NCBI GenBank assembly: GCA_023251875.1
Contig: JAHEXY010000003.1
Location: 124,001 to 188,000, forward strand
Direction of reading: 5' to 3'
Length of the DNA: 64,000 nucleotides
Source: Bacteroidota bacterium
GTDB lineage: Bacteria > Bacteroidota > Bacteroidia > JAHEXY01
Numbering within the stretch: the stretch's first letter is position 1; each line of letters opens with the position of its first letter. The translations under genes were made by a program, and so were the position numbers. The notes under the pieces are model-generated. The model was not told the DNA's origin. It made no database searches and saw nothing but the letters and a program-made list of their open reading frames with translations. Of this stretch, positions 1-64,000 are shown piece after piece.

Positions 1-1
1 T

Positions 2-928
2 TGGGATGTTACAACATCCTATGCTCCCGGCACTGCCAATGGTCCGGAAGCTATATTACATGCATCTCCACAGCTTGATTTATTTGAGCCCGATTTAAAA
101 GATGCCTGGAAAAATGGAATTTACATGCAACCTATTTCTCTAAAATGGATGGATCTTAACCAGAGTTTGCGAGCAAAAGCCGAAAAATGTATTGATGCAT
201 TAGAAAGCGGAAAAAACATTGACGACCCAGAATTAAAGCCACACTATGCCGAAATAAATAAAGCTTGTGAAGAACTAAAAGCGGCTGTTTATAACGATGC
301 ACAAACTTTATTACAACAAAATAAATTAGTGGGTGTTGTTGGAGGAGATCATAGCTCCCCATTAGGGCTGATGGAAGCTTTAGCCGAGAAATATAATGAT
401 TATGCCATTTTACAAATTGATGCCCATGCAGATTTGCGTGTGGCATTTGAAGGGTTTACTTATTCACACGCTTCTATTATGTACAATGCATTGCAAATAG
501 CAAGTGTAAGCAAATTGGTGCAAGTAGGTATACGCGATATATGTGAAGCAGAAATAAATTTAATTAATAATTCACACGGTAGAATAAAAACATTTTTCGA
601 TTGGGAACTCAAAGAAGACTACTACAATGGAAATTCATGGAGTGCCCTTTGTGATGAAATTATTAATGAATTACCACAACATGTTTATATTAGTTTTGAT
701 ATTGATGGATTAGATCCTAAACTTTGTCCCAATACCGGAACTCCTGTTGCAGGAGGTTTTGAACTGCAACAAACATTTTATTTATTAAAAAAAATTGTAG
801 ATGCCGGTAAAACCATTATTGGCTTTGATCTTTGTGAGGTAACTCCCGGTAAAGATGAATGGGATGGAAATGTAGGAGCCAGGGTTCTTTATAAACTTTG
901 CAATTTAATGTGGAAATCTAAAACTTAG
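2..928 (+). CDS. Ureohydrolase (agmatinase/arginase family), 5' end cut by window edge
   Basis: The frame is open from base 2, so the gene begins before the window; the ATG at 125 is internal. About 308 residues are visible. The binuclear manganese ligands of the arginase/agmatinase family are present in order: GGDHS, DAHADLR and SFDIDGLDP, followed by the conserved Glu in GFDLCEVTPG. Enzymes of this family hydrolyse a guanidino group to release urea, from arginine, agmatine or formimidoylglutamate. I see the fold and metal site but not the substrate. Agmatinase is my first guess, since Bacteroidota often pair such a gene with biosynthetic arginine decarboxylase, but the upstream neighbour is outside the window. 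The next gene is convergent, 9 bases away. Confidence 0.85.
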   Translation, partial: WDVTTSYAPGTANGPEAILHASPQLDLFEPDLKDAWKNGIYMQPISLKWMDLNQSLRAKAEKCIDALESGKNIDDPELKPHYAEINKACEELKAAVYNDAQTLLQQNKLVGVVGGDHSSPLGLMEALAEKYNDYAILQIDAHADLRVAFEGFTYSHASIMYNALQIASVSKLVQVGIRDICEAEINLINNSHGRIKTFFDWELKEDYYNGNSWSALCDEIINELPQHVYISFDIDGLDPKLCPNTGTPVAGGFELQQTFYLLKKIVDAGKTIIGFDLCEVTPGKDEWDGNVGARVLYKLCNLMWKSKT

Positions 929-937
929 AATATTTCA

Positions 938-1558
938 TTATTTATCATTCGCTTGCTGAGAAAGCACTATTGCTGTTACAATAGCCGAAATTGTAAATCC
1001 TATACCTGATATAGCCAAACTGTGAAATAACTTCTTTTTTTGTGCCCCATCAACAAATCCTGTTTGATACACTTCGTTATTTTTGAATTCAGTACGGCCA
1101 AGTTTTTCCCAATTAACATGCGGATGAATAGCCGCATTAATACCAACAGATAATCCTGTTGCAAGCCCTGCCCAAGGAAAAGCAGGCAAAAAAACCGGAG
1201 ACACTAATGCAATAACTCCAATGGAAATATCAGAAACCAGAGGTTTAAATGTTTTTTTTGCATCTCTATAACCAACTAAATACAAATTCATTTGCTCCGG
1301 AGTAAAGTAAAAATCAAGTGCGGTATCTTGTTTATAAACAATAAGCTCTTGCCCATTTGCATATTTTATTGAATAAAGATTATGTAAATAAACAATCTTT
1401 TTTTTTGTTTTATTCACTTGAGTATAAACAAGAGTAGAATCATTTTTTTCGATTACTTTAATAATCTTAGTTTTTCCTCCCAAAATAAATAATGTATCCT
1501 GAGAATAAGCATTTATAGTTATAAAAAGTATAAATAGTAATTGCGATAAGTACTTCAT
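938..1558 (-). CDS. Exported protein of unknown function
   Basis: 206 residues beginning with a clear signal peptide (MKYLSQLLFILFITINAYSQ, cleavage likely before Asp21). Residues about 22-85 are beta-rich and read like the short N-terminal domain seen in many Bacteroidota exported proteins (phrases such as LHNLYSIKYANGQ). Two hydrophobic segments follow, near residues 110-140 and at the C-terminus near 180-200, so it is probably anchored in an envelope membrane. I do not recognise a family with a known role. It converges with the ureohydrolase and diverges from gcvP. ATG start; no other start fits the signal peptide. Confidence 0.6.
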   Translation of the reverse strand: MKYLSQLLFILFITINAYSQDTLFILGGKTKIIKVIEKNDSTLVYTQVNKTKKKIVYLHNLYSIKYANGQELIVYKQDTALDFYFTPEQMNLYLVGYRDAKKTFKPLVSDISIGVIALVSPVFLPAFPWAGLATGLSVGINAAIHPHVNWEKLGRTEFKNNEVYQTGFVDGAQKKKLFHSLAISGIGFTISAIVTAIVLSQQANDK

Positions 1559-1623
1559 ATATATTCTTCCGTTTAAGGTGACAATATATGTAAAATAATG
1601 GAAACAAATAACTGAAATATCAT

Positions 1624-1631
1624 TACCTTTG
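1624..1631 (+). promoter_or_regulatory. Probable -7 promoter element of gcvP
   Basis: TACCTTTG matches the Bacteroidota -7 consensus TAnnTTTG and lies 32 bases before the gcvP start. I see no good -33 TTG or TTTG at the usual spacing, so this is a half-match only. Confidence 0.4.
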
Positions 1632-1663
1632 TAGCATTATTTTTTTCAAAAACTATCTATCTC

Positions 1664-4546
1664 ATGTACAACGAAAAATTTACAACCCGCCATAATGGTC
1701 CAGGAAAATCAGATGTTGAAAAAATGTTGAAAGTTATTGGTGAACCAACATTAGATTCTCTTATTGCTAATACAGTGCCCAATTCTATAAGGCTAACAAA
1801 AAAATTAAATGTGAATGCTGCTATGAGTGAGTTTGAATACCTCAACCATATTCGCGAAGTAGGTGCTAAAAATAAAGTATACAAATCCTATATAGGCCTG
1901 GGCTATTATAATTGCATCACTCCAAGTGTAATTAAAAGAAATGTGTTTGAAAATCCGGGATGGTATACAGCCTATACACCTTATCAAGCTGAAATTTCTC
2001 AAGGCCGTTTAGAAGCATTGTTGAATTTTCAAACCATGGTATGTGATTTAACTGCCATGCCTATTGCAAATGCATCATTACTTGATGAAGGTACGGCAGC
2101 AGCAGAAGCCATGAATATGTTACATAATAACAGAACCAAAGAAGCTCAAAAAAATAATGCCAATCAATTTTTTGTTGATCAAAATTGCTTTCCGCAAACG
2201 ATTGCTGTTTTAAGAACAAGGGCGCTTCCATTAGGAATTGAATTGATAATTGGAAATTATTCTACTTTCAAATTTTCTTCTTCCATTTTTGGAGCATTAT
2301 TACAATACCCTGATGCCAATGGGTCTGTAAATTATTATGCTGATTTTGTTACTCAAGCACATGCAAATAATGCACATGTTGTAGTAGCTGCTGATTTATT
2401 GAGTTTAACTTTGCTCACTCCTCCTGGAGAATGGGGGGCTGATGTGGTTGTTGGAACCACACAACGCTTTGGCGTACCTATGGGATATGGTGGTCCGCAT
2501 GCAGCATATTTTGCAACTAAAGAAGATTTTAAACGCAGTCTACCGGGCCGTATTATTGGAGTGACTATTGATGCTGATGGCAATCACGCATTGCGCATGG
2601 CATTACAAACACGCGAACAACACATCAGAAGAGAAAAAGCAACTTCAAATATTTGTACAGCTCAGGTTTTATTAGCTGTTATGGCTAGTATGTATGCTGT
2701 ATACCATGGGCCAAAAGGATTAAAAAGTATTGCAACAAGAACGCATCAATTAACAGGTAATTTAAATACTCAATTGAATGCCCTTGGATACAAACAACAC
2801 AACCCATATTATTTTGATACATTAAAAGTAAGTTTACCATCAGGAATAAAAATGAATGAACTTACAACTCTAACAGAAAAAGCTCAAATAAATTTTCATA
2901 TCATAGACAATAATACGTTTAGTATTAGTTTAGATGAAACTACATTTGAAAAAGATGTTGAAAATATTGTAGCAGTTTTAGCCAATGCTTCTAAAAAAAC
3001 ACATTCCTATACACCATCATTAAATGGAAATTCATTACCAGGAATGCCAGATCAATTAAAAAGAACTTCAACTTATCTTACACATCCTATATTTAATGCC
3101 CATCATTCAGAAACACAAATGATGCGATACATTAAAAAATTAGAAAACAAAGATATCTCTCTTACCCATGCTATGATTTCATTGGGTTCATGCACCATGA
3201 AATTAAATGCAGCAAGCGAAATGTATCCTGTTTCTTATCCTGAATTTGCCAATATGCATCCCTTTGCTCCTGCAGAACAAGCGCAAGGATACAAACAAAT
3301 AATTAGTGAATTAGAAAATGCATTGTGCGAAATAACAGGCTTTGCAGGGGTTTCGCTACAACCAAATTCAGGTGCACAAGGAGAATATGCAGGCTTATTG
3401 GTTGTTCAAGCCTATCACAAAAGCCGTAATCATACTTATAGAAATATTGCGCTTATTCCTTCTTCTGCGCATGGCACCAACCCTGCCAGTGCTGTATTAG
3501 CCGGTTTAAATGTTGTTGTTGTTAAGTGTGACGAAATGGGAAATATTGATGTTGCAGATTTAAAAATAAAAGCCGAACAGCATAAAGAAAATTTATCTGT
3601 ATTGATGGCAACCTATCCATCTACACATGGAGTATTTGAAGAAAAAATAAAAGAGGTTACAGATATTGTTCACGCCAATGGAGGACAAGTATACATGGAT
3701 GGCGCCAATATGAATGCTCAAGTAGGATTAACCAACCCTGCAACTATTGGGGCAGATGTGTGTCATTTAAATCTTCATAAAACTTTTGCTATTCCGCATG
3801 GTGGTGGAGGCCCGGGTATGGGACCAATTGGGGTAGCAAGCCATTTAGTTCCTTTCTTACCATCTCATCCTGTTATAAAAACCGGTGGAGAAAATGGCAT
3901 CGATCCTGTATCTGCAGCTCCTTGGGGAAGTGCATCTATTCTTCTTATTTCTTACGGATATATAAAAATGCTAGGTGCTGAAGGCATTACCGAAGCAACT
4001 AAAACAGCTATTTTAAATGCCAATTATCTTAAAGCCCGACTTTCATCTTATTATCCTGTTTTGTATCAAGGTAGCAAAGGCAAAGTGGCCCACGAAATGA
4101 TTATCGATTGTCGTGAATTTAAAAAAGCACATATTGAAGTAACTGATATTGCAAAACGATTAATGGATTATGGATTTCATGCACCAACAGTTTCTTTTCC
4201 AGTTGCAGGTACATTAATGATTGAGCCAACAGAAAGTGAAGCCATGGATGAACTCGACCGTTTTTGCGAAGTAATGATTTCTATTCGTAAGGAAATTGAA
4301 GAAATTGTCAATGGCAAAGCAGATGCTGAAGATAATGTATTAAAAAATGCACCACACACACTTAAATCAGTTGTGGCAGATAATTGGAATCACGCCTACG
4401 CTAGAGAAAAAGCCGCATTTCCATTGGCTTGGCTAAAAGAAACAAAAGTATGGCCAACTGTGCGCAGAGTAAACGACTCTCATGGTGATAGAAATTTAGT
4501 TTGTAGTTGTTTGCCAATTGAAAATTATGAATTAACGGAAGCATAA
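1664..4546 (+). CDS. gcvP: Glycine dehydrogenase (decarboxylating), P-protein of the glycine cleavage system
   Basis: 960 residues, the full length of single-chain P-proteins. The enzyme decarboxylates glycine and passes the aminomethyl group to the lipoyl arm of H-protein. The pyridoxal-phosphate lysine is in [18 protein letters not shown] at about residue 706, and the glycine-rich loop after it is intact. The N-terminal half carries the TARHNG-like opening (TTRHNGP) and [16 protein letters not shown], both typical. The lipoamide dehydrogenase that serves this complex (lpdA) is 4 kb away on the other strand. No gcvT or gcvH is adjacent. ATG start, with a TAnnTTTG promoter element upstream; a palindromic repeat lies just after the stop. 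Confidence 0.97.
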
Positions 4547-4549
4547 AAA

Positions 4550-4595
4550 AACAATTCCAAACATCCCTCTCCTTTGGAGAGGGTTAGGGTGAGGT
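4550..4595. repeat. Palindromic repeat, core CCCTCTCC-TTT-GGAGAGGG
   Basis: A perfect 8-base stem (4565-4572 with 4576-4583) with a TTT loop is followed by TTAGGGTGAGG. The left flank AACAATTCCAAAC recurs inverted at 32945-32959, marking both as one family. It sits 4 bases after the gcvP stop and could serve as its 3' hairpin. Confidence 0.75.
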
Positions 4596-4618
4596 ATAAA
4601 AAATAAGTTTATCCCATA

Positions 4619-4650
4619 TTGTTAAAAAAGTAAATAAAATCTTAAATTCG
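4619..4650 (+). promoter_or_regulatory. Bacteroidota-type promoter of the T9SS-secreted protein gene
   Basis: TTG at 4619-4621, a 21-base spacer, then TAAATTCG at 4643-4650, one base off TAnnTTTG. The start codon is 40 bases further on. Confidence 0.45.
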
Positions 4651-4690
4651 CAATCTTTACCATTAACTAATTATTTAAAAATCACAAAAA

Positions 4691-6568
4691 ATGAAAAAAA
4701 CGTACCTTGTATTTGTAATGCTTCTTACGCTATGTTTGGGTGTTTACGCACAACAGCAAATTTCAAAAGCCAGCTTACAAAATCACCTAAGTCTTCCAAT
4801 AAAAACTGTTAAACTTTCGCAAGAAAAACTTGCAAATTCTGTAAGCTTTCAAAAAAATGGCAATCCTTTAATTTTAAGTGCAGGCGATACAATCTTATAT
4901 GAAGATTTTAGTGATAGTATTCCTAATACATGGACACAATCCGGTGATTTTGATTGGACGTTTACAAAATCAGGTCCTTCATTGAGCGGTTATGGTATGA
5001 AATCTACAACAAAATCAAACGGTTGGATGATGCTTGATGGATATCTTAGCGGTGTTGGTACAGGTGACGGAAAAGCTATTGTTACTACACAAGCGATTGA
5101 TTGTTCATCAAGAAATAGTGTGATGTTAGTATTTCAAGAATATTTTTATCAACTAAATGGGGCATACACTTATGTTGATGTAAGTACTGATAATGTTAAT
5201 TGGACAGAATACGATGCAAACCCTAATTATTCAGGTAACCAAGCTACTGCTAATCCTCAAATAGTAAAATTAAATCTTACAGATATTGCTGCAAATCAAT
5301 CTACCGTTTATATTCGATTTATTTGGGATAACACACAAAACCCTGGTGCATTAAATGTATTCTGGCAAATTGATGATGTTATGTTAGTTGAAGCTAATGA
5401 TAATAACCTATCACTTACTGATGTTTTCACTTCAACAGACGCTTTGGGTTTTGATGATTATTATTCAATGATTCCATTAGAAGAAGTTCCAACATTTTTT
5501 TACGAAGGAAGAATTGTGAATAATGGTGCACTAGATCAAACCAATGTTACCTTTAATGGCAATGTAGATTTTAATTCTGCTTCTGTTTTTTCTGATTTAA
5601 GTAGTCCGTTAAATATGCTTTCTGCTGAAGTAGATACATTTGAGGCAAGCCAAACAGGTTTTATGCCTACAGATTATGGTGATTATACTGTAAGTCTTTG
5701 GGCTGATCAAGATGAAACAGAAACAGCATCTGATACAGTAGATAATTACAAAACATTTGATTTTAATGTAAACGATACTGTTTATGCTAGAGATAATGGT
5801 ACTTATAAAGGCAGCACAGGACCATCGAGCTATGGAGATGCTGAAATGGAAATAGGAACCATATTTACACTTGCAACTGATGCAGACATTACTTCAGCTT
5901 CAATGTATTCTGGAAGCGGATGTAAAACCAATAGTGCATTCTATTTTAATGTATACTCTGTTGATCCCAATGATTTTTCGGTAAGTAATGTTTTAACATC
6001 AGACATCTATACATTTACAGACAATAACCATTCAAAAAAATGGTTAACAATAAATATTCCTGCACAAACCTTAACCGCTGGTATATATATTTTAACTGTT
6101 TATTTAATTGATGGAGATCCTAATACAGGAACAGTTTTTATAGGAGATTGCCTACCTTCGTTTATGGCTAATGGAATTCAAGGAAATCACAATAGCTTTA
6201 TTTTCCAAAACTCTGATATTAAATATCAATATGGAAATTACCTGCCTATGATGCGCATGAATTTTGGTGGATTAAGTAATGGTATCCATGATCCTAAATC
6301 AAACAATGCAACTTTAACTCAAAATTATCCTAATCCATTTAATGGAGAAACACGTATTGAATATTCATTAAGCAAAAAAGCCTCTAATGTTTCTTTAAAT
6401 ATTATGGATCTTACAGGAAAAGTAATTGCTATTGTAAATGAAGGAAGCAAAGCCGCAGGAAAATACAATGTAAATTTTGATGCTTCTACATTAAGTGCAG
6501 GAACTTATTTGTATTCTGTAAATGTTGATGGAGCAAAAACAACTAAAAAAATGATTATTACTGAGTAA
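4691..6568 (+). CDS. T9SS-secreted protein with jelly-roll (choice-of-anchor J-like) domain and type A sorting domain
   Basis: 625 residues. Signal peptide MKKTYLVFVMLLTLCLGVYA, then a region near residues 65-235 (LYEDFSD, GWMMLDGYLSG, WQIDDVMLVE) that resembles the choice-of-anchor J / cleaved-adhesin jelly roll found on secreted Bacteroidota proteins. A middle beta-rich region follows. The last 80 residues are a type IX sorting domain: NYPNPFNGETRIEYSL, a Gly-Lys-Val turn, and a closing LSAGTYLYSVNVDG with a basic tail. The protein should pass through the T9SS and have this tail removed by a PorU sortase, two of which are encoded at 16.6-24.3 kb. The precise substrate or partner is not visible. 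It has its own promoter and terminator. Confidence 0.85.
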   Translation: MKKTYLVFVMLLTLCLGVYAQQQISKASLQNHLSLPIKTVKLSQEKLANSVSFQKNGNPLILSAGDTILYEDFSDSIPNTWTQSGDFDWTFTKSGPSLSGYGMKSTTKSNGWMMLDGYLSGVGTGDGKAIVTTQAIDCSSRNSVMLVFQEYFYQLNGAYTYVDVSTDNVNWTEYDANPNYSGNQATANPQIVKLNLTDIAANQSTVYIRFIWDNTQNPGALNVFWQIDDVMLVEANDNNLSLTDVFTSTDALGFDDYYSMIPLEEVPTFFYEGRIVNNGALDQTNVTFNGNVDFNSASVFSDLSSPLNMLSAEVDTFEASQTGFMPTDYGDYTVSLWADQDETETASDTVDNYKTFDFNVNDTVYARDNGTYKGSTGPSSYGDAEMEIGTIFTLATDADITSASMYSGSGCKTNSAFYFNVYSVDPNDFSVSNVLTSDIYTFTDNNHSKKWLTINIPAQTLTAGIYILTVYLIDGDPNTGTVFIGDCLPSFMANGIQGNHNSFIFQNSDIKYQYGNYLPMMRMNFGGLSNGIHDPKSNNATLTQNYPNPFNGETRIEYSLSKKASNVSLNIMDLTGKVIAIVNEGSKAAGKYNVNFDASTLSAGTYLYSVNVDGAKTTKKMIITE

Positions 6569-6571
6569 TAA

Positions 6572-6672
6572 TTTTTATTGACAGTTTTAAAAATTTCAAA
6601 TGTGTCCCTCTCTTTGAGAGGGATAAAGGGAGAGGAAATAAAAAATACAATTTTTAAAATTGTCAATAAAAA
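6572..6672. repeat. Complete palindromic repeat element with terminal inverted repeats
   Basis: Outer arms 6572-6595 and 6649-6672 are inverted copies matching at 23 of 24 positions. Inside lies the core CCCTCTC-TTT-GAGAGGG (6606-6622) followed by ATAAAGGGAGAGG. This is one of three full-length copies in the window, the others being at 32335 and 58720. It lies between two convergent genes and runs into the terminator at 6668. Confidence 0.8.
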
Positions 6673-6702
6673 AGGCTGTCTTACAAAAGGCAGCTTTTTT
6701 TT
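6668..6702. terminator. Bidirectional rho-independent terminator
   Basis: AAAAAAGGCTGTC, an 8-base loop, then GGCAGCTTTTTTTT. The stem allows one or two G-T pairs, with A and T tracts on both sides. It ends the plus-strand secreted protein gene and the minus-strand hemH. Confidence 0.75.
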
Positions 6703-7702
6703 ATTTTATAATTTCAACTAGAGCATTTACCCAATCCGGATGTTCATTTAAGCTTTCAACCAATGTAAGTTTCTCCCCTCCTAATTTTTTAAATTCCTCA
6801 TTGTATTCAACAGCAATTTCATTTACAGTTTCAAGGCAATCAGCCACAAATGCCGGTGAAAAAACAAGAATATTTTTTTTACCTGATTTAGCTAACTGAG
6901 CCATTGTATCTTGAAAGTATGGGCCAATCCAAGGTGTGCGACCTAATAAAGATTGAAAGCAAGTAGAATATTTATCTTGAGAAAGATTTAATTTTTTCAC
7001 CAACAAATGCGTTGTAGCATGGCAATTGGCTTTGTAACAATATTTATTGCGCTCCGTAATTTGATTACAGCAATTAGGAGAAAGGCATTTGCCATCGCAA
7101 TCTGCATTTTTAATATGCCTTTCAGGTACACCATGGTAACTGAATAACATATGATCGAATTTGTTAAAGTCATATTCTTTTGTTCTTTCAACCCAGGCAT
7201 CAATAAAAGCAGGATGATTATAAAAAGAATTTACAAATTGAATACTGGGCACAACTATCCATTTGCTCACAACTTTCATTACTGCTTCATTAATAGAACC
7301 TGTGGTGGATGAAGCATATTGAGGGAATAGAGGAACTATAATTAATTTATCAAACTGCGTAGGCTTTAATTCATTCAAGGCTTTTTCTATTGAGGGATTT
7401 CCGTAATTCATCCCTAGCCCCACAACATAATCACTACCTAGTTTTTCTTGCAATTTACGTTGTACTTGTTTTCCATAATGCAAAAGAGGAGAGCCTTCTG
7501 CCATCCAAATTTCTTTGTATAGTTTTGAAACCCTTGGAGAGCGAAAAGGAAGAATAATAAAATTTCTCAAAAAAAATCTTCCAATATCCGACATATCAAA
7601 CACCCTGGGATCAGAAAAAAACTGAGCGTGGTATTTGCGCACATCACTTACTGATGCGCTATCGGGGGTACCGAGATTTATGAGTAATATTGCTGTTTTC
7701 AA
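6701..7702 (-). CDS. hemH: Ferrochelatase
   Basis: 333 residues, normal bacterial length. It inserts ferrous iron into protoporphyrin IX as the last step of heme synthesis. The opening KTAILLINLGTPDS is the family signature and the catalytic histidine is in HMLFSYHGVPERH. Just after it is a cysteine-rich insert (DCDGKCLSPNCC, then NKYCYKANCH) with seven Cys in about 30 residues. Such internal cysteines bind a [2Fe-2S] cluster in some bacterial ferrochelatases; that it does so here is inference. The start codon is TTG: an in-frame TAA lies two codons upstream and no ATG precedes the conserved N-terminus. Confidence 0.95.
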   Translation of the reverse strand: MKTAILLINLGTPDSASVSDVRKYHAQFFSDPRVFDMSDIGRFFLRNFIILPFRSPRVSKLYKEIWMAEGSPLLHYGKQVQRKLQEKLGSDYVVGLGMNYGNPSIEKALNELKPTQFDKLIIVPLFPQYASSTTGSINEAVMKVVSKWIVVPSIQFVNSFYNHPAFIDAWVERTKEYDFNKFDHMLFSYHGVPERHIKNADCDGKCLSPNCCNQITERNKYCYKANCHATTHLLVKKLNLSQDKYSTCFQSLLGRTPWIGPYFQDTMAQLAKSGKKNILVFSPAFVADCLETVNEIAVEYNEEFKKLGGEKLTLVESLNEHPDWVNALVEIIK

Positions 7703-7781
7703 AGATTAAAAGATTAGAACGCTGATCACGCAGACGGATATGATAAAATATGATTTATTTGTTTTTATAATACTGTATACG

Positions 7782-8534
7782 TTACAAATTTTTCAACTCA
7801 TTTTCGATAAACTTGGCTAACATTTCTTTACTTGGTAGCTCCATTAAATATTTACTTACAAGCGGAAGATTTAGAAAATCGAAAAAATAAACAGATTTTA
7901 TAGCATCAGATGGATTTGCTGGTGTTATTTTGTCTTCTAATTCATTAAATGCCGATTCTGTATTTTGGGATAAGCCCATTCTTTCATAGGTAAGAGTAGC
8001 AATTTGCCTTTCTAATTCTCTAACTGAAAGCGTATTTTTAATAACTAATAATTCATAAAATTTTCGCTTGGAAGCATCACTTATTTTAATGAGTTCAACA
8101 AAATGAGTATATGAAATTTTATTGAATACATGAATAAAATACTTGTCAGCATTATGATTATAAGTTGATTGTAATTCGGGGGGCAGTGACCCCCGAATTG
8201 GAAAATAATCTAATTTACTAGCAATCAATGAATAAATTGGTAAAGATGTAAGGTGTTGGGAAAAATAAAGATATGTTTTATAAAAAGCTCTAAAATTTCT
8301 CAACTCCCTTTCATTAACATTTTTGAGTTGTTTTGATTTAAGCTCATCAGCTAAAATAGATAATAATTTAGCCCCGTACTTTGCTCTATCTTCTCCTTCT
8401 TGTTCATATTCTACAATATAAAAACCGATAAGCCAATTACGCAAAGTAATATGGGTATTAACAGCCTTAACGGCACTTTGCTGTAAGTGGGTATTTGTTG
8501 TTAAAATTGTATTTATTAGTTTTTGAAAATTCAT
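7782..8534 (-). CDS. DUF1016/YhcG-like protein lacking the PDDEXK nuclease core
   Basis: 250 residues. Positions about 15-190 match the DUF1016 (YhcG) N-terminal domain, including SDASKRKFYELLVIKNTLS followed by VRELERQIATLTYERMGLS. In full YhcG proteins (about 350 residues) a PDDEXK nuclease domain follows, beginning with a phrase like FEFLNLP and ending with a phrase like SKYQLYLPNKEEL. Here VYFFDFLNLP is joined directly to LVSKYLMELPSKEMLAKF, as if the roughly 100-residue catalytic core had been deleted in frame. So nuclease activity is unlikely. The alignment is from memory of the family. A perfect 10-base palindrome sits inside the gene at 8173-8199. Role unknown; an accessory or regulatory protein, or a decaying gene. 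Confidence 0.65.
   Translation of the reverse strand: MNFQKLINTILTTNTHLQQSAVKAVNTHITLRNWLIGFYIVEYEQEGEDRAKYGAKLLSILADELKSKQLKNVNERELRNFRAFYKTYLYFSQHLTSLPIYSLIASKLDYFPIRGSLPPELQSTYNHNADKYFIHVFNKISYTHFVELIKISDASKRKFYELLVIKNTLSVRELERQIATLTYERMGLSQNTESAFNELEDKITPANPSDAIKSVYFFDFLNLPLVSKYLMELPSKEMLAKFIENELKNL
8173..8199. repeat. Perfect 10-base palindrome inside the DUF1016-like gene
   Basis: AATTCGGGGG, 7-base loop, CCCCCGAATT. It is far more GC-rich than its surroundings and encodes the phrase PIRGSLPPE, close to a site of low conservation in the domain. It looks like an inserted short palindrome kept in frame. Confidence 0.6.
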
Positions 8535-8587
8535 ATTAGCTTATAATCAACAAGGGTATAAAATCAAATAAAGCTTGTCAGAAAAAC

Positions 8588-8725
8588 TTAATCTTTAAAT
8601 AAACCAAACATTACCCAAGCCATATAACCCATAAAAAGTAAAACTGCCAATCCTATTAGTAATAATATTATAATAACGCTTATCGTAATAAATAGCATTA
8701 TTTTACTCTCATTTGGCTTTTTCAT
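8588..8725 (-). CDS. Small single-span membrane protein (45 aa)
   Basis: ATG at 8725 opens a 45-codon frame: a charged start MKKPNESKIM, one long hydrophobic stretch (LFITISVIIILLLIGLAVLL, then FMGYMAW) and the tail GLFKD. It starts 4 bases after the lpdA stop on the same strand, so it is probably cotranscribed with lpdA. I know no named family. The long, clean transmembrane segment and tight spacing argue for a real gene; the short length keeps confidence moderate. Confidence 0.5.
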   Translation of the reverse strand: MKKPNESKIMLFITISVIIILLLIGLAVLLFMGYMAWVMFGLFKD

Positions 8726-8729
8726 TCAA

Positions 8730-10130
8730 TCAAATATGCAAAGCCCTCTTGCCCGTAGCATCCAAACAAGCTTCTTTAATGGCTTCGGTAAAAGTTGGAT
8801 GCGCATGGCTCATTCGTGAAATGTCTTCAGCAGATGCACGAAATTCCATGGCTACAACAGCTTCGGCAATCATATCTGCTGCACGTGGGCCAATCATATG
8901 AATTCCTAAAATTTCATCTGTTTCCTTATCGGCCAGTACTTTTATTAAACCTTCATCGTCCATGCTGGCGCGTGCACGACCAAGAGCTTTAAATGGAAAA
9001 GATCCCACTTTATATTGTTTACCACTTTCTTTTAATTGTTCTTCTGTATAACCAACAGCAGCCACTTCCGGCCAAGTGTACACAACTCCCGGTATCAATA
9101 AATAATTAATGTGAGGTTTTTGACCGGCAAGAGATTCAGCAACAAACACACCTTCTTCTTCAGCTTTATGGGCCAACATCGCGCCTTTTACTACATCACC
9201 AATGGCGTAAATTCCTTTTACATTTGTTTCGAGATGATCATCAACAGCAATTTTTCCTCTTTCATCTAATTTAACACCTGCATTTTCTAATCCAAGTTTA
9301 TCAGTATAAGGTTTGCGACCAACAGCAACCAAACAATAATCTCCTTTCAATTCAATAGTTTCTCCTTTTTTATTTTCTGCATTTACTACCACTTGTTTTC
9401 CTTTTACACTTGCTGTTTTTACTTTATGACTTAAGTAAAAATCAAAACCCAATTTAGCAAGTGATCTTTGTAATTCTTTGCCCATAGTACGATCCATAGT
9501 AGCAATGATAGAATCGAAATATTCAACTACACTTACTTTTGTTCCCAAACGGGCATATACAGAACCCAATTCTAATCCAATAACGCCACCACCAATAACG
9601 ATTAAACTTTTAGGAACTTCAGTAATGTTTAATGCTTCGGTTGAAGTAATAATTCTTTTTTTATCTATTTCTATTCCCTGTAATGTTGAAGGTTTAGAGC
9701 CGGTAGCAATAATGGTTTTATCTGTTTCAATTTTTTCTACTGAGCCATCTGCCTTGGTAATTTGAATGGTATTTTTATTTACAAAAGAGGCATGGCCTGT
9801 GTATACATCAATTTTATTTTTCTTCATTAAAAAAGCAACTCCATTGCAAGTTTGCTCAACCACCTTATTTTTGCGTTTGATCATTTGATCCATATCAACA
9901 GCTAAAGCGCTAAGATTAATGCCATGCTCTTTAAATTGGTGAGAGGCTTTATGATAATGCTCTGATGAATCGAGCAAAGCTTTTGAAGGAATACAACCCA
10001 CATTCAGACAAGTGCCTCCAAGCGTATTGTATTTTTCTATAATTGCAGTTTTAAAACCCAATTGCGCGCAACGTATAGCAGCAACATATCCACCGGGGCC
10101 CGATCCTATAATTGTAATGTCGTATTTCAT
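8730..10130 (-). CDS. lpdA: Dihydrolipoyl dehydrogenase (E3)
   Basis: 466 residues, full length. FAD-binding GSGPGGYVAA at the N-terminus; redox-active disulfide GGTCLNVGC with Cys41 and Cys46; NAD-binding VIGGGVIGLELGSVYARLG in the middle; second FAD motif YAIGDV; and the His-Glu active-site pair of the dimerisation domain in HAHPTFTEAIKEA. It reoxidises the dihydrolipoyl arms of 2-oxoacid dehydrogenases and of glycine cleavage H-protein, which links it to the nearby gcvP. No E1 or E2 genes are adjacent. A 45-residue membrane protein follows at once. Confidence 0.97.
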   Translation of the reverse strand: MKYDITIIGSGPGGYVAAIRCAQLGFKTAIIEKYNTLGGTCLNVGCIPSKALLDSSEHYHKASHQFKEHGINLSALAVDMDQMIKRKNKVVEQTCNGVAFLMKKNKIDVYTGHASFVNKNTIQITKADGSVEKIETDKTIIATGSKPSTLQGIEIDKKRIITSTEALNITEVPKSLIVIGGGVIGLELGSVYARLGTKVSVVEYFDSIIATMDRTMGKELQRSLAKLGFDFYLSHKVKTASVKGKQVVVNAENKKGETIELKGDYCLVAVGRKPYTDKLGLENAGVKLDERGKIAVDDHLETNVKGIYAIGDVVKGAMLAHKAEEEGVFVAESLAGQKPHINYLLIPGVVYTWPEVAAVGYTEEQLKESGKQYKVGSFPFKALGRARASMDDEGLIKVLADKETDEILGIHMIGPRAADMIAEAVVAMEFRASAEDISRMSHAHPTFTEAIKEACLDATGKRALHI

Positions 10131-10138
10131 ATGTGTTA

Positions 10139-10176
10139 GTTCAAAGTTTTAATGTTCAAGGTTCAAAGTTAAGGTT
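10139..10176. repeat. TTCAAAGTT-type short direct repeats
   Basis: Successive units TTCAAAGTTTT, GTTCAAGGTTCAAAGTT and AAGGTTC fill the gap upstream of lpdA. Similar TTGAAC-rich runs occur at 36825-36850 and 61211-61243. I see no gene or clear promoter in them. Confidence 0.4.
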
Positions 10177-10206
10177 CTATTGTTAAATTGCTAAATTGTT
10201 TTTTGG

Positions 10207-10896
10207 TTATATTATAAGTTTTTCAAGCAGCAATACCATCAATTTATTTGTTTCCGAAATATTCTTAATCTCAGCTTTAATTTCATTATCAGTTTGAACA
10301 TAAGTAGCTTTCTTTAATTCTTCGCCACCATCTTTTAAAAAATCAAGTAAGAGATTTTCTGTTACTTCAAAATGAAATTGAAGTGCCACAACTTTTTCTC
10401 CATAAATAAAAGCTTGATGGGCACAGGCTTCTGAACTAGCCATTAGAGTTGCTCCTTGAGGCAAATCAAAAGTATCTCCATGCCAATGAAAAGCCATAAA
10501 ATTTTCAGGAAATAATTTGAATAGTTTATTTTGTTTTGCTGCCGCATTAGTATTTACTTGCCACCAGCCAATTTCTTTGTGTTTATGAGGATATACTTTA
10601 GCGCCTAATGCATCTGCTATAAGTTGAGATCCCAAACAAATGCCCAATACAATTTTGTTTGCTTGAATGGCTTGTTTTATAAATTGCTTTTCGGCCTTAA
10701 GCCAAGGATATAAATGTTCTTCATAAGCTCCCATTGCACCTCCTAAAATAATTAAGCAGTCTATTTTATTTATTTCAGGAAAACTTTCTCCTTTATAAAT
10801 ATGTGTTGAACTTAATTGATAATTATTTTTGAGAGCCCATTCCGCAATAATACCCGGACCTTCGAACGGAGCATGTTGTATGTAATGAATTTTCAT
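10207..10896 (-). CDS. Class I glutamine amidotransferase-like protein (GuaA amidotransferase-domain family)
   Basis: 229 residues forming a single class I amidotransferase domain. The triad is visible: nucleophile Cys in LGICLGSQLIADALGA, His and Glu in LQFHFEVTE. LIILGGAMGAYEE near residue 50 is the oxyanion-side loop. There is no synthetase domain, so it is a stand-alone member of the group annotated as GMP-synthase-like amidotransferase; the acceptor is unknown and the true activity could be a gamma-glutamyl hydrolase. It diverges from the carbonic anhydrase gene, with 76 bases between starts. Confidence 0.85.
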   Translation of the reverse strand: MKIHYIQHAPFEGPGIIAEWALKNNYQLSSTHIYKGESFPEINKIDCLIILGGAMGAYEEHLYPWLKAEKQFIKQAIQANKIVLGICLGSQLIADALGAKVYPHKHKEIGWWQVNTNAAAKQNKLFKLFPENFMAFHWHGDTFDLPQGATLMASSEACAHQAFIYGEKVVALQFHFEVTENLLLDFLKDGGEELKKATYVQTDNEIKAEIKNISETNKLMVLLLEKLII

Positions 10897-10972
10897 TAAA
10901 AAAATATAAAATTATATATGAAGAATATTTGTAAATTTAGTGAAATGGCAAATGCAAAAATATTGAATACGA

Positions 10973-11608
10973 ATGAAAAGATCATATTTAAAATTACTGA
11001 AAAATAATAAAGCCTGGGTTGCTGAACAAAATCGAAATGATCCCAATTTTTTTAAAGAATTAGCACAGGGGCAAAATCCTGAATATTTATGGATTGGTTG
11101 TTCTGATAGTCGTGTTCCGGCTAATCAAATAACAGGAACAAAATCAGGCGAAGTTTTTGTACACCGTAATATTGCCAATATGGTTGTTCATAGTGATATG
11201 AATATGTTGAGTGTGTTGTCATATGCAGTTGAGGTACTAAAAGTAAAACACATTATTGTTTGTGGCCATTATGGTTGTGGTGGTGTATTGGCTGCAATGG
11301 GTAATAAGCAATTTGGTTTGATTGATAATTGGCTTCGCCATATAAAAGATGTATACAGACTTCATTATAAAGAACTAGATGCGCTTGCAGACAAAGAACT
11401 AAGAGCAAGACGGTTTGTTGAAGTAAATGTAATTCAGCAAGTGTATGATTTAGCCAAAACGTCAATTGTACAAAATGCATGGAGAAAGAAACAACCTTTA
11501 CATGTGCATGGTTGGGTATATGATGTTAAAGATGGTTTAATAAAAGATTTAAAAGTTTCATTTACCGGCATGAAAGATCTTCATGCTATTTACCATTTTG
11601 AGAAATAA
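10973..11608 (+). CDS. can: Beta-class carbonic anhydrase
   Basis: 211 residues. The zinc site is complete: Cys43 in CSDSRVPA with the Asp45-Arg47 dyad, and His99 and Cys102 in CGHYGCGG. It interconverts carbon dioxide and bicarbonate in the cytoplasm. The neighbouring convergent gene encodes a SulP anion transporter, a family that includes bicarbonate carriers, so the two may act together in inorganic carbon supply or pH balance; that link is inference from position. Confidence 0.95.
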   Translation: MKRSYLKLLKNNKAWVAEQNRNDPNFFKELAQGQNPEYLWIGCSDSRVPANQITGTKSGEVFVHRNIANMVVHSDMNMLSVLSYAVEVLKVKHIIVCGHYGCGGVLAAMGNKQFGLIDNWLRHIKDVYRLHYKELDALADKELRARRFVEVNVIQQVYDLAKTSIVQNAWRKKQPLHVHGWVYDVKDGLIKDLKVSFTGMKDLHAIYHFEK

Positions 11609-11657
11609 ATATTCACTAAAGCTTATATTTTTAATAATTTATTCTCCTTGAATTCCA

Positions 11658-13052
11658 TTATGCTACCGCTCTATGTTTTCTTGTTTTATGATAAATATAT
11701 TTAAGTACATAATAAATAACCAAAGCGGATAAAACTCCTGTAAAGAAATCAGTAGCCGGAACCATAATAGCAGTATAAACCATCATTAGAAACTCAAATT
11801 GGCCTTCCTTTTTTACCTCAATTATTTCATACGGCTTAATCATATTACTTGCCACCCAAACTAAAATACCTCCAATACAAGCCATTGGTATTAGCTCTAA
11901 ATACTGGGCTAAATAATAAGCTAATGTAAGTTTTAGTACTGCCTTAAAATAACCGGCTAAAGGAGTTTTTGCTCCGGCTTTTATACTTGTAGCAGTACGA
12001 GCTAAAGCTCCAGTACAAGGAAAACCATTAACTAATGGAATAATAATTTGCACCCATCCTTGTCCCCATAATTCTTTATTGGGATTAAAAGGAGTTCGAG
12101 TATTTTCCGCCATTTTATCAGCCATGGTAGAACAAAGTATGCTTTCAATTCCTGAAACAAATACAATAGCAATTACAAAATAAATAATATCGCCCATTAA
12201 GCCCATGCTCATTGCCGGCAAACTTGGGCCTGTAAATACAAAAAAATTATTGGGAATACTTCCGTAGATATCTTTTACCAGAATAATTCCCTTATCTGCA
12301 AAAATTGTAGCCGATAGTAAAGTTGCTATAGCCATAGCAATTATTGGCCCTGGAATTAAAACAGAAATACGCAATAATATTTTAGTTACTGCAAAAGTCA
12401 ATACACCTATTAATACAGACCACCAATTAATAATATGGAGATTACCCATAGAAAGATAAATTTTATGAATCATATTAGCATGTATATCTTCATTTGCACC
12501 TAAAAATTCTTTAAACGATTTTATTCCTAATATATCTGCGCTATTTGATAAGGCTATTGTAACTGCTATTCCAAAAGTAAACCCAATAATAATTGAATTG
12601 GGAATTAGCTTTGCATATTTACCAATTCCAAAAATTCCTAAAAGCAGTAATATTATGCCTGCAATAATTGATACAAATACTAATACACCGTGAGCTTGAG
12701 CTGCGGTTCCTCCACTTGCTACGCCATACTTATAATTGAGGGCCGCAATAATTGGAATCAAAGCAGCCGTTGGTCCATAAACCTGATATTTGGAGCCACC
12801 AAAAGTTCTACCAACAACACATGCTAAGGCTCCGGCTATAATACCTTGCTCAGGCCGCATGCCCATTGCTATTGCAAAACCCATTGCCAGTGGTATAGCA
12901 GTTAATGCAACTATAAGACCTGCACTAAAATCAGAATACATATTTGTTTTCCAATTTTTCTTATTTAGATCTTCCCAACGACTGTCGAAAAAAGTAAAAA
13001 ACAATTTGAGTCTACCAGTAACTGTTCTACCTAATATGGCTTCTTTATTCAT
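11658..13052 (-). CDS. SulP-family anion transporter without STAS domain
   Basis: 464 residues, nearly all membrane-embedded. The SulP signature region is clear: SDFSAGLIVALTAIPLAMGF, then YQVYGPTAALIPIIAAL, and later GFPCTGALARTATSIKAGA. Family members usually have a cytoplasmic C-terminal STAS domain of about 100-150 residues; here the protein ends in a short basic tail (IYHKTRKHRAVA) right after the last helix. Substrate is not visible: sulfate, bicarbonate or another anion. Next to the carbonic anhydrase, bicarbonate is the best guess. It is last in a likely three-gene run with the 74-residue protein and the methyltransferase (gaps of 18 and 16 bases). Confidence 0.88.
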   Translation of the reverse strand: MNKEAILGRTVTGRLKLFFTFFDSRWEDLNKKNWKTNMYSDFSAGLIVALTAIPLAMGFAIAMGMRPEQGIIAGALACVVGRTFGGSKYQVYGPTAALIPIIAALNYKYGVASGGTAAQAHGVLVFVSIIAGIILLLLGIFGIGKYAKLIPNSIIIGFTFGIAVTIALSNSADILGIKSFKEFLGANEDIHANMIHKIYLSMGNLHIINWWSVLIGVLTFAVTKILLRISVLIPGPIIAMAIATLLSATIFADKGIILVKDIYGSIPNNFFVFTGPSLPAMSMGLMGDIIYFVIAIVFVSGIESILCSTMADKMAENTRTPFNPNKELWGQGWVQIIIPLVNGFPCTGALARTATSIKAGAKTPLAGYFKAVLKLTLAYYLAQYLELIPMACIGGILVWVASNMIKPYEIIEVKKEGQFEFLMMVYTAIMVPATDFFTGVLSALVIYYVLKYIYHKTRKHRAVA

Positions 13053-13070
13053 GTTTTTATATTTTTTTAT

Positions 13071-13295
13071 TCAATGCTTGTTGTTTATTAATTGAATGCG
13101 CTTTAATAACTGATTAATTACTTTGTCAGTTTCAGCATTTTCGCCAAGTCCTTCTTTTAATATTTTCAAGAAATATAGCCGATACACCTCATCAATTATA
13201 ATATTATTTTCATTTACATGAACAAAACCAAACTTTCTAAGTTTAGTAACAACTTGTTTAATCAATTTGTCCTTAACTGATAATCTTTTGATCAT
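13071..13295 (-). CDS. Small basic protein of unknown function
   Basis: 74 residues, Lys-rich, mostly predicted helix, no signal peptide or membrane span. The start MIKRLSVKDKLIKQVVTKLR is followed by a short beta-like stretch (FGFVHVNENNIIIDEVYR). I recognise no family. It lies between the methyltransferase and the SulP gene with gaps of 16 and 18 bases, so it is probably cotranscribed with both. Confidence 0.55.
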   Translation of the reverse strand: MIKRLSVKDKLIKQVVTKLRKFGFVHVNENNIIIDEVYRLYFLKILKEGLGENAETDKVINQLLKRIQLINNKH

Positions 13296-13311
13296 TCTTA
13301 GTTTAATAAAA

Positions 13312-13908
13312 TTAACTTGTTTTTTCCCAAAAATTTAAAAATCCATTATGAGACGAAGATTTTAACTCATAAGAAGGCGGTACTTCTTTTAAAGTACTCC
13401 AGTATGTTACCAAGCGTGTTCCAATTTTAGCAAGACTAAATTGTTGATAAATATATGCATGGTATAAAATATAAAGCTCAACATGAGGATCAACAGTATC
13501 ATCTATTTTTGCAGATCTATCAATATTTTCATAGAAAGAATTAAAAAAGTAAAAAGCATCATATTGCTTAAAATTAATGGTAGTAATATTGGCATGAATA
13601 AAATTTACATTAGGTATTCTGTAGCGTTTAGAAAGTTTATTTGATAACTCAATAAGTTTTTTTCTTTGCTCAACACCTGTGAAATATCCTTTTGTATACG
13701 TGGCTCCTAACATGCAAAATTTACCTGGTCCAGAGCCAATATCCAAAACCCTAGTCCCTGGTTTAGTAACTAAAAAATCTGATGCCTGCTTTGCTATTTC
13801 AATAGGAGTCCAATGCCTTCTAGAATGTCGTTTAATTTTTTCGGGATATATAGAATTAAACTCGTCTTCTTTTACTGTTATATTTTGCTTTAAATATTCG
13901 AATACCAT
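13312..13908 (-). CDS. Class I SAM-dependent methyltransferase
   Basis: 198 residues. Motif I VLDIGSGPGKFCMLG near residues 53-68 binds S-adenosylmethionine; an acidic end of strand beta2 (GVEQRKKLIE) and a motif IV-like YDAFYFFNSFYE follow. The N-terminus SRRHWTPIEIAKQASDFL is typical of small Bacteroidota methyltransferases whose substrate is unknown. It heads a likely operon with the 74-residue protein and the SulP transporter and diverges from the Crp/Fnr regulator. Confidence 0.8.
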   Translation of the reverse strand: MVFEYLKQNITVKEDEFNSIYPEKIKRHSRRHWTPIEIAKQASDFLVTKPGTRVLDIGSGPGKFCMLGATYTKGYFTGVEQRKKLIELSNKLSKRYRIPNVNFIHANITTINFKQYDAFYFFNSFYENIDRSAKIDDTVDPHVELYILYHAYIYQQFSLAKIGTRLVTYWSTLKEVPPSYELKSSSHNGFLNFWEKTS

Positions 13909-14065
13909 TTTAAAAATTTAGTTATTTCAAATATGATTTAATTATTAATTATTGTATTACAAATTGATTTATAAAATAGGCCTTAAAATTTCTATTCGTA
14001 ATTGAAAAACTCATCAAAGGTATTATACTGAGTTAATTTTTTCCTGAGGCATATTAACTCAAAAA

Positions 14066-14079
14066 TTGATTTATGTCAA
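14066..14079. promoter_or_regulatory. FNR/CRP-like inverted repeat TTGAT-TTAT-GTCAA
   Basis: One base differs from the FNR consensus TTGATnnnnATCAA. It sits in the 233-base gap between the divergent methyltransferase operon and the Crp/Fnr regulator, 63 bases before the regulator start, so it could be an autoregulatory site. One match in AT-rich DNA can also arise by chance. Confidence 0.4.
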
Positions 14080-14141
14080 CTTATAATTATGTAATTTAAT
14101 AGGCAATTAGGAATAAAATTTTTTCGATTCTAAAAATAAAT

Positions 14142-14849
14142 ATGGATATGCCAACATCTTTTAAAATAGATAAATTTCATTTTAATAGTGATTCCATTTT
14201 AAATGGACTACCTGAAAAAGATTTAGAAGTATTAAAATCTAATATGATTTCTTATAAATTTAAAAAAGAGAAAATGATTTTTAGTGAAGGAACTTACCCT
14301 TCAGGTATTTTTCACCTCAAAAAAGGAAAAATAAAAAAATATAAAACAGATCGAGATGGAAGAGAGCATATTATTTATGTTTGTAATAGCGGAGAACTGT
14401 TAGGATATGCCGCTTTATTAAGTGAAGAACCTTATTCAGATTCTGCTGCTACATTAGAAGATTCTATATTAGAATTTATTCCAAAAGACATTTTCTTCAA
14501 TGTATTAGAAAAATCCCAAGTGCTTTCTACTAGGTTACTAAAAAATTTAAGTCATGAGTTTGCCGTATTAGAAAACAGCATTGTTAATTTTGCTCATAAA
14601 TCTGTACGAGAACGCCTGGCTCTTAGTTTACTTATTCTTAAGGAGAAATTTAAGGATAAAACAAATCCCAATGCTTCTGTTGAAATTACACTTTCGCGTG
14701 AAGATCTTTCTAATGTAGTAGGTACTGCAGTTGAAACCTTAGTTCGTTTATTGCATAATTTTAAAGATGAAGGGCTAATTAAAACAGAAGGGAGAAAAAT
14801 TAGAATTATAGATACTAAAAAGCTGGTTAAAGTGGCCAATTTCTATTAA
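14142..14849 (+). CDS. Crp/Fnr-family transcription regulator
   Basis: 235 residues. A cyclic-nucleotide-binding-like beta roll spans about residues 30-130 (MIFSEGTYPSGIFHLKKGKI, then GELLGYAALLSEEPY), a long dimer helix follows, and a winged helix-turn-helix ends the protein. The recognition helix VVGTAVETLVRLLHNFK keeps the Glu and Arg of the FNR E-xx-SR motif but has Val for Ser. It lacks the N-terminal cysteines of FNR, so it is not an iron-sulfur oxygen sensor of that type; effector unknown. An FNR-like box lies upstream. A second ATG two codons downstream is also possible. Confidence 0.9.
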   Translation: MDMPTSFKIDKFHFNSDSILNGLPEKDLEVLKSNMISYKFKKEKMIFSEGTYPSGIFHLKKGKIKKYKTDRDGREHIIYVCNSGELLGYAALLSEEPYSDSAATLEDSILEFIPKDIFFNVLEKSQVLSTRLLKNLSHEFAVLENSIVNFAHKSVRERLALSLLILKEKFKDKTNPNASVEITLSREDLSNVVGTAVETLVRLLHNFKDEGLIKTEGRKIRIIDTKKLVKVANFY

Positions 14850-14873
14850 AAAACCATCCGGCTTATTTATTAT

Positions 14874-15356
14874 TTAGGCTTTATATAGTAGCACTACAGC
14901 ATAAGCAGAAATGCCTTCTTCCCTACCCACATATCCTAATTTTTCAGTTGTTGTAGCTTTAATTGAAATATCTTCTTGATCAAGTTCCATAACTTGAGCC
15001 AATACTTTTTGCATTTCTGGAATATGAAGTTTTATTTTGGGTTGCTGAAGGCAAACGGTAGAATCAATATTGCAAATTTGGTAGCCTTTATTTTTAATGA
15101 GTTCAATTACTCTCTTAAGTAAAATTTTACTATCAATACCCTTAAATTCATTTGAAGTATCCGGAAAATGTACACCAATATCTCCTAAATTTGCAGCACC
15201 CAATAAGGCATCACAAATGGCGTGAATCAGTACATCAGCATCTGAATGGCCAACAGCACCTTTTTCATGTTCAATTTTAATTCCACCCAACCAAAACTCA
15301 TAACCTTCTTTGAGTTGGTGAACATCAAAACCAAAACCTATTTTATTTTTTTTCAC
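14874..15356 (-). CDS. ispF: 2-C-methyl-D-erythritol 2,4-cyclodiphosphate synthase
   Basis: 160 residues, standard length. Metal ligands Asp11 and His13 are in GFGFDVHQ, the third ligand in GHSDADVLIHAICDALLGAA, and the C-terminal KATTTEKLGYVGREEGI motif is intact. It makes the cyclic diphosphate intermediate of the non-mevalonate isoprenoid pathway. The start codon is GTG and overlaps the end of the upstream porV by 14 bases, so ispF is the last gene of the T9SS operon and is probably translationally coupled to it. Confidence 0.96.
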   Translation of the reverse strand: MKKNKIGFGFDVHQLKEGYEFWLGGIKIEHEKGAVGHSDADVLIHAICDALLGAANLGDIGVHFPDTSNEFKGIDSKILLKRVIELIKNKGYQICNIDSTVCLQQPKIKLHIPEMQKVLAQVMELDQEDISIKATTTEKLGYVGREEGISAYAVVLLYKA

Positions 15357-16590
15357 TATTCTGGGCTTTTAATGCGTCAAAATCAAATAATAAAGTAAAT
15401 CGTAAGGTATTTTCAAGTGGATTCCGTTGAGTAGTGGGAATTAAATAAGCAAAGTCCAATCCAAATACACTATATTTTACTCCAGCACCCAAAGTAATAA
15501 ATTGACGATTTCCTTTTGTAGCATGTTCGTAAAAATAGCCAGCTCTTATTCCAATTTGTTTATCGTACCAATATTCTGCACCAACTGAATAAGTAATTTC
15601 ATGCAATTCTTCTTTCCATCCATAAGGTGCATCATAAAATGATTGCAACATCCCTTGCGCAATAGGAACATTTGGATCTTTGCCTAATAAAACTTGTTGC
15701 TTGCCTGTAACAGAATTATAAACCGCATTTCCGGCAGAATCTGTTTCATAAACAGGTGGAGTAGGAACCAATAATTTATTTAAATCAACAATAAACATAA
15801 TGGAGTTATAGTCATCTATTTCATACTGAAAACCACTTCCTAATCTTAAATTAATGGGTATGTAGTCTTTTTCGGCAGATGCAGAGTAACTCATTTTAGC
15901 ACCAATATTTGAAATATTAATACCAAACGATAAAATTGCCTTCTTTTTTGCAATTTCTAATTCATCATTTTGATAATAGGCTGAAATATCGGCAGCTACC
16001 GATTGTCCAGGCTTTGATTCAGTTCCACCTACATAAATGCCTCCTGTTAAATTTGAATAAATATATCTTATGGCAGTTCCGCCCGAAAAACGAGCCGATA
16101 ATTTACGTGAATAGGCTAAATCTACTGCATATTCATGAGGTGTAAATTGTCCCGTTACTTGACCAGAGGTATTTGTAAATTGAATCGTTCCTAAAGAAAA
16201 ATAAAGAACAGAAAAGGCTATGGTTTGAGGTTTCCCTAATTTCTTATATCCGGATAAATAGGCAAGATTAATATCGGGCACTAAAGCTCTAAGCCAAGGA
16301 GCATAAGAAATACCAAGTCCCATGTCTTTTTTAATAAAGGCTAATTTTGAAGCATTCCAATGCACGGAGTTTTCATCTGGCGAAGAGGCCACACCGGCAT
16401 CTCCCAATCCCCCTGCCCTTGTATCAGGAGCAATCATTAAAAAAGGAACTGATGTAGTTATGGTATTAATGGTACTGGAACTAGATTGCCCTAAGGAATT
16501 GGTTTGTGCATATAAAATAGTAGACTGCCCAATGCTTAAATAGACAATAAGCAGCAATAGTATATCTATATTTTTTTTCCTTTTCAACAT
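15343..16590 (-). CDS. porV: PorV-family T9SS outer-membrane protein (copy 3)
   Basis: 415 residues with signal peptide and an FadL-like beta-barrel pattern. The family start VPFLMIAPDTRAGGLGDAGV is present, as are the repeated barrel motifs SPDENSVHWNASKLAF and GIRAGYFYEHATKGNR. PorV (LptO) shuttles T9SS substrates from the translocon to the PorU attachment complex. This copy is closest to the one at 25581-26768: both share RKLSxRxSGG and NDExEI stretches that the middle copy lacks. It follows the second porU by 31 bases and overlaps ispF. Confidence 0.9.
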   Translation of the reverse strand: MLKRKKNIDILLLLIVYLSIGQSTILYAQTNSLGQSSSSTINTITTSVPFLMIAPDTRAGGLGDAGVASSPDENSVHWNASKLAFIKKDMGLGISYAPWLRALVPDINLAYLSGYKKLGKPQTIAFSVLYFSLGTIQFTNTSGQVTGQFTPHEYAVDLAYSRKLSARFSGGTAIRYIYSNLTGGIYVGGTESKPGQSVAADISAYYQNDELEIAKKKAILSFGINISNIGAKMSYSASAEKDYIPINLRLGSGFQYEIDDYNSIMFIVDLNKLLVPTPPVYETDSAGNAVYNSVTGKQQVLLGKDPNVPIAQGMLQSFYDAPYGWKEELHEITYSVGAEYWYDKQIGIRAGYFYEHATKGNRQFITLGAGVKYSVFGLDFAYLIPTTQRNPLENTLRFTLLFDFDALKAQNSEKK

Positions 16591-16621
16591 TTGGGGCGTA
16601 AATATAATAACTAAATATGTA

Positions 16622-19600
16622 TTACTTCAAAAGTACCAACTTTTCAATTTGCTCAGCTTTGCTTGTAGGGGTTTGTGCTGTTAATCTGTAAATATAAACT
16701 CCTTTACCAATTGCATCTCCATAATCATCTTTTCCATCCCATAAGATGGGATCAGAATGGATGTCATCCGTTTGCATGCTAATATTTAATGTTTTAATTA
16801 ATTTTCCACTCACCGTAAAAATTTGTACTTGTACCGTAATAGATATGCCCGGTTGATTGTGTTCAAATATAAAATTAGTATTCGAAGTAAATGGATTAGG
16901 ATAATTAAGCACATGCTTTAAAGCTATATCAGCTGTTTCCGCTACTATAAATTCAGTATAGGAAACAGAGGGATTATCATAAACATCCCAGGCTTTTACT
17001 TCTATTGAATGACGGCCTGTACTTAAATTACTATATGCATATTGCGCACTCCCACTTTGATAACTATTAATATCAGCTACATAAACATCATTAAGCACTT
17101 GAGTATTTTCTGTATTGTCATCTAGAGTAGCCAAAATATCATGCCCTATTCCATTGCCAACAGTATTTATACCATTTGAATCACACATAAAAGCAAGCAA
17201 TAAAGGGCTATTATTAGTAACATCTCCAAAAATAAATTTCTCATCATTCATGTATAATTTTACATCCGGGCCTTTTGTATCAGCAACTGCATTGGTATTT
17301 GTTCCTCCAATAATAAAGGTGTTAAAATAACCACTTCCATCGTTTTCTCCATTAGTTAAGTAGTAACTGAATTTTCCATTACCATATGTTGATACAATAT
17401 CTTTTGGAACCATAAAGGAAAACGAAAATTTTCCATCCACTACGCTCGCTTTGCCTTTAAACAATATTGAATTTTGTAATGAAAAGGTAGTAGCAACACT
17501 TGTATTGTCATTTGCAAGAGTAGGTATGTTTTTTGTCTTATCATAAACAGTAGGATACAAAGTTCCATTGTAATTCAGCAATGTATCTCCATTACCATCC
17601 GCTACAAATCCACTAACAGTAACTTTTGAAAGTGCTTTAAGTGTATCAACAATAACAGCAACATCATGCGTATTAATAGTAAGTGTTTTTACATCATATT
17701 CCGGAATTGCAATTTTTAATGCAGGATCACCCAGCAAAGCAAAATTTTTGCTGTTGTCATTCACGCCACTTCTGTTTTTTGTATTCATAAATATTTCTCC
17801 TAATGAAGCATATTTACCCTTTTCTTTTTCAAAAACCGTTTTATAAAAATCGAGATTTAATTGGTAGTTAGGATCGGCATTTACTACTCTTACTGTACTA
17901 AACAAGGCAATACTTCCTCCATTCTCGTTTAAAAACATATGCTCACCTGCTGATGTTAATTCGGGATCATCAAAACGACTTACTTCGCAACTGGCTGTAA
18001 AAAAGATGGGCATGTTATCAATGTTATTCCATTCTTCAATTTCTGCATCTTGTATTACTCTTTCATGTGCTAAACCTCCTGTTCCACCATGCCCGGTATA
18101 ATTAATAATCAGCGTTCCTTTATTTACTCTATTATTAATTGCGGCAGTAGCATCATAAAAGTGATAACCGCTAGCATCAAATGTTTGTTCATAAGCATCT
18201 AAAAATATTTTGTCGATATTAAATTGTGGATAATTGGTTTGTACATAATCGGCAAGGCCATTTGCTTGAGAGAGGTGCTTGTTATTGTCTTCATCGTCAG
18301 CAATAAAACAAAGCATGTTTCTCCAATCACCCATGGTAGAAACATCATAATATTGGATCACTTTATTTACTGCAATTTGAGCTTCCTCTTTCGTTTTTAC
18401 CGGAAACCTACCTACCCCAGCATCTAAATCTCCAGCATCTTTATAATCCCAATCCCCTTCATCATCATCCCACAACACAAAAAAATCGTCAGAAGTATAG
18501 GAATAAAGTGGATTAAATGAAATGTCATTTTCGAAAGTAATAACATCATTAGTATTACCCGGCATTCTATTTTTAGGATCGTAAGAGCCATCTCCAAACA
18601 ACAATAAATAAGACGGTGTTATAGCTGAATCAGCTCTATCGTATAACATTTTCATAAAATCTCGAATAGCACATACATCTTGAGCTCCTGATGAAAATTC
18701 ATTATAAACTTGTCTTGTTGTCACAACACGCACTGTTAAACTATCTTTCTGTTCATGAAAACTGGCTAACTGCTGAGCCTGATCTAAAAACTCAGGATAA
18801 GCAACAATAATCATATCTACTTTAGTAGGATTTCCATTTTCATCTATTCCTATAGAGTGTAAATCTTGATTTTCAACATTACCTAGTAAGGTTGGAGATT
18901 TTAAAGAACTATCGCCAAATGCAATAAATTCTCTAAGAGAATCGGTAGCAACAATGAGATCTACTATACTATCAGAAAACGTTAATGGCATTTTCTTCAC
19001 GTTCAATGGATCTGTAATTTCCCAAACGGTATTCAATTTTCCTGAATAATCTGTTATTTGAAAATTAGATATCTGTCCTGACAAAACCGATTTTGCATCT
19101 CTGAACTGCAATTGTTCTGTTTCATAAAAAATTAATTTTCTACGAACATTCATTTCAATATAATCCAACCAGCCAATTGCCGTTGCCGTTGATTTATTAT
19201 AATTAATGCTAATGGGAATGTAAGATGAATCAGGAGTAAATGAAATACCCTTACTCGTAGTAGCTGCATGATCTTCGTATTCACTACCACTTATTGCCGC
19301 AATACCAATGCTTTCAGATGCCAATCCGTTAACGTCAACATTAAATGAACTAGCTGAAGTAGCAGCTGCCAATACTTGCACTTTTGCATATGCCGAAACA
19401 CTCGTATCAATATTTGAAAAATTAAAATCGGTTATTTGATATTGCGTTACCAAATCAAATAATTCTCCGTACCAAAATCTCCCGGAACTAAGTATATTAA
19501 CTTCTTCCTTTTCATGATAAGCATAATCGTCATAAGTAGTAACAGTAGCTGTGGCAGTACCAGAAGATGCTGCTGTTGATATTCTTTTACCTGCGCCTAA

Positions 19601-20500
19601 ATCGGCCGTAATAAAATAATAAGTAGAATCAGAATATAAATTTTGAGTATGGTGATAATGTTTATCACTTGTGTTATATGCCCATACATTTGCATTTTGA
19701 GCATAAAATAAAATATAATCTCCATTATCAAATTTACCATCTCCACCATCGCTTACAGATATAGCATTTTCTTGCAAATCATCATATCTAAATGCACTAT
19801 TAGAAAAAGAGAGCATGCCTCCTCCATTACCATATATGCGAATATTTTCAGGATTGATTTGAGATACATCCATCCCAAGCTTTACCAAATCATCATAAGT
19901 AAGCCAATAAACTCCTTTTTTATCTATCGCAAGTTTGTACCAATTACCTGTTGCTAGTATGGAAGAATTTGAATACGATTTGTTTTTTTTTCTTACCCCC
20001 TCTCTGAGTTTATCCTGAGCGTTTGTCGAAGGAGAGAGGGATGGGGAGAGGTTTGTATTAATTACCAGATCGAAGGATTTTAATTTTTCATACTGACCTG
20101 TAATTTGATTGATGCGCAGGGGAATAAAAGAAACATTGCCATAAAAACTTTTTCTGGCGATACTTGTCCTACTATTAATTAAAATACTAGAAGATAAATT
20201 AGATAGATTTTTTATTTTTTGAATATCGGCAGATGAAATAATCTCATAGACAGCATTTTTAATGCTTGCTTTAATATTCATTTTATTTTTTCCAAGATAT
20301 ATTCTTTCCGTAAAAAGAGGAAGAAGGGTTTCATTGTCCAATTGAGCGCCATCAAAACTTACTACCGTTACTTGCTCTCCATTATCCTGTTCAATTGTTA
20401 TAGGAGATTTCCAATTTAATTCATGATGCAAAGTCCACTCATTAGCCCATATGGTATGGACAAAAAATAAGAATAGTAATAAAGAGTATAACTGTTTCAT
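16622..20500 (-). CDS. porU: PorU-like T9SS sortase, C25 gingipain family (copy 2)
   Basis: 1292 residues. Signal peptide at residues 1-19, a long beta-rich N-terminal region, then a C25 cysteine peptidase domain. The catalytic His is in INYTGHGGTGG at about residue 800 and the catalytic Cys in FFTASCEVSRFDD at about residue 836. The C-terminus is a PorU-type sorting domain (LNYPNPFTSNTNFIFEHNQP, then DDYGDAIGKGVYIYRL). PorU removes the sorting tail from T9SS cargo and links it to lipopolysaccharide. Only 3 bases separate it from the upstream porU copy. Residues about 147-168 are encoded by a palindromic repeat (19996-20051) absent from other parts of the protein. Confidence 0.92.
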   Translation of the reverse strand: MKQLYSLLLFLFFVHTIWANEWTLHHELNWKSPITIEQDNGEQVTVVSFDGAQLDNETLLPLFTERIYLGKNKMNIKASIKNAVYEIISSADIQKIKNLSNLSSSILINSRTSIARKSFYGNVSFIPLRINQITGQYEKLKSFDLVINTNLSPSLSPSTNAQDKLREGVRKKNKSYSNSSILATGNWYKLAIDKKGVYWLTYDDLVKLGMDVSQINPENIRIYGNGGGMLSFSNSAFRYDDLQENAISVSDGGDGKFDNGDYILFYAQNANVWAYNTSDKHYHHTQNLYSDSTYYFITADLGAGKRISTAASSGTATATVTTYDDYAYHEKEEVNILSSGRFWYGELFDLVTQYQITDFNFSNIDTSVSAYAKVQVLAAATSASSFNVDVNGLASESIGIAAISGSEYEDHAATTSKGISFTPDSSYIPISINYNKSTATAIGWLDYIEMNVRRKLIFYETEQLQFRDAKSVLSGQISNFQITDYSGKLNTVWEITDPLNVKKMPLTFSDSIVDLIVATDSLREFIAFGDSSLKSPTLLGNVENQDLHSIGIDENGNPTKVDMIIVAYPEFLDQAQQLASFHEQKDSLTVRVVTTRQVYNEFSSGAQDVCAIRDFMKMLYDRADSAITPSYLLLFGDGSYDPKNRMPGNTNDVITFENDISFNPLYSYTSDDFFVLWDDDEGDWDYKDAGDLDAGVGRFPVKTKEEAQIAVNKVIQYYDVSTMGDWRNMLCFIADDEDNNKHLSQANGLADYVQTNYPQFNIDKIFLDAYEQTFDASGYHFYDATAAINNRVNKGTLIINYTGHGGTGGLAHERVIQDAEIEEWNNIDNMPIFFTASCEVSRFDDPELTSAGEHMFLNENGGSIALFSTVRVVNADPNYQLNLDFYKTVFEKEKGKYASLGEIFMNTKNRSGVNDNSKNFALLGDPALKIAIPEYDVKTLTINTHDVAVIVDTLKALSKVTVSGFVADGNGDTLLNYNGTLYPTVYDKTKNIPTLANDNTSVATTFSLQNSILFKGKASVVDGKFSFSFMVPKDIVSTYGNGKFSYYLTNGENDGSGYFNTFIIGGTNTNAVADTKGPDVKLYMNDEKFIFGDVTNNSPLLLAFMCDSNGINTVGNGIGHDILATLDDNTENTQVLNDVYVADINSYQSGSAQYAYSNLSTGRHSIEVKAWDVYDNPSVSYTEFIVAETADIALKHVLNYPNPFTSNTNFIFEHNQPGISITVQVQIFTVSGKLIKTLNISMQTDDIHSDPILWDGKDDYGDAIGKGVYIYRLTAQTPTSKAEQIEKLVLLK
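19996..20051. repeat. Palindromic repeat kept in frame inside porU copy 2
   Basis: CCCTCTC (19998-20004) and GAGAGGG (20034-20040) form the family stem. The loop is enlarged by TCCTGAGCGTTTGTCGAAGG, itself a sequence type I know as a common bacterial interspersed repeat, and GATGGGGAGAGG follows. It encodes the Ser/Pro-rich stretch LSPSLSPSTNAQDKLREG. Confidence 0.75.
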
Positions 20501-20503
20501 GCA

Positions 20504-23500
20504 CTATTTTAAAATAACCAGTTTCTCGTATTTCTCTGCTTTGCTACTTGTTGAGCTCACACTCAATCGATACAAATAAACACCTTTACCAATATCATCA
20601 CCATAATCATCTTTTCCGTCCCAATCAATTGGTTCTGCCCTATAGCCCGTAGTTTCAATGGCTGTATTGATGGTTTTAACTAATCTGCCTGCAATGGTAA
20701 AAATTTGAATTTGCACATCAAGTGGAATGTCCGGTTGATTATGCTCAAACCAAAATTGAGTATGTGTTGTAAACGGATTAGGATAATTAAGAACATGTTC
20801 TAAAGCTAAATCCGCAGAAGACTCTACAATAAATTCAGTATTGGTTTCAGAAACATTATTGTATACATCCCAAACTTTTAGATTAAGCGTATGCTTGCCA
20901 ACACTTAAATCCGTCATTTGATATTGCACCAATCCACTTTGATAACTATTTAAATCAGCTTGGTAATATTGATTTAATATAATTTGATCTTGTGTATTGC
21001 CATCAATTATAGCTGCTATATCATGGCCAATTCCATTACCAACAGTATTTACACCATTGCTGTCAAAAACATAAGCAAGTAGTAAAGGCGATTCATCTGT
21101 TAATCCACCAAAAACAAAATTTTTATCGTTTAGATAAAGAGAAACATCAGGACCTTTTGTATCATTACCAATATTGGTAGCTGTACCTCCAATAATAAAA
21201 TTATTAAAATAGCCACTGCCATCAACCTCTCCATTTTCTGAATAATAACTTATTTTTCCATTCCCAAATTGGTAGCCAATGTCTTTAGGTACAACAAATG
21301 AAAAAGAAAAATCTCCATTCGTAATACTCGCTTTGCCCTTAAATAAAATATTATCCTGTAATTGAAAGCTGGTAACCGGACTTTCTTCATCATTACCCAA
21401 TGTGCTTATAGTGGAATATTTATCAAATACAGTTGGATATAAAGTACCATTGTAATCAGACGCCTTTATTCCATTTCTATCTTTAACATAGCCTGTAATA
21501 GTTACTTTACTTAATGCTTTTATGGTATCCACTTTTACGCTTACATCGTCATTGTTAATGGTTAAAGTACCTGCTCCATTTTTAGGGTATGCAATTTTTA
21601 GTGCCGGATCTCCTAATAATGTAAAACTTTTGCTATTGGTAGTTTTATTACTGTTTTTAGCTGTTAAATACAAATCGCCCATAGTAAAAGAGGACGATGA
21701 ACTGGAAAGAGAATACAATGCTTGATAAAAATAGGAGTTTAATGCAGCATTATCCGATGAGTAAACAGCACGGGTTGTGGTAAACAAACAAATACCCCCC
21801 CCGTTTTGATTTAAAAAAACATCTTCACCAGCACATGTAAATTCAGGATCGTCAAATTTACTGAACTCACAAGTAGCAGTCATAAATACCGGCATATTAT
21901 CTAAATTATTCCAGCTATTAATATCTGAAACTTCAACCACTCTTTCATGAGCCCAACCGTTAACACCTCCATGGCCAATATAATTTATTATCAAAGCTCC
22001 TTTATTTACCCTATTGGTAATTGCAGTATTTACATCAGGGTACCTTTCTCCTCCTGCATTTGAAGTTTGTTGATAAGCATCTAAATAAATTTTCTCAACA
22101 TTAAATTGCTTCATATTGGCATCAACGTAACTAGAAATAGATTCTACATCATTTAAAAATCCATTTGTTTCTCCATCATCTGCTACAAAACAAATTGTAT
22201 TTCGCCAATCTCCCATTGAGGCTGATTCGTAATAATGTTTTATTTTATTTAGGGCTGATGCCACCTCATCTGAAGAAACTACAGGAAAACGGCCAATACT
22301 CATATCTAAATCACCATTATCTGAATCTACATCGCCCTCACTATCATCAAGCAAAGCATAAAAATCATCAACTACTCTTGAATTTACAGGATTATAGGAA
22401 TCAGCCGATTCATAGGTAGGAATAAAATTATTATTGTTTGCTTTTCGATTATCTCGAGGATCAAAAGATCCATCGCCAAGCAATACCACATAAGATGGAA
22501 TTTTAGAAACAGCATCCGCCCGATCATAAAACATTTTTAAGAGATCCCGTATCGCACATACATCAAGAGCCCCGGATGAAAACTCATTGTATATTTCATT
22601 TACATTCACCACTTCCACTTTTAAAGTATCTTTTTGTTCATGAAAAGAGGCAAGCTCTTGAGCCTCGCTTAAAAAACTTTCAGGAGAAATAATAATCATA
22701 TCTATATCTTCAATATTTCCATTTCCATCCGTTCCTAAAGCATGTAAATTTTGATTCGATATAGTTCCTATTAAACTTGGAGAATAGGCCATTGAATTTT
22801 CAAATACAACAAATTCCCTGAGAGAATCGGTAGCAGCAGAAAAACTTAAAGTAGAACCCGATAAATTACTTTGTTGATTTTTTACATTGATCGGATCCGT
22901 TACTTCCCAAATAAATACACTACTATTTGCCCCTGTAATAGCATACTCTGCTACTTTACCAGTACCCACACTTAATTCGTCTCTAAAAAGAATTTGCGAA
23001 CTTGCAAAACTTAATTTCCGCCTCACATTCATTTCTATATAATTTAGCCATGCAACAGAAGATGAAGTAGATTTATTATAAGTAAGAACAACAGGAATGC
23101 TAGATGACGTAGAAGTAAAAGTTGTAGTTTTAGTTGCTTCTTTAGCAACATCCGAATCTTCTGCAGTAGATATTGCAGAAATATTCACATAACCGGTATA
23201 AGCACTATTGCCGGCATTAATACTAAAAGTAGATGCAGAATAAGAGGCTCCAACTACATCAACTTTAAGATAAACCGATTGGCTTACATCCAAATTTGAA
23301 AAACTAAAATCATCAAATGTTTGTTCTGTTGTATATTCAAATGATTCTCCCAACCATTGCCTACCCGAAGAAAGTAGATTGGTATCCTCTAGCTCATGAA
23401 ATGCATAATCATCGTAGCTAGTTACCGTACTAGTAGCACCACTTACCGAAGATTGATCTTGTACTCGTTTACCTGCGCCTAAATCAGTAGTAATAAAATA

Positions 23501-24310
23501 ATACGTATAATCTGAGTACAAATTTTTGGTATGATGAAAACGAGCATCACTACTTGAATACTTCCATCTATTAGGCCCTTGACCATAAAATAAAAGATAA
23601 TCACCCGAATTAAATTTTCCATCACCACCATCTTCTACTACAATTGCATTTTCCTGTAAATCATCATACCTAAAATCAGAGTTATTGTACGAAAGCATTC
23701 CTCCTCCATTTCCATATACTCTTATATTAGCAGAACTAATAGATGAAACATCCATACCCAAACTTTGTAAATCAGCATACTCAAGTTTATAAACGCCATC
23801 TTTACTCACTCCTACTTTGTACCAATTGCCGCTGGCTAAAACTGAATTTGTAGTATAAGTTTGGGTTTTATTTTTCTTTTTTACGCCCTCCCCTTGGGGG
23901 TCTTTCTCAATTACCAAATCAAAAGAAACTAGCTTTTCTATTTGCCCTGTTCTTCTATTTTTTCTAATGGGAACAAAGGAAACGTTACAATAGTACTGCT
24001 TTCTTGAACATGTAATGGATGATTGAATAGCAATAGCATTTTCTATTTTACTTTCCTCAGCAAAATTATCAAGTACTTGGTACTGCTCATTCGTGAGCCT
24101 TACATTCACATTATAATTGGATGAGCCTAATGCTATTTTTTTGTAAAACGTAGGCAAGCCATTCTGTTCAATAGCATCATTAAATGTATTTTTTTGATTT
24201 GATTTTTCGGCTTGCCAATTTAAAGTTTGAGAAAAAGTAATCACTTCTCCACTAGCATAGGGAAGTGAAAAAACAATTAGAAAAAATACCGTTAACTTAA
24301 ATATTCTCAT
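20504..24310 (-). CDS. porU: PorU-like T9SS sortase, C25 gingipain family (copy 1)
   Basis: 1268 residues with the same architecture as the adjacent copy: signal peptide, beta-rich N-terminus, C25 peptidase, C-terminal sorting domain. Catalytic His in INYIGHGGVNGW at about residue 778 and Cys in FMTATCEFSKFDD at about residue 813, so both copies appear active. Long stretches align directly with copy 2, for example WKAYN-like LRVYGNGGGMLSYNNSDFR near residue 190. It ends 3 bases before the start of copy 2 and begins 10 bases after the middle porV. Residues near 138 (KDPQGEGV) are encoded by a short palindromic repeat at the same site as in copy 2. Confidence 0.92.
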   Translation of the reverse strand: MRIFKLTVFFLIVFSLPYASGEVITFSQTLNWQAEKSNQKNTFNDAIEQNGLPTFYKKIALGSSNYNVNVRLTNEQYQVLDNFAEESKIENAIAIQSSITCSRKQYYCNVSFVPIRKNRRTGQIEKLVSFDLVIEKDPQGEGVKKKNKTQTYTTNSVLASGNWYKVGVSKDGVYKLEYADLQSLGMDVSSISSANIRVYGNGGGMLSYNNSDFRYDDLQENAIVVEDGGDGKFNSGDYLLFYGQGPNRWKYSSSDARFHHTKNLYSDYTYYFITTDLGAGKRVQDQSSVSGATSTVTSYDDYAFHELEDTNLLSSGRQWLGESFEYTTEQTFDDFSFSNLDVSQSVYLKVDVVGASYSASTFSINAGNSAYTGYVNISAISTAEDSDVAKEATKTTTFTSTSSSIPVVLTYNKSTSSSVAWLNYIEMNVRRKLSFASSQILFRDELSVGTGKVAEYAITGANSSVFIWEVTDPINVKNQQSNLSGSTLSFSAATDSLREFVVFENSMAYSPSLIGTISNQNLHALGTDGNGNIEDIDMIIISPESFLSEAQELASFHEQKDTLKVEVVNVNEIYNEFSSGALDVCAIRDLLKMFYDRADAVSKIPSYVVLLGDGSFDPRDNRKANNNNFIPTYESADSYNPVNSRVVDDFYALLDDSEGDVDSDNGDLDMSIGRFPVVSSDEVASALNKIKHYYESASMGDWRNTICFVADDGETNGFLNDVESISSYVDANMKQFNVEKIYLDAYQQTSNAGGERYPDVNTAITNRVNKGALIINYIGHGGVNGWAHERVVEVSDINSWNNLDNMPVFMTATCEFSKFDDPEFTCAGEDVFLNQNGGGICLFTTTRAVYSSDNAALNSYFYQALYSLSSSSSSFTMGDLYLTAKNSNKTTNSKSFTLLGDPALKIAYPKNGAGTLTINNDDVSVKVDTIKALSKVTITGYVKDRNGIKASDYNGTLYPTVFDKYSTISTLGNDEESPVTSFQLQDNILFKGKASITNGDFSFSFVVPKDIGYQFGNGKISYYSENGEVDGSGYFNNFIIGGTATNIGNDTKGPDVSLYLNDKNFVFGGLTDESPLLLAYVFDSNGVNTVGNGIGHDIAAIIDGNTQDQIILNQYYQADLNSYQSGLVQYQMTDLSVGKHTLNLKVWDVYNNVSETNTEFIVESSADLALEHVLNYPNPFTTHTQFWFEHNQPDIPLDVQIQIFTIAGRLVKTINTAIETTGYRAEPIDWDGKDDYGDDIGKGVYLYRLSVSSTSSKAEKYEKLVILK
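23886..23902. repeat. Short palindromic repeat inside porU copy 1
   Basis: CCCTCCCCTTGGGGGTC, a GC-rich palindrome in AT-rich coding DNA. It falls between the codons for FDLVIEK and KKKNK, the same position as the larger repeat in porU copy 2. Confidence 0.6.
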
Positions 24311-24320
24311 GCTTATTTAA

Positions 24321-25445
24321 TTATGCACTTTTTTCTTTTTTAGAAAACAACTTATCAATATTACATGCCAATGAAAATTTCATGGTTTTATCTAACGGAC
24401 TGCTTCCATTGGTAGCGAGATAATATGAAAAATCAAAAGTTAAGAATTTATAATTTATTCCTGTCCCTAAAGTTATAAATTGTCTGTCGCCTTTATACCG
24501 ATTTTCATAAAAATATCCTGTTCTCAAGGCTAGAGTATGAAAAGCTAAATATTCAATTCCTGCTGAATAATTAATTTCTTGTAGCTCTTCTTTAAAACCT
24601 CCAGGTGCATCGTAAAATGATTGAATCATGCCAAAAGGAGTGGTAACATTGGTATTTGAACCTGGTGTTGGTACAAGTAATTTATTTAAATCAAGAGCAA
24701 CTGCTAAAGAATGATTTTTATTAAAATTTTTCTTCACACTTGTTCCAATCTTTAAATTGGTAGGAATAAAATTAGTCTCCGCAGAATCTGTATATGTTAT
24801 TTTTGAACCTATATTAGAAATATTTCCCCCAAGGGCATAAGATAGATTATCTGAAAATTTGTTTTGATAATAGCATGAAAAATCTTCTGCAATTGATTGT
24901 CCTAGTTTTGAACTAATTCCACCAATTTGCATTCCACCATATAGGTTCGAATAAATATACCTAAAAGCTATACTTCCAGAAAAGTGATCAGATAATTGTT
25001 TTGCATAAGCAATATCTATAGCAAATTCATGCGGATTATACTTTCCAGTAATTGCTCCAGAATTAGATGTAAACGTAATATTTCCTAAATCAAAATACTT
25101 GGCTGATAAGGCTAATGTTTGTTTACCTATTTTTTTATACACAGATAGGTAAGCTAAATTTACATCTGGAACTAAACTATGCATCCAAGGACTATAAGAC
25201 AAAGACAATCCCATATTTTTATTTATGAATGCTAATTTTGCAGGATTCCATTGAATGGCATTGGCATCTGGTATAGTTGCTGCACCAACTTCACCCATGC
25301 CACCAGCTCGAGCATCTGGAGATATCATCAAAAAAGGAACTGCAGTAGTAATGGTATTCAATTGTTGCTGAGCAAAAGTAATATTAAAAATAAAAACACT
25401 CAATAATAAAACAAGCCCTGATCTTAAATAATTTTTTTTTCTCAT
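24321..25445 (-). CDS. porV: PorV-family T9SS outer-membrane protein (copy 2)
   Basis: 374 residues; signal peptide at residues 1-25, then the PorV opening VPFLMISPDARAGGMGEVGA. The barrel motifs are the same as in the other two copies (LGQSIAEDFSCYYQNKF, RTGYFYENRYKGDRQFITLG) but the sequence is the most diverged of the three: shorter, and with QWNPAKLAF where the others have HWNxxKxAF. It starts 136 bases after the first porV and ends 10 bases before porU copy 1. Whether it serves a separate set of substrates is unknown. Confidence 0.88.
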   Translation of the reverse strand: MRKKNYLRSGLVLLLSVFIFNITFAQQQLNTITTAVPFLMISPDARAGGMGEVGAATIPDANAIQWNPAKLAFINKNMGLSLSYSPWMHSLVPDVNLAYLSVYKKIGKQTLALSAKYFDLGNITFTSNSGAITGKYNPHEFAIDIAYAKQLSDHFSGSIAFRYIYSNLYGGMQIGGISSKLGQSIAEDFSCYYQNKFSDNLSYALGGNISNIGSKITYTDSAETNFIPTNLKIGTSVKKNFNKNHSLAVALDLNKLLVPTPGSNTNVTTPFGMIQSFYDAPGGFKEELQEINYSAGIEYLAFHTLALRTGYFYENRYKGDRQFITLGTGINYKFLTFDFSYYLATNGSSPLDKTMKFSLACNIDKLFSKKEKSA

Positions 25446-25580
25446 AAAAATTAAATTTTAAGGTTAATAAAAACTCCATTTAAGCATGATGATGAACGCT
25501 AGACATTAATCATTTGCTTAAATAATCAGGATTTAAACTTGGAGTAGATTTATCTCATTAACCTTAAAGGGATTTAGTAT

Positions 25581-26768
25581 TTATGATTTAGGTGGAGTAG
25601 CTGTTTGTTGAGCTTTTAAGGCAGCAAAGTCAAAAGTAAGTGTAAAACGCAATGTGTTTTCTAGTGGATTATGCTGTGTAGTTGGTATAAGATAAGCGAA
25701 ATCTAAACCAAAAATATTGTAACGAACTCCTGCTCCTAAAGTAACATACTGTCGATTGCCTTTAGTAGGATGTTCATAAAAATATCCTGCTCTAACTGCA
25801 AATTGCTTATCGTACCAATATTCTAATCCGGACGAATAGGTTATTTCACGAAGTTCTTCTTTAAAACCTCCAGGTGCATCATAAAATGATTGTATCATTC
25901 CTTGCGGAACAGCTACATTCGGATCCATACCGGCATCTATTGCTCCTGTTGAATCATAATGAGGATTGGTAGGAACCAATAATTTATTTAAATCTAAATA
26001 AATTCCCAATGAATTATAATCATCAAAATCGAGCTTTAACCCTGATCCAATACGTAAATTAATAGGTATAAAATCCTTTTCTGAAGTTTGAGAATAACTC
26101 ATTTTAGCACCCATATTTGAAATATTGGTACCAAACATAAATGCAGATTTCATATTCCCTATTTCTATCTCATCGTTTTTATAATAGACAGAAACATCGG
26201 CTCCCACAGATTGCCCTACCTTAGATTTGGTTGTTCCTACTGTATAGCCACCTGTTAAATTGGAATTAATATACCTTAGAGCAATACCACCAGAAAGACG
26301 GTTGGCTAATTTTCTTGAATAGGCTACATCTACAGCAAATTCATTAGGGGTAAACTGGCCTGTTACCTCACCCACATCATTTGTGAATGTAATGCTACCC
26401 AATGAAAAATATCTTAACGAAATTCCAATAGCTTGATTTTTTCCCATTTTCTTATAGGCCGACAAATAGGCCAAATTCATATCGGAAGCTAAAGCCCTCA
26501 TCCAAGGCGCATAGGAAACACTTACTCCAAAGTTTTGAGGAGCAAATGCCATTTTAGCAGAATTCCAATGTATTGAATTACCATCGGGAGTAGTACCACA
26601 ACCCACATCTCCCATGCCTCCTGCACGTGTATCAGGCGCAATCATCAAAAACGGTACAGCTGTAGTAATGGTATTAACAGAATTAAGATAACTATCAACT
26701 GCCGTTTGAGAATATAATTGGTTAACAATAATTAAGGGGATAAAGAGAAAAAGAATTGGATGCTTCAT
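25581..26768 (-). CDS. porV: PorV-family T9SS outer-membrane protein (copy 1)
   Basis: 395 residues; signal peptide, then VPFLMIAPDTRAGGMGDVGC and a predicted outer-membrane barrel ending in FGLDFAYLIPTTQHNPLENT. It is the first gene of the run porV-porV-porU-porU-porV-ispF and diverges from the porP/sprF-like gene. The 194-base gap between them should hold both promoters; CAAATTTA at 26910-26917 reads TAAATTTG on the minus strand and is a possible -7 element for this operon. Confidence 0.9.
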   Translation of the reverse strand: MKHPILFLFIPLIIVNQLYSQTAVDSYLNSVNTITTAVPFLMIAPDTRAGGMGDVGCGTTPDGNSIHWNSAKMAFAPQNFGVSVSYAPWMRALASDMNLAYLSAYKKMGKNQAIGISLRYFSLGSITFTNDVGEVTGQFTPNEFAVDVAYSRKLANRLSGGIALRYINSNLTGGYTVGTTKSKVGQSVGADVSVYYKNDEIEIGNMKSAFMFGTNISNMGAKMSYSQTSEKDFIPINLRIGSGLKLDFDDYNSLGIYLDLNKLLVPTNPHYDSTGAIDAGMDPNVAVPQGMIQSFYDAPGGFKEELREITYSSGLEYWYDKQFAVRAGYFYEHPTKGNRQYVTLGAGVRYNIFGLDFAYLIPTTQHNPLENTLRFTLTFDFAALKAQQTATPPKS

Positions 26769-26909
26769 TGTATTTATTGCGTTTAATTTATGTGCACAGT
26801 GATTAAAAACGGCTTACTCCTTCATTTATTGCTTTGATTGCATTATTTATTTTTAATAGAATTTGCAACCTTAAACCATCTTTTACCGTAAACCTTTTAG
26901 TTTATACTG

Positions 26910-26917
26910 CAAATTTA
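26910..26917 (-). promoter_or_regulatory. Possible -7 element of the porV-porU operon
   Basis: TAAATTTG on the minus strand, matching TAnnTTTG, 142 bases before the first porV. No -33 TTG is found at normal spacing, so the call is weak. Confidence 0.3.
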
Positions 26918-26962
26918 ACCAAGAAGTTTCAAAAATTTAATAAAATATGCATAAATAAAGCT

Positions 26963-27919
26963 ATGATAAGACATATTGTACTATATGTAAGTTTGTTTTT
27001 GATTCTCATTTCATCTCTAAAAGGACAAGATCCCTCTTTTTCACAATACTATTCTAATAAGCTCTATTTTAATCCGGCCTTTGCAGGAACAGCACGCTGC
27101 CCAAGGTTTATCATGCAATACCGTAACCAATGGCCTTTCATTACCGGAACATACGTAACCTATAGCGCTTCCTTAGATGCACATGTTCCTTTTTTACATG
27201 GAGGCTTAGGCATGATTGTTACAAGTGATAAAAGTGGAAAAGGCCTTTTATCTACAACAAATATTAGTGGGATGTATTCTTATGAAGCAACTTTGGGAAG
27301 AGAATTTTCATTAAAAATGGCTATCGAAGCCAGTTACATTCAAAAATCAGTTGATTGGAGCAAAATAGTTTTTGGAGATATGATAGATCCCCAATATGGC
27401 TATGTGTACAGCACAAAAGAAAAAGAGCCTATTCCAACTGTTGGCTTTGCCGATTTCTCAGCCGGTATTTTAGGATATGGAACGCATTATTATTTTGGAG
27501 CAGCCATTCACCATTTAACACAACCTGATCAAGGATTTTTACAAGACAGCAAAAGCCCACTTCCAAGAAAAATTACGGCTCATGCAGGTATGGTGATTAA
27601 ACTTGACCCAGTCGGTCATAATGCTATTTATCCCAATCTATTATTTCAAAATCAGGCTGGAATTTCACAATTTAATATTGGTGTATATACTAAACTCAAA
27701 GATAATTTCGTTGGAGGAGTATGGTATAGAATTAATGATTCATTTATTATTTTAATGGGTCTTGAACAAAAAGCTTTTACTTTTGGATTTAGTTACGATA
27801 TTACAGTTTCAAAATTAAGTTTAAAACCGGGAGGAGCAATGGAGTTTTCTACTTCATATACTTTTGGGTGTAAACCGGAGAAGAAAAAATTGAGGCCAAT
27901 TAATTGTCCTTCATTTTAG
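26963..27919 (+). CDS. PorP/SprF-family T9SS outer-membrane protein
   Basis: 318 residues from the ATG at 26963, where a signal peptide begins (MIRHIVLYVSLFLILISSLK). A frame extends upstream to a TTG at 26834, but that would add 43 residues before the signal peptide. After cleavage comes the family signature DPSFSQYYSNKLYFNPAFAG, and the rest reads as an outer-membrane barrel ending in a GAMEFSTSYTFGC phrase. PorP/SprF proteins work in T9SS, tethering the gliding machinery or exporting particular large substrates. No SprB-like giant adhesin is adjacent. It is followed by gldJ after 48 bases. Confidence 0.9.
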   Translation: MIRHIVLYVSLFLILISSLKGQDPSFSQYYSNKLYFNPAFAGTARCPRFIMQYRNQWPFITGTYVTYSASLDAHVPFLHGGLGMIVTSDKSGKGLLSTTNISGMYSYEATLGREFSLKMAIEASYIQKSVDWSKIVFGDMIDPQYGYVYSTKEKEPIPTVGFADFSAGILGYGTHYYFGAAIHHLTQPDQGFLQDSKSPLPRKITAHAGMVIKLDPVGHNAIYPNLLFQNQAGISQFNIGVYTKLKDNFVGGVWYRINDSFIILMGLEQKAFTFGFSYDITVSKLSLKPGGAMEFSTSYTFGCKPEKKKLRPINCPSF

Positions 27920-27967
27920 TTTTTTGTACATTCACAACCAATTAAACATAAATTTAAATTATTGTTT

Positions 27968-29416
27968 ATGACACATATCCAAAAAGCCAATGTAGTAGGT
28001 ATAGCAGCCATGGTGCTGTTATTAAACTCATGTTATAAAGAAACATCATCTGTAACCGGATGGGATTATAACAACGAAAAAAACGGAGGATTCGAGGTTG
28101 TTCCTTATAGCGAACAGGAAACAGGTCCAGGCCTTGTACTTGTTGAAGGTGGCACCTTTACAATGGGTAGAGTTCAAGATGATCCCATGTTTGACAATAA
28201 TGAAACTCCAAGAAGAGTAACCGTATCTTCTTTTTATATGGACGAAACAGAAGTGTCTAATATTAACTATTTAGAATATTTATATTGGACAAGCCGTGTA
28301 TTTGGAACCGATTATCCTGAGGTTTTCAAAAAAGCTTTGCCCGATACATTAGTATGGAGAAAAAAACTATCCTATAATGAACCTTATGTTGAACTTTATT
28401 TGCGTCATCCTGCGTATCATCAATATCCTGTTGTAGGTGTAAATTGGTTACAAGCAAATGATTTTTGTGTTTGGCGTACAGATAGGGTAAATGAAGGAAT
28501 TTTAATTAGAGAAGGAATCTTAAAAATGAATCCGAATCAAATTAATGAGGACAACTTTAATCTTGATGCATACTTAGCAGGGCAATATGAAGGTTTAGTA
28601 AAAAATAACCTACAAGATTACGATCCTAATAAAGATACTCGTAAAGTAAAAGTTGAAGATGGAATATTTCTTCCTCGGTATCGCTTACCAACAGAAGCTG
28701 AGTGGGAATACTCTGCATATGGTTTAATAGGTAATTCAGTTTCTGAAAGAGTAGTTGAAAGACGTGTTTATCCTTGGAATGGCTCGCAAGTTCGTAATAG
28801 TGAAAGCGGATTTACAGGAGAAATGTTTGCCAACTTTAAACGAGATAAAGGAGATAACATGGGTGTTGCAGGTTCATTAAACGACAATGCAGATATTACT
28901 TCGCCAGTATTATCATATTGGCCAAACGATTTTGGTTTATACAACATGGCAGGTAATGTATCCGAATGGGTAATGGATGTTTATAGGCCATTAAATAGTG
29001 AAGACAATGAAGACTTTAGATCATTTAGAGGAAATGTTTATCAAACCCAAGAACGTGATGAAGAGGGTGCTATTGCCGAAAAAGATAGTTTGGGTAGAAT
29101 TAAATACCGCAATGTAAAACCTGAAGAAAATGTAAATCGTAGAAATTATAAATCTGCTGATAACATTAGTTTTTTAGATGGCGATCATGAATCAGGCGTT
29201 TATTATAAAGAAGACGAAAACAATACTCCTATGTATGATTATGGAAAAAAATCATTAATAAATGACAAAGTAAAAGTATACAAAGGAGGTTCATGGAAAG
29301 ATCGTGCTTATTATATGAATCCCGGATCGAGAAGATTTTTGGAAGAAGATCAATCAACCGATTTTATTGGATTCCGTTGTGCTATGGCAAGGGTTGGAAG
29401 TCCGGTTGGATTTTAG
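27968..29416 (+). CDS. gldJ: Gliding motility / T9SS lipoprotein GldJ
   Basis: 482 residues from ATG 27968; the frame also offers a TTG two codons earlier. Lipobox VLLLNSC with Cys22. After it, SVTGWDYNNEKNGGFEV is the GldJ-specific opening, and VEGGTFTMGRVQDDP begins the formylglycine-generating-enzyme-like (SUMF1) fold that GldJ shares with GldK; it closes with VYKGGSWKDRAYY and DFIGFRCAMAR. GldJ is a cell-envelope lipoprotein needed for T9SS assembly and gliding. In Flavobacterium johnsoniae gldJ lies beside porU and porV, so the order here is a conserved neighbourhood. A terminator follows 37 bases after the stop. Confidence 0.94.
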   Translation: MTHIQKANVVGIAAMVLLLNSCYKETSSVTGWDYNNEKNGGFEVVPYSEQETGPGLVLVEGGTFTMGRVQDDPMFDNNETPRRVTVSSFYMDETEVSNINYLEYLYWTSRVFGTDYPEVFKKALPDTLVWRKKLSYNEPYVELYLRHPAYHQYPVVGVNWLQANDFCVWRTDRVNEGILIREGILKMNPNQINEDNFNLDAYLAGQYEGLVKNNLQDYDPNKDTRKVKVEDGIFLPRYRLPTEAEWEYSAYGLIGNSVSERVVERRVYPWNGSQVRNSESGFTGEMFANFKRDKGDNMGVAGSLNDNADITSPVLSYWPNDFGLYNMAGNVSEWVMDVYRPLNSEDNEDFRSFRGNVYQTQERDEEGAIAEKDSLGRIKYRNVKPEENVNRRNYKSADNISFLDGDHESGVYYKEDENNTPMYDYGKKSLINDKVKVYKGGSWKDRAYYMNPGSRRFLEEDQSTDFIGFRCAMARVGSPVGF

Positions 29417-29453
29417 ATATCTCTAAGAGAAAAAATTAAATTAGATAAATTCG

Positions 29454-29486
29454 AAAACCTGTACTATTTTAGTGCAGGTTTTTTTT
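29454..29486 (+). terminator. Rho-independent terminator after gldJ
   Basis: AAAACCTGTACT, 5-base loop, AGTGCAGGTTTT, one mismatch in a 12-base stem, then a T run to 29486. Confidence 0.85.
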
Positions 29487-29559
29487 ATTATCTCAGTCCA
29501 TCCCTCTCTTTAAAAAAGTAGAGACTGATTTTGGAATTATTTTTAGCAATCTATTACAA

Positions 29560-30858
29560 ATGAATTCTATCGAAACACTTTATCAGTTATATCTGAAATA
29601 CCCCAATATTTCAACAGACACCAGAAATATAAAAGCCGATTCTATATTTTTTGCTTTAAAAGGAGATCATTTTAACGGAAATCTTTTTGCAGAGCAATCC
29701 TTAAATAAGGGAGCTGCTATTGCCGTTATTGATGATGACAAGCAGAAAAAAGACGAACGTTATATTTTAGTAGAAGATACTTTAAAAGCTTTGCAAGAAT
29801 TAGCAGCTTACCATCGTAAACAATTAAAAATTCCGGTAATTGGAATAACCGGAACCAACGGAAAAACTACCACGAAGGAACTTATCAGAACGGTATTAAA
29901 TAAGAAATACAAAACTTTGGCTACCCAAGGAAATTTAAACAATCATATTGGTGTTCCATTAACAATCTTATCCATTACAAATGATATTGAAATGGCCGTG
30001 ATTGAAATGGGAGCTAATCACGTTGGTGAGATAAAAGAACTTTGTGAAATAGCACAACCTACTTACGGAATTATTACCAATATTGGCAAAGCACATTTAG
30101 AAGGATTTGGGAGTTTTGAAGGTGTAATAAAAGCAAAAACAGAATTGTATCAATATCTACAATCTCGTCATCATTCTATTTTTATAAACAATGACAATCC
30201 TTTATTAAAAAATCATGCTGCAACACTTGAACAATATTGTTATGGAACAACAAGTGATTCCAATTGTATTGGATCAATTATAGCAAGTGACCCATTTTTA
30301 CAAGTAAAATGGCATTTAAAGGATGTAACGGAAAATTATTCTGCAAACTCTAAATTGGTTGGAGCTTATAATTTTGAAAATGTTATGGCTGCAATTGCAA
30401 TAGGTTCTTATTTTAAAATAGAACCCGGTTTAATTTCTGATGCAATAGAAGAATATATTCCATCCAATAACCGTTCTCAAGTAATCACAACTTCAACGAA
30501 TACTTTGCTCATGGATGCGTATAATGCCAATCCAAGTAGTATGAAAGCAGCCATTTCAAATTTCCATTCAATGAAAGTTGAAAATAAAGTTGTGATTTTG
30601 GGAGACATGATGGAACTGGGAAAAAATAGTGAAATAGAACACCAGCAAATATTAGATTTATTAATGGGCTATCAATTTCATTACGTTATTTTAATTGGTA
30701 GTAATTTTAAACAACTAACACTGCCTAATTTTGTTTTATCATTTACAGATACGCAAAAAGCTATTGATGCATTGAAACAAAATCCAATCAAAAATTCTAC
30801 AGTATTAATTAAAGGATCTAGAAAAGTTGCTTTGGAGAAAGTGGTGGAAGTATTGTAA
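29560..30858 (+). CDS. murF: UDP-N-acetylmuramoyl-tripeptide--D-alanyl-D-alanine ligase
   Basis: 432 residues, normal Mur ligase length. ATP loop GITGTNGKTTTKELIRT near residue 95, the NxxNxxG-type GNLNNHIGVP after it, and MEMGANHVGEI. The N-terminal DTRNIKADSIFFALKGDHF is the MurE/MurF substrate-binding domain. It adds D-Ala-D-Ala to the peptidoglycan precursor in the cytoplasm. It lies after the gldJ terminator, so it is probably transcribed separately. A palindromic repeat starts 1-2 bases after the stop. Confidence 0.96.
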   Translation: MNSIETLYQLYLKYPNISTDTRNIKADSIFFALKGDHFNGNLFAEQSLNKGAAIAVIDDDKQKKDERYILVEDTLKALQELAAYHRKQLKIPVIGITGTNGKTTTKELIRTVLNKKYKTLATQGNLNNHIGVPLTILSITNDIEMAVIEMGANHVGEIKELCEIAQPTYGIITNIGKAHLEGFGSFEGVIKAKTELYQYLQSRHHSIFINNDNPLLKNHAATLEQYCYGTTSDSNCIGSIIASDPFLQVKWHLKDVTENYSANSKLVGAYNFENVMAAIAIGSYFKIEPGLISDAIEEYIPSNNRSQVITTSTNTLLMDAYNANPSSMKAAISNFHSMKVENKVVILGDMMELGKNSEIEHQQILDLLMGYQFHYVILIGSNFKQLTLPNFVLSFTDTQKAIDALKQNPIKNSTVLIKGSRKVALEKVVEVL

Positions 30859-30859
30859 G

Positions 30860-30894
30860 CCCTCACCCCTACCCTCTCCCAAAGGGAGAGGGAG
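30860..30894. repeat. Palindromic repeat, core CCCTCTCCC-AAA-GGGAGAGGG
   Basis: Perfect 9-base stem (30872-30880 with 30884-30892) preceded by CCTCACCCCTA, which is the family tail in inverted orientation. It begins right after the murF stop. Confidence 0.75.
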
Positions 30895-30948
30895 AATGCC
30901 TTGATTCAGGCTAGCAGTTTAATTTGAAACAATAGGCACCCAAATTCA

Positions 30949-31617
30949 TTAATTGGATTCTCTCAAATAATTTTTTACCATTGAATGTCCCAAATAAATT
31001 AAGGGAGTAAGAAGAATGGCAATTATTAATTTTACAAAATAACCAGTGAGAGCGGCATGAACATATTGTTCTGTTGTCATTTTACCCGGTAGCCAAAAAG
31101 CAATTCCCAATACAACAAAAGTATCTACAATTTGAGAAACTGCTGTTGAACCCGTTGTGCGCAACCAAATCATTTTACCGCCTGTTTTATTTTTTAGTGC
31201 CCAAAATACCAATACGTCTATCATTTGAGCCGTTAAAAAGGCCGCAATGCTACCAACAATAATCCACATGCTTTGGCCAAATACCTGAACAAATACATCA
31301 TTTTGTACTCCTGCTTTAGGAAATGATGGAATTTGAATGGCACAATAAATAACCAAAAATGCATACGCAATTAAACAAGCTGTAGTAATTGAAAGTTTTT
31401 GCACTACTTCTTTTCCATAAAATTCATTAATAATATCTGTAGCTAAAAAAACGATTGGCCAAGGAAGAATACCCACACTCATAATAAAAGTATCGGGTTT
31501 AAAGTTTGCACCGAGATCAATCAGTTTAACACCAATCATTTCTGCTACCATAGCGTTGGTAACAAAAAATCCCCAGAGAATAAACAGCAATAATGTTTTT
31601 CGGTCTTTAAAAAGCAT
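30949..31617 (-). CDS. Queuosine precursor transporter (YhhQ / DUF165 family)
   Basis: 222 residues from ATG 31617; a TTG two codons earlier is less likely. Six to seven hydrophobic segments. Family marks include NAMVAEMIGVKLIDLG near residue 20, PWPIVFLATDIINEFYGK near 55 and the late RTTGSTAVSQIVDTFVV. YhhQ imports queuosine precursors such as preQ0 or preQ1 for tRNA modification in E. coli; the substrate here is by family. No queuosine synthesis genes are adjacent. Confidence 0.9.
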   Translation of the reverse strand: MLFKDRKTLLLFILWGFFVTNAMVAEMIGVKLIDLGANFKPDTFIMSVGILPWPIVFLATDIINEFYGKEVVQKLSITTACLIAYAFLVIYCAIQIPSFPKAGVQNDVFVQVFGQSMWIIVGSIAAFLTAQMIDVLVFWALKNKTGGKMIWLRTTGSTAVSQIVDTFVVLGIAFWLPGKMTTEQYVHAALTGYFVKLIIAILLTPLIYLGHSMVKNYLRESN

Positions 31618-31637
31618 TTGCAAAGATAAAGAAATAA

Positions 31638-31675
31638 AAATCCCTAAAAATACATTGCTATACTTTTAGGGATTT
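31638..31675 (-). terminator. Terminator of the sigma / anti-sigma / Spy-like operon
   Basis: Perfect 12-base inverted repeat AAATCCCTAAAA / TTTTAGGGATTT with a 14-base loop; read on the minus strand it is followed by more T. It lies 20 bases past the Spy-like stop. Confidence 0.85.
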
Positions 31676-31695
31676 CATACTAAAACATTTTATTT

Positions 31696-32268
31696 TTATT
31701 CTCCCGGCTGATCATCAGGCATTGGAGGCTGATGTTGTTGCATGGGCTGATTCATTTGTTGATTGGGTTTCATTGGAGGTTTTTGATCTTTCATTTTTTC
31801 CAACAATTCCTTTTTAAATTTATCTTCGGCATGATAGAGCTTTCCAACTTTTTTAATTGGTAACACTTTTTTAAATTCTCCATTATACTTTTTCTTTACA
31901 TCCAATTCTTTTTGCTGCTCAACTATATAATCATCAACCAAAACCTCAACATCTTTATCACTCATTTGATCAATGTTTTCCTTTGCATTTTTCATTTTAG
32001 TGCGATGTGCTTCTTGAAGAGCTTTCATCTCTTTTTCATATTGATTGTATACAGGCCAAAATTTTTGTGCCTCTTCGGGAGATAAATCCAATTCTTTGGT
32101 AATAAAACCAGTTTTCATAGCCTCAATCATTTCCTTTTTATGCTCCATATCTTTAGGCGGTTTAGGAGGATTGGGAGGAGATTGAGGTTGATCCGGTTGT
32201 TGTGCATACGCTCCAATATATAGCATTGAAGCAAGAGCTAACGAGCTCACATATTTAATCATTTTCAT
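31696..32268 (-). CDS. Spy/CpxP-like periplasmic protein
   Basis: 190 residues. Signal peptide (MKMIKYVSSLALASMLYIGA), a Pro-rich linker, then a helical domain of about 100 residues with LDLSPEEAQKFWPVYNQYEK, the LTxxQ-like motif of the Spy/CpxP group in the form common in Bacteroidota. The C-terminus is Pro/Gln/Met-rich (NQPMQQHQPPMPDD). In many Bacteroidota such a protein is encoded after an ECF sigma factor and its anti-sigma factor, as here, and is thought to act as a periplasmic sensor or chaperone. Gap to the anti-sigma gene is 149 bases and holds a full palindromic repeat. Confidence 0.75.
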   Translation of the reverse strand: MKMIKYVSSLALASMLYIGAYAQQPDQPQSPPNPPKPPKDMEHKKEMIEAMKTGFITKELDLSPEEAQKFWPVYNQYEKEMKALQEAHRTKMKNAKENIDQMSDKDVEVLVDDYIVEQQKELDVKKKYNGEFKKVLPIKKVGKLYHAEDKFKKELLEKMKDQKPPMKPNQQMNQPMQQHQPPMPDDQPGE

Positions 32269-32334
32269 ACAGGATTAGTTTAAAGGTTTAATGATAATTT
32301 ATTTATATAATATTTTCTATTATTAATTTTTGCG

Positions 32335-32418
32335 GGGCAATTCTAAAAATTAAATTATTTATGTCCTCTCCCTACCCTCTCAAAGAGAGGGATAAAATGA
32401 TAATTTTTAGAATTGCCC
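32335..32418. repeat. Complete palindromic repeat element with perfect 18-base terminal inverted repeats
   Basis: Arms GGGCAATTCTAAAAATTA (32335-32352) and its exact inverse (32401-32418) enclose the core CCCTCTC-AAA-GAGAGGG (32375-32391). The right end reaches the last base of the anti-sigma stop codon, suggesting insertion or retention at the very end of the gene. Confidence 0.85.
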
Positions 32419-32909
32419 TAAATAGCATTTAGTTGATCTACAATTTCGGCTTCTTCAATTTTATTATCTAAAAGATATTCCATTATGGCTTCATGCTCTT
32501 TTGAATTGGTTTCTGTTTTTATTGTATTTACTTTTTCTTCAGGCATAGCATCTATTAAATCTGTTTCATTCATATTATCAATTTCTTGATGGTATATTAC
32601 TTCAGCAATATCTTGTGAACTTATTTGCTCAGGCTTATATTCACTTTTAAATACTAAACCCCCAATGAAAATTAATGTTGCAATAGATAAACTACTCCAG
32701 GCAAATTGAGGTCTGAAAATTGCCTTTGAAATACGTGCCCATAAAGAATCTGGAACCAAAATATCTTCAATAATTTTTTCTTGAATGATACTTGGCAACT
32801 CATCAAAATAACCATTGGGTACTTTGTATGGGTTTTCTTTTTTTAAAGAAAAAAGCAATGGTGCTAGTTTCTTTAGGTCTTCATCGTTATGTGTTTCTTG
32901 CTTCTTCAT
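32418..32909 (-). CDS. Probable anti-sigma factor, single-span membrane protein
   Basis: 163 residues. Cytoplasmic N-terminus with the phrase NPYKVPNGYFDELP that is common in Bacteroidota proteins encoded after ECF sigma factors, one transmembrane segment near residues 75-93 (WSSLSIATLIFIGGLVF), then an acidic periplasmic tail. No zinc-binding HxxxCxxC motif is present. It lies 80 bases after the sigma factor gene on the same strand. The role is inferred from layout and position; family assignment is moderate. Confidence 0.7.
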   Translation of the reverse strand: MKKQETHNDEDLKKLAPLLFSLKKENPYKVPNGYFDELPSIIQEKIIEDILVPDSLWARISKAIFRPQFAWSSLSIATLIFIGGLVFKSEYKPEQISSQDIAEVIYHQEIDNMNETDLIDAMPEEKVNTIKTETNSKEHEAIMEYLLDNKIEEAEIVDQLNAI

Positions 32910-32912
32910 TTT

Positions 32913-32961
32913 TGTGCCCTAGCCCCTCTCCCTTGAGAGAGGGGAGTTTGGAATTGTTTTT
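32913..32961. repeat. Palindromic repeat between sigma and anti-sigma genes
   Basis: CCCCTCTC (32923-32930) pairs with GAGAGGGG (32937-32944). The flank GTTTGGAATTGTTTTTT is the inverse of that at 4545-4562, so this is the same element in opposite orientation. Confidence 0.75.
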
Positions 32962-32989
32962 TAATTTGACGACTAAATGTTAAAATGGT

Positions 32990-33529
32990 TTAATCCTGTT
33001 TTAAAAATTCTTCTATTTTTTTTACTGCATGGTGAAATGAAGCTTTTAATGCTCCTACTGAGGTGCCCAACACTTTCGACATTTCTTCATAAGGCATTTC
33101 TTCATAATATTTTAATAAAAATACGGTTCTTTGTTTTTCAGGTAATTGAGCAATGGCTTTTTGTAGTTTCAATTGAATTTTATCTCCATCAAAACCATTA
33201 GAATCTGCTTGCAGCTGCTGGCCATGTTCTTGAATATCTACATGCGTTCTTTTTTTCTTTTGCTCTAGAAAAGTGAGGCTTTCATTTGTAGCAATACGAT
33301 ATAACCATGTATACAATTCAGAATCTGCTCTAAAATTATCCAAACCTTTCCAAGCTTTAAGAAATACATTTTGCACTACATCATTGGCATCTTCATGCTC
33401 AATAACAAGTCTTCTAATGTGCCAATATAGTTTTTGCTGATAAGCTCGAACAATTAAATTAAAGGCGTAATTTTTATTATCGCCTTTGAAGTAGAGATTG
33501 AGAAGTTCTTTGTCGGTGTAGTTGGACAT
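32990..33529 (-). CDS. ECF-type RNA polymerase sigma factor
   Basis: 179 residues. Region 2 spans about 25-90 with DANDVVQNVFLKAWKGLDNF, and the promoter-melting area SELYTWLYRIATNESL follows. Region 4 has LPEKQRTVFLLKYYEEMPYE and the helix-turn-helix VLGTSVGALKASFHHAVKKI. It should direct RNA polymerase to a stress or envelope regulon and be held by the anti-sigma factor encoded next. The three-gene run ends at the terminator at 31638. Confidence 0.93.
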   Translation of the reverse strand: MSNYTDKELLNLYFKGDNKNYAFNLIVRAYQQKLYWHIRRLVIEHEDANDVVQNVFLKAWKGLDNFRADSELYTWLYRIATNESLTFLEQKKKRTHVDIQEHGQQLQADSNGFDGDKIQLKLQKAIAQLPEKQRTVFLLKYYEEMPYEEMSKVLGTSVGALKASFHHAVKKIEEFLKQD

Positions 33530-33542
33530 TTTTTATTTTTCT

Positions 33543-33565
33543 CGCAAAGGCGCCAAGACGCGAAG
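33543..33565. repeat. CGCAAAGGCGCCAAGACGCGAAG low-complexity repeat
   Basis: Short stretch of CGCAAAG / CGCGAAG units between the toxin and sigma genes. I know similar runs as scattered repeats in Bacteroidota genomes; only one copy is seen here. Confidence 0.35.
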
Positions 33566-33569
33566 CATT

Positions 33570-33863
33570 TTATATTTTCAGTTCATTAGGATCTCTTCTT
33601 GTATCGAAAATAGTAAGAACCTCTATTGTTAATGAAGTAATCTCATAAATAATAAGGTAGTGCAAACAAACTGTAACACGAACATTTTCAATATCAGTAG
33701 CCTTTCCTAAATAATTGTGTTTCGATATATGTTTTACAGTAGATTTAAATTTTTGATTTAGCCTATTGCTATATATTTTATTGCCATTACGCTTATACCA
33801 ATATTGAAGAATTTCCTTTTTTTCATTGCCAGCCCTTTCGGACCATACTATTCGCTTAGCCAT
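33570..33863 (-). CDS. RelE/ParE-type toxin
   Basis: 97 residues with the RelE/ParE layout: IVWSERAGNEKKEILQYW at the N-terminus, a basic middle, YLIIYEITSLTIEVLTIFDTRRDP at the end. Family members are either ribosome-dependent mRNA endonucleases or gyrase poisons; the sequence does not tell which. The start overlaps the antitoxin gene by 16 bases, as in many type II modules. Confidence 0.85.
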   Translation of the reverse strand: MAKRIVWSERAGNEKKEILQYWYKRNGNKIYSNRLNQKFKSTVKHISKHNYLGKATDIENVRVTVCLHYLIIYEITSLTIEVLTIFDTRRDPNELKI

Positions 33864-34084
33864 TTGTCTATCTCTTGATCTAATTCTTCATCAGTAATAA
33901 ATTTTCCTTTTGCAATTTGTGCTTGCGCTTCTCTCACTGCACTTACTTGATCATCGTTAAGTTTATATATTTTACCTTCAGAAGAATTATAATCAAGCAA
34001 TTTATATACAGCTTTTAATAATTCTTCATCATTGGTATCATCAATTTTTGAGATGAGTAATTTTTTTAAATCAAGTGCATTCAT
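33848..34084 (-). CDS. Antitoxin of the RelE/ParE module
   Basis: 78 residues, acidic. The N-terminal half MNALDLKKLLISKIDDTNDE resembles the short helical domain of Bacteroidota antitoxins paired with RelE-like toxins; the C-terminus (ITDEELDQEIDKWLSE) probably wraps the toxin. No classical ribbon-helix-helix or HTH is evident. It precedes and overlaps the toxin gene. Confidence 0.75.
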   Translation of the reverse strand: MNALDLKKLLISKIDDTNDEELLKAVYKLLDYNSSEGKIYKLNDDQVSAVREAQAQIAKGKFITDEELDQEIDKWLSE

Positions 34085-34183
34085 ATAATAAGAATTTTTT
34101 GATATTTTCTAATGTAATCAATTTCTATTTTTTTATTACTATTTTCTAATTCATAGAAACTTATTTTTTATTTAATTTCGCTA

Positions 34184-34585
34184 TTATTTTTTATTGAAAA
34201 ATTTTAAATATATTTTCCCGCCAACACCAAGCATGCCATACATAAATAGGGAATAAAGTACAATTAGAATTATAATTGGAATTGCCACCCACATTAAATA
34301 GATATTCCATGTTAATATGTACAATAAAGCCAAAACTATATGAATGATAATATTTATCACTATAAAATTACTATTTAATATTATAGTGATAGGCTGTGTA
34401 AATTTCTTCGAATAAATATATCCGAGAAACAATGCAGTCAAAACTCCTGTAATTAATATTGCAAATAGATATACAATGCCCGCTTCTTCAAAATTAAAAC
34501 AACTTATTATTGTGATATTAATTAAACAAACAGAAAAATAAACTATAAAAAATAAAGTATATAATCCTGATATTTTTTTCAACAT
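34184..34585 (-). CDS. Four-span membrane protein of unknown function
   Basis: 133 residues with four hydrophobic segments (about 8-30, 36-56, 68-90, 98-122) and short polar ends. I recognise no family. It sits alone between the toxin-antitoxin pair and the transketolase gene in very AT-rich surroundings. Confidence 0.5.
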   Translation of the reverse strand: MLKKISGLYTLFFIVYFSVCLINITIISCFNFEEAGIVYLFAILITGVLTALFLGYIYSKKFTQPITIILNSNFIVINIIIHIVLALLYILTWNIYLMWVAIPIIILIVLYSLFMYGMLGVGGKIYLKFFNKK

Positions 34586-34632
34586 TATAGTATATATTTT
34601 TTAGCTTTTAGTCCGGATTATGGATGGACTTT

Positions 34633-35592
34633 TTATTTCCTTTTCAAAACAGCCTCCACCGCTTTCACTACATCAACGGTATCCAAACCATATTTTTTCA
34701 TGAGTTGTTCCGGTGTGCCACTTTCTCCAAAGGTGTCGTTTACTGCTACAAATTCCATTGGGGTTGGAAGTTTGCGAGCTAAAAGCTGTGCAATGCTATC
34801 TCCAAGGCCTCCATTCATTTGGTGTTCTTCGGCAGTAACCACACATTTTGTTTTGCGTGCTGAAGCTAAGACTGCTTCTGCATCTAAAGGTTTAATGGTA
34901 TGTATATTTATTAGCTCAACGCTTATGCCTTTTGCTTCTAATTGCTTGGTGGCTTCGATGGCTTTCCAAACCAAATGGCCCGTAACAAAAATACTAACGT
35001 CTTTGCCTTCTTTTAATAATAAGGCTTTGCCTATTTCAAATTTGCCATCTTTAGCAGTAAAATTAGAAACTTTTGGTCGGCCAAAGCGTAAGTAAACAGG
35101 TCCGTTATGTTCTGCAATGGCAAGCGTAGCAAGGCGGGTTTGATTGTAATCGCAAGGATTAATTACCGTCATATTGGGTAACATTTTCATTAAGCCAATA
35201 TCTTCTAATATCTGGTGAGTAGCACCATCTTCTCCAAGCGTAATGCCCGCATGTGAAGCACATATTTTTACATTCTTATTTGAGTAAGCAATAGACTGAC
35301 GAATTTGATCATAAACCCGACCTGTAGAAAAATTTGCAAATGTTCCTGTAAAAGGAATTTTACCGCCTATGGTAAAACCGGCTGCAAGGCCCATCATATT
35401 GGCTTCTGCTATACCCACCTGAACAAAACGATCAGGAAATTCTTTTGCAAAAGCATCCATTTTTAGCGAGCCTGTTAAGTCGGCACAAAGAGCAACCACA
35501 TTTGCATTTTGTTTTCCTAATTCGTGTAAGCCTGCTCCAAAGCCTGATCGGGTGTCTTTACTGTCGGTAGTTGTTAGTTCGAGTATGTTCAT
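34633..35592 (-). CDS. Transketolase, C-terminal subunit
   Basis: 319 residues covering only the pyrimidine-binding and C-terminal domains of transketolase. The cofactor-activating Glu is in VQVGIAEANMMGLAAG; ASHAGITLGEDGATHQ and PADYNQT-like NPCDYNQTRLA follow. Many Bacteroidota and other bacteria split the enzyme into two subunits encoded side by side. Here no N-terminal thiamine-diphosphate subunit (GHG and GDG motifs) is found upstream or downstream, so the partner must be elsewhere. Pathway: non-oxidative pentose phosphate. The related DXP synthase fold has a different N-terminus, so transketolase is preferred. Confidence 0.9.
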   Translation of the reverse strand: MNILELTTTDSKDTRSGFGAGLHELGKQNANVVALCADLTGSLKMDAFAKEFPDRFVQVGIAEANMMGLAAGFTIGGKIPFTGTFANFSTGRVYDQIRQSIAYSNKNVKICASHAGITLGEDGATHQILEDIGLMKMLPNMTVINPCDYNQTRLATLAIAEHNGPVYLRFGRPKVSNFTAKDGKFEIGKALLLKEGKDVSIFVTGHLVWKAIEATKQLEAKGISVELINIHTIKPLDAEAVLASARKTKCVVTAEEHQMNGGLGDSIAQLLARKLPTPMEFVAVNDTFGESGTPEQLMKKYGLDTVDVVKAVEAVLKRK

Positions 35593-35608
35593 TGTTTTTT
35601 ATTTATGA

Positions 35609-35638
35609 CCTTCACCCCAATCCACTTCAAGGGAGAGG
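35609..35638. repeat. Degenerate palindromic repeat fragment
   Basis: CCTTCACCCCAATCCACTT then CAAGGGAGAGG has the order of the family but an imperfect stem. It lies upstream of the transketolase gene. The gene-free stretch 35593-35926 also contains a short hairpin at 35687-35701 followed by six T, and a doubtful 39-codon frame. Confidence 0.4.
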
Positions 35639-35713
35639 TAATGTCGTTTAGTTAAGGAATAAAAATTTAAAAGCCATTGCCTTATGACTGAATAAATCAG
35701 TTTTTTTGTTTTT

Positions 35714-35833
35714 ATGACAGAACAAAAAACTAATTCAATGGTAGAAGCAAATTTAAAAATAATAACGGAACTAAAATTAATTCTTGAAGGAGTTGCAAAC
35801 AGGAAGGAATTAAAATCTGTAAATTTGGAATAG
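35714..35833 (+). CDS. Possible 39-residue peptide
   Basis: ATG at 35714 to TAG at 35831-35833. The peptide MTEQKTNSMVEANLKIITEL continues with a helical KLILEGVANRKELK. Codon choice looks like the neighbours', but there is no homologue I know and no clear promoter. It may be a remnant of a longer gene or noise. Confidence 0.25.
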   Translation: MTEQKTNSMVEANLKIITELKLILEGVANRKELKSVNLE

Positions 35834-35926
35834 GATTATTAACCATAAAGTGTAAACTTTTTTTCAGGACGATACAATTTTAATCCTTAACAAAACTACA
35901 TTGTCCGCTCAGCATGAATACAATAT

Positions 35927-36775
35927 ATGAATGATCAAATGAAAAAAGTAACAATAAATTGTCAAGGGCAATTGCTTTACTTAAATGAGTCCATTATTAT
36001 GGGTATTTTAAATGCAACACCGGATTCTTTTTATGATGGGGGTAAATATGCTAATGAAGAAGAAATTAGTAATCAAGTAAAGAATATGTTAGACGAAGGG
36101 GCTTCTATAATAGATATTGGAAGCTATTCATCCAGGTCAGGAGCAGCACATATTTCTGAAGAGGAGGAACTTAAAAGAGCAATGCCTGTAATAAAAACAA
36201 TTCATTCTCAATTTCCTCAAGCCATACTATCTGTTGATACTTTTCGTTCATCTGTTGCATCAAAAGCTATTGAAAGTGGAGCTTGTATCATCAATGATAT
36301 TTCAGGCGGAACATTAGATACTAAAATGGTTGAGATGATAGCCTATTATAATGTTCCATACGTGCTTATGCACATGAAAGGAAATCCGCAAACTATGAAA
36401 AATGAAAGCAATTATAAAAACATGATGGATGAAATAATGTTTTATTTTTCTAAAAAAATAAATGCATTACGCCTAAAAGGAGTAAAAGACATTATTATTG
36501 ATCCTGGCTTTGGTTTTAGTAAAAGCCTGGATCAAAATTATGAGTTACTACATAAGTTAAGCGATTTTAAATTATTTGAATTACCTATTTTAGTGGGTGT
36601 TTCTAGAAAATCAATGATTAACAAATTACTTAATATTAAACCTAGAGAAGCATTGAATGGAACAACGGTATTGCACACACTTGCTGTTTTAAATGGAGCT
36701 AGTATTCTTCGAGTACATGATGTAAAAGAGGCAAAAGAGGTTTTAAAAATTGTTAAAGCTTTTCAACAAGCATAA
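35927..36775 (+). CDS. folP: Dihydropteroate synthase
   Basis: 282 residues. The pterin-binding motif IIMGILNATPDSFYDGGKY is near residue 26, then IIDIGSYSSRSGA, SVDTFRSSVA, IINDISGG, and the late DPGFGFSKSLDQN and GVSRKS motifs, all of them in normal order. It joins a pterin diphosphate to p-aminobenzoate in folate synthesis and is the sulfonamide target. The ATG at 35939 is an alternative start. cdaA follows on the same strand after 51 bases; I recall that folP next to cdaA is a frequent order in Bacteroidota. Confidence 0.95.
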   Translation: MNDQMKKVTINCQGQLLYLNESIIMGILNATPDSFYDGGKYANEEEISNQVKNMLDEGASIIDIGSYSSRSGAAHISEEEELKRAMPVIKTIHSQFPQAILSVDTFRSSVASKAIESGACIINDISGGTLDTKMVEMIAYYNVPYVLMHMKGNPQTMKNESNYKNMMDEIMFYFSKKINALRLKGVKDIIIDPGFGFSKSLDQNYELLHKLSDFKLFELPILVGVSRKSMINKLLNIKPREALNGTTVLHTLAVLNGASILRVHDVKEAKEVLKIVKAFQQA

Positions 36776-36826
36776 AAGCATAAGTGATAAAATGATTAAA
36801 TTGCAGAATTAATTGAGAATTAAACA

Positions 36827-37642
36827 TTGAAATTAATAACATTGAACATTGAACTTTTATATATCCATTTAAGAGTAATTGATATCGTTGATATCTTACT
36901 TTTTGCATTTTTACTCTATCATCTTTATAATTTAATAAAAGGTACAGTTGCAGTTAATATTTTAATTGGCATTGTAGCTGTATATGCTTTGTGGTTATTG
37001 GTAGGTGAGTTAGAAATGCGCTTGTTAAGTAAAGTATTAGGACTTTTTTTAAGTGGTGGCACAATTGCTTTAATGATTGTTTTTCAACAAGAATTGAGGC
37101 GATTTTTGTTACTAATTGGCACACATGGTTTTGTTAGTAATACATCCATTGCAAGAAGATTTATCAGTTGGCAATGGGATACAAAAACTACTAAGTTAAC
37201 GATGGATGTAGAAGCTATTGTTAAAGCCTGTAGCAGTATGGCTCAAAATAAAATAGGCGCATTAATTGTAATTGCAAAAGAAAACGATTTAAATTCATAT
37301 ATAAAAACAGGAGAAGTATTAAATGCTACACTCACTTCGTCTTTAATCGAAAGCATTTTTTTCAAAAATAGCCCCTTACATGATGGAGCTGTAATTATCT
37401 CCGATAATTTAATTGTTGCGGCTCGCTGTATCTTACCCTTAACACATAAAACAGATATACCCCATCACTTAGGATTAAGGCATCGCGCTGCATTGGGAGC
37501 TTCTGAAGATACAGATGCTATTATAATTGTAATCTCTGAGCAATTTGGTACCATATCTTATTTTAGAGAAGGTGGAATTTATTTAGATATAGATGGGGAA
37601 AGATTAAACGAACTGCTTGAAAAAGATTTTATGAATGAGTAA
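36827..37642 (+). CDS. cdaA: Diadenylate cyclase (c-di-AMP synthase)
   Basis: About 271 residues. Three membrane segments at the N-terminus (IVDILLFAFLLYHLYNLI, then VNILIGIVAVYALWLL and GLFLSGGTIALMIVF) precede the DAC domain, whose active-site motifs SPLHDGAVIISDN and LGLRHRAALG are intact. It makes the second messenger c-di-AMP from two ATP. No ATG precedes the conserved region: TTG codons at 36827 and 36842 are the possible starts, and the second gives the more usual N-terminus. The 36825-36850 area is also made of ACATTGAA-type short repeats. Confidence 0.93.
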   Translation: MKLITLNIELLYIHLRVIDIVDILLFAFLLYHLYNLIKGTVAVNILIGIVAVYALWLLVGELEMRLLSKVLGLFLSGGTIALMIVFQQELRRFLLLIGTHGFVSNTSIARRFISWQWDTKTTKLTMDVEAIVKACSSMAQNKIGALIVIAKENDLNSYIKTGEVLNATLTSSLIESIFFKNSPLHDGAVIISDNLIVAARCILPLTHKTDIPHHLGLRHRAALGASEDTDAIIIVISEQFGTISYFREGGIYLDIDGERLNELLEKDFMNE

Positions 37643-37645
37643 TTT

Positions 37646-37671
37646 ATTGGTTAATAAGATAATTAACCAAT
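37646..37671. terminator. Hairpin between convergent cdaA and lnt
   Basis: Perfect 10-base stem ATTGGTTAAT / ATTAACCAAT with a 6-base loop, directly after the cdaA stop. The T run is poor. A second inverted repeat GAGAAGT / ACTTCTC spans 37672-37702 and reaches into the lnt end. Confidence 0.55.
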
Positions 37672-37686
37672 GAGAAGTTTTACTTT

Positions 37687-39291
37687 TTAAAATCTACTTC
37701 TCAGCAATCCCAACAATAGTAGTAAAGCACAAAATGAAAGCAATAAACCAATATAATCTCCATGTTTTACATAAAAAGTAAGTTCTTTATTTGCATTTAA
37801 TTTTGCTTGTATAGCTGTTGCAACCCACCATTCAGTAGTTTGAGACTCCTCTCCTTTTTGATTGATAAAACAAGAAACTCCCGTATTGGCTGATCGCGCT
37901 ACACACCTTCTGGTTTCAATGGCTCTTAAATTTGAATAGCTAAGGTGTTGTAAATGTCCCGGAGTATTATCCCACCAACCATCATTGGTAATTACAAAAA
38001 TGAGCTGAGCCCCTTTCTTAATATATTCAGTTACATATTCTCCATAAATAGATTCATAACAAATTGCGGGAGCAATTACCATTGAATCATTATCTGAATA
38101 AAATACACTGGGCTCATCTTGCACACCCAATGTTCCAACAATACCTCCTAAATCTAAAGCCAAAAATTCTAAAAATTTAAGGGCTCGAGGATAAGGCATT
38201 TTCTCCGAACCAGGAACCAATTTCGATTTATGATAAATTTGAATGCTATCTGTGTGATCTAATTCTAAAGCAGTATTGTATGCATCGTACCACAAATCTT
38301 CTTTGCTTCCATATTTTCTTGCAGTAGCTGAATGAGATTTACCCTTGTCATACATTCTATAGGTTGATGCACCCACCACACATTTTAATTTTGGATAGGG
38401 TTTTATAAATTCTCTAATGGTTTTAAGGCTTGCATCTTGGTGAATATGATTTTCCCACATACCAGCAACAAGAGCTGTTTCCGGACCAACAAAATAATCA
38501 GTTGTAGAATCTGTTTTTGATGCTGCTAAATCAAGTAGTTTCTGTAAATTTTGTTTACAATACCGTTGATCAAATTTTTCATTGTAAGGATCAATATTGG
38601 GTTGCACCACCACAATATTTACAGGATTTATTTTTTCATGATAGGTATAAAAAACAATTAGTGAAAGAATAATTGGAAAAATAACTACAAAGGATGAAGC
38701 AAACAAAAGTTTTAATTTTGATTTTTTTTCTCCATTATTAAAATGGGCTTGGCAAAGTTGAAATAAAACAATATTTGCAATCAATATCCAAACAGATCCT
38801 CCAAGAGAACCTGTATATTCATACCATTGAATAAAATGAATACTTGTTGCAAAGCCATTTCCAAGAGTGAGCCAAGGATATGATAAATCCCAATTAAGAT
38901 GGCAATATTCAAACGCTAACCAATAACAAACCAAACTTACATAACCAATGTTATTCCCAAATCTTTTTTTAGTGTGATGAAACAATATCCAGGGAATGCT
39001 CATCAGCAATGCATTTGCTATAATGGGCAATAGGGTTGCAAAAAGCTTTGTATACATATCTTCACTAACACAATACAGCCACCATGTAGTAAAAATATTC
39101 CAACACAAAAAACTTAAATACCCAATAACCCATATTTTAAATGATTTATTTACAGATGCTATTTGTTGTTCGGCATATAGCAAAGGAACAAAAGCAAATA
39201 GTAGAAGTAAACCTGTTTCTTTCACAAGCCATGGAATGCTTAACATTACAGCTGTTAACAATGCACAAACAAATGGATGTATTTTTTTCAT
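37687..39291 (-). CDS. lnt: Apolipoprotein N-acyltransferase
   Basis: 534 residues. Six N-terminal membrane segments, then a nitrilase-like periplasmic domain with the catalytic triad visible: Glu in FVGPETALVAG, Lys in YHKSKLVPGSEKMPY, Cys in APAICYESIYGEY. A last membrane helix closes the protein. It adds the third acyl chain to the N-terminal Cys of lipoproteins such as GldJ and the DUF4249 and DUF885 lipoproteins of this window. Confidence 0.94.
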   Translation of the reverse strand: MKKIHPFVCALLTAVMLSIPWLVKETGLLLLFAFVPLLYAEQQIASVNKSFKIWVIGYLSFLCWNIFTTWWLYCVSEDMYTKLFATLLPIIANALLMSIPWILFHHTKKRFGNNIGYVSLVCYWLAFEYCHLNWDLSYPWLTLGNGFATSIHFIQWYEYTGSLGGSVWILIANIVLFQLCQAHFNNGEKKSKLKLLFASSFVVIFPIILSLIVFYTYHEKINPVNIVVVQPNIDPYNEKFDQRYCKQNLQKLLDLAASKTDSTTDYFVGPETALVAGMWENHIHQDASLKTIREFIKPYPKLKCVVGASTYRMYDKGKSHSATARKYGSKEDLWYDAYNTALELDHTDSIQIYHKSKLVPGSEKMPYPRALKFLEFLALDLGGIVGTLGVQDEPSVFYSDNDSMVIAPAICYESIYGEYVTEYIKKGAQLIFVITNDGWWDNTPGHLQHLSYSNLRAIETRRCVARSANTGVSCFINQKGEESQTTEWWVATAIQAKLNANKELTFYVKHGDYIGLLLSFCALLLLLGLLRSRF

Positions 39292-39358
39292 GATTAAATT
39301 TTTATCACAATGTATTTATGTACTTTCTAAAAATTGCTTTTTATTACTACTCTCCTTC

Positions 39359-41116
39359 TTAAATTTCTTCAAATTGCAATTCATATAATTTCTTATAAAA
39401 CCCTTTTTCTATATCCAATAATTCATCATGCGTTCCACTTTCTACAATCTTACCATGATCAAGCACTATAATCTTATCCGCTTTTTGTATAGTAGCTAAA
39501 CGGTGTGCTATAATAATAGATGTCCTTCCTTTTGTTAATGTATCAATTGCTTTTTGAATAAGTATTTCAGTTTCTGTATCTATAGAAGATGTTGCTTCAT
39601 CTAAAATTAAAATTCTTGGATTATGAGCATAGGCTCTCATAAATGCAATCAATTGTCGCTGGCCGGTCGAAAGCAATCCGCCTCTTTCCATTACATTAAA
39701 ATGATAATTACCGGGTAGTTTTTCTATAAATTCATTTGCACCAATTTCGCAAGCAGCTTTTATAATATCTTCTTCTTTTATTTGAATATTTCCTAAAGCT
39801 ACATTATTAATAATGGTATCTGAGAAAAGAAATACATCTTGTAAAACAACACCAACGTGTTCTCTTAAAGATTCTAATTTGTATTTCTGAATATCTATTC
39901 CATCTATCAAAATATCACCTTCATTAAGCTCATAAAATCGGTTTACCAAATTAATAATGGAAGATTTTCCGGCACCTGTAGCTCCCACCAATGCAATGGT
40001 TTCACCCTCCTTTACTTTAAAAGAAATATTTTTAAGTACCCAGTTTTTATCATGGTAGGCAAAACTCACATTTTTAAATTCAATATTGCCATTAATTTTA
40101 GTTGCCAATAAAGTGCCCTCATTTAGAGTAGACTCATCTGTATCTAAAACCTTAAACAAACGCTCGGCACTTACCATGCCCATTTGCAAAGAATTAAAAC
40201 GATCTGCCAAATTTCGTATGGGGCGAAACATCATATTGATTAATAAAAAGAAAAGTACAATATTATTTTTTTCATACAGTATATGCCCGTTTACAACTTG
40301 TGTGGTAGACCACCATACAATCAATCCAATGGATACAGCCGATAATATTTCAACTACAGGAAAAAACACAGAATAGGCCCAAACAGAACGGATATTGGCA
40401 TTTTTATGTTCCTCATTAATGGCTTTAAATTTTTCAAATTCTTCATTTTCTTTATTAAATATTTGAATAATACTCATACCTGTAATATGCTCTTGAGTAA
40501 ATGTATTTAATTTTGCTATTTGTGTTCTCACATCTTGAAAAGCAGCTTGCACAGCTCTTTGAAAAAGATAAGTAGCTAACATTAATAAAGGCAATGTTGA
40601 AATGCTTATTAATGTCATTTTCCAATCGGTATAAAGCATAAAAGCTAAAATGGTAAACAATTGAAGCATCTCTCCTGTCATTTGTAAAACTCCTTGAGAA
40701 AAAATATCTGATATAGCTTCAATATCCGAGATTACCCTTGTTATTAAAGTGCCCACCGGTGTTTTATCAAAATACTGAACTTTAAAACCAAGAATGTGTT
40801 TATAAACCGATTTACGTAAATCAAGTATAATATATTGCCCCAGTTGATTAGCCTGATATGAATTAATATAGTTTAAAAAACCTTCGAGCAGTAAAAGTCC
40901 TATTAATACAAGTGTCATATTCAACAAGCCAGCATAATTATTATGACTTACATACGTATCTAAAGTATATTGAATAAGATAAGGTCTAACAGGAGAAATA
41001 AATGATAAAAAAATGATGAGCAAAAGAGTTGATCTTAAAATATTTTTATAAGGCTTGCTATAAGAAAAAACCCTTTTAAACAATCTTAAATCAAATGCTT
41101 TTCCACTTACTGCCAT
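39359..41116 (-). CDS. ABC exporter, fused permease and ATPase (MsbA-like)
   Basis: 585 residues: six membrane helices in the first 320, then one ATPase domain. Walker A GATGAGKSS, Q-loop VGVVLQDVFLFSD, signature LSTGQRQL, Walker B ILILDEATSSID and the switch His in IIAHRLAT are all present. The half-transporter should act as a dimer. The family exports lipids, lipopolysaccharide precursors or drugs; substrate is not readable. It lies 67 bases upstream of lnt on the same strand. Confidence 0.92.
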   Translation of the reverse strand: MAVSGKAFDLRLFKRVFSYSKPYKNILRSTLLLIIFLSFISPVRPYLIQYTLDTYVSHNNYAGLLNMTLVLIGLLLLEGFLNYINSYQANQLGQYIILDLRKSVYKHILGFKVQYFDKTPVGTLITRVISDIEAISDIFSQGVLQMTGEMLQLFTILAFMLYTDWKMTLISISTLPLLMLATYLFQRAVQAAFQDVRTQIAKLNTFTQEHITGMSIIQIFNKENEEFEKFKAINEEHKNANIRSVWAYSVFFPVVEILSAVSIGLIVWWSTTQVVNGHILYEKNNIVLFFLLINMMFRPIRNLADRFNSLQMGMVSAERLFKVLDTDESTLNEGTLLATKINGNIEFKNVSFAYHDKNWVLKNISFKVKEGETIALVGATGAGKSSIINLVNRFYELNEGDILIDGIDIQKYKLESLREHVGVVLQDVFLFSDTIINNVALGNIQIKEEDIIKAACEIGANEFIEKLPGNYHFNVMERGGLLSTGQRQLIAFMRAYAHNPRILILDEATSSIDTETEILIQKAIDTLTKGRTSIIIAHRLATIQKADKIIVLDHGKIVESGTHDELLDIEKGFYKKLYELQFEEI

Positions 41117-41288
41117 TCTTCAAATTATATGATGTTCATCATACCTTAATTTTTTTTTCAAAAGTAGAAAATATTAACGCTTCATTATCACCCAAAAAAT
41201 AATTCCACTTCTAGTATAAACATAACTCACAAGTTAACAATGTGTACAAATGATTGGTTAAAAGTTTTTATGTTAATAAAAAATTTCT

Positions 41289-41296
41289 TAACTTTG
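41289..41296 (+). promoter_or_regulatory. -7 promoter element of the collagen-like gene cluster
   Basis: TAACTTTG matches TAnnTTTG and lies 88 bases before the first fibre gene. No -33 element at normal spacing. Confidence 0.4.
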
Positions 41297-41384
41297 CCCT
41301 CCCTTGTTGCTTCTTCGACTGATAAGTCAGAGTAAATGTTTTTTATAAAAAAGTTTTTTAAAATTATAACTCCGGAATTAATGT

Positions 41385-43196
41385 ATGCTTAATTTTTACT
41401 CTTCCCCCGCCTTTAAAAATAAATTTGCACTTGTATTTAGTACTGTTCTTTTTATTTTTTTATCCTCAGCATTTTCTCAAAACAATGTGGGTATAGGAAC
41501 AAAAAATCCTAACCCAAAAGCTATTCTTGATTTAAATCCAACAAAAGGAACTAATCAGGGTTTTCTTGTTCCAAGAACAGATAGTTTAGGAATGATAAAA
41601 ATATATCCTAACCAATCTGTTAATCCTGACGGGCAAGGGATGTTGGTTTATGATACTCTAAGTCAAAACTTCTATTATTTTGATGGAAACGATTGGATAA
41701 GAGCTATTGGACCGCAAGGAATAAATGGACTTGATGGTAAAGATGGTATTGACGGAAAAGATGGCATTGATGGTGTTACCGGTCCTACGGGTCCTGCCGG
41801 AGCTAACGGAACTATAGGAAAAGATGGTGCAACTGGAGCAACTGGCCCTACGGGTCCTACAAATGTTGATAGCATGTATATTGGAATCATTCAAACAGAT
41901 AGTGTTATTTCTAAAATGATTATTACTGATAGTTTGTTGGCAACTATTATTCAAACCGATTCTTTGATAGCAAAACTAATACAAGCTGATAGTGTATTTG
42001 CCGGATATATATATGTAGATAGTTTAATAGCTTCTATAATTCAAACAGACAGCTTAATTTTAGGTGGAACTAATATTATTGATGTAATAGATAGTATGAT
42101 TAATGCTGCGGGAGTTTTAGGACCAACCGGAGCTACAGGTGCTGTTGGTGCAACTGGCGCCAGTGGTTCAAATGGAGCTAAAGGTGCAACGGGAGCAACA
42201 GGTGCTAATGGTAGTAATGGAGCAACAGGTGCAACGGGAGCCACCGGCATAGCTGGTCCTTCAGGAGCAGACGGAGCAAAAGGTGCAACAGGCGCAACAG
42301 GCGCTACCGGAGTTACAGGTGCAACTGGAGCAATTGGTGTAACAGGAGCTACAGGTGCTACCGGAGCAAAGGGTGATCAAGGTGATGTTGGACCGAAAGG
42401 TGCAACTGGCTCTACAGGTGTTGCCGGAGCAACGGGTCCTACAGGACCTACTGGTCCGTCTGGGGCTAATGGCTCTACCGGAGCTGCCGGAATAACAGGT
42501 GCTACAGGAACTGACGGAGCAAAAAATGCATGGGCTTTAACAGGTAATGCCGGAACCACGGCCGGTACCAATTTCTTAGGCACAACTGATGCTGTAGATT
42601 TTGTTCTTAAAACAAGTAATACTGAAAGACTAAGAGTTGTTTCAACAGGAAATACAGGAATAGGAACTTCTTCTCCATTAGCTTTTGTTCATATAGAAGC
42701 ACCGGCAAGTACTCCTGCGCTTAGAACAAGAATTAACGGCAGCACAAAATTAATTGTAAATGCCGATGGTAATGTAGGGGTTGGAACAACTTCTCCATTG
42801 AGTCAGTTTCATGTTTATGGAGATTTTTATAATCAAGAAGTTGACTATGGTGAATCATCTTATTTAACTTCATATAGCGATTGGGATGTCCGTTCTAATT
42901 CTGTTACAACCCATGGTGCAGGAAATGATAGTTACAGCGCAGTATTCATTAATGGTGAAATTGATTATTATAAAACCGGTGCCAACTCCTATGTTATTTT
43001 AAGATTAGAAAGAGATGGAACTGATTTAGCAGAAGTATCTGTTTATTCTAAGCAAGACGAGGATCAAACCATACAAATTCAATGGGTTGATGAACCTTCT
43101 GCAGGAACGCATACTTATAAGATTAAAGTTTCTTACCCAAATGGAGGTATGACTTATTATGCCACTCAATTACAATGTGTAGAGGTTAAACGCTAA
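41385..43196 (+). CDS. Exported collagen-like fibre protein with decapeptide-repeat stalk
   Basis: 603 residues. Signal peptide to about residue 31 (FLSSAFSQ). A head of about 75 residues (NNVGIGTKNPNPKAILDLNP, then GMLVYDTLSQNFYYFDGNDW) is of the kind found on Bacteroidota fibre proteins. Two Gly-X-Y collagen blocks, about residues 110-159 and 245-380, flank seven 10-residue repeats (161-228) of the form x-D-S-hydrophobic, ending in GG. After the second block come NAWALTGNAGT, LKTSNTERLRV and two GIGTSSP-type units, then a C-terminal beta domain. No T9SS sorting domain is seen. Collagen blocks form trimers, so this is likely a trimeric surface fibre. First of four tightly packed genes. Confidence 0.8.
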   Translation: MLNFYSSPAFKNKFALVFSTVLFIFLSSAFSQNNVGIGTKNPNPKAILDLNPTKGTNQGFLVPRTDSLGMIKIYPNQSVNPDGQGMLVYDTLSQNFYYFDGNDWIRAIGPQGINGLDGKDGIDGKDGIDGVTGPTGPAGANGTIGKDGATGATGPTGPTNVDSMYIGIIQTDSVISKMIITDSLLATIIQTDSLIAKLIQADSVFAGYIYVDSLIASIIQTDSLILGGTNIIDVIDSMINAAGVLGPTGATGAVGATGASGSNGAKGATGATGANGSNGATGATGATGIAGPSGADGAKGATGATGATGVTGATGAIGVTGATGATGAKGDQGDVGPKGATGSTGVAGATGPTGPTGPSGANGSTGAAGITGATGTDGAKNAWALTGNAGTTAGTNFLGTTDAVDFVLKTSNTERLRVVSTGNTGIGTSSPLAFVHIEAPASTPALRTRINGSTKLIVNADGNVGVGTTSPLSQFHVYGDFYNQEVDYGESSYLTSYSDWDVRSNSVTTHGAGNDSYSAVFINGEIDYYKTGANSYVILRLERDGTDLAEVSVYSKQDEDQTIQIQWVDEPSAGTHTYKIKVSYPNGGMTYYATQLQCVEVKR

Positions 43197-43208
43197 AAAA
43201 CAAATCAG

Positions 43209-43748
43209 ATGAAAAACTTCATAAAAATATTTTTTGTAGCCGCATTTATCTTTATTGGATTTGTAGGCTATAGCCAAACTTCAAATGAATTAACCAGCAA
43301 TAATGATAACAATGCACGTGCTGTATTGGCATCTTATTATTTAGAAATACCCGTTAATTTTGATTCGCCAACAGCAGAAGCTTGTGTTAATTTACTTTTA
43401 ACTGCACATAGAAATAATGTTGCATATCCTATTTTACCAATAGAAAAATTAACGTATAACGATCAACAAAAAGTACAAAAATTACAGAATGATTTACAAG
43501 CGTTGCGTAATAATCCTCCAACATGGGATAATATTTTAGCAAAAGAAGAAGCTAAGGTAGCTCCAAAGTATACCGCTCCTACTGCTCCCGTATTTGCTGG
43601 CAATATGAGTCGTACAACTATTAATTCACCTAAAAATCAAACTCGCATTGTAGGTTCAAGTTCAAATGCAGGTTATAAAGTTGTAGAACAAACAACCCAA
43701 AATAAACCGGAAACTCAAACAAAAGATTCAGGAAAAGATCAAAAATAA
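43209..43748 (+). CDS. Small secreted protein of unknown function
   Basis: 179 residues. Signal peptide at 1-22 (FFVAAFIFIGFVGYSQ), a helical region at about 45-115 (YNDQQKVQKLQNDLQALRNN), and a polar, Thr/Asn/Lys-rich tail. I recognise no family. It is 12 bases after one collagen-like gene and 25 before the next, so it is probably made with them and may help in their export, capping or anchoring; that is inference from position. Confidence 0.6.
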   Translation: MKNFIKIFFVAAFIFIGFVGYSQTSNELTSNNDNNARAVLASYYLEIPVNFDSPTAEACVNLLLTAHRNNVAYPILPIEKLTYNDQQKVQKLQNDLQALRNNPPTWDNILAKEEAKVAPKYTAPTAPVFAGNMSRTTINSPKNQTRIVGSSSNAGYKVVEQTTQNKPETQTKDSGKDQK

Positions 43749-43773
43749 CCCCTAATTAAAAAAGATTTTTAAA

Positions 43774-45276
43774 ATGAAAAAAGTATTACTCTCTTCTGTT
43801 TTGTTTACATTATTTATTGTAAGCGCATTTTCTCAAAACAATGTAGGTATAGGAACAAAAAATCCTAACCCAAAAGCAATTCTTGATTTAAATCCAACAA
43901 AAGGAACCAATCAAGGTTTTCTTGTTCCTAGAACAGATAGTTTAGGAATGATAAAAATATATCCTAACCAATCTGTTAATCCTGACGGACAAGGGATGTT
44001 GGTATACGATACCCTAAATCAAAATTTCTATTATTTTGATGGTAATGATTGGGTAAGAGCAATGGGTACGGCAGGTCCCGTGGGTCCAACCGGACCAACC
44101 GGTTTATCAAATATAGATAGTTTAATTCTTAGCTATGCAAGTTTTGATACTTTACTTTCTTCTTATGCTTCTTTTGATACTTTATTAGCAACCATGGCAA
44201 CTTTTGATTCTGTTTTTGCTACTATGGCTCAATTTGATACATTATATACAAACATTGCCTACTTCGATAGTATTTTTGCTTCATACGGAAGTTTTGATAG
44301 CTTATATGTGGGCGGTGTAAATATTAACAGTTTTATTGATAGCATGATATTAGCTTCTACTACTATGGGTGCTACAGGTCCAACGGGGCCTTCAGGTGCT
44401 GATGGTGCAAGTGGATCTAATGGAGCAAAAGGAGCAACTGGGCCTACGGGTCCATCTGGTAAAGATGGAGCCAGTGGCAGTAATGGAACCCCTGGAGCAA
44501 CAGGACCTACTGGTGCAGATGGTTCTCAAAATGCATGGAGCTTAACCGGTAATGCCGGCACCTCTACATCAACAAATTTTTTAGGAACAACTGATTCAAA
44601 AGACCTTTTAATTAAAACAAGTGGTTCAGAAAGAATTCGTGTAGCTTCTGCAGGCAATGTGGGTATTGGTTCTTCAACTCCCTCTCAAAAATTAGATGTT
44701 ACTGGTAATGTTAAATTTTCAGGAGCATTAATGCCAAACAATAGTGCCGGAACATCAGGTCAAATATTAGTATCACAAGGATCAGGTACAGCACCTGTAT
44801 GGCAAAGTGTTTCTTCTATTACCCAAGCCATTACTTTAATAAGTAGTGCAACTGTTACTGCAACCTATCCATCAACATCTACCATAACATATAAAAGTAT
44901 AACAGGATTAAAGCAATCTATTACAGTTCCTACAGGAGGTTCTTATACAGTAATGTGTACTGCTATGGGAACTGCTCAAAAAGCAGATAATACCGGAACA
45001 AGGGTATTTGCTCAATATGGATTTTTTGTTGATGGAACTCAAACCGGAGGTATTCAAAGGGTAAGTATTGATGATGAAGAATCTTCTCAATATGCTCGTT
45101 CAGGTTGGGCTATCAGTAGCACATTTACACTTACCTCAGGAACACATACCATAGAAGTAAAAGGCGCACATGCCGGTGGCGATTGTACTTCTTCTAGCTG
45201 CGCAAGTATTGAATTATGTTATCCTGATGGTTATGTAGGCCAAGCATCTTTAAATATATTAATCATTAAAGAATAA
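43774..45276 (+). CDS. Exported collagen-like fibre protein, paralogue of the upstream fibre
   Basis: 500 residues. After the signal peptide the head domain is nearly identical to that of the 41385 protein, at both DNA and protein level. Then a short Gly-X-Y block, seven 10-residue repeats at residues 114-181 (form F-D-S/T-hydrophobic) ending in GG, a second Gly-X-Y block, the shared NAWSLTGNAGTSTSTNFLG and GNVGIGSSTPSQKLDVTG units, and a C-terminal jelly-roll-like beta domain different from that of the first protein (GTHTIEVKGAHAGGDC near the end). Same repeat count but different repeat residues from the paralogue. Trimeric fibre likely. Confidence 0.8.
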   Translation: MKKVLLSSVLFTLFIVSAFSQNNVGIGTKNPNPKAILDLNPTKGTNQGFLVPRTDSLGMIKIYPNQSVNPDGQGMLVYDTLNQNFYYFDGNDWVRAMGTAGPVGPTGPTGLSNIDSLILSYASFDTLLSSYASFDTLLATMATFDSVFATMAQFDTLYTNIAYFDSIFASYGSFDSLYVGGVNINSFIDSMILASTTMGATGPTGPSGADGASGSNGAKGATGPTGPSGKDGASGSNGTPGATGPTGADGSQNAWSLTGNAGTSTSTNFLGTTDSKDLLIKTSGSERIRVASAGNVGIGSSTPSQKLDVTGNVKFSGALMPNNSAGTSGQILVSQGSGTAPVWQSVSSITQAITLISSATVTATYPSTSTITYKSITGLKQSITVPTGGSYTVMCTAMGTAQKADNTGTRVFAQYGFFVDGTQTGGIQRVSIDDEESSQYARSGWAISSTFTLTSGTHTIEVKGAHAGGDCTSSSCASIELCYPDGYVGQASLNILIIKE

Positions 45277-45281
45277 TCAAT

Positions 45282-45611
45282 ATGCTCAATAGAAACCTAT
45301 ACATACTTGGCTTTTCTTTAATGGTGATTTTATTTTCAGCTAAATCATCTTTTGCTCAAACCGATAGAAGCAATAGTACCACAGAAAATAATGTTGTATC
45401 ATCCGGAACTATTGATTTTAATACTACCATTAATCCCAGACCTGATTTAGCAGGAAAAGAAAACATTGAAAATGTGAAACATTTATTTGTTAAAATAGAT
45501 CAAGTAAGTAGCAATACGGGTGATGAAGATCCTACTGATGCAGATAAAGAAATAATAGAAAATACAAAAGAGTCTTTTAACGAGGTTATCAATCCAAGAA
45601 CCGAAAAATAA
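45282..45611 (+). CDS. Small secreted protein of unknown function
   Basis: 109 residues: signal peptide (LGFSLMVILFSAKSSFAQ), then a polar acidic chain. The phrase IDFNTTINPRPDLAGKENIE is echoed at the C-terminus by IIENTKESFNEVINPRTEK, an internal repeat. It follows the second fibre gene after 5 bases and ends the four-gene run before a terminator. No family recognised. Confidence 0.6.
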   Translation: MLNRNLYILGFSLMVILFSAKSSFAQTDRSNSTTENNVVSSGTIDFNTTINPRPDLAGKENIENVKHLFVKIDQVSSNTGDEDPTDADKEIIENTKESFNEVINPRTEK

Positions 45612-45640
45612 GACTTATTTTAAAGTAAGTGTTTAGTTTT

Positions 45641-45688
45641 ATCCCAATAGAGGTTAGATTTTTGAATCATCCTTTATTGGGATTTTTT
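45641..45688 (+). terminator. Terminator of the four-gene collagen-like operon
   Basis: Perfect 9-base stem ATCCCAATA / TATTGGGAT with a 25-base loop, followed by a T run. Confidence 0.75.
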
Positions 45689-45821
45689 GTTATTATATCA
45701 CTCTCGTTTTTTAATTAATACATTGAATATCATTTTTTTACAAAATTTATTTACGCTTTACTATGGCCTAAACTCCTAATAATGAATGAAAATTGTTCCT
45801 GAAATGGAAAAGAGGATTTAA

Positions 45822-45829
45822 TAAATTTG
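45822..45829 (+). promoter_or_regulatory. -7 promoter element of the S74 fibre gene
   Basis: TAAATTTG, 40 bases before ATG 45869. A TTG at 45793-45795 is 26 bases upstream, slightly too far for the usual spacing. Confidence 0.45.
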
Positions 45830-45868
45830 CTGAAGTATTTAATCCCTCTTAAGTTTAATCTTGTCGGT

Positions 45869-47287
45869 ATGAAAAAAATTATAATTGCTTCTTTTCTTTT
45901 TATTTCGTTTTATAGTGCTAATGCACAAACCTATAATAATGTTGGGATAGGTACATTAACGCCCAATCAAAATGCAATATTAGATGTTAGTTCTACTACT
46001 AAAGGCTTATTAACACCAAGAATGAGCACTACAGAAAAAACTACATTAGGTTCAAGTATGTCGCTTACCGAACAAGGTATGTTGGTTTATGATACCGACA
46101 CACAAACATTTTGGTACTGGGATGGAAATTCATGGATAGAAGCAATAGGACCTCAAGGTCCTACAGGCCCTTCGGGTGCAGATGGTAAAGACGGAAATGA
46201 TGGTGCCCAAGGTCCGGCAGGACCAGCAGGAGCTTCTGGTTCAAATGGTGCAACAGGAGCCACTGGCCCTTCAGGAGCAGATGGCTCAAACAATGCGTGG
46301 GGATTAACCGGTAATGCAGGCACATCTACATCAACCAATTTTTTAGGAACAACCGATTCAAAAGACTTATTAATAAAAACAAATAATACCGAAAGGCTTA
46401 GAGTAATGTCGAGCGGAAATGTGGGTATAGGAACATCATCTCCATCAGCATTTCTTTTTGTTGATGCTCCATCTAGCACAAATGCATTGAGGGTAAGAAC
46501 AAATAGCACTACCAGATTGTTTGTAGGTTCAGACGGTAATGTGGGTATACATTCCTATACACCACCTTGTTTTTTATTTTACAAATCAATATCTACCATG
46601 AGCGATTGGAATGTTCAATTTGAAAGCGCTTATGATGATGGTTTAGCAAGATTTTATAATACTACCTCTTCAAATGAATCGAGAGTATTAATGGGAGCAA
46701 CCGAATATACAGGAAGCAGTTATTTAGCTTCTGGTGTAATTGGTTTGGCTTTGGGTTATTCAGGTTCTGGAGGTGTAGGTGTATATGGCGGTAGCAATTG
46801 TAATGATTCGTATGGTATATACGCTAATTTATATAATGGTACCAGTTCTTCTGCTGCCGGTTGGGCATTGTATGCCGATGGATGGGCGGGTGGCGTTAAA
46901 TCATGGCAAAATGTATCAGATAAAAGATTAAAAAAGAATATTGTTACTATTGGTGGCGCCCTTGATAAAGTAATGAAATTAAGAGGTGTTGAATATAATT
47001 TTGACGATACTAATTTTCCGGGTATTGATTTGGATACAAAAACAAAACAAATAGGTTTTATAGCCCAAGAGGTTGAAGAAATTTTCCCTGAATTGGTACG
47101 AGAGGCCAATATTACTTCTTCAAAAGAAGCGGATAGAGCTGGAATGAAAGATCAAAAACCAACTTATAAAGTTAAAACTTTAAGTTATACTGATTTAATA
47201 CCTGTATTAACAGAAGCTATTAAAGAACAACAAAAAACCATTGAAAGTTTAGAATCAAGAATTGCTATACTTGAGCAAAAAAAATAA
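45869..47287 (+). CDS. Exported collagen-like fibre protein with S74 intramolecular chaperone domain
   Basis: 472 residues from ATG 45869, where the signal peptide starts (MKKIIIASFLFISFYSANAQ). An in-frame TTG at 45827 lies inside the promoter element and is rejected. Head domain as in the other two fibres but diverged (YNNVGIGTLTPNQNAILDVS), one Gly-X-Y block near residues 95-140, the shared NAWGLTGNAGTSTSTNFLG unit, then a beta region. The C-terminal 115 residues are a peptidase S74 domain: SDKRLKKNI carries the Ser/Lys dyad, IGFIAQEVEEIFPELV follows, and a coiled coil ends the chain. In phage tail spikes this domain trimerises the fibre and cuts itself off. It lacks the 10-residue repeats. 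Own promoter and terminator. Confidence 0.88.
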   Translation: MKKIIIASFLFISFYSANAQTYNNVGIGTLTPNQNAILDVSSTTKGLLTPRMSTTEKTTLGSSMSLTEQGMLVYDTDTQTFWYWDGNSWIEAIGPQGPTGPSGADGKDGNDGAQGPAGPAGASGSNGATGATGPSGADGSNNAWGLTGNAGTSTSTNFLGTTDSKDLLIKTNNTERLRVMSSGNVGIGTSSPSAFLFVDAPSSTNALRVRTNSTTRLFVGSDGNVGIHSYTPPCFLFYKSISTMSDWNVQFESAYDDGLARFYNTTSSNESRVLMGATEYTGSSYLASGVIGLALGYSGSGGVGVYGGSNCNDSYGIYANLYNGTSSSAAGWALYADGWAGGVKSWQNVSDKRLKKNIVTIGGALDKVMKLRGVEYNFDDTNFPGIDLDTKTKQIGFIAQEVEEIFPELVREANITSSKEADRAGMKDQKPTYKVKTLSYTDLIPVLTEAIKEQQKTIESLESRIAILEQKK

Positions 47288-47318
47288 TTCGCTTTGTTCA
47301 TAATTAAATATGAACTGC

Positions 47319-47353
47319 AAATCTCGCTAATCGTGTTGTTTAGCGAGATTTTT
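47319..47353 (+). terminator. Terminator after the S74 fibre gene
   Basis: Perfect 12-base stem AAATCTCGCTAA / TTAGCGAGATTT with a 9-base loop and trailing T. Confidence 0.88.
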
Positions 47354-47449
47354 CATTTCCATTCCAAATAAAAAATAGTTTTACAAACAAATTATACCAA
47401 TACCCATTATAAATTAATCCAATAGAGATTATATAAGTTAAGAGATTAT

Positions 47450-47524
47450 TAAAAATTCCAAACTTACCCTCTCCTTTGGGAGAGAGCCTGTCCCGAACTT
47501 GTTTCGGGAGGCAGGGTGAGGGCA
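47450..47524. repeat. Palindromic repeat with a second palindrome nested inside
   Basis: Flank AAAAATTCCAAAC, then CCCTCTCC-TTT-GGGAGAG (47467-47484), then an insert CCTGTCCCGAACTTGTTTCG continuing GGAGGCAGG, itself a hairpin (CCCGAA / TTCGGG), and the family tail GGTGAGGG. The rest of the 406-base gap holds the terminator at 47319 and the promoter at 47636; I see no gene in it. Confidence 0.7.
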
Positions 47525-47635
47525 TAAGAAAAAAATATTTATCGACATGTTACTTAACTTATATAAACTCTAATATATAATTATATAATGCCGATCGATA
47601 ATATGTTTAGTTCAATGCAATTGGACTATTACATA

Positions 47636-47666
47636 TTGCGAATAGGTATTATTAATGATAAATTTG
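47636..47666 (+). promoter_or_regulatory. Bacteroidota-type promoter of the 155-residue membrane protein gene
   Basis: TTG at 47636-47638, 20-base spacer, TAAATTTG at 47659-47666; start codon 28 bases downstream. Confidence 0.6.
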
Positions 47667-47693
47667 CATCGGTATATTTTTTAGTATTTATAT

Positions 47694-48161
47694 ATGATTG
47701 TATTTTTAATTTCAATTTTATTACTCGCTACAAATATTCTTTTTGTAAACTATAGTGATAATAAAAGAAGATATAGCATATACTCGTCTAGAATATCCCT
47801 ATTATTAATTGTTATATATACAATATCTTATATGTTTTATTTGGCAGATGATCCTAATGCCAAAGATATTTTTGGAGTTTATAACATTAGTGAGACCAAG
47901 AGTAGGCCAAAAACTGAAAAACAAATAGCTTATGAAAAAGAACTAGAGGCTTCAGAAATTATAGAGCCAAAAAATCAAGAAAATAAAATAAGTATCCCAT
48001 CCTATATTTTACAATCTGCTCTTGTACAATTAATAATTACAATCCTTTTTTCATACATCGGATTAAGTATAATAAAAAAAGAAAAAAATTATTATCGCAA
48101 TATGATGTTTATCCATATCCCTCTTTTTCTATTTTGCTTATTTTGGTTTATAGAAAATTAA
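47694..48161 (+). CDS. Membrane protein of unknown function
   Basis: 155 residues. Hydrophobic segments at about 1-18, 32-50, 105-127 and 135-152, with a polar 55-residue loop rich in Lys and Glu between the second and third (KTEKQIAYEKELEASEIIEP). I recognise no family. It has a good promoter, stands alone, and converges with the large T9SS protein gene 18 bases away. Confidence 0.55.
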   Translation: MIVFLISILLLATNILFVNYSDNKRRYSIYSSRISLLLIVIYTISYMFYLADDPNAKDIFGVYNISETKSRPKTEKQIAYEKELEASEIIEPKNQENKISIPSYILQSALVQLIITILFSYIGLSIIKKEKNYYRNMMFIHIPLFLFCLFWFIEN

Positions 48162-48179
48162 TCTCTCCCTCTTTAACTC

Positions 48180-51100
48180 TTAATTCTTGATTAGCTTTAT
48201 AATATAATTTGTTTCTTTAATAGTAGCCTTAATAAAATAGATTCCTTTACTATAAGAATCAGTAGAAAAAAGATAAGAATAATTTCCTTTAGGCAAAGTT
48301 TTTAAAGTAATTATATCTTTTAATTTTTTTCCATACAAATCATAAATTGAAATAGAACAGGTAGATTTTTCTGTTAAATAAAGTTCAAGGGTAGCTTGTT
48401 CACTTGTAGGATTGGGATAAATAATAAAAGTTTGAGTATTATTTGTCTGTTTCGCTATCGTAGTAACAATATCTTCAATAGGTTCAAGATTAATTATAAA
48501 AAAACCTAACGTTGTACCTACTAAAATAGAGCCACTTTCAATTGCATTTTGTTCTTCACCGGGTAATCCTTTTAATATTTGAACAAAAGTTTTGGCTTGG
48601 TCGGCATACATATAAATATCATTTCCAAAAGAGGCTAAAACAGTATCCTCACTATAATCATAAATTTCCAATGCTTTTGCTTTGCCTAATTCTTCATTAC
48701 TATTTAAAATAGAATACGATAATCCACCATCAATTGATTTTGCCAACACGGCATTTGAATTATTAGAAGCAACCAAATATAATGTATCTATACTTCCAGG
48801 ATAAACAGCCAAATCAGATATTCCCATTCCTTTTGCAGTGAAATTATATTGACTTGATGGGCCCATATTTACTTTAGTCCAATTTATGCCCAAATCATTC
48901 GATTGCCATAAATATCCGGTATCAGTATAGGCAAGCTGAGTTCCTGCATATATTACAGTATCTTTATTGGATTCTGCAACAGCTAAACACATGCCACTAT
49001 AAAAATTTGAAGGCGAAACATTGGTCCAATTTAATCCACCATCAGCAGATCTCCATATTTCGCCATAAATAGTAGAAGAACCTTTTTCTACATCTACTCC
49101 TCTAATGGCAATTATAATACTATCATCAACAAATTTTATGTCTTGCATATCAACACCGGGGAAAAAACCGGAAGGTACAATTTTAGTAAAACCTACAGGG
49201 CCACTTGTGCTTACATAAAACCCTAATTGCCCACCTGCAATAACGTGTAAAGAATCAAGGGGTGAAACAGCCACGGCAGTTACATCGTCAGCAACATTAT
49301 TGATTGGAAAAATTCCATAGGGAGATTTCCATTTATCAGAAGAAGCAATATTTGTGTTTTTATATTCAGTTGTATAAGCAAGGCCCGCATCCGTTGCTAT
49401 ATAAAAAAACGACTTATTACTTCCTTTTGCAATGTCATTTATTTGAATGGCTTCTAATCCAATATTACCACTGTTTTCAAAAGTGCCGGATGTACCCGTT
49501 TTTGAAACCAATGCACCTGTAGCATTGTTTCCAACAATTACATTAAGATTAGACGAAGAATATACAGTAGGGCCTACCGATGATAGCATAGAGCCATTGG
49601 CAATTGAATCCCAGCTGGCACCATAGTCCTTTGAAAGGCCGGCATTTCTTGTAATTAAAATAGCTCCCTTACTTTGGCTCAGCACACTTGTCCATGAGGG
49701 GTTGTATTCTAAATCAGTTAATTCATTATTATTAAATGAAATATCTGACCAAGTTGATCCCCCATTGTATGAACTATATATGTATGAATTATTAAATCCA
49801 TCGCTTCCCGTTATAAACAAAGTATCGGAAGTAATTTGATCGGGATGTGTAAATACATTTTTTAATATTTTAATAGTTGAGGGTAGGCCTGAAAGAGGCG
49901 TTAATTTAAATCCATCATAGAGAGAAAGTTGATTAGAAGTACTATTTACATCATTCGATAGAGTGTCGGTGATGGCATAAAAGCTTAATAAACTTGAACT
50001 ATTCACCATTGCTATTTTTTTAATAGTAAGATTAGATGGATTGCCAATAAGTTTTGTTTTTAAATCAATAATATCCGTACTAGGATTAAAACTTGAATTA
50101 TCGGTTATAATAATTTTTGAACCAATTGCAGTAAGCATTTCATAATCATTTAATGCAATACACGAGATATCTCCATCACCATAACCGTATTGAGATAATA
50201 AATACCCATCGATAGCTGTTTTAAATGTACCCGAATCACCATTGTTAAAACTAATTTGAGAGGATGTAATATTTTCATATTGGGTAAGCGTTGCAATCCA
50301 ACCTTTACTATTGCTTAAAATCTGAGCAGCTCCACCCGCCCATGCTTCTTGATCACAATTAAAAAGCAAAGAATCATACGGGAAAGATTGTTTCCAAGTA
50401 GCAGCAGTATCATCTGAATAAAACAATGAATAGGGCGTTTGTGTGCCTATAAATAAACGATTACTGGCATATGAAAAATGTAAATCAAGCGCAGCACCTC
50501 CATATATTCCAAGGTTATTTTTGGTAGAGTATTTATTGCTATCGCATAGAGTAGAGGTACTATTACCGGTTACAACCACATTAATAACATCGGTAAAAGA
50601 TGTATTGGCAAGAGAGCAAATTAATTGATTGGTATCATTAGTATGAATGGAAAGATCAAACAATAGTCCTATTCCCTTATTCAGACGTACTTGTGTATAT
50701 CCGGAAAGATCTGTTGGATAAGAATTGTTTTTAATGATAACGCTATCATTATTAGTGGTATCAATATTTTGAGAAGAGTTTTTTGCAAATACAATAACAT
50801 TAAATAAACTATCTGATGCAACAGATGTAGGATATTCAAATACATGAAGACTTGTTGTGGGGCCAGCACCTTGTGGTAATCCTCCGGTAACAGTAAATGT
50901 TGAAGATGTAGCATCTTGTAAAGAACCTGAGACAAATTTTAATTTATATTGCCCCATGGCATCAATACTAATACTTGAAAATATAGCTATTCCGTTTACA
51001 AATAAAATGCTTGCACCTCCATTTAAATTACCCACACTACCACTATCAATTGAGACTGTTACCAATTGATTATAATTTGAATCAAGTACGGCATTTGAAT

Positions 51101-51254
51101 CAACTGCCCATAATTTTACATACAAGGGAAAACCAATAGGATAGGCATCAAGCGATTCATTTTGAATACTAATTTTACTTGCATTCCCTTGAGAAAAAGA
51201 AAAGCTATTGTAAAATAAAATAAGTCCGATTAATGTGGGTATAAATTTTTTCAT
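48180..51254 (-). CDS. T9SS-secreted protein with sialidase/VPS10-like beta-propeller repeats
   Basis: 1024 residues. Signal peptide (LIGLILFYNSFSFSQ), an N-terminal beta region to about 240, then many Asp-box-like or VPS10-like units: DDTAATWKQSFP, YSSYNGGSTWSDISFNN, WRSADGGLNWTNVSP, WQSNDLGINWTKVNMG, KSIDGGLSYSIL. These suggest one or two beta-propellers. A type A sorting domain ends the protein (FIIYPNPTSEQATLELYL, later LPKGNYSYLFSTDSYSKGIY). It should be exported by the T9SS and processed by a PorU. Ligand unknown. It is encoded 3 bases after a cytosolic protein of unknown role, so the two are surely cotranscribed. Confidence 0.82.
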   Translation of the reverse strand: MKKFIPTLIGLILFYNSFSFSQGNASKISIQNESLDAYPIGFPLYVKLWAVDSNAVLDSNYNQLVTVSIDSGSVGNLNGGASILFVNGIAIFSSISIDAMGQYKLKFVSGSLQDATSSTFTVTGGLPQGAGPTTSLHVFEYPTSVASDSLFNVIVFAKNSSQNIDTTNNDSVIIKNNSYPTDLSGYTQVRLNKGIGLLFDLSIHTNDTNQLICSLANTSFTDVINVVVTGNSTSTLCDSNKYSTKNNLGIYGGAALDLHFSYASNRLFIGTQTPYSLFYSDDTAATWKQSFPYDSLLFNCDQEAWAGGAAQILSNSKGWIATLTQYENITSSQISFNNGDSGTFKTAIDGYLLSQYGYGDGDISCIALNDYEMLTAIGSKIIITDNSSFNPSTDIIDLKTKLIGNPSNLTIKKIAMVNSSSLLSFYAITDTLSNDVNSTSNQLSLYDGFKLTPLSGLPSTIKILKNVFTHPDQITSDTLFITGSDGFNNSYIYSSYNGGSTWSDISFNNNELTDLEYNPSWTSVLSQSKGAILITRNAGLSKDYGASWDSIANGSMLSSVGPTVYSSSNLNVIVGNNATGALVSKTGTSGTFENSGNIGLEAIQINDIAKGSNKSFFYIATDAGLAYTTEYKNTNIASSDKWKSPYGIFPINNVADDVTAVAVSPLDSLHVIAGGQLGFYVSTSGPVGFTKIVPSGFFPGVDMQDIKFVDDSIIIAIRGVDVEKGSSTIYGEIWRSADGGLNWTNVSPSNFYSGMCLAVAESNKDTVIYAGTQLAYTDTGYLWQSNDLGINWTKVNMGPSSQYNFTAKGMGISDLAVYPGSIDTLYLVASNNSNAVLAKSIDGGLSYSILNSNEELGKAKALEIYDYSEDTVLASFGNDIYMYADQAKTFVQILKGLPGEEQNAIESGSILVGTTLGFFIINLEPIEDIVTTIAKQTNNTQTFIIYPNPTSEQATLELYLTEKSTCSISIYDLYGKKLKDIITLKTLPKGNYSYLFSTDSYSKGIYFIKATIKETNYIIKLIKN

Positions 51255-51257
51255 GGC

Positions 51258-52820
51258 TTATTGGGGATTAGTTGTTGTTGCAAGACTATTAGAAAAATCA
51301 ATTATTTTGGGGGCTTGAACCGGATATTGTGTAATAAATTTGTTTTTTACTATTTCTGACATTGGAATTTCGTTTATTTGACTTTCAATCCAAGAAATTA
51401 AATCGAAGCCATTGCTAACTCTATTAATTTCAAAGGAACTATGTTGTGTTTCTATTGTTTCTTTAAATTCAGCAAATACTTTTTTTCTTTCTCTTGCTGT
51501 AAATTGACCCGCAACTTCTTTTAAATACTTAATCGTAGTTTTTATAATTGCCAAAAATGAATCATTTCGATTAAAATACCTCTTAGCCGAATCAATTGAA
51601 AAAGCCAAATAATCGTATTTACCGGTTTCGCAAATTATAATTTCTTGTAATAGTCTTGAAAACGCTATTAATTCAACCGAAAAACCTGCCTTTGAATTTC
51701 CAATAATTTCATCAAGAAACAAACCTGTTTTTTTGAAATCTTTTAACAGGAAATATGTAATAAAGGCATTGTATTTTAATTTCAAAATTTTATCAGTAGA
51801 CAAGCTCTTTATATTTTCATTCTGCAAGGCATATTCTACAATTTTACTTGCCTCATTTGAATTTCCTATTTTATTATAAAGTTTTATACTAATAATGTAT
51901 TCAGCATATTCTATCTCAATATTTTTTACCGGGCTCTTTTTTATAGTATTTATAAATGCATAAAGTATTTCATAAAAATCGTTATTAAAATCATTAACGG
52001 TAAAACACGATTCCAAATAATTAAAACATTCTATGATGTAGTTAAATGAATTTTTATCTTTTTGATCTTCCCATAATGCCACCAATGCCCTACTGTGTTT
52101 TAACATATTAGGAGCATCCAATTCCAAATAACTTTTCATGTGAAAAATTCTGTGGTAATACCTTTTTGCTTCTAATGTTTGAGCTTGTGATTCATCTAAA
52201 AATATTTTATCACTGAATATTTCTTTTAATTCATTTTTTATTTCATCATTTAAATACGGATTATTAGACAAATAAAATAAACGATAGTATACTTTTTGGT
52301 ATTTAAAGCTTAATAAATTACTATCAAGCATACCAATAATTTTATCATAGGGGGCTAATAATTCTTTGGGATCTTCAAATGATTCTATTAAGCTTGTTTT
52401 AAATAGGATATTATAATGAATCAAGCGTAAATAATTTGTATTAAATGCTCCCGTAATTTTAGGTGCCCATTCACTTAAACTTTCATTTGAAAGCTCAAGC
52501 GCATCTTCTATTAATCCTTTACTATACAACCACGATAATTTCAATACAACTTCATTAAGTGTTGAAATTTTTTCACCGGAAACATAGTTCAACAAAGAAT
52601 TATATAAATTATGTTTATAAACATAGTGATGAGTAATGGATTCTATTTTTTTAGAAAGTTTATCTTGATCATTACTGTACTTAATATAACTATCCAGAAT
52701 AAACAAAAATTGCTTACTCTGTTGAGGATGTTCTTTATGACAAAGTTTTCTGTATGTTCTCAACTCTGTATCTGTTAAAGCATTAATAAGGCGATATAAT
52801 TTGTCGTTTGTTTTGGGCAT
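51258..52820 (-). CDS. Large cytosolic helical protein of unknown function
   Basis: 520 residues, no signal peptide, almost entirely helical, with TPR-like helix pairs across residues 80-420. The N-terminus (KLYRLINALTDTELRTYRKL) resembles a small domain I have seen at the start of large Bacteroidota hypothetical proteins; no catalytic motif is visible. It precedes the secreted beta-propeller-like gene by 3 bases. A cytosolic scaffold paired with a secreted protein is odd and gives no clear function. Confidence 0.6.
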   Translation of the reverse strand: MPKTNDKLYRLINALTDTELRTYRKLCHKEHPQQSKQFLFILDSYIKYSNDQDKLSKKIESITHHYVYKHNLYNSLLNYVSGEKISTLNEVVLKLSWLYSKGLIEDALELSNESLSEWAPKITGAFNTNYLRLIHYNILFKTSLIESFEDPKELLAPYDKIIGMLDSNLLSFKYQKVYYRLFYLSNNPYLNDEIKNELKEIFSDKIFLDESQAQTLEAKRYYHRIFHMKSYLELDAPNMLKHSRALVALWEDQKDKNSFNYIIECFNYLESCFTVNDFNNDFYEILYAFINTIKKSPVKNIEIEYAEYIISIKLYNKIGNSNEASKIVEYALQNENIKSLSTDKILKLKYNAFITYFLLKDFKKTGLFLDEIIGNSKAGFSVELIAFSRLLQEIIICETGKYDYLAFSIDSAKRYFNRNDSFLAIIKTTIKYLKEVAGQFTARERKKVFAEFKETIETQHSSFEINRVSNGFDLISWIESQINEIPMSEIVKNKFITQYPVQAPKIIDFSNSLATTTNPQ

Positions 52821-53377
52821 ATTAAAAATGCTATTGGGTTATTACACAATATAATAATATCCTTAACATTTTTTCTAAATGTAATTGAAGTAGTTATTCG
52901 GTGCAGTCAAATATTTATTCGAATCTTAAACTTAAAACAATCTTTTTTTTGCATTAAAAAATTATAAATTGTTGGATATGTATATATTAAACTGTAATTA
53001 AAATTGATTGATATAAAATTAAAAAGGCTTATCCTGTTTTTCAATATACCAAATGCTTTAGCTCTGAATAATTAAATAGAACTCCAGACTTAAGTCTGGA
53101 GTTAAAAATCAATCAAAAGTATGGGCTTCAGCCCTGAAAAAATGGTATAATCATTTTTGCGAATGAAATTTAAACAAACATACATGATATAAAATGAATA
53201 CAGGGTGTGCAGGCATTAATGTAATCTTGGCTAATCCTGCATGTGTGTAAGCAAATACCAGGAAGAAAAACCGACATGAACGATGCTCATTTGCTATGTA
53301 AACTATTGGTAAACGGTATTGTTGCTTGGCAACAAAGATGAGTTTTATTTTTTTGATTATTCTTTAACCGTAACTTA
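52821..53377. other. Gene-free stretch with palindromes
   Basis: No credible gene on either strand. It holds a perfect 24-base palindrome at 53080-53103, a GGGCTTCAGCCC hairpin at 53123-53134, inverted repeats GCAGG/CCTGC and AGCAAAT/ATTTGCT around 53210-53300, and a TTGTTGC-TTG-GCAACAA hairpin at 53319-53335. The first 200 bases are plain AT-rich DNA upstream of the minus-strand 520-residue protein. Confidence 0.5.
53080..53134. repeat. REP-like pair of palindromes
   Basis: AACTCCAGAC-TTAA-GTCTGGAGTT (perfect) followed 20 bases later by GGGCT-TC-AGCCC. The pairing of a short GC-rich palindrome with a GGGCTTCAGCCC unit resembles repeats mobilised by REP-associated tyrosine transposases. No such transposase is encoded in the window. 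Confidence 0.5.
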
Positions 53378-53478
53378 ATTTTCAGAGAAAACTCTTGTAT
53401 CTCGCCAAAAGGCGAGATTAGTTCGACTAGCAATTTTTGTAGCGCTTGCAGATACAAAAATTGAGTTTTACTGAAAAT
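53378..53478. ncRNA. Highly structured locus, candidate non-coding RNA
   Basis: Outer stem ATTTTCAG / CTGAAAAT (53378-53385 with 53471-53478) continues, after a small internal loop, into AAAACTC / GAGTTTT. Inside are three hairpins: ATCTCGCC-AAAA-GGCGAGAT (53399-53418), TAGT-TCG-ACTA (53419-53429) and an 11-base stem CAATTTTTGTA / TACAAAAATTG (53431-53463). An alternative pairing TTGTATCT (53395-53402) with AGATACAA (53450-53457) would extend the outer stem and break two of these. It matches no RNA family I can name; strand and transcription are unknown. Confidence 0.35.
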
Positions 53479-53484
53479 GCAAAA

Positions 53485-53513
53485 GGGTAATGATAGATGA
53501 ACCACCATTACCC
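53485..53513 (-). terminator. Probable rpmE terminator
   Basis: GGGTAATG / CATTACCC stem with a 13-base loop. On the minus strand, after the rpmE stop, it is followed by TTTTGCATTTT. Confidence 0.6.
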
Positions 53514-53546
53514 CTTAGGTATTTACAAACAAAGACAACAAAAATT

Positions 53547-53822
53547 TTACGATGCCTTCTCTTCTTTTTTCTCCTGATGTTTTTTGTAACGATTTTTGAA
53601 TTTGTCGATACGACCTGCTGTATCAACCAATTTCATTTTACCAGTATAAAAGGGGTGAGACATATTAGAAACCTCAAGTTTAATAACAGGGTATTCTTTA
53701 CCGTCTGTCCATACCATAGTTTCTTTACTTGGCGCAGCAGATCTAGTTAAAAATGCCTGCTCACATGACATATCTTTAAAAATAACCATTCTATAATTCT
53801 TTGGGTGAATATCCGCTTTCAT
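53547..53822 (-). CDS. rpmE2: 50S ribosomal protein L31, type B
   Basis: 91 residues. [20 protein letters not shown] and [20 protein letters not shown] are the L31 signatures. The zinc-binding CxxC of type A is absent, and the central loop is the longer type B form. A complete promoter lies upstream and a terminator downstream, so it is a single-gene unit. Confidence 0.96.
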
Positions 53823-53848
53823 TATCTATATTTTTTAAATTTGAGCAA

Positions 53849-53878
53849 CAAAGTTAACCAAAAAAATTGTAATTTCAA
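53849..53878 (-). promoter_or_regulatory. Bacteroidota-type promoter of rpmE2
   Basis: On the minus strand TTG (53876-53878), 19-base spacer, TAACTTTG (53849-53856), 26 bases before the start codon. Confidence 0.65.
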
Positions 53879-53920
53879 GGCCCCCCTAAACTTAATTCTA
53901 AAATTTAAGAACCCTGATTT

Positions 53921-55159
53921 ATGCAACTCATTATTCTTTCAATCCCAATTTTCTTTACCCTAATGGGTATTGAGTTATTAGTTAATTATCTGCAAAAAAC
54001 TCATTATTACCGACTTAACGACTCAATTACCAATATCAGTTGTGGTATTGGTCAGCAGATTATTGGTTTGTTCTTTAAGTTTTTAACTATTACTGCTTAT
54101 GAATATGTATTTTATCATTGGAAAGTTTTTACTGCCCCTAATAGTTGGATTACTTACGTGCTTTTATTTATTGGGGTTGATTTTCTTTATTATTGGTTTC
54201 ATCGCCTAAGCCATGAAGTTAATTTTTTATGGGCAGCTCACGTAGTGCACCATCAAAGTGAAGAATATAATTTATCAGTTGCCTTACGCCAATCGTGGTT
54301 ACAAAATAATTTTTCGTGGGCATTTTACCTCCCATTGGCTTTTTTAGGATTTACTCCGGAAATGTTTTTGACTATTAGCGCACTTGATACTATTTACCAA
54401 TTTTGGATACATACCAAATTTGTTAAAAAAATGCCTTTCGGTTTAGAAAACATTTTAATGACTCCTTCCCATCATCGTGTACATCATGGATCAAACCCTA
54501 AATACATAGATAAAAACCATGGGGGCACTTTTATTATTTGGGATAAAATGTTTGGTACTTTTCAGGCTGAGGAAGAAGAAGTAATATATGGCGTTACCAC
54601 TCCAGTAAACAGTTGGAATCCTATTTGGGTAAATACGGAATATTGGGTTGAACTTTATAGAACAGCTTCTAAAACAACTAATATTGTAGATAAAATAAAA
54701 GTATTTTTAATGCCTCCGGGATGGTTTCCAAAAGATTTAGGAGGATTTAAAGAAGCTCCTGAAATAACACCTGATCGTTTGGTAAAATACAATGTGGGCG
54801 TACATAAATCTTTAGGAATTTATGTGCTTGTGCAGTTTATTATTTGCCTTGGTTATACTTCCTTTTTTTTAAATATTACCGGCAAATTGAACAACATTCA
54901 AATTATAGGCTTTTCGGTTTATGTAATGTTATCCATATTGGTAATGGGAGCCATTTTTGAAAAAAACAAATGGGCAATTCCATTAGAATTTATTCGTTTA
55001 TTTTCTTCTTTTTTATTGGTTGGACTCATGGCTAATTTTGATTTTACAGCACTTCCAATTTGGCTAATTGCTATCGTAGCAATTTTGGTTGTTTCTTCTG
55101 TAATTTGGTATAGCAGTCAAATTAAGTGGTTTAAAGAACCAGCTGTTTCGGCAGCATAA
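53921..55159 (+). CDS. Sterol desaturase / fatty acid hydroxylase superfamily protein
   Basis: 412 residues with about eight membrane segments. The di-iron histidine boxes are present: HRLSHE, HVVHHQSE, HTKFVKK and SHHRVHHGSNPKYIDKNHGG. Enzymes of this family hydroxylate or desaturate lipids using oxygen. The C-terminal 130 residues after the hydroxylase domain are a further hydrophobic extension, as in the alkylglycerol-monooxygenase-like subgroup. The actual lipid substrate is not visible. Confidence 0.9.
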   Translation: MQLIILSIPIFFTLMGIELLVNYLQKTHYYRLNDSITNISCGIGQQIIGLFFKFLTITAYEYVFYHWKVFTAPNSWITYVLLFIGVDFLYYWFHRLSHEVNFLWAAHVVHHQSEEYNLSVALRQSWLQNNFSWAFYLPLAFLGFTPEMFLTISALDTIYQFWIHTKFVKKMPFGLENILMTPSHHRVHHGSNPKYIDKNHGGTFIIWDKMFGTFQAEEEEVIYGVTTPVNSWNPIWVNTEYWVELYRTASKTTNIVDKIKVFLMPPGWFPKDLGGFKEAPEITPDRLVKYNVGVHKSLGIYVLVQFIICLGYTSFFLNITGKLNNIQIIGFSVYVMLSILVMGAIFEKNKWAIPLEFIRLFSSFLLVGLMANFDFTALPIWLIAIVAILVVSSVIWYSSQIKWFKEPAVSAA

Positions 55160-55185
55160 AAAATCTAGAAAAATAAGGTTAAATT

Positions 55186-55210
55186 ATTAGCATTCTTTTT
55201 AAATGCTAAT
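55186..55210 (+). terminator. Hairpin after the desaturase gene
   Basis: Perfect ATTAGCATT / AATGCTAAT stem with a T-rich 7-base loop, 27 bases after the stop. No T run follows, so it may be a terminator or a regulatory hairpin; the next promoter starts 11 bases later. Confidence 0.45.
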
Positions 55211-55220
55211 AGAAACCGTG

Positions 55221-55228
55221 TATCTTTG
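55221..55228 (+). promoter_or_regulatory. -7 promoter element of the TonB-dependent receptor gene
   Basis: TATCTTTG fits TAnnTTTG, 28 bases before the start codon; the -33 half is not clear. Confidence 0.55.
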
Positions 55229-55255
55229 CATTCCCTTTAGGTGTAATTTTTTTTT

Positions 55256-57619
55256 ATGCGTAAGTATACCTTAGTTTTTCTATTCTTCTTTTTCAGTTTT
55301 AGCTCTTTAGTTTTTTCTCAAGAAAAATATACCATTAGTGGTTATATAAAAGATAAATCGAATGGAGAATATTTAGTAAGTGCGGCCATATTTATTCCAG
55401 AACTTTCTAAGGGTGCATCTACCAATACCTATGGCTTTTATTCTCTTACAATTGACAAAGGAACTTACCAACTCTCTTCTTCATTTTTAGGGTACAATCC
55501 CTATTCACAAAAAATTGTATTGGATAAAGATTTACGTATTAATATTGATCTTGATCCACAAGTAATAACAACTGAAGAAGTAGTTGTAACAGGAGAAAAA
55601 AAAGATATAAATACACAGGGAACTCAAATGGGTACCGTTGAAATGTCGATTGAGCAAATAAAACAATTGCCTGCTTTAATGGGCGAAGTAGATGTTTTAA
55701 AAACCATTCAATTATTGCCGGGAATAAAATCAGCCGGTGAAGGTAATTCAGGTTTTTATGTGCGTGGTGGTGGGCCTGATCAAAATTTAATTTTATTAGA
55801 TGAAGCAGTCGTTTACAATGCTTCGCATTTATTTGGATTTTTCTCTGTATTTAATTCAGATGCTATAAAAGATATCAATTTAATAAAAGGCGGTATGCCG
55901 GCTAATTATGGTGGTAGACTTTCTTCTGTACTTGATATTAGTATGAAAGAAGGCAACAACAAAGAATACCACCTTGATGGTGGAATTGGTATTATTTCTT
56001 CTCGGTTAACAGTACAAGGCCCTATAAAAAAAGATACGAGCTCATTTATTATTTCAGGTAGAAGAACCTATATAGATGTTTTAACAAAACCCTTTATTAG
56101 TGATTCTTCAAAATTTAAAGGCTCCGGTTATTATTTTTATGATTTAAACACAAAGATTAATTACCGTTTATCTGATAAAGATCGCTTGTTTCTCAGCGGT
56201 TATTTTGGACGAGATGTTTTTAGTTTTGCTGATGCAGGCTCCGGCCTCAATTTTGGAATTGACTGGGGTAATGCAACAGCTTCTTTAAGATGGAACCATC
56301 TTTTTAACGATAAACTTTTTTTAAATACATCTGCCATTTTTAGTGATTACAATTTTACATTGGGCATCAACCAAAATGATTTTGAATTAAAATTATTTTC
56401 AGGTATGCAAGACTGGAATGGCAAGGTTGATTTTTCTTATTATCCTTCGGCTAGGCATAGTTTAAAATTCGGTCTTAACTATATCTTTCACACTTTTACA
56501 CCCAGTAATGCATCTGCTAAATCAGGTGATGTAGTATTTGATACGGGTGATATCGTAAAACAATATGCCAATGAAGGGGCCTTATATATTTTAGACGATT
56601 TTGATTTAACAGAAAAAATTAAAATTAATGTTGGATTACGCTATTCCCTATTTCAACAAATTGGTCCATTTGATCGTTATATAAAAAATGAATTGGATGT
56701 TGTTACAGATACCATTCATTATGATAAAGGCAAACAAGTAGCCTTTTACCAAGGATTAGAACCCCGTTTTTCTATTCGATATAAATTGGGAGATAATACA
56801 TCTATTAAAGCCTCGTATACTCAAAACTATCAATACCTTCATTTGGCTTCATTGGCGAGTACTTCTCTACCGGCCGATCTGTGGGTGCCCAGTTCCGATC
56901 GAGTAAAACCTCAATTTGCAACGCAATATGCATTGGGTTTTTTTCAAAATTTTAAAAACAACATGTTTGAAACTTCTGTTGAAGTTTACTATAAAAGTTT
57001 AAAAAATTTAATTGAATATGCCGAAGGTGCTATAATAGGAAACAATGTAAACGATAACCCTGATAACAGTTTTGTTTTTGGTAATGGAGAAGCTTATGGA
57101 ACTGAATTTTTTGTCAAAAAAAATTCAGGAAAATTTACCGGCTGGTTGGGTTACACCCTTTCTTGGACAACCTTTCAATTTGATGATATCAATAACGGAG
57201 ATCCCTACCCGGCAAAGTATGATAGCAGGCATGATATCTCTTTGGTACTTACGTACGATCTTAACAAGCATTGGTCGTTTTCAACTGTTTTTGTTTACAA
57301 CACCGGTAATGCATTAACCTTACCGGTTGCCCGATATTTAATTAATGGATACATCGTAAATGAATACGGCTCAAGAAATTCTTATAGAATGCCAGCTTAT
57401 CACCGTATGGATATTTCTGTAAATTATTATGGTAAAAAACACAAACGTTTTCAATCGGATTGGAATTTTTCTATTTACAATGTTTACAACAGATACAATC
57501 CTTACTTTATTTATTTTGCAAACGTTGGTTCATTAGAACAAGGTAATTTAGAAATATCGGCAAAACAGGTTTCTTTATTTCCAATTTTGCCTTCTGTAAC
57601 ATGGAATTTTAAGTTTTGA
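55256..57619 (+). CDS. TonB-dependent receptor with carboxypeptidase-like regulatory domain
   Basis: 787 residues. Signal peptide to about 21, then a carboxypeptidase-regulatory-like domain (YTISGYIKDKSNGEYLVSAA), a plug (TIQLLPGIKSAGEGNSGFYV, then RGGGPDQNLILLDE and ANYGGRLSSVLDI) and a 22-strand barrel ending in an aromatic residue (VTWNFKF). It takes up a ligand through the outer membrane with TonB energy. The following DUF4249 lipoprotein gene is the usual partner of this receptor subgroup. Ligand unknown; the SusC subgroup is excluded because the partner is not SusD-like. Confidence 0.92.
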   Translation: MRKYTLVFLFFFFSFSSLVFSQEKYTISGYIKDKSNGEYLVSAAIFIPELSKGASTNTYGFYSLTIDKGTYQLSSSFLGYNPYSQKIVLDKDLRINIDLDPQVITTEEVVVTGEKKDINTQGTQMGTVEMSIEQIKQLPALMGEVDVLKTIQLLPGIKSAGEGNSGFYVRGGGPDQNLILLDEAVVYNASHLFGFFSVFNSDAIKDINLIKGGMPANYGGRLSSVLDISMKEGNNKEYHLDGGIGIISSRLTVQGPIKKDTSSFIISGRRTYIDVLTKPFISDSSKFKGSGYYFYDLNTKINYRLSDKDRLFLSGYFGRDVFSFADAGSGLNFGIDWGNATASLRWNHLFNDKLFLNTSAIFSDYNFTLGINQNDFELKLFSGMQDWNGKVDFSYYPSARHSLKFGLNYIFHTFTPSNASAKSGDVVFDTGDIVKQYANEGALYILDDFDLTEKIKINVGLRYSLFQQIGPFDRYIKNELDVVTDTIHYDKGKQVAFYQGLEPRFSIRYKLGDNTSIKASYTQNYQYLHLASLASTSLPADLWVPSSDRVKPQFATQYALGFFQNFKNNMFETSVEVYYKSLKNLIEYAEGAIIGNNVNDNPDNSFVFGNGEAYGTEFFVKKNSGKFTGWLGYTLSWTTFQFDDINNGDPYPAKYDSRHDISLVLTYDLNKHWSFSTVFVYNTGNALTLPVARYLINGYIVNEYGSRNSYRMPAYHRMDISVNYYGKKHKRFQSDWNFSIYNVYNRYNPYFIYFANVGSLEQGNLEISAKQVSLFPILPSVTWNFKF

Positions 57620-57654
57620 CCCCTCTCCGGCTCTCCCCAAAGGGGAGAGAGGGA
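57619..57654. repeat. Palindromic repeat, core CTCTCCCC-AAA-GGGGAGAG
   Basis: Perfect 8-base stem (57631-57638 with 57642-57649) inside CCCCTCTCCGG and AGGGAG. It starts at the receptor stop codon. Confidence 0.75.
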
Positions 57655-57726
57655 GTACATATAATAAGGCCTTGTGTAAAAATTGAAAGAGAATAATATT
57701 TACTACAAAACAAACTAGCATAAAAG

Positions 57727-58680
57727 ATGAAACCTCTTATTAACTTGCAAAATTGGCTAGAACAAACTCCTCCCCTTCGGAGGGTAAAAGTCCAGTGGAC
57801 TTTTGAGCCGGTACGTGTTCTGCTGGTGGGGCTTTTTTTATTTCTCTTTATATCCTGTGAGAAAACAATTACGGTTGACATACCTCAGGCTGAAACAAAA
57901 ATTGTTGTTGAAGGATATATTGAACCCGGAAAACCAGCTCAGGTTTTATTAACAAAGAGTTCACCTTATTTTGGAAAGGTACCTACTACGCAAGAAGAAC
58001 TATTGGCTATGATTATTACCGATGCAAAAGTTGTAGTAAGTGACGGCATTACCACAGATACTTTAAAAGTTACTTACGATGAAAACGCTGGATTTTTTCC
58101 CTATTTATTTTATACAGGCGATACAGCTATATTAAAAGGAGTGCCGGGAAGAAGATATGATTTAAAAATTATTACGGATACTGAAACATTAACTGCTACT
58201 ACTACCATACCTGCATTAATTCCTTTAGACAGTACCTGGTTTGTAATACAAGGAGACGGACATTATAACAGAGGCTTCTGCTGGGGACTTTTATCAGACC
58301 CTGATACATTGGGCAATTGCTATAGAATTATGGCAAAAAGATTGGGAAAAGACACCAATTTTATTGCGCCTTATGGATCTCCTTTTGACGATAAATTTAT
58401 TAACGGAAAATCTTTTCAATTTTATTTTTCAAGAGGAACTGAAGCCGGATCTACAGAAACAGGTGATGATTTGTATTACTTTTTAAAAGGCGATACTGTT
58501 GTAGTAAAATTTTGCACACTCGATAAAGCTCATCTTGATTTTTGGCTTTCGGCCGAAAATGATATTTATAATCAGGGAAATCCTTTTTCATCACCACTTA
58601 CATTAATTACAAATATTAACGGAGGCCTTGGTGTTTGGGGTGGTTATGGCGCTACCTATGATACGGTTATTTGTAAATAA
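57727..58680 (+). CDS. DUF4249 lipoprotein, TonB-receptor partner
   Basis: 317 residues. Lipobox LFLFISC with Cys44, then TVDIPQAETKIVVEGYIEPG, the opening of the DUF4249 domain that accompanies TonB-dependent receptors in Bacteroidota. It is thought to act as a surface-exposed ligand-binding partner. The n-region before the hydrophobic core is very long (about 30 residues) because residues about 14-29 are encoded by a palindromic repeat (57767-57804); there is no other ATG that would bypass it. The domain ends shortly after NGGLGVWGGYGAT, as expected. Confidence 0.85.
   Translation: MKPLINLQNWLEQTPPLRRVKVQWTFEPVRVLLVGLFLFLFISCEKTITVDIPQAETKIVVEGYIEPGKPAQVLLTKSSPYFGKVPTTQEELLAMIITDAKVVVSDGITTDTLKVTYDENAGFFPYLFYTGDTAILKGVPGRRYDLKIITDTETLTATTTIPALIPLDSTWFVIQGDGHYNRGFCWGLLSDPDTLGNCYRIMAKRLGKDTNFIAPYGSPFDDKFINGKSFQFYFSRGTEAGSTETGDDLYYFLKGDTVVVKFCTLDKAHLDFWLSAENDIYNQGNPFSSPLTLITNINGGLGVWGGYGATYDTVICK
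57767..57804. repeat. Palindromic repeats inside the lipoprotein signal region
   Basis: CTCCTCCCCTTCGGAGGG followed at once by AAAAGTCCA-G-TGGACTTTT, a perfect 9-base stem. Both are in frame and encode PPLRRVKVQWTF. Confidence 0.65.
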
Positions 58681-58714
58681 AAAAAGCTTCTCAGAAAATC
58701 CGAAAAGCTTTTTT
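58679..58714 (+). terminator. Terminator after the DUF4249 lipoprotein gene
   Basis: AAAAAGCTT / AAGCTTTTT perfect 9-base stem, 15-base loop, T run. Confidence 0.8.
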
Positions 58715-58719
58715 ATTTA

Positions 58720-58810
58720 AGGCAGTTCTAAAAATTACAATTCATGTCCCTCTCTCTTCGAGAGGGATTAAGGGAGAGGAAGCAAAAAAATCCAATTTTT
58801 GGAACTACCC
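58720..58810. repeat. Complete palindromic repeat element with terminal inverted repeats
   Basis: Arms GGCAGTTCTAAAAATTA (58721-58737) and CAATTTTTGGAACTACC (58793-58809) are imperfect inverted copies (14 of 17). Core CCCTCTC / GAGAGGG (58748-58766) and tail ATTAAGGGAGAGG inside. Third full-length copy. Confidence 0.8.
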
Positions 58811-58829
58811 TTAGTATGCAACAATAAAT

Positions 58830-59264
58830 CTATTTTACCACCACCATCTTTTGAATTTTATCTCCCTGCTTAATTTTATCAATTATATCTAATCCCTCTA
58901 CCACTTTACCAAATGCAGTATGTTGTCTGTCTAAATGTTTTGTGTTTGAACGGTTATGGCAAATAAAAAATTGTGAACCACCTGTATCTCTACCGGCATG
59001 AGCCATTGAGAGTACTCCTTTGTCATGATATTGATTCTCTCCCGTTAATTCACATTTAATTTTATAGCCGGGCCCACCGTTTCCAATACCATTCGGGCAT
59101 CCACCTTGTACTACAAAATCAGGAATAACTCGATGAAAATTCAATCCATTATAAAATCCACTTTCAATCAATTTAACAAAATTTGCAACTGTATTAGGCG
59201 CATCTTTATCATAAAGCTCTGCTACCATTAATCCTTTATCCGTATGAATTTCTACTTTTGTCAT
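58830..59264 (-). CDS. Peptidyl-prolyl cis-trans isomerase, cyclophilin type
   Basis: 144 residues, no signal peptide, so cytoplasmic. Active-site phrases [36 protein letters not shown] and [14 protein letters not shown] are intact. It speeds proline isomerisation in folding proteins. It has its own promoter on the minus strand. Confidence 0.95.
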
Positions 59265-59292
59265 AAAATATAATTTTGCGTTGATACTTCTG

Positions 59293-59325
59293 CAAAAGTA
59301 CTATTTTAAACTTCATCTAGCCAAA
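59293..59325 (-). promoter_or_regulatory. Bacteroidota-type promoter of the cyclophilin gene
   Basis: On the minus strand TTTG (59322-59325), 21-base spacer, TACTTTTG (59293-59300), 28 bases before the start codon. Confidence 0.6.
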
Positions 59326-59381
59326 TAGAATCTAATCAAAGAAAAAAAATTACTTTTACTTTTTCTAAAAATCATTTCCAA

Positions 59382-61163
59382 ATGAAAACCTACCATTATC
59401 TATGTATTATAATTCTATTTTTTAACTCAGCTTGCAATCAAGCAGAAAAAAAACAAAACGAAAAAAGTGATATTGAAAATATCGATACCCTTTTTGAGAA
59501 TTATTACAATGAGCGTATGCAATTGTTTCCCTTAGAAGCTACTTCTAATGGAGAAAATCAATACAATGACATATTACCAATTGATATTGCAGACAGTTAT
59601 CGTGCAAAACTTAAAACCTTTTATGAAAAATATAAAGATGCTCTTGCAAATTATGATAGAGAAAAATTGAATGCTAGTCAAAAAATGAGTTACTACATTT
59701 TAAAACGTGAAATGGAAATGAGCATTGAAGGTTTACAATTTCATGATAATTATATGCCCATTAATCAATTTTGGAGCTTACCCCTTACTATGGGTCAATT
59801 AGGCTCTGGAAGTGGAAATCAACCTTTTAAAACGGTAAAAGATTACGATAATTTTTTAGGCCGAATAAATGGATTTTATGCCTGGTGCGATACGGCAATT
59901 GTATACATGCAAAAAGGCATGGCAAGTGGAGATGTATATCCCAAAATATTGGTTGAACGAATTATCCCACAAATGCAACCCATGATGATAGACGATGTGA
60001 AAAAAAGTGTTTTTTATACCCCTATTAAAAATATACCCAAAGAATTTTCTGAGCAAGATAAAAATCGCCTAACAGCTGCATATGAAAAAGCCATTAAAGA
60101 ACAAGTTATTCCATCTTATGAAAAATTATACAAATTTTTTAAGTTTGAATACATGGCTAAGGCTAAAAATACAGATGGTATTGCAGACATTCCAAATGGA
60201 AAAGAACGTTATGAATATTTAGTAAGATTATGGACCACTACCAATATGACCCCTGATGAAGTTTTTGAATTAGGCCAAAGTGAAGTAAAACGCATACGTG
60301 CTGAAATGGAAAAGATAATGGCTGAAACAGGATTTAAAGGAGATTTAAAAGCATTTTTCAAGTATGTAAATACGGATAAAAAGTTTTGTCCTTATAAAAC
60401 ACCCCAAGAAGTTATACAAGCATATAATGCTATTCATACTAAAATGGAGCCTCAGCTAAAAAAACTATTTGGCGTTGTACCTAAATCAAAATTTGAAGTA
60501 CGAGAAACAGAAAAATTTCGTGAAGCATCTGCCAGTGCCGAATACAATCCTGGTGCACCCGATGGATCTCGGCCTGGTATTTTTTATGTGCCGGTTAGTA
60601 ATGCAGTTAAATTTAATTGCTTAAGTATGGAAGATTTATTTTTACATGAAGCAATACCCGGTCATCATTATCAATGTTCACTACAAGCAGAAAATACAGA
60701 TTTACCAAAATTCAGGCGATTTGTTTGGTACGGTGCTTATGGCGAAGGTTGGGCTTTATACACGGAATCACTTGGAAAAGAATTGGGATTATACACCGAT
60801 CCCTATCAATATTTTGGAAGCTTAAGTGAAGAAATGCATAGAGCTATTCGCTTAGTAGTAGACCCTGCAATACATTACAAAGGTTGGACGCGAGAACAAG
60901 CCATTCAATTTTCTTTAGAAAACGAAGCAGAAAGTGAAGCAGATATTACTACAGAAATAGAGCGCTATATGGCTATCCCAGGGCAAGCCACTGCTTATAA
61001 AGTGGGGCAATTAAAAATAATTGAATTGAGAAAAGAAGCAGAAAAAGCATTGGGAGATAAATTTAGTATCAGTAAATTTCATGATGAATTGCTCAACGAT
61101 GGTTGTTTACCAATAGATGTGTTGGAAACAAAAATGAGAGCTTGGATTGCAAAACAAAAATAA
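59382..61163 (+). CDS. DUF885 family lipoprotein, probable metallopeptidase
   Basis: 593 residues. Lipobox FFNSAC with Cys18, so an envelope lipoprotein. The DUF885 domain fills the rest: NNxx-type opening LFENYYNERMQLFPLEATSN, a long helical middle, and the zinc-site-like LFLHEAIPGHHYQCSL near residue 425 with a downstream Glu in YGEGWALYTESLGKELG. The fold and HExxxGHH-like motif point to a thermolysin/M32-like carboxypeptidase activity; substrate unknown. It stands alone between cyclophilin and acyl-CoA synthetase genes. Confidence 0.88.
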   Translation: MKTYHYLCIIILFFNSACNQAEKKQNEKSDIENIDTLFENYYNERMQLFPLEATSNGENQYNDILPIDIADSYRAKLKTFYEKYKDALANYDREKLNASQKMSYYILKREMEMSIEGLQFHDNYMPINQFWSLPLTMGQLGSGSGNQPFKTVKDYDNFLGRINGFYAWCDTAIVYMQKGMASGDVYPKILVERIIPQMQPMMIDDVKKSVFYTPIKNIPKEFSEQDKNRLTAAYEKAIKEQVIPSYEKLYKFFKFEYMAKAKNTDGIADIPNGKERYEYLVRLWTTTNMTPDEVFELGQSEVKRIRAEMEKIMAETGFKGDLKAFFKYVNTDKKFCPYKTPQEVIQAYNAIHTKMEPQLKKLFGVVPKSKFEVRETEKFREASASAEYNPGAPDGSRPGIFYVPVSNAVKFNCLSMEDLFLHEAIPGHHYQCSLQAENTDLPKFRRFVWYGAYGEGWALYTESLGKELGLYTDPYQYFGSLSEEMHRAIRLVVDPAIHYKGWTREQAIQFSLENEAESEADITTEIERYMAIPGQATAYKVGQLKIIELRKEAEKALGDKFSISKFHDELLNDGCLPIDVLETKMRAWIAKQK

Positions 61164-61195
61164 TTTTCACCCAAAAATGTTTACTTACAATTTGT

Positions 61196-61203
61196 TACCT
61201 TTG
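61196..61203 (+). promoter_or_regulatory. -7 promoter element of the acyl-CoA synthetase gene
   Basis: TACCTTTG fits TAnnTTTG, 40 bases before the start; -33 half unclear. Confidence 0.45.
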
Positions 61204-61210
61204 CATAACC

Positions 61211-61243
61211 TTGAACTGTTAAACTCTAAACTTTGAACTGTTA
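61211..61243. repeat. Direct repeat TTGAACTGTTA
   Basis: Two 11-base copies, 61211-61221 and 61233-61243, the second running into the start codon of the acyl-CoA synthetase. Same TTGAAC-type sequence as at 10139. Confidence 0.45.
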
Positions 61244-62889
61244 TGGCATACCTTTCGCCCTTAGAAATGCTTTACAAATGGGAAAAAACAATTCCCAATA
61301 GTATATATCTTAGCCAACCCGTTGATGATGTTTGGCATAATTACAGCTATAAGCAAACAGGAGAAGAAATTCGTAAAATGGCTGCTGCTTTAAAGGCTTT
61401 AAACCTGCCTCCTAAAAGCAATATTGCCATGCTATCTAAAAACTGTGCACATTGGATAATGGCAGACCTTGCTATCATGATGAGTGGGCATGTTTCTGTT
61501 CCTCTTTATCCAAATCTTACGGCAGATAGCATCAAACAAATTTTAGATCACAGTGGTTCAAAAGTGTTATTTGTGGGTAAGCTCGATGGTTTTGAATCCA
61601 TGAAGCCCGGTATTCCTAACGGAACTTATTGTATCTCTTTTCCTAAATACGGACCAAAAGAATACGATAATTGGGAAACTTTAGTTGCAAAACAAAGCCC
61701 TTTAAAAGAAGATGTAATAAGAGACGATCAAGATTTAGCAACTATTATTTATACCTCTGGCACTACAGGAACTCCTAAAGGGGTAATGCTAAAATTTCAT
61801 AGCTTTTCTTTTGCTACAACCAATGCTTTAACCGCAATAACACTTAATAACGAAAGTCGTTTCTTTTCATACCTACCGCTTTCTCACATTGCAGAAAGAT
61901 TTTTAGTACAAATGGGCAGTTTATATGCAGGCGGTCACGTATTTTTTGCAGAATCACTAGATAAGTTTCCTAAAAACTTACAGTATGCAAAACCCACTGT
62001 TTTTCTTGCTGTTCCTCGTATTTGGACTAAATTTCAGCAAGGTATTTTATCAAAAATGCCTCAAAAGAAATTGAATTTATTTTTATCCATTCCTATTTTA
62101 TCCAGCTTTGTAAAAAATAAAATCAAAAAAGGCTTGGGCTTAGATCAAGCCGATTTAATGCTTTCGGGAGCTGCTCCTATTCCTTCTTCATTACTTGAAT
62201 GGTTTGATAAAGTAGGCATTACTATTCAAGAAGCTTATGCCATGACAGAAAATTGCTGTTATTCACATGTTACTTTAAAGGGTCATAGAAAAATTGGAAG
62301 TGTAGGCCAGGCCTTGCCACTTTGTGATGTTAAAATTGGTAAAGACGATGAAATTATTACCAAGCACGAAGGTTTAATGACGGGTTATTACAAAGACGAA
62401 ACTTTAACAAAGGAAGCTTTTACTGCTGATGGATATTTACGCACTGGAGATACAGGAGAAATAGATAAAGATGGTTTCTTAAAAATTACAGGCCGTGTTA
62501 AAGATTTATTTAAAACCAGTAAAGCAAAATACGTTGCCCCAGCTCCAATTGAATTAAAACTCTCTGCTAATAATGACGTAGAGCAAATATGTGTTGTAGG
62601 AAGTGGATTGCCTCAACCCATTGCCTTAGCTATTGTTTCAGAAACCGGTAAATTAAAGTCTAAAGAAGAATTAAAAGAGAGTCTTGCAAAAACAATGGAA
62701 ATTGTAAACGAACGCCTAGACGATCATGAAGTATTGAAGAAAATTATTGTAATGAAAGACGCTTGGACAATTGAAAATGGGCTTATTACTCCAACCCTTA
62801 AAGTGAAACGAAATGTAATTGACAAAACCTATTCTTCAAAATATGAAAAGTGGTATGAACAAAACGGTGCTGTAGTTTGGGAGAATTAA
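61243..62889 (+). CDS. Long-chain acyl-CoA synthetase, AMP-binding enzyme
   Basis: 548 residues. AMP-binding motif TIIYTSGTTGTPKGVML near residue 170, YLPLSHIAERF, LSGAAPIPSSLLEWF, EAYAMTENCCYSH and the late YLRTGDTGEIDKDGFLKITG are the marks of the FadD15/long-chain group. It activates fatty acids to acyl-CoA through acyl-adenylate. Slightly shorter than the usual 590-600, with a compact C-terminal domain. Preceded by a promoter element and short direct repeats. Confidence 0.92.
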   Translation: MAYLSPLEMLYKWEKTIPNSIYLSQPVDDVWHNYSYKQTGEEIRKMAAALKALNLPPKSNIAMLSKNCAHWIMADLAIMMSGHVSVPLYPNLTADSIKQILDHSGSKVLFVGKLDGFESMKPGIPNGTYCISFPKYGPKEYDNWETLVAKQSPLKEDVIRDDQDLATIIYTSGTTGTPKGVMLKFHSFSFATTNALTAITLNNESRFFSYLPLSHIAERFLVQMGSLYAGGHVFFAESLDKFPKNLQYAKPTVFLAVPRIWTKFQQGILSKMPQKKLNLFLSIPILSSFVKNKIKKGLGLDQADLMLSGAAPIPSSLLEWFDKVGITIQEAYAMTENCCYSHVTLKGHRKIGSVGQALPLCDVKIGKDDEIITKHEGLMTGYYKDETLTKEAFTADGYLRTGDTGEIDKDGFLKITGRVKDLFKTSKAKYVAPAPIELKLSANNDVEQICVVGSGLPQPIALAIVSETGKLKSKEELKESLAKTMEIVNERLDDHEVLKKIIVMKDAWTIENGLITPTLKVKRNVIDKTYSSKYEKWYEQNGAVVWEN

Positions 62890-62903
62890 AAATGTAGAAT
62901 CTA

Positions 62904-63221
62904 ATGCAATCTATTGTTACAAATAAAACTGAATTAGCTCATTTGCTTCAAAAGAATAAATCCAAACTTATCTCTTTTGGAGTTCAATCAATTGGAATAT
63001 TTGGATCTTTTTCAAAAAACAAGCAAAATACGAATAGTGATATAGATATTCTTGTTGAATTTATTCCGGGTAAAAAAAATTATAAAAATTTTATTCATTT
63101 AGCATATTATTTAGAAGATTTATTGGGAAGAAAAGTTGAGTTATTAACGCCTCAAGCATTAAGTCCATACATGAAAGATCATATATTAAACGAAGTAGAA
63201 TATGTTCCCCTCGCAGCTTGA
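62904..63221 (+). CDS. MNT-type nucleotidyltransferase (antitoxin of MNT-HEPN pair)
   Basis: 105 residues. Minimal nucleotidyltransferase core: IGIFGSFSKNKQNTNSDIDI carries the GS and D-x-D catalytic features, followed by LVEF and a C-terminal helix pair. In MNT-HEPN modules this protein neutralises the HEPN toxin, in studied cases by adding AMP groups to it. It overlaps the HEPN gene by 20 bases. Confidence 0.88.
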   Translation: MQSIVTNKTELAHLLQKNKSKLISFGVQSIGIFGSFSKNKQNTNSDIDILVEFIPGKKNYKNFIHLAYYLEDLLGRKVELLTPQALSPYMKDHILNEVEYVPLAA

Positions 63222-63555
63222 TCTTTTATACCATATCAGAGATGAAATTGATTTTATTTTAAATCAAACTCAGTCATGTAATGTTGATCAACTTACCAAT
63301 AATAGTGTATTAAAAAGGGCTGTAATTAGAAGTTTAGAAATTATTGGTGAAGCAAGTAAGAAACTATCATCCGATTTCCGTAATCTTTATCCTCATTTAG
63401 ATTGGAAAGAAATGGCTGATTCTCGAGATAAATTAATTCACCACTATTTTGGCATTGATTATGAAATTGTTTGGGATATAATTACAAACGAGCTCCCTGA
63501 TTTACAAAATGAAATAAATAGAATTATTGCAATTGAACTTAGTAAAAATAAATAA
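63202..63555 (+). CDS. HEPN-domain (DUF86) protein, toxin of MNT-HEPN pair
   Basis: 117 residues, all helical. The HEPN RNase motif R-x4-H is present in SRDKLIHHYFGIDYEIVW, and LKRAVIRSLEIIGEASKKLS is the DUF86 helix. Such proteins are RNases or toxins controlled by the adjacent MNT protein. The ATG at 63202 overlaps the end of the MNT gene, and gmk starts 4 bases after its stop, so the pair is transcribed towards gmk. Confidence 0.88.
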   Translation: MFPSQLDLLYHIRDEIDFILNQTQSCNVDQLTNNSVLKRAVIRSLEIIGEASKKLSSDFRNLYPHLDWKEMADSRDKLIHHYFGIDYEIVWDIITNELPDLQNEINRIIAIELSKNK

Positions 63556-63559
63556 TTGA

Positions 63560-64000
63560 GTGAACGGAAAAGTCATTATATTTTCAGCACCATCAGGCGC
63601 AGGTAAAACAACTATTGTTAGACACCTGCTTACTTGCCCTGAGCTTAATTTAAATTTTTCTATTTCTGCTTGTAGTCGGCCAAAACGTTCAAACGAAGTA
63701 AATGGTAAAGATTATTATTTTCTTTCATTAGATGAATTCAAACAAAAAATTGCTGCTGATGAATTTTTAGAATGGCAAGAAGTATATAAAGACAATTACT
63801 ACGGCACTTTAAAATCTGAAATAGATAGAATTTGGAACAATCAACACCATGCCATTTTTGATGTAGATGTGCAAGGCGGGCTTAATCTAAAAAAAATATT
63901 TGGAGAAAAAGCCTTAGCCATTTTTGTAATGCCACCCTCTATTGAAGCACTCGAAAAAAGACTGAGAAGAAGAAAAACCGAAGCGGAAGAAAAAATTCAA
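63560..64000 (+). CDS. gmk: Guanylate kinase, 3' end cut by window edge
   Basis: 147 codons visible of about 190. GTG start giving [20 protein letters not shown], with the P-loop [10 protein letters not shown]; then [19 protein letters not shown], the GMP-binding segment, and [13 protein letters not shown]. It phosphorylates GMP to GDP. The gene begins 4 bases after the HEPN stop codon, an odd position for an essential enzyme directly behind a toxin gene. Confidence 0.95.

Follow-up and report, generated by a model that had tools for sequence, protein, structure and literature searches.

A worn copy of a dispersed, REP-like hairpin element downstream of rpmE2 in a Bacteroidota genome and the proposed mobility of its family as single-stranded DNA

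The window, a stretch of 64,000 nucleotides from a Bacteroidota contig (JAHEXY010000003.1), contains a gene-free gap of 726 bases (52821-53546), as stated in an earlier note made from the sequence alone. The gene preceding this gap is rpmE2 (53547-53822, minus strand), an ORF encoding the type B 50S ribosomal protein L31 (NCBIfam NF002462, 125.3 bits), a neighbour that lies outside the element described here. Its terminator-like hairpin (53485-53513, minus strand), recognised from the fold and the sequence and followed by TTTT, lies 11 nt upstream of the element. The segment 53378-53513, pointed out in the note as a structured locus, folds far beyond chance on both strands. The RNA fold reaches -51.9 kcal/mol on the minus strand (z -8.5) and -43.0 kcal/mol on the plus strand (z -6.8), with 0 of 200 shuffles as good in either case, and the DNA fold of the minus strand of 53378-53475 has a z of -6.4. 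The computed fold reproduces the proposed outer stem with three inner hairpins (8-bp, 4-bp and 10-12-bp stems), to which the rpmE2 terminator hairpin is added.

The relevant strand is the minus strand, and the conserved unit comprises 53419-53473 plus the hairpin at 53399-53418. The former, hairpin A, is a worn copy identified by a covariance model of the family, R1 (53417-53475, minus strand, 33.7 bits, E 2e-5 in 211 kb), and by an exact 3' foot, AGTCGAACTAAT, which has a single exact match within the window. On the minus strand it consists of a 5' foot (53464-53473), which reads CAGTAAAACT here and TAGTGAGACT in the consensus, a stem (53455-53463 with 53431-53439) and a 3' foot (53419-53428, AGTCGAACTA). 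Hairpin B (53399-53418, minus strand; ATCTCGCCTTTTGGCGAGAT) is a second module, assigned from its sequence and from family statistics on the second hairpin. The 3' arm of the outer closing stem (53378-53398, minus strand) is seen in the fold and is absent from the family structure in alignments of 52 and 150 copies. The window copy alone has this stem, a consequence of the change of its 5' foot from TAGTGAGACT to CAGTAAAACT; the stem is built from the altered foot and from sequence beyond hairpin B. A flanking 54-nt repeat (53343-53396, minus strand) shares 94% identity with G000:C22:98612-98665. In the family, the 5' foot pairs with AGTCGAACTA, whereas in the window AGTCGAACTA (53419-53428) forms a mini-hairpin of its own. 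The folds are, therefore, truly competing, as the note had proposed, although its particular 8-base alternative pairing was not reproduced. Six standard pairs of the family-type foot pairing remain in the window copy (counted by eye), and its 33.7 bits compare with 43.7-63.6 for the 12 other own-genome copies listed with R1. The copy after rpmE2 is probably decayed and inert, with its left foot lost.

The same gap holds two further palindromes, a perfect 24-base one, AACTCCAGACTTAAGTCTGGAGTT (53080-53103), and GGGCTTCAGCCC (53123-53134). Another possible REP-like structure lies around GGCTAATCCTGCATGTGTGTAAGC (53200-53260). It recalls the hairpins beside a RAYT-like gene (L149; 184 aa, with NHLH and YIHNNP), as well as GATTAGC..ACAC repeats found by a pattern search at four own-genome places.

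A DNA search of the own genome with the segment retrieved short matches elsewhere, two of which had the block AAAATTG..AGTCGAACTAATCCCGC in common. Side-by-side comparison of the own copies gave the form TTAGTGAGACT, stem-loop, AGTCGAACTAA, hairpin. In the orientation of the minus strand of the window, hairpin A of the element consists of TAGTGAGACT, a variable stem-loop and AGTCGAACTA, and a second hairpin usually comes after it. The core pattern, with up to 3 mismatches, occurs at 14 places in the own genome and at none for the reversed control, and R1 yields 15 matches at E<=1e-3, so the further genome copies that the note had suggested looking for do exist. The two-foot pattern (TAGTGAGACT N20-50 AGTCGAACTA) is present at seven exact places.

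The family structure was tested as a hand-written model on a structural alignment of 52 of the 68 listed copies of 53-54 nt. The model runs from TAGT, GA/GA and GACT through a variable stem of 10 bp and a mini-hairpin of 2 bp to a 3'-side bulge of 2 nt and the complementary feet. It paired 93.4% of 1037 cells, compared with only 26-36% in slid versions. Changes on both sides of a pair affected 203 cells versus 57 in shuffles, and the covariation score was 0.484 versus 0.143. The feet are invariant in this alignment because the search pattern fixed them. In 150 copies found with R1, an alignment fitted to the model, double-sided changes number 708 versus 199, and the feet both vary and covary, the third foot pair being G-C in 119 and A-U in 27. 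In 73 of 110 copies, a hairpin B stem of at least 5 bp starts no more than 4 nt past the 3' foot; such stems occur at 9.7% of random positions and in 8% of shuffles. The apical mini-hairpin carries a GNA or ANA loop in 44 of the 69 CTAT-type copies and in 4 of the 43 CTAA-type ones. The aligned copies have tandem G.A pairs in a Py-GA-Pu setting, and the GA/GA mismatch is asymmetric and constant throughout. Since Py-GA-Pu tandem G.A pairs and GNA triloops are favoured in single-stranded DNA hairpins, the G.A pairs and the apical mini-hairpin suit single-stranded DNA. Copy totals in this work (96, 105, 107, 110, 112 or 116) differ by the flank length needed, the dropping of arrays and whether own-genome loci are in or out. 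A stemless motif match judged to be due to chance (L035) was excluded from the stop-share test and from the GC-skew, base -1 and tip counts, and included in the upstream-terminator, stop-distance and second-hairpin counts.

The two-foot pattern was found in at least 108 stretches of GTDB contigs and in one of IMG/VR. Most of the 80 GTDB titles listed belong to Bacteroidota, Syntrophaceae/Smithella or unclassified Deltaproteobacteria. Patescibacteria and Chlorobiota are represented by one record each, and the single Oceanobacillus match has no stem and is probably due to chance. The dispersal set comprised 99 of 109 loci from two motif scans, with L035 and L134-L142 left out. In 23 other genomes, chosen for having the motif, R1 gave between 1 and 153 matches at E<=1e-3, with 109-153 in six Syntrophaceae-type genomes, in which 150 candidates were scored per genome. 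Across an even draw of same-class genomes (18 candidates scored each), only 2 of 295 had an R1 match at 1e-5, the own genome among them. Given this contrast with the dense Syntrophaceae-type genomes, the element is frequent in a few lineages and missing from most, and the family is patchy across phyla.

The copies adjoin unrelated genes. A recurrent neighbour gene family was sought among 813 ORFs, and the clusters looked, by eye, like ordinary gene families. Rfam gave no match in the whole window at the gathering score, and on seven own loci, with E allowed up to 5, it gave only six matches, with E values of 0.32-4.5, all far under the gathering score. The position of the element, 11 nt beyond the terminator hairpin, would fit a local regulatory RNA or an extended terminator of rpmE2, and the earlier note had offered a regulatory RNA as one reading. 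A segment query matched 7 of 60 relatives, but the hairpin itself was covered in the own genome only; the six other matching relatives aligned over the rpmE2 coding end or flank. The conservation beside rpmE for which the note had proposed a check is thus not seen in these relatives. With more copies beside other genes, no Rfam match and a window copy that is worn relative to the other own-genome copies, a function tied to rpmE2 finds no support and is extremely improbable.

Sites with and without the element were compared in a host repeat starting ATCTATCAATATTTCAAAGAAC, of which the own genome contains three filled copies (contig C7) and seven sequences without the element. This host repeat is itself a second dispersed repeat, on C5, C6, C7, C14 and C20 (L234-L242 and L150:9988), and is often followed by another palindrome. 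In the best pair, L236 versus the empty L150:9988, the sequences match on both sides of an insert of ~94 nt (lengths by eye). The two hairpins, A and B, plus roughly 10 nt make up the insert, and the empty copy has 5 nt instead. Neither a target duplication nor an excision product was seen. The three filled repeats all lie within about 22 kb and may represent one event followed by duplication. No TAR was found at the junction of the empty own-genome host repeats; therefore, the TAG there came at least partly with the element. In four intergenic regions compared between related Syntrophaceae, entire units are present or missing, and the arrays contain unlike copies.

Two own copies sit within an open reading frame, on its opposite strand. 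In duplicated Rhs-like ORFs on contig C7 (L150:4894-4944 and L150:8074-8124), the element lies antisense and in frame and is read as a protein segment of the ISSTNNSAEKAELSLTKI type. An empty-site comparison in this Rhs-like gene was not clean, as the third copy lacks about 500 bp.

Extra copies, patchy presence and filled versus empty sites fit the other reading in the note, a DNA hairpin site used by a mobile element. The insertion evidence, together with the features favoured in DNA hairpins, is the reason for reading the element as DNA. One class of mobile DNA to consider is a MITE (miniature inverted-repeat element) of a DDE transposase, and the ends of the element are indeed imperfect inverted repeats (GTGAGACT / GTTCGACT). 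However, the asymmetric GA/GA mismatch is constant, target duplications were not seen, and the stems vary with compensation, unlike fixed terminal repeats, which makes a MITE quite improbable. We consider it likely that a non-autonomous, REP-like hairpin element of ~60-95 nt, mobilised in trans as single-stranded DNA, gave rise to the window segment, which is a decayed copy of it.

The element is frequently placed on stop codons. Its first TAG is the in-frame stop of an ORF of at least 100 codons in 22 of the 112 copies with enough upstream sequence, and three further copies start 1-10 nt past such a stop. On the opposite side, 0 of 100 coincide, and the other two frames stay open through the element start in six copies and one copy. 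A stricter gene call placed 14 copies at stops, 78 in intergenic regions and 13 in genes. The resulting share at stops is 14 of 92, whereas intergenic TAGs and TAG stops taken together in the same loci would give 4.3% (p 3.9e-5). The 22 stop-codon copies represent 18 gene families, judged from C-termini, and are not 22 independent events because relatives are included (three ACT, two groEL and two of one other gene). The proteins ending at the element look complete: the CysJ sulfite reductase profile is reached to its last position (606 of 606 aa; 597/597), and profile coverage is 136/136 for bacilliredoxin, 414/415 for Rho and 541/543 for GroEL. A terminator-like hairpin ends just upstream of 11 of 96 non-array copies, versus 71 of 3840 random positions in a control that includes coding DNA. 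Intrinsic terminators as the target would explain only this minority of copies (11/96). GC skew places 74 of 110 copies on the G-rich strand (p 4e-4), a preference confounded by gene orientation.

The ACT-domain protein of L066 was sought in 17 element genomes, giving 15 orthologues with a readable 3' end (L269 and L270 were unusable). A full element detected by R1 lies exactly at the stop in eight of them. Two have only the left foot at the stop (L257, with a full element 16 nt further, and L272), and five have no element (L258, TAG; L262 and L266, TAA; L267 and L268, TGA). In the eight filled orthologues, all six TAG stops are matched by the foot CTA and both TAA stops by TTA. The proteins of L255 and L256 are 97% identical, yet their elements have unlike stems and different stops. 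From these sequences, unlike elements at the same stop suggest repeated insertion or replacement at one ACT stop codon. Alternatively, there may have been a single old insertion with later conversion.

These positions also bear on a different explanation, in which the element is a cis-acting RNA starting at the stop codon and selected at 3' ends for protection, termination or a translation-end signal, its dispersal being secondary. Such an RNA would account for the exact position on the stop codon with complete proteins, for a good RNA fold and for the retention in 8 of 15 orthologues of one gene while the stem changes with compensation. Its presence in only 2 of 295 same-class genomes, the arrays of unlike copies, the unrelated neighbours, the copies within an own-genome ORF and the empty sites argue against it, and we regard it as unlikely as the primary nature of the element. 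A secondary RNA role at 3' ends may nevertheless exist alongside a mobile DNA element.

An enzyme for the element was not found, and across the seven own loci, 30 other loci and then 40 more stretches, Y1 transposase genes are not consistently near its copies. The own-genome candidates are the 184-aa protein of L149 and six IS200-type proteins. The seven own-genome Y1_Tnp loci contain no element (0/7), and the Y1 stretches of Bacteroidota element genomes contain no copy. In other element genomes, 2 of the 30 Y1 loci first examined have the element within about 1.5 kb, and 45 Y1 stretches searched afterwards, several of them around the same genes, yielded five with the element, all in element-dense Syntrophaceae-type genomes. 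The tightest pairing among the Y1 loci examined is at L210:1853-1910, where about 50 nt separate the end of a full element from the gene of a 233-aa Y1 transposase that follows. A search for PF01797 in the element genomes G076 and G078 gave no match.

Integrons were considered as another source, with the copies as attC-like recombination sites in a cassette array with variable stems. The feet are conserved and the stems variable, several own copies are co-oriented near toxin-antitoxin-like genes, and an integron integrase exceeds the cut-off in 6 of 24 element genomes, all of the Syntrophaceae type (G060, G061, G064, G066, G081 and G082). However, no integrase exceeds it in the own genome and 17 other element genomes, including the element-rich G062 and G065, and only one of the eight integrase loci examined (L244) has the element. 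The R boxes of attC sites are RYYYAAC and GTTRRRY, which the feet GTGAGAC / GTCGAAC do not match, and an attC origin is very unlikely.

The mobile hairpin reading brings the element close to REPs. According to PMC2817692 and PMC6006769, GTAG REPs with RAYT/TnpA-REP are short dispersed palindromes of high copy number, clustered, extragenic and often at 3' ends, as is the element, which is itself a dispersed, multi-copy, extragenic palindrome. PMC2817692 also prints a AAGCGNAGCGCA tip for REPs of Enterobacteriaceae; the element shares this apical AAGCGNAGCGCA and the compensatory changes. Compared with GTAG REPs as described there, it has a longer basal stem with tandem GA/GA, a 2-nt bulge, a usual second hairpin and an exact stop-codon placement, and it lacks a consistent flanked RAYT gene. 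An unpaired 5' GTAG/GTGG foot tag is not a fixed feature of the copies; the base at -1 before TAG is G in 32 of 116 and in 0 of 43 CTAA-type copies, and TAG itself is paired. A RAYT/TnpA-REP gene flanked by the same repeats was seen at none of the seven own Y1 loci and only in scattered Syntrophaceae cases. Two further groups are described in PMC6006769. TnpA-REP subclass 2.6 has 'atypical' Bacteroidetes hairpins that lack GTAG, and subclass 2.4 has 'double foot' REPs, whose two ends bear complementary feet. As described there, these hairpins flank their transposase genes, whereas the element is absent from Bacteroidota Y1 stretches. It is these descriptions, rather than sequences, that set the element apart, and it may be identical to one of these groups. 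CGTC REPs, as described in PMC3733652, have an 8-9 bp stem, a 4-5 nt loop, a CGTC tag and a CCA tail; they resemble the element in their occurrence in Bacteroidetes and in having no dedicated transposase found. Measured against that description, the CGTC/TGTC tag, the 8-9 bp stem and the 4-5 nt loop are absent from the 52-copy alignment, and the element does not share the CCA tail either. At L103:5620-5660, an element copy is immediately preceded by a palindrome, TGTCATTGCGAG...GCAATC, that resembles REPs of the CGTC/TGTC type. With no match in Rfam and no description met in searches of the REP/RAYT and dispersed-palindrome literature, the element is apparently undescribed.

The foot sequences recall a further system. 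In single-strand transposition of the IS200/IS605 type, the target is read by guide pairing and no target duplication arises. The element resembles this in a putative foot/target complementarity (TAR/YTA) and in that no target duplication was seen; unlike IS200/IS605, it has no linked transposase, and its guide would be the 3' foot rather than the 5' foot. We propose that an enzyme supplied in trans would move the element in the form of folded single-stranded DNA; the most plausible candidate is a Y1/HUH nuclease of IS200/IS605- or RAYT-like type. This choice of enzyme reflects resemblance alone, namely the REP-like apical AAGCGNAGCGCA and a foot/stop pairing like the IS200/IS605 guide. The candidate enzyme would read a TAR trinucleotide by letting the 3' foot of the element pair with it. 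Stop codons might then be favoured because TAR is present there, insertion would be harmless and a tandem stop (TAG TGA or TAA TGA) would be restored.

A more specific and more tentative idea is a cross-phylum family of single-stranded DNA hairpins with stop codons as targets. The CTA or TTA of the 3' foot would pair with TAG or TAA, and insertion, neutral for the protein, would supply a tandem stop. The TAG-CTA and TAA-TTA combinations do covary, and the empty own sites have no TAR; these outer pairs could covary merely as part of the stem. We hold such targeting to be possible but doubtful. If true, this mobile DNA would carry its own safe-harbour rule, read through base pairing, and provide a natural case of protein-preserving insertion at gene ends. 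The element itself offers a defined substrate for an enzyme search, and its covariance model would allow hundreds of so far unexplained intergenic repeats to be annotated in genomes of Syntrophaceae and Bacteroidota.
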